This document shows, piece by piece, positions 1 through 32,877 of a DNA stretch of 32,877 nucleotides; the stretch's first letter is position 1; every line of letters begins with the position of its first letter. The stretch lies in the NCBI GenBank assembly GCA_947453695.1, contig CANGHW010000052.1, positions 1 to 32,877 of the forward strand, in the 5' to 3' direction. A program made the position numbers and the translations under genes. The notes under the pieces are model-generated. The model was not told where the DNA came from. It saw only the letters and a list, made by a program, of their open reading frames with translations, and ran no database searches. This DNA comes from Opitutia bacterium. GTDB lineage: Bacteria > Verrucomicrobiota > Verrucomicrobiia > Opitutales > Opitutaceae.

Positions 1-1056
1 CTGCTTGCGCTCGCCCGCATGCATCGGAAACAAGGGGCGCTCACCAAGGCCATCGCCATTTACGAGCGCTATCTCAAGGACTACCCGGACGCAGATCAGA
101 CACCGGACGCCCTGCTCGACTTGGGACGCTGCCTCCGCGCTCTCGGCGTCTTCAAGACCGCCCTTTCCCGCTTTTACGGCGTAATCAACGCCACCCTGAA
201 ACTTCCCGGCGACGGCTATGAGCGCTACCAGGTCCTCGCCAAGACCGCACAATTCGAAATCGCGGAAACGCACTTCCAATCCGGCGACTACGCGTCCGCC
301 GCCAAATTTTACTCGCGCCTCCGCCTGCTCGATCTTGCTCCCGCCGATCGGGCTCGCGCGCACTACAAAGCCGGCTACTCGCTCCGCCTTCTCGGTGACC
401 TGGATGGGGCCGTCACCACGCTTAGAGCGTATATCGCTCAATGGCCGGACGATGAGAACGTCCCGGAAGCCCGCTACCTGGTGGCAATTTCCCTCCGTGA
501 GTTAAAACGTCCGCAGGAAGCCCTCGATGCCACACTGGAACTCCTTCGCACCGAAAAGAGCCGCGTCGCCGCCGATCCGAAGCGCTGGGCTTACTGGCAA
601 CGCCGCACTGGCAACCAGCTCGCCAACGACTTTTTTGAGGCCGGCGACACCATGAACGCCCTTTCCATCTACACCGGCCTCGTCGATCTCGCCCCCGAGC
701 CGATCTGGCGGCTTCCACTGACCTACCAGATCGCACTGTGTCAGGAACGCCTCGCCTCCCATGATCGCGCCCGCACCGCCTACCGCGCCATCATCCAGGA
801 TTCCGGGGCCACGCCTCCCCCGGAACTCACGGAACTTGTTCGAATGGCGCAATGGCGGCTTGAGCACCTCGACTGGCGCGACAACGTAGGCAAGCAAGTC
901 TCCTCCTTCTTCGAAACCACGACTGGTAAAACTCCCAGTCCCACCCCTATTTCCACGCCGTCTGATCCAGTCGCCACCGAATTGAAGGCACCCGCCACCG
1001 CGGCCCCGCAGCAGCCTTCGGCGACCACTCCGGCCAAAACCGCCTCTCATCCATGA
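1..1056 (+). CDS. TPR-repeat protein, 5' end outside window
   Basis: The frame is open from base 1, so the gene begins upstream; the first Met seen, at 19, need not be the start. The visible 351 residues are mostly paired amphipathic helices with TPR-like spacing (A-x-x-x-Y, L-G-R-C-L, A-x-Y-x-x-G-Y-S-L-R). Phrases such as AIAIYERYL, LLDLGRCLRALG and ARAHYKAGYSLRLLGD recur at about 35-40 residue steps. This is the pattern of periplasmic or cytosolic TPR scaffolds such as BamD/YbgF-like proteins. The last 50 or so residues are rich in Pro, Thr and Ala and probably disordered. The stop overlaps the next start by four bases (ATGA), so the two genes are probably co-translated. The partner and exact role cannot be told from the sequence. 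Confidence 0.8.
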   Translation: MLALARMHRKQGALTKAIAIYERYLKDYPDADQTPDALLDLGRCLRALGVFKTALSRFYGVINATLKLPGDGYERYQVLAKTAQFEIAETHFQSGDYASAAKFYSRLRLLDLAPADRARAHYKAGYSLRLLGDLDGAVTTLRAYIAQWPDDENVPEARYLVAISLRELKRPQEALDATLELLRTEKSRVAADPKRWAYWQRRTGNQLANDFFEAGDTMNALSIYTGLVDLAPEPIWRLPLTYQIALCQERLASHDRARTAYRAIIQDSGATPPPELTELVRMAQWRLEHLDWRDNVGKQVSSFFETTTGKTPSPTPISTPSDPVATELKAPATAAPQQPSATTPAKTASHP

Positions 1057-1436
1057 CCCAGTCCGAGACGATCCTGGAACACAATCGCATCTGCGACGAA
1101 CTCCACCAATGCGCCCACGAGGAAAATCGTTTCCTCCGGCAGCATCAGCGCGTGCCGGGGCCCGAGTTTCTCCAACGCAAAGCCACGCTCTTGGAACGCC
1201 TCGATCGCTCACTGACCGCGCTCCGCGAAGTCCCAGCCGCCTCCGTGCGCAACCCGGATACTCGGGCACTGTTGGAGAGCACGCGCGCCCGTATCTTGCA
1301 GGTGCTGCAGCTCGATAAGGAAAACGAGCAGCTCCTCCTGCGCTGCAGCCTCACCGCCACTCGTCCTGCTTCCGGCGCACCTGCACCCGCTCCATCGGCA
1401 TCGATGCTGCAAAAAATCTATGCCCGCTGCTCGTAA
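1053..1436 (+). CDS. small helical protein, weakly FlgN-like
   Basis: A 127-residue protein starting in the ATGA overlap with the TPR gene. It has no signal peptide or membrane segment. It is strongly helical and charged with heptad-like leucines: an N-terminal helix rich in Glu and His, a segment with KATLLERLDRSLTALRE, then a helix ending in LDKENEQLLLR. The order of E-x-x-x-L, K-x-x-L-L-x-x-L and a late E-N-E-x-L-L resembles flagellar chaperones of the FlgN/FliT type, but no diagnostic motif is present, so this is only a suggestion. It could equally be a coiled-coil partner of the TPR protein. A terminator follows, so it ends its transcription unit. Confidence 0.65.
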   Translation: MTQSETILEHNRICDELHQCAHEENRFLRQHQRVPGPEFLQRKATLLERLDRSLTALREVPAASVRNPDTRALLESTRARILQVLQLDKENEQLLLRCSLTATRPASGAPAPAPSASMLQKIYARCS

Positions 1437-1487
1437 GGACGCTTAAACCAAAATAGCGCAGGACAGTTCTCTGTCATTCCATGAAGA

Positions 1488-1519
1488 AGCCCGCCTTGAA
1501 AAAAGCGGGCTCATTTTTT
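1488..1519 (+). terminator. intrinsic terminator after the TPR operon
   Basis: A perfect 7-base stem agcccgc / gcgggct (1488-1494 and 1505-1511) encloses a 10-base A-rich loop. Six T follow at 1514-1519. The T tract lies only on the + side, so it ends the rightward TPR unit. It sits between two convergent genes. Confidence 0.85.
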
Positions 1520-1555
1520 GGCGTCGTCGCGGGTTCTGACCCCAAAAATCCACCG

Positions 1556-2482
1556 TTACTCTTCCCAATTTTGCGCCGGAAAGCGTTCGCGGTCTACCAC
1601 CGGGCCATTGTTGGTTTCGAGGAGTGAACTCACATCTTTCAGCCGGGCGCTGATCGTCGCCGCCATGGCTTGCAAGGCTGCCGGCGCCAAGCCCAGAAGC
1701 GTCAGTTGTTGCGGATCCGGCAGCGCGGGCCGAGGAGCTCCCTCCGGCGTGCAAACCTCGGAGCGGAGCCACTTGGCGGCCAACAACAAGCTCGCCATGC
1801 GGGCCTGACTTGCCGAAGCCCGTGGCGTGTATTGCCACCGCACCGGCTCGGAAATTGAAGCCGGAAATCCCCAGTGCTTCAGGAGCGCGCAACCTGTTTC
1901 GGCCTGCGTGAAACCCAACAAAGCGCGCTCGTGCTCGACGGCTTCGCGCGGAAATCCCACCGTGCGCAGTCGGAGGCCCGGCGCATGACGCAACGCCCAT
2001 TCATCAATGGCGACCATGCCCACGCAGTGCAGCAGACCGACCGTATAGGCCACGTTGCAATCCTGCTTCGTGCGCACCGCCAAAGCCTCGGCCGCGAGCG
2101 CGCCCACAACTGACATCTTCCAGAGTTCATCGGCCTCGATACCGTAAGCATCGAGTGGTCTCACGAGCACTTGGGAAGCGACCGCAAATGACACCAACTC
2201 AAATACCTGCTCATAGCCCACGCGATTCACGGCTTCTTCGACGGTGAAGCATCGCACGCCCTTGCTAAAACAAGCGCTGTTCCCGATTTGGAGCACCCGC
2301 GCCGCGATTCCGGGGTCGAGGCGGATCAGCGCCACGATTTCATGCATCGCGGAATTTGTGTCCGAGAGCAGCTGCTTCAGTCGTGGCAGAACTTTCGGCG
2401 CCGACGGCAAATGCCTCAGTTCGCGCACGATATCTTCGGGCGAAAGAGGTCCGGCCGCAGGCAATGAAAGTTCAGCGATCAT
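1556..2482 (-). CDS. HDOD-domain signalling protein
   Basis: A 308-residue protein of the HDOD family, a catalytically degenerate relative of HD phosphohydrolases found in chemotaxis, c-di-GMP and two-component contexts. Family features are visible: the opening L-P-S-A-P-K-V-L-P-R-L, then EIVALIRLDPGIAARVLQIGN, then the VEEAVNRVGYEQV segment, and A-Y-T-V-G-L-L-H-C-V-G where a true HD enzyme would have metal ligands. The HDOD fold covers about residues 15-215; the remainder is a short helical tail. AGAGG lies nine bases before the ATG, one of the few good ribosome-binding sites in the window. The gene is transcribed away from the signalling cluster and shares with it the structured region 2483-2831, so joint control is plausible but unproven. 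Confidence 0.9.
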   Translation of the reverse strand: MIAELSLPAAGPLSPEDIVRELRHLPSAPKVLPRLKQLLSDTNSAMHEIVALIRLDPGIAARVLQIGNSACFSKGVRCFTVEEAVNRVGYEQVFELVSFAVASQVLVRPLDAYGIEADELWKMSVVGALAAEALAVRTKQDCNVAYTVGLLHCVGMVAIDEWALRHAPGLRLRTVGFPREAVEHERALLGFTQAETGCALLKHWGFPASISEPVRWQYTPRASASQARMASLLLAAKWLRSEVCTPEGAPRPALPDPQQLTLLGLAPAALQAMAATISARLKDVSSLLETNNGPVVDRERFPAQNWEE

Positions 2483-2536
2483 CGGGGAACACCTCTTCTA
2501 TCGGCCCACGGGAAGAGAACTTTCGCAGAAAATTGA

Positions 2537-2574
2537 CCAGCGCGTCCGCGTTGAACTCGGCGCGGACGCGCTGG
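2537..2574. repeat. perfect 14-base inverted repeat
   Basis: Arms ccagcgcgtccgcg (2537-2550) and cgcggacgcgctgg (2561-2574) are exact reverse complements around a 10-base loop. As RNA this is a very stable hairpin. Read on the - strand it is followed by a moderately T-rich stretch (TCAATTTTCT) and lies 55-92 bases before the HDOD start, so it could be a leader hairpin or attenuator of that gene. It could also be an operator or a REP-like element. Confidence 0.75.
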
Positions 2575-2591
2575 CTTGCGTAGCTGTCTTA

Positions 2592-2613
2592 TTCGCGACC
2601 AGACCGTCGCGAA
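2592..2613. repeat. perfect 8-base inverted repeat
   Basis: Arms ttcgcgac (2592-2599) and gtcgcgaa (2606-2613) flank a six-base spacer. It lies 17 bases from the larger inverted repeat at 2537-2574. The spacing would suit either a dimeric regulator site or a second RNA hairpin. Confidence 0.6.
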
Positions 2614-2740
2614 CACCATGTCAGCGGAGCAAAGTTGGATCCGAGATCCGACCCACCGAGGTCGATCGCGGGAAAGTTGAGGTGGTTCACGTGACGATAC
2701 TACTCCCAGTCTATCCCGACCGCCATCCGGGTTCCCCCTG

Positions 2741-2757
2741 ATTCCGGGCTCCGGAAT
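2741..2757. repeat. 7-base inverted repeat before receiver-kinase gene
   Basis: Arms attccgg and ccggaat (2741-2747 and 2751-2757) flank a 3-base centre, 75 bases before the ATG at 2832. The position fits an operator or a small hairpin in the leader of the signalling genes. The function is not known. Confidence 0.45.
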
Positions 2758-2831
2758 TTACCGAATGCCACTGTTGGAAACGCTTCAGCCCACCGCCGCC
2801 GCGCCGATGACCCTAGGACCATCGTTCGTCC

Positions 2832-4364
2832 ATGACCCGAGTGCTTTACGCTGAAGACGACCCACAAGTCGCCGATATTGTCCGGCTCTACTTTTTGCCG
2901 CACCCTACCACGGAACTCACCGTTGTGCCGGGCGGGCGCGCCTGCCTTGCGGAACTCTCGGCCGGCAACTACGATCTCGTCCTGCTCGATTTGGCGATGC
3001 CTGACCTCGATGGTCTCAGCGTCCTCGCCGAACTCTCCGCGCGTAGCGACCCCACCCCAGTGATCATGGTCAGCGGCCAGGGGCAGGCGGAACTCGCCGT
3101 GCGGGCCCTCCGCGCCGGCGCGGCAGATTGCATCGACAAAAACTCCCCGAATTTCTCCCGCCTACCGGAGATCATCGCGCACACCCTCCATCGCCACCGC
3201 CGCCTGCCCCAGCTCCTCCCCTCGGGCTCGGCGACCAAACCGCCGCGAGTGCTCTTTATTGATTCTGATCGAGCAGAACTTACCGCGGCCGCCCGTTTTT
3301 TTGCGTCCCACGCTCCGCGTTTCCAGTTCACGGCCGATACGCCCCCAACCCAGGAACCGTTCTTTTCCAACGAACTCCCGTATGACGCGGTCGTCTTTGG
3401 CCCGCATATCGCCCCCACGCCATTGCTCGACGCTCTCCGCTCACTTCGCTCTCACCACGAAGATCTGCCCGCGCTCGTCCTCGGCGGCCCTGTTTCAACC
3501 GAATCAGCCATCGCCGCCTTCAAACTCGGCGCCCACGACTTTATCGCGCAAGGTCCCGGCTGCTATACCGACCTCGTTTTTTCGCTCACGAGTGCACTGA
3601 AACACTCCGCCACCGCACGCCTCGCCGCTCAACTTAACGACGAGCTCGCCACCCTCAGCCGCACACTCGCCGCACAGGTGGCGGCACGCACCAGTGACCT
3701 CGCCGCGGAGGCCGCGAGGTCCCGCGCACTTTCCGCGCGGCTGCTGCGGGTGCAGGAAGACGAACGCCACTCGCTCGCCCACGAACTGCACGACCAAGTC
3801 GGACAGCTTCTCACCGGTCTTCGTTTTCAGATTGAAGCCGCACGCGCCCAAAACTCCGGCGCGCCCATCACCGAAGCACTTCAAATCACCGACGATTTGC
3901 TGGCCACGGTGCGTTCGCTCACCCTACAGCTTCGCCCGCGTCTCCTCGACGACCTCGGCCTCCGACCCGCGCTCGAATCCCACATCGAGAATTTCCGCCG
4001 CCAAACCGGCCTCACGATCGACCTCGAACTATCTCTGCCCACGGCACGCCTATCCTCCGAGCTCGAGCTCGCCGCCTACCGAGTCGTGCAAGAAGCGCTC
4101 ACCAACATCGTCCGCCACTCTGGCGCCCAGGCCGCTCAAATTACCCTCATCGCCGGCGATACCGCCCTTCACGTCGAGATCTCTGATCGCGGTCGTGGCT
4201 TCGACACGGCTGAGGCTCTAGCCCGCCGGAACTCCCTCGGACTCGCCGGCCTCGCCGAGCGGGTCGAGCTCGCGGGCGGTCGCTTCGAGCTCGTGTCCAC
4301 CATCGGCCAAGGCACCCGCCTCCATGCCGAGTTTCCCCTCACCGCCGTCGCACTCGCCTCATGA
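2832..4364 (+). CDS. receiver - pseudo-receiver - NarX-type histidine kinase
   Basis: A 510-residue soluble protein. Residues about 3-120 are a complete receiver with D9, D10, phospho-acceptor D53 (VLLDLAMPDLDG) and Lys in DCIDKN. Residues about 136-256 have the receiver fold again, but the acceptor site reads DAVVFGPH, with Gly in place of Asp, and the Lys position is Gln (DFIAQ). A coiled coil leads to a HisKA_3 dimerisation domain with ELHDQVGQLL; H320 is the likely phosphorylated His. A HATPase_c domain follows, with VVQEALTNIVRHS (N box) and SDRGRGFD, then a Gly-rich G2 motif. It has no membrane segment, so the input is probably phosphotransfer to D53. The ATGA overlap with the NarL-type regulator makes that protein the likely partner. 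Confidence 0.92.
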   Translation: MTRVLYAEDDPQVADIVRLYFLPHPTTELTVVPGGRACLAELSAGNYDLVLLDLAMPDLDGLSVLAELSARSDPTPVIMVSGQGQAELAVRALRAGAADCIDKNSPNFSRLPEIIAHTLHRHRRLPQLLPSGSATKPPRVLFIDSDRAELTAAARFFASHAPRFQFTADTPPTQEPFFSNELPYDAVVFGPHIAPTPLLDALRSLRSHHEDLPALVLGGPVSTESAIAAFKLGAHDFIAQGPGCYTDLVFSLTSALKHSATARLAAQLNDELATLSRTLAAQVAARTSDLAAEAARSRALSARLLRVQEDERHSLAHELHDQVGQLLTGLRFQIEAARAQNSGAPITEALQITDDLLATVRSLTLQLRPRLLDDLGLRPALESHIENFRRQTGLTIDLELSLPTARLSSELELAAYRVVQEALTNIVRHSGAQAAQITLIAGDTALHVEISDRGRGFDTAEALARRNSLGLAGLAERVELAGGRFELVSTIGQGTRLHAEFPLTAVALAS

Positions 4365-4999
4365 CCACTGCCATCATCGCCGACGATCATGAAATCGTCC
4401 GTCGCGGTCTCCGCGGCGTCCTCGAAAGCGAAGGCCTCTGCCGCATCGTCGGCGAAGCATCGGACGGACTCGCCGCCGCGCAACTCGTCGAACAACACCG
4501 CCCCCACGTCCTGCTGCTCGACCTCAATCTCCCCCGGCTGCACGGCATCGAAGTCCTCCGGCAAACGCGCACCTCCAGCCCGCACACCCGCACGATCATC
4601 CTGTCGATGCACCAGGACGAACCTTACGTCATCGAGACCCTCCGGGCCGGCGCCATGGCTTATGTGCTCAAGGGCTCCGAATCGAGTGAGGTCATCCACG
4701 CCGTGCGCGAGGTCATCGCCGGTCGTCGTTTTCTGAGCGCGACTCTCTCCGAGTGGGCGATCAATGCCCTCGTGGCCAAACCGACTGACTCCGACCCTCT
4801 CGCCTCCCTTACTCCACGTGAACGCATGGTCCTCCAACTCGCCGCCGAAGGTCATGGCAACACCGCGCTCGCCGAGAAGCTGTTCATCAGTCCCCGCACG
4901 GCCGAGACCCACCGCACCAATCTTCTCCGCAAACTCGGCCTCCAGACCCAAACTGACCTCGTCCGCTTCGCCATTCGCAAGGGACTGATCAGCGCCTGA
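4361..4999 (+). CDS. NarL/FixJ-family response regulator
   Basis: A 212-residue DNA-binding response regulator. The receiver occupies about residues 3-120 with D8, D9 and phospho-acceptor D54 (VLLLDLNLP) and the Lys of AYVLKG. A LuxR-type helix-turn-helix covers about 147-210, with LTPRERMVLQLAAEG, a recognition region ISPRTAETHRTNLLRKL, and a C-terminal helix. The start lies in an ATGA overlap with the kinase gene, typical of a cognate NarX/NarL-like pair. It is the only protein of the signalling block with a recognisable DNA-binding output. Its targets are not evident; the inverted repeats at 2483-2831 and the palindrome just after this gene are candidates. Confidence 0.95.
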   Translation: MTTAIIADDHEIVRRGLRGVLESEGLCRIVGEASDGLAAAQLVEQHRPHVLLLDLNLPRLHGIEVLRQTRTSSPHTRTIILSMHQDEPYVIETLRAGAMAYVLKGSESSEVIHAVREVIAGRRFLSATLSEWAINALVAKPTDSDPLASLTPRERMVLQLAAEGHGNTALAEKLFISPRTAETHRTNLLRKLGLQTQTDLVRFAIRKGLISA

Positions 5000-5011
5000 T
5001 CCCCCCTAATT

Positions 5012-5043
5012 TAGCCGACTACCTTTTAAAAGGTAGTCGGCTA
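5012..5043. repeat. 32-base loopless perfect palindrome
   Basis: tagccgactacctttt (5012-5027) is followed at once by its exact reverse complement (5028-5043). A second fold, aggtag / ctacct (5031-5036 and 5041-5046), overlaps the right arm. There is no T tract outside the stem, so it is not a standard terminator. Its place after the NarL-type gene and about 110 bases before the next kinase fits a hairpin end, an operator or a REP-like element. Confidence 0.7.
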
Positions 5044-5152
5044 CCTAAACCAGTGGGTGTTACTCACCCGAGAAGCCGCTGGCCGGACCGGGAGACCTTC
5101 ACGAACCTCCTGCCGTCGGATGCGCGCCTGATCCGCGTCAGGTCCGACAAGC

Positions 5153-7072
5153 GTGACACCTCCCTTCGAGAAAAAAATTTTACTCGGTTTTGCCTCGGCG
5201 CTGCTTGTGGTGCTCCTGGCGGTCGCCACGACGGGCTGGAGCCTTGCGCGGTTTAGCTCCACCGCAACCCTCGTCGACCACACCCACCGGGTGCTCGGTC
5301 GACTCGAGCAATCGGTCGTCGGCATTCTCGCGATGGAAACCAGCACGCGAGGTTTCGTCCTGACCGGCAGCGAGGCGATGCTGGCTCCGCATCGCGCCGG
5401 CGATGCGCGAGTAAACGCCTCGCTCGACGAACTTGCGCGCCTCGTCGCCGATCATCCCGGTCAACAGCAACGTCTCGCCGGCGTAACCTCCCTCGCCACC
5501 CGCGCTCGCACTATCATGACTGAGCACATTGGGGCCCGCCGCGCGCGCGGTCTCTCTGCCGCGGAGGATATCAACGCCTTTCTCGCCGGTCAGGAGGCCG
5601 TCGAATCGTTTCGCCGCGCCGTCGAGGAAATGGAGGCCGACGAGCGCAATCTGCTCGCCGCTCATCTCTCCCGCGCCCAATCCGCGGCCTTCATGGGCAA
5701 TGTCACTCTGGTTGCGACGGGGGCGGTCGCCGCCGCCCTGATCATTTTCGCCGGCCTTTTAGTGAGCCGCGATTACCAACGTCGGTGTCAGGCTGAAAAC
5801 TCCCTCCGCGAGCTCAACGAACACCTCGAACACCGCGTCGCCGACCGCACCGCCCGCCTCGAGGCTGTCAACGTCGTCATGCGCCGCGAGATCGCGGAAC
5901 GCCAGCAGGCTGAGGAATCCCTGCGCCACTCCGAAACGCGGCTCCGTGCCACCCTCGATACGATGCTCGAGGGCTGCCAGCTCATCGGTCCCGATTGGCG
6001 CTATCTTTACCTCAATGATACCGCCGCGCTCCACGGACGGCGGCACAAACAGGAGCTCCTCGGTCACACCATGCAATCGTGTTACCCCGGCATCGACCGT
6101 CTGCCCATGTTCTCCGCGCTGCAGCGCTGCATGGACGACCGGCAGCCGGCCCGCACCGAGCAGGAGTTTAAATACTCCGACGGCACCTCCGCCTGGTTCG
6201 ATCTTCGGTTCGTGCCGGCACCGGAAGGCGTGGCCGTTCTCTCGCTCGATATCACCGCGCATAAACTGAGCGAGGAGCGCATTCGTCAGACCAACGCCAC
6301 GCTCGAACAGCGCGTGCGCGAACGCACGGCGCAGCTCGAAGCCGTCAATCGTGAGCTTGAAGCCTTCACCTACTCGGTCTCCCACGACCTCCGCGCTCCC
6401 CTGCGGCATATCGATGGGTTCGCCCACCTGTTGATCCGCAGCGCCGGAACCCGTCTCGACGAACAGGGCCGCCGCCAACTCGACACCATTTCTGCCTCCG
6501 CCCGGCAAATGGGTCGCCTAATTGACGATCTCCTCGCTTTCTCCCGGATCGGACGCTCGCCCCTGCGCCTCGAGCCGGTCGAACTCCAGCCCCTGATCTC
6601 AGCTGTCATTGCCGACGGAAACTATCAGCAACCCGGCCGTCCCATCCTCTGGGCCGTTGGCCCTCTCCCTCCGGTGCACGCCGATGCAGCGATGCTCCGG
6701 CAGGTCTGGTTCAACCTCGTCGACAACGCCGTAAAATATTCCGGCAAGAATCCCCACCCGCGTATCTCTATCGCCTGTCGCGCAGACGCGGCTGCCCGCG
6801 AGTTGATCTTCTCCATTACCGACAATGGCGTCGGCTTCGATCCTCGCTACGTGGACAAACTTTTCGGCGTGTTCCAACGGCTACACGGCTCCACCGAGTT
6901 CGAAGGCACCGGCATCGGACTCGCCAACGTCCGCCGCATCATTGCCCGCCACGGCGGTCGCACTTGGGCCGAAAGCCGCGTCGGCGAGGGTGCCACATTT
7001 TATTTTTCCCTCCCCGCCACCCCTGCCCCCTCACCCGTCTCCCCGCCCGCTCCCACCGCTGTCTTGGTATGA
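5153..7072 (+). CDS. CHASE3-PAS membrane histidine kinase
   Basis: A 639-residue sensor kinase. Transmembrane helix 1 is at about residues 8-30 and helix 2 at about 182-204. They bracket a periplasmic CHASE3 domain (TRGFVLTG, then a second helical half around NAFLAGQEAVESF). A coiled coil rich in E, R and A leads to a PAS domain at about 255-375 and a second coiled coil. HisKA follows with the motif YSVSHDLRAPLRHIDGF, where H411 is the acceptor. HATPase_c has FNLVDNAVKYS, DNGVGFD and GTGIGL. An in-frame TGA at 5129 leaves GTG at 5153 as the only reasonable start; no good Shine-Dalgarno is seen. The signal sensed is unknown. The ATGA overlap with the Rcp1-like receiver identifies its probable partner. 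Confidence 0.93.
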   Translation: MTPPFEKKILLGFASALLVVLLAVATTGWSLARFSSTATLVDHTHRVLGRLEQSVVGILAMETSTRGFVLTGSEAMLAPHRAGDARVNASLDELARLVADHPGQQQRLAGVTSLATRARTIMTEHIGARRARGLSAAEDINAFLAGQEAVESFRRAVEEMEADERNLLAAHLSRAQSAAFMGNVTLVATGAVAAALIIFAGLLVSRDYQRRCQAENSLRELNEHLEHRVADRTARLEAVNVVMRREIAERQQAEESLRHSETRLRATLDTMLEGCQLIGPDWRYLYLNDTAALHGRRHKQELLGHTMQSCYPGIDRLPMFSALQRCMDDRQPARTEQEFKYSDGTSAWFDLRFVPAPEGVAVLSLDITAHKLSEERIRQTNATLEQRVRERTAQLEAVNRELEAFTYSVSHDLRAPLRHIDGFAHLLIRSAGTRLDEQGRRQLDTISASARQMGRLIDDLLAFSRIGRSPLRLEPVELQPLISAVIADGNYQQPGRPILWAVGPLPPVHADAAMLRQVWFNLVDNAVKYSGKNPHPRISIACRADAAARELIFSITDNGVGFDPRYVDKLFGVFQRLHGSTEFEGTGIGLANVRRIIARHGGRTWAESRVGEGATFYFSLPATPAPSPVSPPAPTAVLV

Positions 7073-7533
7073 ACTCCCGTTCCTCCGGCCTCCGCCCTAT
7101 CCTCTTTGCCGAAGATAATCCCAACGATGTCGAACTCACTCTGGCCGCACTTCAGAGTGCCCGTCTCGAGAACGAGGTCGTGGTCGTGCACGACGGCGGC
7201 CAGGCACTCGCGTGGCTCCGCTGCACCGGTGTGAACGCCTATCGCTCCCCGGTTCCGCCCGCATTCATTCTGCTCGATCTGAAAATGCCGCGAGTCGATG
7301 GCCTTGCCACTCTACGCGCGATTCGAGCTGACCCGCAGCTTCGCTCCACTCCCGTAGTCATCCTCACCTCGTCTCGCGAAGAAAATGATCTCGTCACCAG
7401 CTACCATCTTGGCGCCAACGCCTATGTCGTAAAACCCGTCGAGTTCGACCGCTTCATTGCCGCGGTGTCTCAGCTCGGTGTCTTTTGGGCCGAGCTAAAC
7501 GAACCTGCCCCTGCGCGGCAGCTCACGTTCTAG
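7069..7533 (+). CDS. Rcp1-like single-domain response regulator
   Basis: A 154-residue stand-alone receiver of the Rcp1 type: ILFAEDNPNDVELTL at the start, D70 as acceptor in FILLDLKMPRVDG, T100/S101, and K122 in NAYVVKPVEFDRF. The inserted loop before the acceptor strand and the VVKPVEF ending are typical of the regulators that pair with phytochrome-like and CHASE3 kinases. A longer in-frame opening exists back to 6964, but those residues overlap kinase-coding sequence; the ATG in the ATGA overlap matches the family's N-terminus. It has no output domain, so it should pass phosphate to another protein or act by protein binding. Confidence 0.93.
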   Translation: MNSRSSGLRPILFAEDNPNDVELTLAALQSARLENEVVVVHDGGQALAWLRCTGVNAYRSPVPPAFILLDLKMPRVDGLATLRAIRADPQLRSTPVVILTSSREENDLVTSYHLGANAYVVKPVEFDRFIAAVSQLGVFWAELNEPAPARQLTF

Positions 7534-7579
7534 CCAGCAGACCTGAACCACGCCGCGGCCAGACCAAACCAACGTCACC

Positions 7580-7981
7580 ATGGCGCACATTCTCGTAGTC
7601 GACGATGATGATCTCCTCCGGGAGGTAATCGCGACGGCCCTAACCCAGACCGGGCACAACGTTTTTCAAGCCGGGGACGGTCATCAAGCCGTCGAACTCG
7701 TGCGCGCCAACACCATCGATCTCGTGCTGACCGATATCCTCATGCCGGGCCAGGAAGGTATTGAGACGATCATGCAACTCCGCTTCAGCCACCCCACCAT
7801 CCGGATTGTCGCGATGTCCGGCGGGTCCCCTCACTCGAAATTCTACCTCGATATCGCCTCCCGCCTCGGTGCTCGACGGATTCTGGCGAAGCCATTCACT
7901 CCTGCGGATCTGCTGCACGCGATCACCACTGTTCTAGCCGAGCCGCCCGCCCCTCCGCCGCTCGCCTCTGCTTCCCCTTGA
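7580..7981 (+). CDS. CheY-like response regulator
   Basis: A 133-residue single receiver domain: HILVVDDDDLLREVI with acidic D8-D10, phospho-acceptor D52 in LVLTDILMPGQEG, S at AMSGG, and the Lys in ILAKPFTPADLL. A short Pro/Ala tail ends the protein. It starts 46 bases after the Rcp1-like gene. Its stop overlaps the TTG start of the hybrid kinase by four bases (TTGA), which suggests translation coupled to that kinase and possible exchange of phosphate with it. Confidence 0.92.
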   Translation: MAHILVVDDDDLLREVIATALTQTGHNVFQAGDGHQAVELVRANTIDLVLTDILMPGQEGIETIMQLRFSHPTIRIVAMSGGSPHSKFYLDIASRLGARRILAKPFTPADLLHAITTVLAEPPAPPPLASASP

Positions 7982-10671
7982 ACATCCTCCACCTCGAGGA
8001 CAACGCCACCGATGCCGCCTTCGTCCGCGACCTCCTCGCGATCGACTGGCCGGACTTGATCGTCCACGTGGTTTCCACGCGCTCGGCCTTTCTCGCGGAG
8101 CTGGCCCGCGGCGGCCACGATGTGATCGTCGCCGATTTCACCCTGGCGGCATTCACCGGCTTGGAGGCACTCGAGCTGGCCCGGATTCATGCTACCGACA
8201 TTCCGTTCATCTTCTTTACGGGCACACTCGGAGAGGATCGCGCCCTCGACGCCGTCCACGAAGGTGCCGCCGATTACGTGCTTAAGGATCACGCAAAACG
8301 CCTGCCCACGGCGGTGCGCCACGCCGTCCGCGAAGCCACGGAACGCCGCTCCCGCCGTTCAGCCGAGGCGGCCAACCAGCGCCTGCTCGCCATCTTCGAT
8401 CATACTCCCGACCTCGTCGCCATGGCCGATCCCGACGGCCGCCTCCGCTACTTCAACCGCGCCGGCCTCCGCCTCATCGGCCTCCCGCCCGACACCACCG
8501 TAACGCACCTGACCATCCGCGATTTTCACCCTCCCGCCGTCGCCGATTTCATTCTGCGCGAAGCCATACTTGAAGCGATGCGCGACGGCTCGTGGACGGG
8601 AGAAACCTCCCTCCTCACGCGCGATGGCCGCGAAATCCCCGTCTCCCAAGTCATCGTCGCCCATAAGAATCCCGACGGCAGCACCGAATACCTTTCCACG
8701 ATTATTCGCGATCTCACCACCCAGCGCCGCCACGAAGCCGCGGTCCGCGAGTCAAACGAGCGCTTCGAGCGCGTCGCCCGCGCCACGAATGACACGATCT
8801 GGGATCTCAACCTCAACACCCACGAACTATGGTGGAGCGATACCTTCGCCACCCTTTACGGCCACCCGTCGACTGGACGCGACACCACCCTCGCCGATTG
8901 GGTGCGACGCATCCATCCCGACGATCAGGCCCGGGTTGAATCCAAGTTCCTCGTTGCGATCGCCGAGGCCCGGGAATCCTGGTCGGACGAATATCGCTTC
9001 CTTCGCACCGACGGCACCTACGCCGACGTGCTCGACCGTGGCCAGATCGTCCGCGACCATCTCGGTCGTCCCAGTCGCATGATCGGCTCCCTCGTCGACC
9101 TCACCGCTCGCAAGCAAGCCGAGCGCCGCGTCCGCGAGCTCCTCGATCTCCTCGATAAAGCTCCCGATGCCATCATTGTCAGCGAACTTAACGGCGGTGT
9201 GACCTTTTGGAATCGGGGTGCAGAGCACCTCTCCGGCTGGACCTCCTCCGAAGCCCTCGGTCGCCCCATTGAGGATCTCTTTGGTCCAGCAGCGCGCGAC
9301 AAGATCGCCGCCGCCCGCTCCGGCCTCGACGCCCGCGGAGATTGGCGGGGCGAGATCCCCCTCCGCAATCGGCAGGGCCATCCCATCATCGTCGAGTTCA
9401 ACGCCACAGTGGTCTGTGACGATAACGGCCACCCCAAAGCCCGCCTCTGCATCGTCACCGACATCACCGAGCGTAAAAAACTCGAAGACCGCTTCCTCCG
9501 TGCACAACGCCTCGAGAGCGTCGGCATGCTCGCTGCCGGTATCGCTCACGATCTCAACAACGTCCTCTCCCCGATTCTCATGGGCGCGCCCATGCTGCGG
9601 GATCACCTCACGGACTACGGCGACCTCAAGCTCGTCGCCATGTTTGAAACGAGCGCCCAGCGCGGCGCCGGCCTCGTCCGCCAAATCCTCAACTTCGCCC
9701 AAGGCGTCGGCGGCGAGCTTCGTCAGGTCCACCTCAAGCATCTTGTCCGCGACATCGCGACCGTCGTGCGCGAAACCTTTCCCCGCAACATTACCTACGA
9801 GGAACACGTCGGCACCGCCCTTTGGCCCGTCATGGCCAATCCGACCCAGGTGCACCAGGTCCTCCTGAATCTTTGCGTCAATGCGCGCGACGCGATGCCT
9901 CGCGGCGGTAGCCTGCGAGTCCGCGCCGAAAATCTCGTCCTCAACGACGAGACTGCCCGCCAACACGACGGTGCCTCCGCCGGTCCGTGGGTGGTGCTCC
10001 ATGTTGAGGACACCGGCGTCGGTATCGTGCCCGATGTGCTCGCCCGCATTTGGGAGCCCTTTTTCACGACCAAGGAGTCCGGCAAAGGCACTGGACTTGG
10101 GCTCTCCACCGTCCGTGGAATCGTCCAAACTCACCACGGTTTCACCACGGTCCAGAGCACGGTTGGACTCGGCACCACGTTTCGCGTCTACCTGCCGGCG
10201 GCCGTCGGCGCCCTCGGCGAACCTATCGCGTCCACCCCACCGACGCTTCCGCGTGGCCAGAGAGAACTCATCCTCGTCGTCGACGACGAGGCCGACATTC
10301 GCGAAATCATCACCACCACACTCACCCGTCAGGGCTACCGCGTCCTCGCTGCGCGAGACGGAGCCGAAGCCCTAACCCTCTTCACCCAACGTGGCCGCGA
10401 GATCAGGGTCATGATCACCGACCTAAATATGCCCCGTCTCGATGGTTCCGCCGTAGCCAGCGTCGTCCGTCGCCTAAACCCCGCCGTAAGGATCATCGCT
10501 GCCAGTGGCTTGGGCTCGGACGGAAAGCCAGGAACTCCCGCGCCGTCGTTCGCCGACGCCTTCCTCGCGAAACCCTTCTCCGTCGAAACCCTCCTCGATT
10601 CGCTCCATCGCGTGATCCATCTCGCGCCGGCTGCGGCGCCGCCGACACCGTCTTCCCCACCGTCACCCTAG
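7978..10671 (+). CDS. hybrid kinase: REC-PAS-PAS-PAS-HisKA-HATPase-REC
   Basis: An 897-residue soluble hybrid kinase starting at TTG, which is supported by the overlap with the upstream stop and by the family-like opening NILHLEDNATDAAF. Domains in order: receiver 1 (about 2-120, acceptor D53 in VIVADFTLAAFTG); three PAS domains (about 130-260, 262-385 and 385-505); HisKA with AAGIAHDLNNVLSP, H524; HATPase_c with NLCVNARDAMP, EDTGVGI and KGTGLGLSTVRGIV; and a C-terminal receiver with VVDDEADIRE, D815 in MITDLNMPRLDG and the Lys of FLAKPFS. A Pro-rich tail ends it. Receivers at both ends let it accept a signal from, and pass it to, other relay members. There is no transmembrane segment, so the input is cytosolic. 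Confidence 0.93.
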   Translation: MNILHLEDNATDAAFVRDLLAIDWPDLIVHVVSTRSAFLAELARGGHDVIVADFTLAAFTGLEALELARIHATDIPFIFFTGTLGEDRALDAVHEGAADYVLKDHAKRLPTAVRHAVREATERRSRRSAEAANQRLLAIFDHTPDLVAMADPDGRLRYFNRAGLRLIGLPPDTTVTHLTIRDFHPPAVADFILREAILEAMRDGSWTGETSLLTRDGREIPVSQVIVAHKNPDGSTEYLSTIIRDLTTQRRHEAAVRESNERFERVARATNDTIWDLNLNTHELWWSDTFATLYGHPSTGRDTTLADWVRRIHPDDQARVESKFLVAIAEARESWSDEYRFLRTDGTYADVLDRGQIVRDHLGRPSRMIGSLVDLTARKQAERRVRELLDLLDKAPDAIIVSELNGGVTFWNRGAEHLSGWTSSEALGRPIEDLFGPAARDKIAAARSGLDARGDWRGEIPLRNRQGHPIIVEFNATVVCDDNGHPKARLCIVTDITERKKLEDRFLRAQRLESVGMLAAGIAHDLNNVLSPILMGAPMLRDHLTDYGDLKLVAMFETSAQRGAGLVRQILNFAQGVGGELRQVHLKHLVRDIATVVRETFPRNITYEEHVGTALWPVMANPTQVHQVLLNLCVNARDAMPRGGSLRVRAENLVLNDETARQHDGASAGPWVVLHVEDTGVGIVPDVLARIWEPFFTTKESGKGTGLGLSTVRGIVQTHHGFTTVQSTVGLGTTFRVYLPAAVGALGEPIASTPPTLPRGQRELILVVDDEADIREIITTTLTRQGYRVLAARDGAEALTLFTQRGREIRVMITDLNMPRLDGSAVASVVRRLNPAVRIIAASGLGSDGKPGTPAPSFADAFLAKPFSVETLLDSLHRVIHLAPAAAPPTPSSPPSP

Positions 10672-10848
10672 TCGCACCGCACAGGTGCATCGGCCGTTGC
10701 CACCGACTTCCGGCCCTGGCATTTCACTCCCCCCTTGAGCCCGCCAGAAACCCTACCCCGCGTTTCGTTCAAAAATATTTACGCACCCCGGCCTTTACAC
10801 CCGTCCGTTTATCTCACCACGGTGACAGAGCTTCGTTTGTCCGCCCTG

Positions 10849-11286
10849 ATGAAAAAACTGCCCTTCTGCACCCTTATCGCCGGTGCACTCTTCGTTATCC
10901 TCGGCACGTTCGCTCTTCTTCGCCTCACCCCGCGCCCCGAACCTTTCGGTCTCCTGTTCCCGTTGTTGTGGGATCTCGCGATGGTCGGCATTGGCCTCGG
11001 CATCGTATTCCGTTGTGAATGCGCCCGCAAAGCCGGCATGGCGTGGAGCATCTTCTGCATCATCGCCTCGCTCGTTGTCGGCGCTTCCTCGATTTTCTGG
11101 TCGCTCGCCCAAAGCGATTCCTCGCTCGGTCGGGACCGGCTGGTATTTCTCGGCGTGACCATCGCCTTCGGTGTTCTCTTCGGCCTTTGGCAACTTCTCG
11201 TCCTCCGCAGCACTGCCACCCGCGAATGGACCGCTGCCTCGGCCCGCCCGCGCGTCGAGCCGGTGCATCAGCCTCATCCGCATTGA
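10849..11286 (+). CDS. small four-helix membrane protein, unknown function
   Basis: A 145-residue integral membrane protein with four hydrophobic helices: about 5-24 (CTLIAGALFVILGTFALL), 33-52, 62-82 (SIFCIIASLVVGASSIFW) and 98-118. The open frame extends back to 10735, but ATG at 10849 gives a normal positive N-terminus (MKKLPFC) and needs no odd leader. The C-terminal tail is hydrophilic with several Arg, Pro and His. I do not recognise a family. A terminator-like hairpin follows, so the gene is probably a single transcription unit between the signalling cluster and the pectate lyase. Confidence 0.7.
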   Translation: MKKLPFCTLIAGALFVILGTFALLRLTPRPEPFGLLFPLLWDLAMVGIGLGIVFRCECARKAGMAWSIFCIIASLVVGASSIFWSLAQSDSSLGRDRLVFLGVTIAFGVLFGLWQLLVLRSTATREWTAASARPRVEPVHQPHPH

Positions 11287-11312
11287 GCCGGAGCTGAGTT
11301 TACGGATCCCAC

Positions 11313-11334
11313 GCGGACGCCTGTCCGCCTTTTT
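11313..11334 (+). terminator. probable terminator before pectate lyase gene
   Basis: A perfect 6-base stem gcggac / gtccgc (11313-11318 and 11323-11328) with a 4-base loop is followed by C and five T (11330-11334). It ends the small membrane protein gene and lies 43 bases before the pectate lyase ATG. Its form is like that of the other GC-rich palindromes in this window. Confidence 0.65.
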
Positions 11335-11376
11335 ACGCAACCGTGTCCGAGGACAGCCGTCTCGCCGCATCACCCA

Positions 11377-12615
11377 ATGCACTTCCGCGCCCTCGTTTTC
11401 GCCGCCCTCGTCGTCCCCGCTACGCTTTTCGCCAGCGTTATCGGCACCAACGTCCCTGCGCTCCCGCTTACCGCCGACCGCATCAACGCCCTCCCTGCTG
11501 CCGAGCAGCCCGCGTGGCACCGCTATCTTGCCCAGTCTCGAGCCAAATTCGCTATCGATCAGGCTACTCTAGCAACGGAACTCAAACAGGCCGGCCTCTC
11601 CGCTCCCCTTGTCCCCACCAAAGGCCGCGGCGTCCCCCTTAACCAACCTACCGCCTATTGGTCCGGCGCGGAGGCCGCCCGCATCGCCACCATCGTCGTC
11701 TCGTTTCAGACCCCTGCCGGCGGTTGGAATAAAAACACCAACCTCACCACCGCTCCGCGCCGCTTGGGTGAGCGCCACGGCCTCGAGGCCGGCTACGTCG
11801 GCACCATCGACAACGACGCCACCACGTCGCACCTCACCTTCCTCGCCAAAACCCTCACGGCCCAACCCACCGCCCCGGGCGCGGTTGCCTGGCGAGCCTC
11901 CTTCGACCGCGGCCTCGACTACCTCCTCGCCGCCCAATACCCCAACGGTGGCTGGCCCCAAGTCTACCCGCTCGAGGGCGGCTACCACGACGCCATCACG
12001 CTCAACGATGCCGCGATGATCCAAGTCATCGAAGTTCTCCGCGACGTCGCCGCCGGCACCGGGGATTTCGCCTTCACCTCTCCCACTCAACGCGAACTCG
12101 CCTCCCGCGCCTTCACGCGAGGACTCGATTGCCTCCTCGCCTGTCAACTGGTCGTCGCCGGTCGCCGCACAGTCTGGTGCCAGCAATACGACATGCTCAC
12201 CCGCGCCCCCGTCGGCGCCCGCAACTACGAAATGCCCTCCCAGGCCGCCGGTGAGAGCGCTGGCATTATGATGTTTCTCATGACGCTGCCGTCCCCGAGT
12301 CCAGCCGTGGTCGCCGCCGTCCACGCAGCCGCGGCTTGGTTTCAAAAGACGCCCCTCCGCGACGTCGCCTTCAAACCCGCCCCCGACGGCACCGGCCGCA
12401 AACTCCTCTCTGTCCCCGGCGCTGGTCCGATCTGGCCGCGCTACTCCGAACTCGGCACCGATCGCCCGATTTTCGGCGACCGCGATCTCACGATCCACGA
12501 CGACGTCGCCGAAATCTCCCTCGAACGCCGCAATGGCTACGGCTGGTTCGGCGACGGCCCCAAACGAGCCCTCGACCACTACACCAAGTGGGCCCGAGCC
12601 CACCCCGCCCAGTAA
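11377..12615 (+). CDS. pelA: secreted pectate lyase, family PL10
   Basis: A 412-residue protein with a signal peptide (hydrophobic core LVFAALVVPATLFA, cleavage near residue 19-20). PL10 hallmarks follow in order: GGWNKN (115-120), TIDNDAT (143-149), QYPNGGWPQVYP (about 187-198), TLNDAAM (208-214), WCQQYD, ARNYEMPS, ESAGIM and late WPRYSEL with RPIFGDRD. PL10 enzymes cleave polygalacturonate by beta-elimination in a calcium-dependent way; the family's Asp and Arg active-site residues should lie in the conserved blocks, but I have not assigned them individually. The length suits a single catalytic domain without a binding module. It is the only pectin enzyme in the window; the GH106-like enzyme is 15 kb away. 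Confidence 0.92.
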   Translation: MHFRALVFAALVVPATLFASVIGTNVPALPLTADRINALPAAEQPAWHRYLAQSRAKFAIDQATLATELKQAGLSAPLVPTKGRGVPLNQPTAYWSGAEAARIATIVVSFQTPAGGWNKNTNLTTAPRRLGERHGLEAGYVGTIDNDATTSHLTFLAKTLTAQPTAPGAVAWRASFDRGLDYLLAAQYPNGGWPQVYPLEGGYHDAITLNDAAMIQVIEVLRDVAAGTGDFAFTSPTQRELASRAFTRGLDCLLACQLVVAGRRTVWCQQYDMLTRAPVGARNYEMPSQAAGESAGIMMFLMTLPSPSPAVVAAVHAAAAWFQKTPLRDVAFKPAPDGTGRKLLSVPGAGPIWPRYSELGTDRPIFGDRDLTIHDDVAEISLERRNGYGWFGDGPKRALDHYTKWARAHPAQ

Positions 12616-12679
12616 GCCGGCCTTTCGCCCGCTCTGCGCCCGTCTTTGGGTAGTAGGTCCCGTAGCCCCACGTCTTCAC

Positions 12680-12697
12680 GAGCGGACGAGCCCGCTC
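12680..12697. repeat. GC-rich intergenic palindrome
   Basis: gagcgg (12680-12685) and ccgctc (12692-12697) form a perfect stem with a 6-base loop, 65 bases after the pectate lyase stop. No T tract follows. It resembles the other short palindromes placed after genes in this window. Only hairpin geometry supports it. Confidence 0.4.
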
Positions 12698-12764
12698 CAC
12701 CGTCACAGTTCTGTCATATTTCGCTTTGCCCCGGCGCACCCGCTCCTCACGCTCCCGCGCCAAC

Positions 12765-14291
12765 ATGAGTTCTATCCCCGCCCCGTCCGGTCACTCTACC
12801 CCCGATAACTCCCCGCTCGCCGCCCACGAAGTCGGCGGCATTGGCGGCCACCCCCGCGGCCTCACCACCCTCTTTTTCGCCGAGATGTGGGAACGCTTCT
12901 CCTACTACGGCATGCGCGCCCTGCTCATGCTCTTCATGGTGAAGACCGCCGCCGAAGGCGGCCTCGGCTTCGACACCAAGAGCGCCGCCGCCGTCTACGG
13001 CACCTACACGATGAGCGTGTATTTGCTCTCCATCCTCGGTGGTTTCATCGCGGACAACTTCATCGGCGCCCGCCGCGCCGTCCTCGTCGGCGGCATCATC
13101 ATCGCCACGGGCCACTTCACGATGGCCTTTGGCAACATCACCACCTTCTACGCCGGCCTCGTCCTCATCGCCATGGGCACCGGCCTCCTCAAGCCCAACA
13201 TCTCCACGATGGTCGGCAGCCTCTACCGCCCCTCCGACGAACGTCGCGACGCCGGCTTCTCGATTTTCTACATGGGCATTAACATCGGCGCCTTCCTCTC
13301 GCCCCTCGTCACCGGCTACCTCGCGCAGAGCGAAGGCTGGAAAGCCCAACTCACCGCCTGGGGCCTCAATCCCCTCCACAGCTGGCACTGGGGCTTCGGC
13401 GCCGCGGGTGTCGGCATGACCCTCGGCCTCATTGTTTACATCATTCAACGTGAACGCCTCTCCCACGTCGGCGCTGCCCCCGCTCCCGAACCCGACGGCT
13501 CCCGCCCCTGGGGCAAGCTCGGCCTCGTCGCTCTCGGCTCCCTCGCCCTCATCATCGCGATGAAGGCCGCCGACTCCTACCCGGTCATCGTCTACCTCCT
13601 CTTCGCGATCCAGATTGCCGCCATCCTCTTCTTCGCCTTCCGCCCCGATGAAGACAGCAAACGCCTCGCCGCCATCTTGGTTTTCTTCTTCGCCGCCGAA
13701 ATCTTCTGGGCCATCTTTGAGCAAACTGGCTCCTCCATCTCCCTCTTCGCCGACAAACTCACCCGGAACGAAATCGCCGGCTGGTCCTTCCCTTCCGCCT
13801 ACTGGCAATCGGTCAATTCCATCTGGGTCATCCTCCTCGCTCCCGTCTTCGCCTGGCTCTGGATCGCCCTCGGCTCGAAACAACCCTCCAGCCCCGTGAA
13901 GTTCGCCCTCGGCCTCGCCTTCGTGAGTCTCTCGTTCGTCCTCATGGTCCCCGCGTCGAAACTCACCGCCGAAGGTAAAGTCAGCCCGATGTGGCTGGTC
14001 GGCCTCTTCTTCCTCCAAACCGTCGGCGAAATGTGCCTCAGCCCCGTCGGTCTCTCGACCATGACGAAACTCGCCCCGAGGCGCCTGCTCGGCCTTGTCA
14101 TGGGCATCTGGTTCCTTGCCGCCGCCCTCGGCAACAAACTCGCCGGCGTCCTCGCCGGTCACTTTGAGTCGACCAACGCCAACGACCTCGCCGACTTCTT
14201 CCTGAAGCAAGCCATCTGGGGCGGCATCGCGACCGCGATCCTCTTCGCCCTCGTCCCCTGGGTCAAAAAACTCATGGGCGGCGTGAGGTGA
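12765..14291 (+). CDS. POT-family proton:peptide symporter
   Basis: A 508-residue polytopic protein of the proton-dependent oligopeptide transporter (PTR2/DtpT) family in the major facilitator superfamily. The ExxER motif is E40-M-W-E43-R44-F, followed by SYYGMRALL, and the signature FYMGINIGAFLSPLVTGYL is present. About 12-14 hydrophobic helices are spread over the whole length, with a longer hydrophilic cytosolic loop around YIIQRERLSHVG. It imports di- and tripeptides with protons across the inner membrane. A TTG would allow 13 more residues, but these are Arg- and Ser-rich, so the ATG at 12765 is preferred. No linked peptidase or regulator gene is seen. Confidence 0.95.
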   Translation: MSSIPAPSGHSTPDNSPLAAHEVGGIGGHPRGLTTLFFAEMWERFSYYGMRALLMLFMVKTAAEGGLGFDTKSAAAVYGTYTMSVYLLSILGGFIADNFIGARRAVLVGGIIIATGHFTMAFGNITTFYAGLVLIAMGTGLLKPNISTMVGSLYRPSDERRDAGFSIFYMGINIGAFLSPLVTGYLAQSEGWKAQLTAWGLNPLHSWHWGFGAAGVGMTLGLIVYIIQRERLSHVGAAPAPEPDGSRPWGKLGLVALGSLALIIAMKAADSYPVIVYLLFAIQIAAILFFAFRPDEDSKRLAAILVFFFAAEIFWAIFEQTGSSISLFADKLTRNEIAGWSFPSAYWQSVNSIWVILLAPVFAWLWIALGSKQPSSPVKFALGLAFVSLSFVLMVPASKLTAEGKVSPMWLVGLFFLQTVGEMCLSPVGLSTMTKLAPRRLLGLVMGIWFLAAALGNKLAGVLAGHFESTNANDLADFFLKQAIWGGIATAILFALVPWVKKLMGGVR

Positions 14292-14311
14292 GTAGCGCGC
14301 ACTAGATACAA

Positions 14312-14755
14312 ATGAAGAGCCCAACGAAATTTCTCGTCGCTGGGCTTGTGCTCTCTGTGGCCATTGTCGTTGGCCTTTTCTCGGAGCAGGAAGTTGCACT
14401 CCAAGTTGGCCAAAGAGTCCCATTCAAGGGCAGCGAGCCGTTAGAGGTTTTACGGCCAAGCAAGGCGGACCTGGACGTCTGGCTACAGATGGCCAATTCT
14501 AACGCCATCTACAGAAAATATCTCCGCACGAGACTGGTAGCCGCCAAATTGGAATGGTCCCTCGATGAATACCGGCAACGAGTGAGGGTTTCATTCCACA
14601 AGAACGATTACACCATGCACGTTTGTGTAAAATGGTCTTCAACTGGAGATGCTCACGCGATTGCGGAAGCCGTCTGGGCATCACTCTACGATTTTTTGTC
14701 AGAGAATGTCGGGAATCGCCAGCTCGCTCGACTCACAATGCTCCCCCCGCGTTGA
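14312..14755 (+). CDS. small membrane-anchored protein, unknown function
   Basis: A 147-residue protein with one N-terminal hydrophobic helix (about 7-26, [17 protein letters not shown]), which acts as an anchor or uncleaved signal. The remainder is hydrophilic. It includes a segment of alternating charged and hydrophobic residues ([22 protein letters not shown]) and a helix [17 protein letters not shown]. That order (beta strand with 'V-x-V', then A-x-A-x-A-x-W/Y) loosely recalls the C-terminal part of Wzz-type chain-length regulators, but this is weak. Codon use differs clearly from the neighbours, with many A- or T-ending codons. It follows the transporter gene by 20 bases. Confidence 0.6.
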
Positions 14756-14786
14756 CCCGCCCGCGCCTCACCCCACGCTCGCGTCC

Positions 14787-15104
14787 ATGCACTGGACGCT
14801 CCTGCTCATCGCCGCCGCCCTCGAAATCGTCTGGGCCGCTGGCGTGAAATCCACCGAAGGCTTCACGCGCCTCTGGCCCAGCCTCGGCGTCGGCGCCGCG
14901 ATGGCCGCGAGTATGGCGCTCCTCGCCTTCGCCGCCCGCGGACTCCCCATCGGCACCGCCTACGCCGTGTGGACCGGCATCGGCGCCGTCGGGACCGCCA
15001 TCGCTGGTATCTTCCTCTTCAACGAAAGTGCTGCCCCTGCCCGCCTCGCCTGCATCGCTCTCATCATCACCGGCGTCATCGGCCTAAAATTCCTCGGCAA
15101 ATAA
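14787..15104 (+). CDS. sugE: SMR-family exporter, SugE/Gdx type
   Basis: A 105-residue protein with four transmembrane helices, the full length of a small multidrug resistance subunit. The conserved membrane glutamate is E13 in the helix-1 motif [16 protein letters not shown], which follows the SugE pattern (L-E-x-x-W-A-x-G-x-K) rather than Emr[18 protein letters not shown] in helix 3 and [17 protein letters not shown] in helix 4 are also SugE-like. Members of this subtype export guanidinium or quaternary ammonium compounds as antiparallel dimers driven by protons. Only one subunit gene is present, so it should form a homodimer. I chose the ATG at 14787 because upstream in-frame sequence overlaps the preceding gene. 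No guanidine riboswitch was found upstream. Confidence 0.9.
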
Positions 15105-15166
15105 CCGCCCGCCCTTCCGCCGTTTCCCACTTTTCCCATTTCCCTCTATCATCTTTTCCTCAGCCC

Positions 15167-15790
15167 ATGCCTATCCGCTCTCATTTCCCGACCCTCATCT
15201 ATTGCGAGCCACTCCAAAAGTCCGCCGGGGCGCGCGAACGCTTCAACGCCGACCTCGCCGATGAATGCCGCCATCTCCGCGACTTCGATGCTGCCGGCCG
15301 CAAATGGTCCGCGAAAAACTACCCCGGCGGCTACACGAGCTATGCCTCGATGAATGAGCTCCACCGCTTCTCCAGCACCTTTGCCGGCCTCGAGAAAAAG
15401 ATCACCACCCACGTCCGCGCCTTCGCCCGCTCCCTCGACATGGACCTCCGCGGCCGCTCCATCCGCATGACCGATTTCTGGGTCAACATCATGCCGCCCA
15501 CCGCCGCGCACTCGCTCCACCTGCACCCGCTCTCGTTCATCAGCGGCACCTACTACGTCGCCACGCCCCCCGGCTGCTCCGGACTCAAGTTCGAAGACCC
15601 CCGCCTCAGCAAATTCATGGCCGCCCCGCCCAAGCTCCCCAACGCCCGCCCCGAACACCGCCCCCACGTCACCTACGCCGCCGAAGCCGGCAATGTCATC
15701 CTCTTCGAAAGCTGGCTCCGCCACGAGGTCGCCGCCAACCGCGTCGCCGAAGAGCGCATCAGCGTCAGCTTTAACTACAACTGGTCCTGA
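15167..15790 (+). CDS. putative 2OG-Fe(II) oxygenase (TIGR02466-like)
   Basis: A 207-residue soluble protein resembling the small 2-oxoglutarate/Fe(II) oxygenase group often annotated TIGR02466/2OG-FeII_Oxy_5. The jelly-roll motifs are: WVNIMPPTAAHSLHLHPLSFISGTYY with H118 and H120, an acidic pair in KFEDPRL, NVILFESWLRHEV with H186, and ERISVSFNYNWS with R197 as a plausible 2-oxoglutarate-binding Arg. H118 or H120 with H186 are the likely metal ligands; the acidic ligand is not certain. The substrate is unknown, and members sit in varied contexts. The ATG at 15167 gives the family-like start PIRSHFPTLIY. A terminator follows at 15800. Confidence 0.82.
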   Translation: MPIRSHFPTLIYCEPLQKSAGARERFNADLADECRHLRDFDAAGRKWSAKNYPGGYTSYASMNELHRFSSTFAGLEKKITTHVRAFARSLDMDLRGRSIRMTDFWVNIMPPTAAHSLHLHPLSFISGTYYVATPPGCSGLKFEDPRLSKFMAAPPKLPNARPEHRPHVTYAAEAGNVILFESWLRHEVAANRVAEERISVSFNYNWS

Positions 15791-15799
15791 CCCGGGCGC

Positions 15800-15827
15800 G
15801 CCGACGTCCACGTCGGCCCATTTTCTT
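15800..15827 (+). terminator. intrinsic terminator after oxygenase gene
   Basis: gccgacgt (15800-15807) and acgtcggc (15810-15817) form a perfect 8-base stem with a 2-base loop. cca and a T-rich stretch (ttttctt) follow. The stop codon lies only 10 bases upstream of the stem. Confidence 0.75.
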
Positions 15828-15907
15828 ACAAGGAGAGGGGCAGTAGGTCCCCTCGCAGCCCGAAAAATCCCGAAACAACCCCGCGCCCGCGGCGTCGAAC
15901 CGCAGCG

Positions 15908-16675
15908 ATGCCCTCGCCGTTGTTTCGCCGCCACGTTTCCCCGCTCCGGTTCTTCTCCGCTTCGCTCGCCCTCATCGCCTTCACTGGCTGCGAAACCGAT
16001 GAACGCTCCCCGCGCCCCGGCGGCCGGCCCGACGCCCTCGCCTCCACCTCTGGCGAACCCGCCCCCGCACCCTCGCCCGAGCTCGAAGCGCGCGGCACAT
16101 TTTTTGCCGGCCAAATCGAGACCGAAGTCCGCCTGAGCCGCAGCGGTTTCGCCCCGCGCCCCGGCAAAGACGGCCCTCCCGGTGCCGGCGGAGAAGGTCG
16201 CGGTCACGGCGGTTTCAGCGGAGGCTTCGGCGGCGAAGCTAGAGGAGGCAAGCGAGGCGGTGGTGGTGGTGGCGGCGAAAGGGGCGGCGGTGGTCCCCGC
16301 GGCGGCGACTCCCCCGAGGGTCGCGGTGGCGCCGGCCGCGAAGGCGAAGCGCGCCCGCGCATCGTCGCCGAAAATAAACCTCCCGTGCAGTTTCACCTCC
16401 GCCTCACCAACCACAGCCCCACGCAGGTCGACGTCGAGGTGCTCGATTTCAACTCCGACCTCGGCAACTTCGTCGTCCAACCCCGCAAGTTCCTGCTCGC
16501 GCCCGGTGCCTCCGCCGAGGCCGACCCCATGACCTCGCGCCTCGGTCTAACCTCCACCGAGTTTCCGCTCACCGTCCGCCTCCGATTCGCCGGCCGCACC
16601 GAGCAGCAGGTCCTCGCCCTGCACCCCATCGTGCCGCCCGCGCCTCCGCCCCCCGCACCACCCGTCGCGCCATGA
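15908..16675 (+). CDS. Gly-rich predicted lipoprotein
   Basis: A 255-residue protein with a lipoprotein signal: basic n-region (FRRHVSPLR), hydrophobic core (FFSASLALIAF) and lipobox FTGC with the acylated Cys at 28. Residues about 30-60 are Pro/Ala-rich. Residues about 90-150 are a low-complexity Gly/Arg/Glu segment with runs of up to seven Gly. The C-terminal part (about 158-240) is a compact beta-rich domain, including VQFHLRLTNHSPTQVDVEVLDFNSDLGNF, which looks like an Ig-like or transthyretin-like sandwich. A Pro-rich tail ends the protein. It is likely anchored to a membrane with the Gly segment as a flexible linker. I know no exact function. Confidence 0.75.
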   Translation: MPSPLFRRHVSPLRFFSASLALIAFTGCETDERSPRPGGRPDALASTSGEPAPAPSPELEARGTFFAGQIETEVRLSRSGFAPRPGKDGPPGAGGEGRGHGGFSGGFGGEARGGKRGGGGGGGERGGGGPRGGDSPEGRGGAGREGEARPRIVAENKPPVQFHLRLTNHSPTQVDVEVLDFNSDLGNFVVQPRKFLLAPGASAEADPMTSRLGLTSTEFPLTVRLRFAGRTEQQVLALHPIVPPAPPPPAPPVAP

Positions 16676-16715
16676 TCGTCGGCTGGTTTTCACTGGCTTC
16701 CTCACCCCAGTTTTT

Positions 16716-16740
16716 GTGGGGCAGGCTTTACGCCTGCCAC
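16716..16740. repeat. intergenic palindromic repeat, copy A
   Basis: gcaggc (16721-16726) and gcctgc (16732-16737) form a stem around tttac, extended by gtgg/ccac with one bulged G. Seventeen bases (ggggcaggctttacgcc, 16718-16734) recur exactly at 30073-30089, so this is a dispersed repeat. It lies between two rightward genes. Confidence 0.75.
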
Positions 16741-16791
16741 TAACCGCCTTCGCTCGCTCGCAAAATCCCGCGTCGTCGCTTTCCTGCGCGC

Positions 16792-17124
16792 ATGATCGTC
16801 ATCCGTCGCATGGTCGACCGCCGCCGCGCCTATACCGGCATTTTCCTGAAAGGGGAGCCACCTAAAATTTTCCCGACGTCTGACGCCGAACACGCCCGCA
16901 TCCTCCAAGTCTACAAACAGGACCGCCCCCACGAGGGCATCCTCAACGACTTCACCGACGATTTTCCCCCGCCTGATGCCCCGTCCCCGCCCCGCGTCAA
17001 ACCCGCCAAACCGGCCGTGACAAAGCCCGTTCCGAAAAAACCGGTTGCCCGGAAAAAAGTTACCTACCCCACCGGTCCCCTCTGGCTGGTGCTTGTCCCC
17101 AGCGAAACGAAGAGCGAGCAGTAA
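16792..17124 (+). CDS. small basic Pro-rich protein, unknown function
   Basis: A 110-residue protein without signal peptide or membrane helix. The first 60 residues are mixed (IVIRRMVDRRRAYTGIFLKGEPPKIF, then a helix with AEHARILQVYKQ and an acidic stretch NDFTDDFPPPD). Residues about 68-92 are Lys/Pro-rich (VKPAKPAVTKPVPKK) and probably disordered, as in DNA- or RNA-binding tails. The end is hydrophobic (GPLWLVLVP). I do not recognise a family. It lies 100 bases before the SeqA-like gene in the same direction and could be co-transcribed. Confidence that it is a real gene is moderate; it rests on codon use and on the well-spaced ATG. Confidence 0.55.
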   Translation: MIVIRRMVDRRRAYTGIFLKGEPPKIFPTSDAEHARILQVYKQDRPHEGILNDFTDDFPPPDAPSPPRVKPAKPAVTKPVPKKPVARKKVTYPTGPLWLVLVPSETKSEQ

Positions 17125-17224
17125 GCCTCTTTTCCACCGCGACGCACCCGCTGTTCGTCGCAATCCGTCCGCGCTTCGTCGCCGGCGCGTCGCCCCGACC
17201 GCCCCGACCGGTTTGCCTGCGCGC

Positions 17225-17737
17225 ATGAAAAAAATCGAAGTCAGCGATCAGGTCTACCACGCCCTCCAGCATCTCGCCTCCGGTTTTCACCGCACCCCGG
17301 ACGAGGTGCTCGCCAACCTGCTCAATCTTCCCACCGCCAGCGCCGATGCCGCCGAGCCCATCGCCGCCTTCGTCCTCAGCTCGGACTTTCGGTCGAAATT
17401 CACCGACGCTGACAAATACCTCGCCCTCCTCGGCTGGGTATCTATCCGCCACGCCGAAGAATTCGCCGAGTTCATCCGGAGTCAGGGTGGTCGCCGGCGT
17501 TTCCTCGGCCTCACCCGCGAAGAAGTTGTCGAGACCTGCCGCCACAATCAGGCCCGCCAGATCGCCGGCACTCCCTACTGGGCGATCATGAACATCGATA
17601 CGGCCACGAAGCGCCGTTTCCTCTCCCGTCTGCTCGAATTTATCGGCTACCGCGACGAGGTCATCGAATTCGTCTGCGGCGCCATCGGCATGAAACGCGC
17701 CGCCCGCCACCGCCGCTTCGCCGCCCTCGTGGCGTAA
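17225..17737 (+). CDS. SeqA-like protein (replication initiation modulator family)
   Basis: A 170-residue protein whose opening, MKKIEVSDQVYHAL, matches the SeqA ribbon-helix-helix domain pattern MK-x-IEV-x-D-x-x-Y. Its C-terminal half follows the SeqA DNA-binding domain: FVLSSDF, then GGRRR (89-92), then AGTPYWAIMNIDT (114-126), then a helix and VCGAIG (150-155). In E. coli SeqA these positions are GRTR (R116, T117, R118), PGTPYWVITNTNT (N150, N152) and VCGTI. Thus R116, R118 and N150 are kept (R90, R92, N123), while T117 is Arg91 and N152 is Asp125. SeqA binds hemimethylated GATC, sequesters oriC and delays replication. SeqA is known mainly from Gammaproteobacteria with Dam methylase; the comparison rests on recall, not on a search. 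An in-frame opening extends to 17045, but the ATG at 17225 matches the family start. Confidence 0.8.
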   Translation: MKKIEVSDQVYHALQHLASGFHRTPDEVLANLLNLPTASADAAEPIAAFVLSSDFRSKFTDADKYLALLGWVSIRHAEEFAEFIRSQGGRRRFLGLTREEVVETCRHNQARQIAGTPYWAIMNIDTATKRRFLSRLLEFIGYRDEVIEFVCGAIGMKRAARHRRFAALVA

Positions 17738-17804
17738 TCGCTCCGCCGGTAGCCGCGAGTGCCAGCGAGTCGACCCACGCCCGCACTCCGCTCTCGCCGC
17801 GTCC

Positions 17805-18926
17805 TTATCTCACGCGCGTAAACAGCCACAACGCCACCCCCGCCATGCCTAGGTTCGGCAACCACGCCGCCACTGCCGGCTCGACGATCTCCTTCGTCGC
17901 CAGCGACGCCGCGAAATTGGTCAGCACGTAATAGAAGAAAAACAAACCGATCGACTTCGACACGCCTACCGCCGGGTTCACCCGCACGCCCGTCACGGAA
18001 AACGGGATCGCCATCGCGATCACCAGCAGCGGCACCACCGTGTCCGCGATCAGCCCAAAATAGCGCACCGCATACGGCACCGACTTCGGGTTCTTCTCAC
18101 TCTCCAGATACCCAATCAACTCCTGCAACTCGTGCAGCGAGAGGTCTACCGGCCGCCGGTCGATCAATAGCATCAACTCCGGGTCTTCGTGATATGTCTC
18201 GCGCACCTTCATCACAAAGGGCACCGACCCGATCAGCTCGCCCGACTCCGGCGCAAACGTGAGCTCCCGTCCGTCCTTAAACACCCACGCTCGCTTGCCC
18301 ACGTCCAACCAAGCCTCGCTCGCCACCAGCCGCCCGGTCTCTCGTCGCTTTGCATCCAACTCCGACACCGCCACCCCATAGCCATGCTTGGTGAAGCGGC
18401 TATACCGGTTGAAAAACCACATGCGCTGCTCACGCGGATTATCGAAGGCCACGCTGTAGGATGCTCCCACGCGATCGTGCGACAGCGCCTTTGCATCACG
18501 GGAAAACTGCAGTTCGTCGCGCAATGACCGCGATTCCTCCACCGACCACGGCACTACCGTCGCATTAAGCCACCAGGTCAGCGCACAACAGCCCAAGCCC
18601 ACCGCCCACACGGGCGCCGTGAGGCGGATAAAACCCACGCCCGCCGCCCGCATGGCCGTAAGTTCATTTGCCCGATGCAGTTTCCCGAGCGTAAACATCA
18701 GCGAGATCAACAACGCCACCGGCAACACCAGCGCTAGAAAGCTCGGTAACGTCACCGCCAGGTATTTCCACAATACCAGCCCGCGCGCCCCCAGTTCCCG
18801 CAGCGACCGAAAATCATCGTAGAGCACCTGCACCACCAGCAACCCGCAGGTCGCGAGCAGCACCAACGCCAAAATTTGCAGCCACTCGCGCAAGAGATGT
18901 CGGTCAAAGGTGTTCAACCCCGGCAT
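17805..18926 (-). CDS. LptF/LptG-type permease (YjgP/YjgQ family)
   Basis: A 373-residue inner-membrane protein of the family that, with LptB, extracts lipopolysaccharide from the inner membrane. Three N-terminal helices (about 14-34, 54-75 and 100-120) include the family region KLHRANELTAMRAAGV, the loop that meets the ATPase. A periplasmic beta-jelly-roll domain covers about 125-275. Three C-terminal helices follow (VVPLLVIAMAIPFSVTG, IGLFFFYYVLTNFAASL, NLGMAGVALWLF). I chose MPGLNTFDRHLLREWL as the start because it matches family N-termini. An in-frame ATG at 19052 with GGAGGAGG very close by would add 42 mostly basic residues and remains possible. No partner lptF/lptG or lptB gene is nearby. 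It is divergent from the ABC operon. Confidence 0.88.
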   Translation of the reverse strand: MPGLNTFDRHLLREWLQILALVLLATCGLLVVQVLYDDFRSLRELGARGLVLWKYLAVTLPSFLALVLPVALLISLMFTLGKLHRANELTAMRAAGVGFIRLTAPVWAVGLGCCALTWWLNATVVPWSVEESRSLRDELQFSRDAKALSHDRVGASYSVAFDNPREQRMWFFNRYSRFTKHGYGVAVSELDAKRRETGRLVASEAWLDVGKRAWVFKDGRELTFAPESGELIGSVPFVMKVRETYHEDPELMLLIDRRPVDLSLHELQELIGYLESEKNPKSVPYAVRYFGLIADTVVPLLVIAMAIPFSVTGVRVNPAVGVSKSIGLFFFYYVLTNFAASLATKEIVEPAVAAWLPNLGMAGVALWLFTRVR

Positions 18927-19133
18927 GAAACGACCCGCCCCCCACCACGGAAAGCCCTTTTCCAAAAAAACTCCTCCCCGCGGAACCATTCGCCGCCCCA
19001 TCGCGCCGGGACTTTTGTGTCTCCCGCGCTTGAAAATCCCTGCGCCAAGCATTCCTCCTCCGGCTAACAGATTGGTTGAAAACCTGCTTACCCTCCCCTT
19101 GGCTCCGCGACCGTTCCCTCTCCTCGCCACCCT

Positions 19134-20273
19134 ATGATTCCCGCCCTCCGGTCGCTCGCTGCGCGTTTCGCCCCCTTCCTTTCCGCCGCGCTGTTCACGA
19201 CTGCCGCCCTCGCCCAAGACCCGATCAAGCTCGGCGAATTCGCCTCCCTCACCGGCAAGGAAGCCGTTTTTGGTCAAAACGTCACCAAAGGCACTCGCCT
19301 CGCCGTCGAAGAGACCAACGCTGCCGGTGGTGTGCTGGGTCGCAAGATTGAGCTCATCACCGAAGACGACCAATCGAAGCCCGGCGAGTCCGCCACCGTC
19401 GTCAAAAAGCTTATCTCCCGCGAAAAAGTCGCGGTCGTCCTAGGGGAGATCACCTCTGGTCGCACGCTTGAGGCCGCCCCTATCGCCCAAGCAGCCAAGG
19501 TTCCGCTCATCTCCCCGGGAGCCACCAACGTCGAGGTCACCACCAAGGGAAATTATATTTTCCGCACCTGCTTCATCGACGATTTCCAAGGCACCGTCAT
19601 GGCCAAGTTCGCCCGGGAATCCCTTCGCCTCAGTAAGGTCGCGATCCTTTCCTCCGTTTCCTCGGCTCAAAGCGTCGGCCTCGCGAAATACTTCCGCGAG
19701 CGCTTCACCTCCGGCGGCGGCACCATCTCCGCCGATCAAAAATATGGCGAGGGCGATAAAGACTTCCGTGCTCAACTCACCGCCATCAAGGCCGCCGGCG
19801 CGGATGGTATCTTCATCCCCGGTTACTACGCCGAGGCCGCGCTGATCTGTAAACAAGCCCGCGACCTCGGGATGAAGCTCCCGCTCCTTGGTGTCGATGG
19901 TTGGGAATCGCCGGATCTTATCGCCATTGCCGGCACCGCCGCCGAGGGCTGCTACATCAGCACGCATTACTCCCCTGAAAGCCAAAATCCCGTCGTGGTC
20001 GCGTTCAACGAACGCTTCCAGAAGCGCTGGGGCGTCGCCTCCAACGCCCTCTCGGTCCTGGGCTACGATACCGCCATGCTGGCGATCGACGCCATCCGCC
20101 GTGCCGGCACAACCGACGGCAGCAAGGTCCGCGACGCCCTCGCTGCGACGAAGAATTTTCCGGCGGTCACCGGCTCGATCACCTTCGATGCTCAACGCAA
20201 TCCCACCAAGTCAGCCGTCGTGCTCACCGTGAAGAATGGCAAGTTCACCTTCGTCCAAGACGTAAACCCCTAA
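19134..20273 (+). CDS. livK: branched-chain amino acid-type binding protein 1
   Basis: A 379-residue periplasmic binding protein of the LivJ/LivK family, first of four in a row. The signal peptide cleaves near ALA/QD (27). Family pattern: PIKLGEFASLTGKEAVFGQ, GGVLGRKIELITEDDQSKPGES, then the ligand-site block GEITSGRTLEAAPIAQAAKVPLISPGATN. The SPGATN phrase is the canonical LivJ-like segment that contacts the amino acid. The C-lobe has PGYYAEAALICKQARDLG and GVDGWESPDL. It delivers ligand to LivH/LivM, encoded downstream. It is closest to binding protein 2 (shared FIDDFQGTVMAKFA and PGYY). No clear Shine-Dalgarno precedes the ATG. Confidence 0.92.
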   Translation: MIPALRSLAARFAPFLSAALFTTAALAQDPIKLGEFASLTGKEAVFGQNVTKGTRLAVEETNAAGGVLGRKIELITEDDQSKPGESATVVKKLISREKVAVVLGEITSGRTLEAAPIAQAAKVPLISPGATNVEVTTKGNYIFRTCFIDDFQGTVMAKFARESLRLSKVAILSSVSSAQSVGLAKYFRERFTSGGGTISADQKYGEGDKDFRAQLTAIKAAGADGIFIPGYYAEAALICKQARDLGMKLPLLGVDGWESPDLIAIAGTAAEGCYISTHYSPESQNPVVVAFNERFQKRWGVASNALSVLGYDTAMLAIDAIRRAGTTDGSKVRDALAATKNFPAVTGSITFDAQRNPTKSAVVLTVKNGKFTFVQDVNP

Positions 20274-20341
20274 TCACGCCCTGCCAGTCTTAGGCGTCAG
20301 CTCCTCTTTCCCTGGCTTCCCTTCTTTCATCCCACCCTTTC

Positions 20342-21490
20342 ATGAAATCACTCCGCTCCCTCCGCCACCTCGCCGCCTTCGCGGCCGTCGCCGCCTCCGC
20401 CGTTCTCAGCGCGCCGTTCGCCCGCGCCGCCGAGCCCATCAAGGTCGGCGAGTTCGCCTGCCTCACCGGCAAGGATGCCACCTTCGGTCAATCCCAGCAC
20501 AAGGGCATTTTGCTGGCCCTCGAGGAGCTCAACGCCGCCGGCGGCGTCCTCGGCCGCAAGATCGAGCTCATTGCTGAGGACAATCAGTCCAAGTCCGGCG
20601 AGTCCGCCACCGTCGCCAAGAAACTCCTCTCCCGCGACAAGGTCGTCGCCCTCCTCGGCGAGGTCACCTCCGGCCGCACGCTCGAAGTCGCCCCGCTCGC
20701 CCAAGCCGCCAAGATTCCCCTCATCGCCTCCGGCGCCACCAACCCCGCCGTCACCCAGCGCGGCGACTACGTCTTCCGCGTCTGCTTCATCGACGACTTC
20801 CAGGGCACCGTCATGGCCAAGTTCGCCCTCAACGACCTGAAGGCCAAGAAGGTCGCCACCCTCGTCAGCGTCTCCAGTGCTTACAGCGTCGGCCTCGCCA
20901 AGTTCTTCAAGGAAACCTTCGTCGCCGGCGGTGGCACTGTCGTCGCCGAGCAGAAATTCAGCGAGGGCGATAAGGACTTCAAAGCCCAGCTCACCGCTAT
21001 CAAGGCCTCCGGTGCCGAAGCGGTCTTCGTTCCCGGCTATTACCAAGAGGCCGCCCTCGTCGCCCGCCAGGCCCGCAGCCTCGGCATCAACGTCCCACTC
21101 TTCGGCGGCGACGGCTGGGAGTCCGAGCAGCTCCTCAAGATCGGCGGCGAAGCCCTCAACGGCACCTATTACTCCACGCATTTCACCCCGGAAAATAAGG
21201 AGCCCGAGGTCGTCACCTTCGTAAAGAAGTTCAAGGCCCGCTGGAACAACGAGACCCCCGACGCCTACGCCGCCCTCGGCTACGACTCGCTCTATATCCT
21301 CGTCGATTCCATCAAGCGCGCCGGCACCACCGAGGGCGCCAAGCTCCGCGCCGCCATCGCCGCCACCAAGAACTTCTCGGGCGCCAGCGGCGTCACCACT
21401 CTCGACAAAGACCGGAACGCCTCCAAGCCCGCCACCATCATCGCGGTCAAAGACGGCAAGCTCCAGTTCCACAAGACCGTCGCCCCGTGA
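20342..21490 (+). CDS. livK: branched-chain amino acid-type binding protein 2
   Basis: A 382-residue binding protein with a signal peptide (RHLAAFAAVAASAVLSAPFARA, cut near 29-30). It keeps the canonical ligand block GEVTSGRTLEVAPLAQAAKIPLIASGATNPAVT and the C-lobe GYYQEAALVARQARSLG and GGDGWESEQL. It is very close to binding protein 1, so the two probably arose by tandem duplication. Nearly every codon ends in C or G, more strictly than in binding protein 1. It is 68 bases after gene 1, and its stop overlaps the start of gene 3 (TGATG), which couples translation. The ligand is probably a branched-chain or other hydrophobic amino acid, but specificity cannot be read from sequence alone. Confidence 0.92.
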   Translation: MKSLRSLRHLAAFAAVAASAVLSAPFARAAEPIKVGEFACLTGKDATFGQSQHKGILLALEELNAAGGVLGRKIELIAEDNQSKSGESATVAKKLLSRDKVVALLGEVTSGRTLEVAPLAQAAKIPLIASGATNPAVTQRGDYVFRVCFIDDFQGTVMAKFALNDLKAKKVATLVSVSSAYSVGLAKFFKETFVAGGGTVVAEQKFSEGDKDFKAQLTAIKASGAEAVFVPGYYQEAALVARQARSLGINVPLFGGDGWESEQLLKIGGEALNGTYYSTHFTPENKEPEVVTFVKKFKARWNNETPDAYAALGYDSLYILVDSIKRAGTTEGAKLRAAIAATKNFSGASGVTTLDKDRNASKPATIIAVKDGKLQFHKTVAP

Positions 21491-22656
21491 TGAATCGCCT
21501 CGCCGAAGGGGGGCGGCTCGGCCTCGCCCTCCGCCTTCTCGCCGTCTCCCTTTCGCTCGTTCTCGCGCTGTCGCCGTCCGTCTCCGCCGCTGCACCCGAC
21601 CCGATCAGGCTCGGCGAAATTTCCTCTCTCACCGGTAAGGAAGCCGCCTTCGGCCAGCAGGCTCATCGCGGCATCCTGATGGCCGTCGACGAGGTCAACG
21701 CTCGCGGCGGTGTCCTCGGCCGCCCACTTGTCCTGCTGGCCGAAGACAACCAGTCCAAACCAGGCGACTCCGCCACCATCGCCAAGAAACTCGTTAGCCG
21801 CGACAAGGTCGTCGCCCTCATCAGCAGCGCCACGTCATCTCAATGCCTCGAGATGGCCCCGATCGCGCAGGCCGCCAAAATCCCGTTCGTCTCTACCACC
21901 GCCACGGCCGCGGAAGTCACTGAAAAGCGCGACTACATCTTCCGCTCCTGCTTCATCGACCCGTTCCAAGGCGCCGTTCTTGCCAAGTTCGCCGTCGGCA
22001 CCCTCAAGGCGAAACGCATCGCCCTCGTCACGTCCGTCTCGACGTCCTACAGCGTTGGGCTCTCCAAAGTCTTCCGCGAACGCCTCGCCTCCCTCGGCGG
22101 AGAGATCGCCATCGACCAGAAATACTCCGAGGGCGACAAGGACTTCCGCGCCCAACTCACTGCCATCAAGGCCGCCAAGCCCGACGCCATCGCCGTCACT
22201 GGCTTCTACACCGAGGCCGCCCTCCTCTGCAAACAGGCCCGCGACCTCGGCCTCACCCAGCCGATCTTCGGCGGCGACGGCTGGGAGGCTCCTGAACTCA
22301 TCGAGATCGGAGGGAAAGCCGTCGAGGGCACCTACTACGTCAGCCACTATTCCTCCGAAAGCACCGCGCCTGAAGTCCGCACGTTTGTTGAAAAATACCG
22401 CACTCGCTTCAATGGCGAGACCCCCGACTCCAACGCCCCCCTGGCCTACGACGCCGCCCTTATCACCATCGAAGCCATCGCCCGCGCCGGCACCACCGAA
22501 GGCCCCAAACTGCGCGATGCCCTCGCTGCCACGAAAAATTTCCCCGGCGTCACCGGTCGCACCACCATCGACTCGCAGCGCAATGCCTCCAAATCCGCCG
22601 TCATGCTTACCGTGAAAAACGGCAAAGTCGGCTACGTCGAAACCATCGATCCATGA
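21490..22656 (+). CDS. livK: branched-chain amino acid-type binding protein 3
   Basis: A 388-residue binding protein starting at the ATG inside TGATG, which shares its A with the previous stop; a GTG three bases earlier is an alternative. The signal peptide (LRLLAVSLSLVLALSPSVSA) cuts near 33. The fold is the LivK one, but the ligand block reads ISSATSSQCLEMAPIAQAAKIPFVSTTATAAEVT, so the usual SPGATN is replaced by STTATA. The C-lobe has AVTGFYTEAALLCKQARDLGLT and GGDGWEAPEL, shared with binding protein 4 rather than 1 or 2. Specificity may therefore differ from the first pair. It overlaps gene 4 by ATGA. Confidence 0.92.
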   Translation: MNRLAEGGRLGLALRLLAVSLSLVLALSPSVSAAAPDPIRLGEISSLTGKEAAFGQQAHRGILMAVDEVNARGGVLGRPLVLLAEDNQSKPGDSATIAKKLVSRDKVVALISSATSSQCLEMAPIAQAAKIPFVSTTATAAEVTEKRDYIFRSCFIDPFQGAVLAKFAVGTLKAKRIALVTSVSTSYSVGLSKVFRERLASLGGEIAIDQKYSEGDKDFRAQLTAIKAAKPDAIAVTGFYTEAALLCKQARDLGLTQPIFGGDGWEAPELIEIGGKAVEGTYYVSHYSSESTAPEVRTFVEKYRTRFNGETPDSNAPLAYDAALITIEAIARAGTTEGPKLRDALAATKNFPGVTGRTTIDSQRNASKSAVMLTVKNGKVGYVETIDP

Positions 22657-23852
22657 TCTCTTCTCCCTTTTTGTTGGGCGGGCCTCGCGCCCGCCGGCTA
22701 CTCCCCTTCGTCGGGGCGCGGTTCGCCCGCGCCTTGCTCGTTCTCTGTGGGGCAATCTTCATGCCTTTCATCTCAGCGTCCGCCGCTGAAACCACGCCGA
22801 TCAAGATCGGCCACTACGGCTCGCTCACCGGCAAAGACGCCGCGTTTGGCGTCGCCACCGGCAAAGGCGTCCAACTCGCCATTGCTGAGATCAACGCCAA
22901 GGGCGGCGTCCTCGGCCGCCCGCTCGAATACCTCGTCGAAGACATCCAGTCGAAACAGGGCGAGTCCGCCACGGCCGTCAAAAAACTCATCTCGCGCGAC
23001 AAAGTCGCCGTCGTGATCGGCGCCAACGCCTCCGCCAATTCCCTCGAAGCCGGCCCCATTTGCCAAAATTTCAAGGTCCCAATGATGGCGATTTCCTCGA
23101 CCAACCCCAAGGTGACCGAGATCGGCGATTACATTTTCCGCATCTGCTTCATCGACCCCTTCCAAGGCGCCGTCCTCGCCAAATTCGCCCGCGAGTCACT
23201 CAAGGCCCAGAAAGTCGCCCTCCTCACCGCCGTCAATTCCCCCTACAGCATTGGCCTATCCGACGTCCTCCGGAAAGACTTCACCGCCCGTGGCGGCACC
23301 ATCATTGCCGAGCAGAAATACTCGGAAGGCGAAAAAGATTTCCGCGCGCAACTCACCGCCATCCGCAGCGCCAAGCCCGATGTGATCGCGGTCACCGGTT
23401 TCTACACCGAAGCCGCGCTCATCTGCAAACAAGCCCGCGACCTCGGCCTTACCGTCCCTTTCATCGGCGGTGACGGCTGGGAAGCTCCCCAACTCACCGA
23501 ACTTGGAGGCAAGGCCGTCGAAGGCACCTACTACTGCACCTATTTCTCCGCGGAAAACGCCGCGTCCGAAGTTCGCTCCTACGTCGACCGCTACAAGGCC
23601 CGATGGAACCAGGAAGTCCCCGAAGGGGTGTCCGCCCTCGGCTACGACGCCATGTATCTGATCGCTGCGGCAATGACCAAAGCCGGCACCACCGAAGGCC
23701 CGAAGCTCCGCGACGCCCTCGCCGCGACGAAAAACTTCCCCGGCGTGACCGGCAGCACGACCATCGACGAAAAGCGCAACAGCGCCAAGGCCGCCGTCAT
23801 GCTCACCATCAAAAACGGCCGCAGCACGTTTTTCGAATCCGTCACGCCCTGA
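22653..23852 (+). CDS. livK: branched-chain amino acid-type binding protein 4
   Basis: A 399-residue binding protein starting in the ATGA overlap. Its signal peptide has an unusually long n-region, GGPRARR at residues 9-15, encoded by a palindrome (22677-22695). The core ALLVLCGAIFMPFISASA follows and cleavage is near 44. The next in-frame ATG, at 22761 (residue 37), would leave no usable signal. The ligand block reads IGANASANSLEAGPICQNFKVPMMAISSTNPKVT, different from both LivJ-like pairs. The C-lobe is close to binding protein 3 (FIDPFQGAVLAKFA, GFYTEAALICKQARDLGLT, GKAVEGTYY). It is the last binding protein before the palindromes and livH. Confidence 0.92.
   Translation: MISSPFLLGGPRARRLLPFVGARFARALLVLCGAIFMPFISASAAETTPIKIGHYGSLTGKDAAFGVATGKGVQLAIAEINAKGGVLGRPLEYLVEDIQSKQGESATAVKKLISRDKVAVVIGANASANSLEAGPICQNFKVPMMAISSTNPKVTEIGDYIFRICFIDPFQGAVLAKFARESLKAQKVALLTAVNSPYSIGLSDVLRKDFTARGGTIIAEQKYSEGEKDFRAQLTAIRSAKPDVIAVTGFYTEAALICKQARDLGLTVPFIGGDGWEAPQLTELGGKAVEGTYYCTYFSAENAASEVRSYVDRYKARWNQEVPEGVSALGYDAMYLIAAAMTKAGTTEGPKLRDALAATKNFPGVTGSTTIDEKRNSAKAAVMLTIKNGRSTFFESVTP
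22677..22695. repeat. palindrome inside the fourth binding-protein gene
   Basis: ggcgggc (22677-22683) and gcccgcc (22689-22695) form a perfect 7-base stem with a 5-base loop. A second small hairpin, cccc / gggg, lies at 22703-22716. Both resemble the intergenic palindromes elsewhere in this window but are translated here, as residues 9-15 and 17-22 of the signal peptide. Confidence 0.7.
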
Positions 23853-23854
23853 GC

Positions 23855-23907
23855 GCGGGAAACACCGCCGTCCCGCCCGTATTCGGCATTGCGGGCGGAC
23901 CGCCCGC
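23855..23907. repeat. paired palindromes between binding protein 4 and livH
   Basis: Two hairpins lie in the 88-base gap. The first is gcggga / tcccgc (23855-23860 and 23871-23876). The second is gcgggcgg / ccgcccgc around a single A (23891-23907). No T tract follows, so full termination is unlikely. The first shares gagcgcggg and gtcccgcccg with the terminator after livF. Placed between binding-protein and permease genes, they would be expected to stabilise the upstream mRNA or reduce read-through. Confidence 0.75.
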
Positions 23908-23940
23908 CGGCCCAAATCTGCTCTTTAGACCACAACCACC

Positions 23941-24831
23941 TTGTCCGAATTCCTCCAACAACTGATCAACGGCCTCTCCCTCGGAGCCATCTACGCGCTC
24001 ATCGCGCTCGGCTACACGATGGTTTACGGCGTGCTCCGCTTCATCAACTTCGCACACTCCGATGTGTTCATGGTCGGCTCCTTTATCGGCTACTATCTCG
24101 GTAAACATATCCCCGAGAATACGGTCTGGGGCGGCATTGTCATCCTCCTTGGCGCCATGCTCGGCTGCGCGCTCCTCGGCATGCTCATCGAGCGTCTTGC
24201 TTACCGCCCGCTCCGCGGCGCCGCCACGCTCAACGTCCTCATCACCGCCATCGGCGTCTCCCTCCTGCTCGAATACTCCGGCCAGGTCTTCTTTGGCGCC
24301 ACGCCCCGAACCTTCCCTGCCGTCTTCCCTTCTGCCAACTTCAACTTCGGCAACCTCGTGATCTCGACCAACCAGATCATCGTCATTGCCGTCGCCGCAC
24401 TCCTCATGGTCGGCCTCCAGCTCATCGTTTACCGCACCAAGATCGGCACCGCGATGCGCGCCGTCTCCCTCAACCCGAAGGCCGCCCAGCTCGTCGGCGT
24501 CAACAACGACGTCGTCATCTCCTTCACCTTCGGCCTCGGTTCCGCCCTCGCCGGCGCCGGCGGCATCCTCTACGCGCTTAACTATCCGTCGATCGATCCG
24601 CTCATGGGCGTCATGCCCGGCCTCAAAGCCTTCGTCGCCGCCGTCCTCGGTGGCATCGGCAACATCCCCGGCGCCGCCCTTGGTGGCCTTCTCCTTGGCA
24701 CCGTGGAAACATTCGTGAACGGCAGCCAGTGGTCGACCTACAAGGACGCCATCGCCTTCGCGATCTTGATCATCATCCTCCTCTTCCGCCCCGCCGGCCT
24801 CCTCGGCAAGTTTACCGTGGAAAAAGTCTGA
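23941..24831 (+). CDS. livH: branched-chain amino acid ABC permease LivH
   Basis: A 296-residue inner-membrane permease with about eight helices. Family motifs are clear: QQLINGLSLGAIYALIALGYTMVYGVLRFINFAHSDVFM at the start, then RTKIGTAMRAVSLNPKAAQLVGVNNDVVISFTFGLGSALAGAGG, the EAA-like loop that meets the ATPases, and PGLKAFVAAVLGGIGNIPGAALGG. It forms a heterodimer with LivM. An in-frame TAG 15 bases upstream leaves TTG at 23941 as the only start that fits the family N-terminus. There is no clear Shine-Dalgarno, and a pair of palindromes precedes it. Confidence 0.95.
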   Translation: MSEFLQQLINGLSLGAIYALIALGYTMVYGVLRFINFAHSDVFMVGSFIGYYLGKHIPENTVWGGIVILLGAMLGCALLGMLIERLAYRPLRGAATLNVLITAIGVSLLLEYSGQVFFGATPRTFPAVFPSANFNFGNLVISTNQIIVIAVAALLMVGLQLIVYRTKIGTAMRAVSLNPKAAQLVGVNNDVVISFTFGLGSALAGAGGILYALNYPSIDPLMGVMPGLKAFVAAVLGGIGNIPGAALGGLLLGTVETFVNGSQWSTYKDAIAFAILIIILLFRPAGLLGKFTVEKV

Positions 24832-24834
24832 GCC

Positions 24835-25775
24835 ATGCCTCGCCCGCACCTCTACCTCCTCGCCGCGTTGCTCGCCGCCTTCGGCATCTCGCATTTCTCC
24901 GACCGCATCGATCCCTACCACCTCTATGTGCTAACGGGCATCGGCATCAACATCATCCTCGCCGTTTCCCTGAATCTGGTAAACGGCTACACGGGTCAGT
25001 TCTCCCTTGGCCACGCCGGCTTCATGTCCGTCGGCGCCTACCTCGCCGCCGCCGTCTCGCTCTTCCTCGGACCCAAAATCCTCGGCGACTCCGGCGGCAC
25101 CGCCCTCCAACAGGGATTCATGTTCCTCGCCGCGCTCCTCGCCGGTGGCCTCGGCGCCGCCCTCGCGGGCCTCGCCGTCGGCGTCCCCTCTCTCCGCCTC
25201 AAAGGCGACTACCTCGCCCTCGTCACCCTCGGCTTCGGCGAAATCATCCGCGTGATTTTCCAAAACGTCGAATTCCTTGGCGGCGCCCTCGGCCTCAATG
25301 GCATCCCCGCCTACACTACGATCTTCTGGGTTCTCGCCGTCGTCGCCGTCTCTGTCTTCGTCGTCACCTGCCTTGTCAACTCCACCTACGGCCGCGGCTT
25401 CCTCGCCACGCATGACGACGAGATCGCCTCCGAAGCCGTCGGCCTCAACACCACGCGCTACAAGATCGTCGCATTCGTGATCGGAGCGTTTTTCGCGGGA
25501 ACCGCGGGCGGCCTCTACGGCCACTTCAAGATGACGATCACGCCCACCGGCTTCGATTTCACGAAGAGCATCGAGATCGTCGTCATGGTCATTCTCGGCG
25601 GCATGGGCAACACCCTCGGCGTCATCCTCGCGGCCGTTCTCCTCACCCTCCTCCCTGAGCTGCTCCGCCCGATCGCCGAGTATCGCATGATCATCTACTC
25701 GCTCCTTCTGATCGTCCTCATGCTCGTCCGCCCGCAGGGCCTCTTCAACTTCAAGCTCGGCAAAGCCAAGTCCTG

Positions 25776-25776
<1 letters not shown>
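24835..25776 (+). CDS. livM: branched-chain amino acid ABC permease LivM
   Basis: A 313-residue polytopic permease, partner of LivH. Hallmarks: NIILAVSLNLVNGYTGQFSLGHAGFMSVGAYLAA, GDYLALVTLGFGEIIRVIFQNVEFLGGALGLNGIP, then the cytoplasmic loop STYGRGFLATHDDEIASEAVGLNTTRYKIVAF, and the final helix ending in VRPQGLF. In most relatives the cytoplasmic loop reads GR-x-x-x-A-I-R-x-D-E-x-A-A; here A-I-R is A-T-H, a small deviation. It starts three bases after the livH stop and its own stop overlaps livG (TGATG). Confidence 0.95.
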
Positions 25777-26564
<788 letters not shown>

Positions 26565-26568
26565 GCCG

Positions 26569-27276
26569 ATGCTTTCCGTCTCCGATCTCTCCGTCTCCTA
26601 CGGCGCCATCAGTGCCCTCAGCGGCATTTCCTTCTCCATCCCGCAAGGCGCCATCGTCACGCTCATCGGCGGCAACGGCGCCGGAAAGACCACCACCCTC
26701 CGCACGATCTCCGGCCTCCTCCGCGCCAAGAGCGGCACCGTCACCTTTCTCGGCGAAAATATCTCCGCCCTCGCCCCGCACAAGATCGTCGCCCGCGGCC
26801 TTTGTCACGTCCCCGAGGGCCGGATGATTTTCTCCAACCTCACCGTCGACGAAAACCTCTCGATGGGCGCCTATCTCCAGACTGACGCCGCGCTCATCGC
26901 GAAAAACCGCGACTACGTTTTCAGCATTTTCCCCCGTCTCAAGGAGCGCATCAAGCAGACCGCCGGCACGCTCTCGGGTGGCGAACAGCAGATGCTCGCC
27001 ATCGGCCGTGCCCTTATGGGCAACCCGAAGTTCCTCATGCTCGACGAGCCGTCCCTCGGCATCGCACCCCGCCTCATCAGCACGATCTTTGAGAAGATCG
27101 TGGAGATTAACAAATCCCACGGCATCACAATTCTCCTCGTTGAGCAAAACGCCAACCTCGCCCTCGAGGTCAGCTCTTACGCTTACTGCCTCGAGACCGG
27201 CCGCATCGCGATGGAAGGCGAAAGCAAAAAACTCCGCGCCGACCCTCAGCTCAAAGCCACCTACCTCGGCGGCTGA
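26569..27276 (+). CDS. livF: branched-chain amino acid ABC ATPase LivF
   Basis: A 235-residue ATP-binding subunit, the usual length of LivF. Walker A is GGNGAGKT (34-41), the signature is LSGGEQQMLAIGRALM, Walker B is KFLMLDEPSLGIAP, and the switch His position carries Gln, as usual in LivF (ILLVEQNANLAL). RTISGLLRAKSG and GLCHVPEGRMIFSNLTVDENL are also LivF-like. It starts four bases after the livG stop and ends the operon at a clear terminator. Confidence 0.97.
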   Translation: MLSVSDLSVSYGAISALSGISFSIPQGAIVTLIGGNGAGKTTTLRTISGLLRAKSGTVTFLGENISALAPHKIVARGLCHVPEGRMIFSNLTVDENLSMGAYLQTDAALIAKNRDYVFSIFPRLKERIKQTAGTLSGGEQQMLAIGRALMGNPKFLMLDEPSLGIAPRLISTIFEKIVEINKSHGITILLVEQNANLALEVSSYAYCLETGRIAMEGESKKLRADPQLKATYLGG

Positions 27277-27284
27277 GTGGGAGC

Positions 27285-27308
27285 GCGGGCGTCCCGCCCG
27301 CCATTTTT
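27285..27308 (+). terminator. intrinsic terminator after livF
   Basis: gcgggcg (27285-27291) and cgcccgc (27295-27301) form a perfect 7-base stem with a 3-base loop, followed by ca and five T (27304-27308). It begins eight bases after the livF stop. Its sequence shares gagcgcggg and gtcccgcccg with the first palindrome between binding protein 4 and livH. Confidence 0.85.
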
Positions 27309-27393
27309 CCGAAATAGCCCACGACGTGAGTCGCGGGACTGTCCGACCACCCCTCATTTGCGCGCCTCTGTGTCCCGCACGATTTCTCTCCCC

Positions 27394-30048
27394 ATGCGCT
27401 CCCCTCGCTCTGCCCTGTCGCTCTGCTTCGCCTCCGTCCTATTTCTCCTCCCGCTCTTATTCTCCGCAGCCTCGTCCCACGCTGCCGAGCCCGCCGCCGA
27501 ATCACTCGGCTGGCCCGAAATCACCAAGGAAAACAAACCCTGGACTCGCTGGTGGTGGCCCGGCAGCGGCGTCGATAAAGCCAGCATTACGCGCCAGCTC
27601 GAACAATTTGCTGCCGCCGGCCTCGGTGGCGTCGAGATCACTCCCATCTACGGCGCGAAAGGCTACGAAGACCGCTACATCGACTTCCTCACCCCCAAAT
27701 GGGTCGAAATGCTCGCCCACGTCGGCACCGAAGCGAAACGCCTCGGCCTCGGCGTCGACATGGCCACCGGCACCGGCTGGCCCTTCGGCGGCCCCTGGGT
27801 CACTCCCGCCGACGCCAACACCAAAGCCGTCCTCAAAGACGGCCAGATCGTCGGCGAGCCCACGAAACAACTGGTGAAGCGCCCCGCCCCCGGCGGCGAA
27901 GGTTTCGTCCTCGATCCCTACTCGCCTGACGCACTCGGCCGCTACCTCGCCAAATTCGACGAAGCCTTCGCCGCCGCCAAACTCCCGCGAGGCCTCATCC
28001 GCGGCCAGTTTCACGACTCCTTCGAATACTACGGCGCCAACTGGACCGCGCAGCTCCCCGAGAAATTTCGCGCGATGCACGGCTACGATATCCAGCCCTA
28101 CGCCGGCGCCCTCCTCGCCCGCTCGGCCGCCGACGTCACCACCATCGACCGCGACACCCTCGGCCGCATCAAGAGCGACTACCGCGAAACCCTCGCCCAG
28201 CTCCACCTCGACTACCTCCGCGCCTGGGTGAAATGGTCGCACGATCGCGGCTACCTCGTTCGCAACCAATCCCACGGCGCCCCCGGCAACCTCCTCGACC
28301 TTTACGCCAACGCCGACATCGCCGAGACCGAGATCTTCGGCTCCACGCCCTTCCCCATCCCCGGCCTCCGCCGCGACACCGCCGACATCGCCAACAACAA
28401 CCAAGACCTCCCCGAGTCCCTCGTCGTCCGCATGGCGTCGTCCGCCGCCCACGTGGCCGGCCACAACCTCGCCTCTTCCGAGAGCGCAACTTGGCTCCGC
28501 GATCACTGGAAAGAGTCTCTCGCCTTCGTGAAGCCCGAGCTCGACCGCATTCTCGCCGACGGCATCAACCACATTTTCTACCACGGCGCCGTCTTCTCGC
28601 CACAGGACGCCCCTTGGCCCGGCTGGCTCTTCTACGCCGCGACCCAGTTCAACCCCAACAACACGTGGTGGGATGACTTCGGCGCCCTCAACCGCTACAT
28701 CGCCCGCGTCCAATCCGTCCTCCAGCACGGCACGCCCGACAACGACATCCTCCTCTACTGGCCCTTCGCCGACCTCCTTGATGACGAGTCCGGCACCGTA
28801 AAAATGTTCACGGTTCACAACGTGAAATGGCTCCCCGACCAACCCGTCGGAAAAATCGCCCGCGTGCTCATGGATAAGGGCTACACCTTCGACTACCTCT
28901 CCGACGCCCAGCTCCAGCAAACCCGCACCGAGTCCGGAGCCCTGCTCACCGGCGGCAACACCCGCTACAAAGTGCTCGTCGTCCCCGCCACGCGCCGCAT
29001 GCCCGTCGCGACGCTCCAGAAACTCGCCGCCCTCGCCGCGAGCGGCGCAAAAATCATCTTCGAAAAACTCCCCGAAGACGTCCCCGGCTTCGGCCGCCTC
29101 GCTGAGCGCCGCTCCGATTTTAAAGCCGCCCTCACCGCGCTCACTCCCCGCACAACCATTAACGCCGATATCCTCACTGCTGTCGCACCTCACGCCCGCC
29201 GCGAAGCCCTCGCCGACGCCGGCCTGAGCTTCATCCGCCGAAAGACAACCACCGGGCTGGACTACTTTGTGGTCAACCTCACGAGTAACCCCGTCTCCAA
29301 ACTTTTCCTCAATCCGGCGGTGAGATATTTCGCGTTTCTCGATCCATTGACGGGCCGATTCGGCGCTGCGGAACCATCACCCTTAAGTGGCGTGGGTAGG
29401 ATTGAAATCCGACTCGATCCAGGTGAGTCGATAATTTTACGAGGAATTTCTGAAACGGAATATCGACGGATGCCACCTTGGCACAACTTGGTGCCCTCCC
29501 TCGCTTCTCACTCTCTCAAACCTCCCGCCTCGCCCGTTGCTCCCCTCACCGGCAGCTGGACTATCTCGTTCCTCAAAGGCGGTCCCGAACTCCCGCCCGC
29601 TCTCGAAACTACCGAACTCAAATCGTGGACCGACTTTGGCGGTGACGAAGCCAAACGCTTCGCCGGCACTGCCCGCTATCGCCTCGAATTCTACGCCCCT
29701 GCTGCGGAAGCCGACGAATGGCTACTCGATCTCGGTGATGTCCGTGAGAGCGCCCGCGTCATCCTCAACGGCCAGCCCGTCGTGACTGCATGGAGCATTC
29801 CCTTCCGCGTTCGTATCGCCGCTAGCTTCATCAAACCCGGCAAAAACATCCTCGAACTCGACGTCACCAACCTCGCCGCCAACCGCATCCGCTACATGGA
29901 TCAAAACAAGCTCCCGTGGAAAATCATGCGCGACTCGAATATCGTTAACATTAACTACAAACCTTTCGACGCCAGCGCGTGGCCTCTCACCCCCTCCGGC
30001 CTGCTCGGCCCCGTGACGCTCACCCCGCTGAAATCGCTGCAGCCGTAG
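27394..30048 (+). CDS. secreted GH106-type glycosidase (alpha-L-rhamnosidase-like)
   Basis: An 884-residue enzyme with a signal peptide (MRSPRSALSLCFASVLFLLPLLF, cut near SHA/AE). The opening WTRWWWPGSGVDKASITRQLEQFAAAGLGGVEITPIYG and LGLGVDMATGTGWPFGGPWV are characteristic of GH106, a family of retaining alpha-L-rhamnosidases in Bacteroidota and Verrucomicrobiota. HDSFEYYGANWT and AETEIFGSTPFP contain acidic residues expected near the active site. A C-terminal beta-sandwich (about 700-870, AGTARYRLEFYAPAAEADEWLLDLGDV) is a galactose-binding-like module. The open frame could start at GTG 27277, but that leader runs through the livF terminator, so ATG 27394 is preferred. Codons about 29300-29480 are less C-ending than the remainder. 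Confidence 0.88.
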   Translation: MRSPRSALSLCFASVLFLLPLLFSAASSHAAEPAAESLGWPEITKENKPWTRWWWPGSGVDKASITRQLEQFAAAGLGGVEITPIYGAKGYEDRYIDFLTPKWVEMLAHVGTEAKRLGLGVDMATGTGWPFGGPWVTPADANTKAVLKDGQIVGEPTKQLVKRPAPGGEGFVLDPYSPDALGRYLAKFDEAFAAAKLPRGLIRGQFHDSFEYYGANWTAQLPEKFRAMHGYDIQPYAGALLARSAADVTTIDRDTLGRIKSDYRETLAQLHLDYLRAWVKWSHDRGYLVRNQSHGAPGNLLDLYANADIAETEIFGSTPFPIPGLRRDTADIANNNQDLPESLVVRMASSAAHVAGHNLASSESATWLRDHWKESLAFVKPELDRILADGINHIFYHGAVFSPQDAPWPGWLFYAATQFNPNNTWWDDFGALNRYIARVQSVLQHGTPDNDILLYWPFADLLDDESGTVKMFTVHNVKWLPDQPVGKIARVLMDKGYTFDYLSDAQLQQTRTESGALLTGGNTRYKVLVVPATRRMPVATLQKLAALAASGAKIIFEKLPEDVPGFGRLAERRSDFKAALTALTPRTTINADILTAVAPHARREALADAGLSFIRRKTTTGLDYFVVNLTSNPVSKLFLNPAVRYFAFLDPLTGRFGAAEPSPLSGVGRIEIRLDPGESIILRGISETEYRRMPPWHNLVPSLASHSLKPPASPVAPLTGSWTISFLKGGPELPPALETTELKSWTDFGGDEAKRFAGTARYRLEFYAPAAEADEWLLDLGDVRESARVILNGQPVVTAWSIPFRVRIAASFIKPGKNILELDVTNLAANRIRYMDQNKLPWKIMRDSNIVNINYKPFDASAWPLTPSGLLGPVTLTPLKSLQP

Positions 30049-30069
30049 TCTCGCTACCACCAGAACCGC

Positions 30070-30092
30070 GTGGGGGCAGGCTTTACGCCCAC
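30070..30092. repeat. intergenic palindromic repeat, copy B
   Basis: gtggg and cccac (30070-30074 and 30088-30092) enclose gcaggctttacg. Bases 30073-30089 are identical to 16718-16734. It lies just after the GH106 stop and before the ATG at 30117, and there is no T tract. Confidence 0.7.
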
Positions 30093-30116
30093 CATCCAGA
30101 GCCGCATGTTTCCCGC

Positions 30117-30803
30117 ATGCTTCGGCGTCTCCCCCTCATCCTCACCACCGCCACTCTCCTCATGGCGGCGTCTGCAGAGAAGAAATCCTACCTCGGGCAG
30201 GTTCAGCCCGAGATCCGCCTCACCGACGGCACCCTGTTCAAGCAAGCCCGCATCGTCGACTACTCCATCGAGAAGTCCACTGCGACCATCGCTGAGCCCA
30301 CCCGCATCCGCGTCGTCGCTCTGGACACGCTCCCGCCCGCTCTCCGCGACCAACTCCTCGCCGAAGCCGGCGTCAAACCCGCCACGCCCCCCAAGAACTC
30401 CACTCGCCCCTATACCCGCCCCTCCCAGCCGCCGCTACAAACCCGCGCCGTGTCCTCCCCCGCCGCACCCGTGGCCACCACGACATCGGCCCCCGGGACT
30501 CGTGAACAACTCCTGCAGCAAGCGGCCCTTAACGCCCCCGTGCAGCTCAAGGCTCACCTTATCCACGCCTACGGCCAGCTCGGCAGTCTCGCCACCCAAG
30601 TCATCGAAACTACCGAAGTTCCCGGCTGGCCCCGCATCCGCGTGAGCGGTGAAACCTCGTTCACGGTGAGATCTCCGGGCCAACGCCTGAGTTCGCTGCG
30701 CCAGGAAAAATTTGAGATCGAATACTCCTTCACCGCCGTTGGTGCACTCAAACCGGAGACGATCACTGTAGGCGGAATTTCCCGACCCTTCCTCGAGAAG
30801 TAA
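30117..30803 (+). CDS. secreted protein of unknown function
   Basis: A 228-residue protein with a short signal peptide (MLRRLPLILTTATLLMAASA). Residues about 25-75 form a beta-rich segment, with a possible small OB- or SH3-like fold (YLGQVQPEIRLTDGTLFKQARIVDYS). Residues about 88-130 are Pro/Thr/Ala-rich and probably disordered. The C-terminal region contains RIRVSGETSFTVRSPGQRLSSLRQEKFEIEYSF, strongly beta in character. A longer in-frame opening goes back to 29979 but overlaps the GH106 gene; ATG 30117 gives a proper signal peptide. I recognise no family. Confidence 0.7.
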   Translation: MLRRLPLILTTATLLMAASAEKKSYLGQVQPEIRLTDGTLFKQARIVDYSIEKSTATIAEPTRIRVVALDTLPPALRDQLLAEAGVKPATPPKNSTRPYTRPSQPPLQTRAVSSPAAPVATTTSAPGTREQLLQQAALNAPVQLKAHLIHAYGQLGSLATQVIETTEVPGWPRIRVSGETSFTVRSPGQRLSSLRQEKFEIEYSFTAVGALKPETITVGGISRPFLEK

Positions 30804-30859
30804 TCCATTCGTCACCGTCCAGTCCCGCTGCCGACCCGCACCTCCCGCGCGTCTCCTAC

Positions 30860-32719
30860 ATGTCGATATCCCCAATCTCCGCCGCCACATCCGCCAACCG
30901 CCTGCGCCTCGCGCTCCAGGCCGTCGCACTCGTGGCGCTTGTGCTGATCACCCACAACTATTGCCTCTCGGTTTTGCCCAGTGTGGCCGTGCCGCTTGAT
31001 CGGGAAACCATGCGCGCCGTGCCCGGTGGACGGGCGTATGCCGCTGACTTCGATCACAGTCCCGGCGACTCCAAACTCAACCCCCGCAGCCGCATCACGC
31101 TCACCGAGGACGGACGGCCGCTCGGCACCAAGCGGCGGATGCCCGCGCTCACGAACGCCGAAGGGAGCGGCTCGTGGAGCCATGTCGCGGGCCGGATTTT
31201 TTTCTCCGCCACTGACAACTCGGATCCCCGCACCAACGGACGCCTCTACGAGGCCCACTCGCCCGTGCTTTACTCCCGCACTGTGGGCTACGGAGCCATC
31301 GTCGCGCTCTTGGCTGCCTCCTACTGGTTGCGCCGCGGCGCAACCTTTCCTCTTGCCCCACCTCCCGATCCGATCTCGACATCGACCGCCGCAACACCCC
31401 GCACACCCTGGCTAAACTACGCGCTGGCCGGGTTCGTCTTCCTCGCGGGTCTCTATCTGGCCACCGGCACCCTCGCCCCCTACGCCAACACGCTGATACC
31501 CAATTGGGACCCGGCGACGGGCTACCTCTACAACATAGACCATCCATTTCATCGCGCGATCTTCGCGCTGGTGGACGGCGAACCGCGCGCCGCCTGGGAA
31601 GAGTCTATGTTGCTGCGTCGGATCCTCTACGGTGTGATGGCCTGGCCTTGGATGAAGAGCCTCGGCTACGAATTAGGCGGCGTCCTGTTTAACTTGGTCA
31701 TCAACCTCGCCGGCTTCGCCGCCGGCATCGCGATGGTCCGTCGCCACGTTGGTGAGCGCGGCGCAATATTGGCCGCGTGGCTGCTCGCGCTCTACCCGGG
31801 CGCCGCTTACTGGGTCGGACAACCCTACGCCTATGCCCTGATTTTCCCCTTCAGTATCGCCGCGTTTTGGATCCTGCTCGAGTTGCCCGGTGCTCGCGGC
31901 GGCCGCCTCGGCCTGCTTTCGCTGGCACTCGGTGTGATCTACACCAGCTACGATCTTCACGCCTACTTCTTGCCCGCCACTGTGCTGTTGCTCGTGTGGC
32001 ACCGCCGCCCCGCTGCCGCGACCCTCAGCGTCGGCCTCCAAATTCTTCCACTCGGAATCTGGCTCTGGGTGCTCCAATACCTCGTCCGCGTCCCGCTGGA
32101 AAACAGCAACACGACCGTCTACCGCCAGCTCCTCGATTCCTTCTTCAACCCCGGCGCGTTCGGCGATCTCTTCTCCCGTCTGGCCGTCCTGCCCGAGACC
32201 GCCGCCGATGTTTTCTTCGGGGCCAACTTCCTTTTCTTGCCAATCCTCGCCATTGCGGCCTGCGCTTTGGATGTTTCGTGGTCTGCGTTCATGCGCCCGC
32301 GCGCGGTCCCGGTCTTGCTGCTGGTCAGTGCCGCGCTGTTTGCGTTCTGCAATCTCCCGCCGCCGCATTCGGGACAATGGAACCTGAGCGGCTCCTGGAT
32401 CGCGCGCTTTTACCAGCCGGTCTTTCCCGCACTTATTTTGGCCCTGGCTTGGTGGTGGCAGGATTTGCTTCCAGCCCCCAAGGGCGCGCGCCGGGCGCGT
32501 CTCGTCCTCATCGTGGTCCTTTCGGCGGGCAACGCGTTGGTCTGCTTCGGACCCGCCTTCGGACTTCGCCTGCCGATCGCGGAGACCGCCTTCTACCGCT
32601 TCTACGATCACACCGATAGCCACTGGCTCTACGAGCAGAACCTGCGGGACTTCGGCCGCCGCCCCATCGGGTTTCCGCGCCCCCGTCCAGCGGCTCCGTC
32701 TGCATCGCTGACTCGCTAA
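30860..32719 (+). CDS. large polytopic membrane protein, GT-C-like at best
   Basis: A 619-residue protein with an N-terminal helix (about 17-38), an extracytoplasmic domain of about 100 residues (41-140), then ten or more hydrophobic helices. The repeated Pro- and Trp-rich membrane segments, the lumenal loop NWDPATGYLYNIDHPFHR and the LLALYPGAAYWVGQPYAYAL region recall GT-C-type glycosyltransferases or dolichyl-phosphate-mannose-type transferases, but no definite acidic catalytic pair can be assigned. The function is therefore open. The stop overlaps the end of the convergent gene by four bases. It does not look like part of the preceding transcription unit. Confidence 0.75.
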   Translation: MSISPISAATSANRLRLALQAVALVALVLITHNYCLSVLPSVAVPLDRETMRAVPGGRAYAADFDHSPGDSKLNPRSRITLTEDGRPLGTKRRMPALTNAEGSGSWSHVAGRIFFSATDNSDPRTNGRLYEAHSPVLYSRTVGYGAIVALLAASYWLRRGATFPLAPPPDPISTSTAATPRTPWLNYALAGFVFLAGLYLATGTLAPYANTLIPNWDPATGYLYNIDHPFHRAIFALVDGEPRAAWEESMLLRRILYGVMAWPWMKSLGYELGGVLFNLVINLAGFAAGIAMVRRHVGERGAILAAWLLALYPGAAYWVGQPYAYALIFPFSIAAFWILLELPGARGGRLGLLSLALGVIYTSYDLHAYFLPATVLLLVWHRRPAAATLSVGLQILPLGIWLWVLQYLVRVPLENSNTTVYRQLLDSFFNPGAFGDLFSRLAVLPETAADVFFGANFLFLPILAIAACALDVSWSAFMRPRAVPVLLLVSAALFAFCNLPPPHSGQWNLSGSWIARFYQPVFPALILALAWWWQDLLPAPKGARRARLVLIVVLSAGNALVCFGPAFGLRLPIAETAFYRFYDHTDSHWLYEQNLRDFGRRPIGFPRPRPAAPSASLTR

Positions 32720-32877
32720 TTGGCCCGGGGTGGAGGCGCCTGCCGGCACGCCAGCAAATCCACATGCTTCAACCCGGTGACGCGGACGCTCAATTCCTCC
32801 AGTGCCCGCCGATCCAGCGGCTTCATGGTATCAGCCTCGAAAATCCCGAATCCGCGCTCGGCCAGAAACGCCACCAA
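32716..32877 (-). CDS. C-terminus of a gene entering from the right, unknown
   Basis: On the - strand the frame is open from the window edge (32877) to a TAG at 32718-32716, giving 53 residues. It includes LAERGFGIFEADTMKPLDRRALEELSVR and ends in GLKHVDLLACRQAP. The pattern 'L-x-x-x-G-F-x-x-F ... D-L-L-A-x-R' is seen at the ends of some FkbM-type methyltransferases, but 53 residues are too few to assign a family. The stop overlaps that of the membrane protein gene. Confidence 0.55.
   Translation of the reverse strand: MVAFLAERGFGIFEADTMKPLDRRALEELSVRVTGLKHVDLLACRQAPPPRAN

Follow-up and report, generated by a model that had tools for sequence, protein, structure and literature searches.

A SeqA-family gene in the Opitutaceae

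The window, by which we mean the whole 32,877-nt stretch of DNA analysed here, carries a gene for a SeqA-family protein that is preceded by a short reading frame and two predicted regulatory elements and is followed by a permease gene on the opposite strand:

16792-17124, forward strand: 110-aa protein without a Pfam match, upstream of the SeqA-like gene
17154-17183, forward strand: direct repeats TTCGTCGCA-N12-TTCGTCGCC with a period of 21 bp, at -71 and -50; predicted site of a LytTR-family regulator
17198-17212, forward strand: predicted operator with half-sites ACCG (17198-17201) and ACCGGT (17207-17212), located 18 bp ahead of the ATG within what is presumed to be the core promoter
17225-17737, forward strand: SeqA-family protein, 170 aa, ATG start
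17805-19373, reverse strand: LptF/LptG permease (PF03739, 198 bits, domain at residues 158-520), downstream; its start was over-extended by the ORF caller

E. coli SeqA delays the re-copying of DNA by reading methylation marks; it is the standard example of a protein that reads hemimethylated DNA, and it is regarded as tied to Dam. Homology of the window protein to SeqA is near certain from its sequence. The first-pass annotation had proposed it from a set of SeqA motifs, which the protein does carry, and the profile search that it recommended agrees: the SeqA C-terminal domain PF03925 matches with 54.6 bits (E 1.3e-14, cut-off 25.5), and phmmer against the PDB aligns residues 1-154 of 170 with E. 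coli SeqA (3fmt, E 4e-12) at about 23% identity. The top PDB matches are all SeqA chains (3fmt, 1lrr, 1iu3, 1j3e and 3sk7, the last of which we take to be V. cholerae SeqA), and a profile of 46 family sequences (A3) recovers 3fmt at 1.1e-15 over positions 1-153, the Vibrio-type SeqA 3sk7 at 1e-11 and the N-terminal domain 1xrx at 0.014.

The layout comprises an N-terminal SeqA-N or ribbon-helix-helix-like part (residues 1 to about 35), a short linker and a C-terminal SeqA domain (48-152), the same domain order as in E. coli and V. cholerae SeqA (PF17206 followed by PF03925; PDB 3fmt, 1lrr, 3sk7), with which it shares a C-terminal domain above the curated cut-off and the tryptophan of the GTxYWxI core (W119), present in 48 of 48 family sequences. 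Unlike E. coli SeqA, the window protein has a linker about 26 residues shorter and an added C-terminal tail, and it carries F and P in place of the oligomerisation residues I21 and A25. Its N-terminal domain alone matches SeqA_N (PF17206) weakly (E 0.12, under the 23-bit cut-off); the best of five family members scanned, L081, reaches 20.3 bits (3.3e-4), and E. coli SeqA, the positive control, gives 1.2e-24. Because the protein scores 59.8 bits with the NCBIfam SeqA equivalog NF008389, well short of the 185 required, we treat it as a member of the family and do not call it an orthologue. The gene is single-copy in its own genome of 6.38 Mb.

Distribution, descent and selection

The unusual taxonomic place of the protein, raised in the first-pass annotation, is evident from genome sampling. 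Among 387 Verrucomicrobiota genomes drawn, PF03925 was found in 15, 14 of them in the window's family (Opitutaceae) and one (G131) in another family of the same order, and the family profile matches 41 of 150 Opitutaceae genomes, of which G390 gives a partial match and four (G160, G480, G461 and G462) match by short fragments only. These short copies, two of them in the window's genus, are decaying or cut; three of seven genomes of that genus match, the window's own included and two by fragments, a pattern suggestive of copies still being lost or of broken contigs. Two genomes, G271 and G473, have two SeqA-like matches each, and the G271 copies lie at different places and on two separate tree branches. 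Forty-eight SeqA-like loci were recovered from named GTDB contigs, with titles that include Opitutaceae, Opitutia, Opitutus, Lacunisphaera, Didemnitutus, Oleiharenicola and plain Verrucomicrobia; the records of L097 and L104 are titled Vicinamibacteria (Acidobacteriota) and represent transfer or misbinned contigs.

A tree of 56 rows contains one split, with support 100/99, that sets 50 Opitutaceae-type rows apart from five gammaproteobacterial SeqA proteins and the G131 protein, and the second SeqA lineage suggested earlier thus emerges as a single long-branch clade. The two sides are separated by 2.6 changes per column across the midpoint root. The G131 protein sits on an end branch of 3.08, the tool warns of long branches, and the placement of this protein is unsure. 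The Opitutaceae clade is under purifying selection: of 13 pairs of relatives, 11 have dN/dS values of 0.06-0.19, in several of which dS approaches or exceeds 1, and the other two pairs are saturated.

The neighbourhood argues for inheritance in place. A relative of LptF/LptG lies on the opposite strand, at most 2.4 kb downstream, in 28 of 49 loci (E. coli and V. cholerae SeqA have pgm as neighbour instead), which suggests that many copies were inherited in situ rather than being mobile. Relatives of the 110-aa protein are found upstream in 17 of 48 loci, the window counted, at distances of 43 to 1156 bp. We rejected origins from mobile elements as follows: the window protein has no match in 50,697 phage records, E. 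coli SeqA likewise having none there; profile A3 finds no relative in viral contigs; and the 15 matching records of the plasmid collection are every one gammaproteobacterial by name, with 20-25% tblastn identity over 91% of the query (E. coli 23%). The literature searched, mostly outside subscription journals, yielded nothing on SeqA in Verrucomicrobia or Opitutaceae; entries for such proteins may already exist at Pfam or NCBI.

Altered GATC contacts and no association with Dam

PMC6225831 gives Arg116, Thr117, Arg118, Asn150 and Asn152 as the E. coli SeqA residues that contact GATC, and records T117 as absent from V. cholerae SeqA too. The contact loop is one residue shorter in the window protein than in E. 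coli SeqA and the alignments disagree there: phmmer pairs T117 with R91, as the first-pass annotation had it, whereas the gapless profile alignment to 3sk7 and a MAFFT alignment pair T117 with R90 and R118 with R91. Its other assignment, N152 to D125, is correct, and the changed contact residues recur across the family. Counted over 48 sequences on the R91-R118 pairing (the partial L104 left out), position 152 is Asp in 47; position 116 is mostly Ser or Gly, the Arg of E. coli being lost in most Opitutaceae proteins; position 117 is mostly Gly; position 118 (R91) is Arg in 39; and position 150 (N123) is Asn in 31, Thr in 13 and Ser in 4. The contact set that would mark a SeqA orthologue (R116, T117, R118, N150, N152) is not retained in full in this family. 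A patch opposite T135-x-P137-K138-H139 of E. coli SeqA, N108-x-A110-R111-Q112, is nearly invariant (47, 47, 44 and 43 of 48). The Opitutaceae branch keeps the SeqA domain order at the sequence level and is under purifying selection, with Asn152 replaced by Asp.

The Dam-like methylase for which the first-pass annotation advised a search was not found: PF02086 (Dam-fold) has no match in the window's own genome, which is 93% complete, and across 150 family genomes PF02086 occurs in 7 of 41 carriers of the SeqA-like gene versus 27 of 109 non-carriers (Fisher p 0.39, kinship ignored). Strong PF01555 matches are borderline more frequent in carriers (21 of 37 versus 41 of 109, p 0.054, kinship ignored and the four fragment genomes dropped; 22 of 41, p 0.095, with those four kept), and in 15 of the 37 carriers, the finished genomes G099 and G274 among them, no strong match to either PF02086 or PF01555 is present. 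MutH appears in two of the 150 family genomes (L269 and L270, in G433 and G075), both times beside a PF01555 methylase, so these may be restriction enzymes rather than mismatch-repair proteins.

GATC itself is neither enriched nor rare (observed/expected 0.87-1.03 in three genome samples and the window). The clusters near oriC or dnaA that the first-pass annotation suggested seeking are missing from five finished carrier genomes, with the origin assumed to lie beside dnaA: within 500 bp upstream of dnaA there are 0 GATC in G099, G091 and G122, 3 in G271 and 1 in G274 (where the dnaA start is unsure), and the window's own genome has 0 in the 260 bp upstream of dnaA on its contig. E. coli oriC, by comparison, has 11 (PMC6225831). 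GATC as the target is not supported, there being neither an excess nor a cluster upstream of dnaA, and the replication or origin control proposed in the first-pass annotation likewise finds no support in methylase occurrence or GATC content.

Host genomes of the SeqA-like gene, then, need not show a Dam-fold methylase, MutH or a GATC-rich origin. A true SeqA equivalent, one that recognises GATC left hemimethylated after the action of a different methylase and sequesters either the origin or newly made DNA, would fit the shared fold family, the frequent retention of the R118 and N150 equivalents and the presence in the window's genome of a PF01555 methylase that comes closest, under cut-off in both cases, to the NCBIfam models PRK11524 and CcrM; the near-universal N152 to Asp change, the carriers with neither methylase family and the ordinary GATC content nevertheless make it very unlikely. 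A methylation reader of changed specificity, directed at another modified motif made by another methylase, would account for a contact loop that is altered yet constrained, for the near-invariant patch and for the somewhat greater frequency of PF01555 in carriers, but neither PF02086 nor PF01555 supplies an obligate partner, and we consider this reading unlikely. The want of a Dam-fold match in the window's own genome and of Dam co-occurrence in the family, the near absence of MutH, the missing GATC cluster and the Asn152 to Asp change together indicate a SeqA-fold protein that is probably neither a reader of hemimethylated GATC nor an oriC sequestration protein, and that is likely uncoupled from Dam and GATC.

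A conserved half-site element in the presumed core promoter

We grouped the 48 loci, close relatives included, by protein and upstream sequence into A (window-like), B, C (with L105), D, E and F. Within 100 bp upstream of the start codon, 24 of 27 group A-C loci contain ACCGGT, against an expectation of 0.81 drawn from the remaining sequence of those loci; the main copies are at -18 to -28, and AACCGGTT occurs in 19 of the 27 versus 0.04 expected; the window itself has GACCGGTTT and not the complete AACCGGTT. ACCGGT is found in 0 of 12 D loci, 1 of 6 E loci (at -97) and 0 of 3 F loci, giving 25 versus 1.2 expected over all 48. The operator is missing from groups D and E (18 loci), whose proteins share a 0.83 branch, and from L075 and L076.

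When 23 A-C loci are aligned on ACCGGT, the hexamer itself being fixed by construction, the AC lying 9 bp upstream is kept (A in 23 of 23, C in 20 of 23), as is the T after the hexamer (23 of 23); a weaker TGT-like element appears at +12 to +14, and blocks further out are 27-37% identical. L074 (a near copy of L073), L075, L076 and L105 stand outside these 23. Related arrangements precede more distant copies: L105 has the inverted repeat ACAGGTTTAACCTGT, group F has ACCT-N7-AGGT within a TTGACA/TATAAT-type promoter (clearest in L088), and the second SeqA-like copy in G271 has ACCTG-N5-CAGGT upstream. ACCKGT half-sites thus sit close to the start in lineages whose neighbouring genes differ, and a subset of loci also has LytTR-format repeats further upstream.

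The site type follows the gene across different neighbourhoods and precedes both G271 copies, for which autoregulation is the simplest reading. The occurrence of ACCGGT or ACCTGT half-sites in the presumed core promoter of all lineages examined except the D/E branch, in differing genomic contexts, is to this extent a new feature that suggests autoregulation. Genome-wide counts of TNAACCGGTTNA show no clear enrichment over control in 16 A-C carrier genomes (65 sites versus 47), with 14 versus 13 in nine D/E genomes, 4 versus 8 in one F genome and 60 versus 74 in 22 non-carrier genomes; a large regulon for AACCGGTT is not seen. The tandem form ACCKGTNNNACCTGT occurs 4 times in 12 genomes versus 23 for its reversed control: two of the four lie at SeqA-like promoters, in G091 and in G271, a third elsewhere in G271 and the fourth before a permease gene in the non-carrier G018.

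These counts bear on whether the palindrome belongs to an unrelated regulator, with the SeqA-like protein acting elsewhere, for instance at the nucleoid or the replication fork. The AACCGGTT site resembles LacI-family operators, and the tandem form is present in a non-carrier genome and is not enriched over its control, as an unrelated regulator would allow. Against it stand the association of site type with the gene in different neighbourhoods, the presence of a site before both G271 copies and a half-site spacing of 9-10 bp that fits an oligomer, and we find this explanation improbable.

LytTR-format repeats upstream of the presumed promoter

The second element is a series of TTCGTCGCA repeats that recur every 21 bp, near -50, -71 and -93. 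Sites with at most two mismatches occupy positions -48 to -53 in 9 of 15 A loci, 5 of 12 D loci and 6 of 6 E loci, where the background is 0.0136 per slot, and in 0 of the 15 loci of groups B (7), C (4) and F (3) and L105; both repeat slots are filled in 5 A loci, 1 D locus and 1 E locus. PMC6193735 describes the sites of LytTR-family regulators as direct repeats of 9 bp, in most cases 12 bp apart, that lie a few bases ahead of the -35 element. The window has a perfect pair in this format (9-bp direct repeats, 12-bp gap, upstream of the presumed promoter).

Allowing two mismatches, the pair pattern occurs 23 times in the window's own genome versus 3 for the reversed control, and the SeqA-like promoter holds the sole zero-mismatch pair in its 6.38 Mb. 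The same is true of G271, and in G091 the promoter holds one of two. Of six carrier genomes, three have the pair at the SeqA-like promoter and three (G099, G122 and G274) do not; the non-carriers G088 (11 versus 0 control) and G393 (15 versus 1, one of them perfect) have pairs as well. Two candidates were discarded: TTCGTCGC repeats as sites of the SeqA-like protein itself, since they also precede a histidine kinase-LytTR operon and are present in non-carrier genomes, and a cluster of TTCGTCGC pairs at 2.076 Mb in G099, which lies inside repetitive Ala-rich reading frames.

On contig C36 of the window's genome (L226:8472-16277), imperfect TTCGTCGCA-type pairs lie upstream of a histidine kinase gene that stands before a LytTR response-regulator gene (L226:9627-10472), of a gene for a 248-aa protein and, farther off, of a TonB receptor gene, together a predicted LytTR regulon. 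The SeqA-like promoter resembles LytTR-family systems in repeat length, in gap, in the place of the repeats upstream of the presumed promoter and in the occurrence of similar repeats before a histidine kinase-LytTR operon of the same genome (format as in PMC6193735); it differs in that the SeqA-like gene is a predicted target and not a component of the system. Given those similar repeats before the kinase operon, the SeqA-like gene probably belongs to a LytTR regulon in the lineages that carry the repeats, and may so be under two-component control.

A possible self-controlling regulator with a SeqA fold

Taken together, the upstream sequences favour a DNA-binding protein that regulates its own gene and may respond to a signal; autoregulation and LytTR control are supported by conservation of the upstream sites, with mixed results from the genome-wide controls. 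Our preferred reading, to which we assign a probability of roughly one half, is a largely vertical Opitutaceae branch of the SeqA superfamily whose protein would bind its own half-sites independently of Dam and repress its own promoter, with a LytTR two-component system switching the gene on. In this scheme the protein would dimerise or oligomerise through its N-terminal ribbon-helix-helix-like part and so engage phased half-sites irrespective of Dam methylation. A SeqA-family gene may in this way have been repurposed as a self-controlling DNA-binding regulator, and we infer, with less confidence, that its role is that of a nucleoid-type protein or a regulator acting locally, not one of sequestering the origin.

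Ribbon-helix-helix autoregulators of the VapB, CopG and MetJ type offer a partial parallel. The window protein resembles them in its N-terminal MKxIEVSDxVYxxL pattern and in the short phased half-sites before its gene's own start, and relatives give weak VAPB_antitox and DUF7557 matches; it departs from them in that no ribbon-helix-helix family passes its cut-off, a SeqA C-terminal domain is present and there is no toxin partner among the neighbours.

A constrained SeqA lineage in genomes without a detected Dam would mean that the fold can be separated from the Dam mark, and it makes the Opitutaceae lineage a natural comparison for the residues that confer methylation sensing, with predicted DNA sites that are directly testable. 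On a broader and distinctly tentative view, SeqA would be one branch of a wider oligomerising DNA-binding family not tied to Dam, comprising a signal-controlled autoregulator with its own operator in the Opitutaceae and, in G131, a gene following dndA whose product may read or regulate sulfur-modified DNA.

Additional observations

The G131 gene (L183:9449-10120, reverse strand) is a second kind of SeqA-family gene, encoding 223 aa with a PF03925 score of 69.9 bits. Together with dndA, which it follows at a distance of 30 bp, it faces dndB-dndC-dndD-dndE on the other strand in a complete cluster for DNA phosphorothioation, and its product is possibly a reader or regulator of sulfur-modified DNA. 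PF02086 has no match in G131, and relatives of the protein (L002) were not found in viral contigs.

The tetranucleotide GTAC is almost absent from the window (1-32877; 1 versus 54.8 expected), from L185 of the same genome (0 versus 29.5 expected) and from L171, L178, L179, L182 and others, and it is at or below 0.1 of expectation in 18 of 48 named loci with the SeqA-like gene, the rest ranging up to 1.09. It is also at 0 in the stretches read of the non-carriers G018, G140 and G418, and we set GTAC aside as a target of the SeqA-like protein because its loss is not tied to SeqA. The loss looks stronger than usual restriction avoidance. On contig C56 of the window's genome, a PF01555 methylase overlaps a 215-aa reading frame without Pfam or plasmid-collection matches (L185:10366-11337 and 11249-11896, reverse strand); the two are possibly a restriction-modification pair, perhaps linked to the loss of GTAC.
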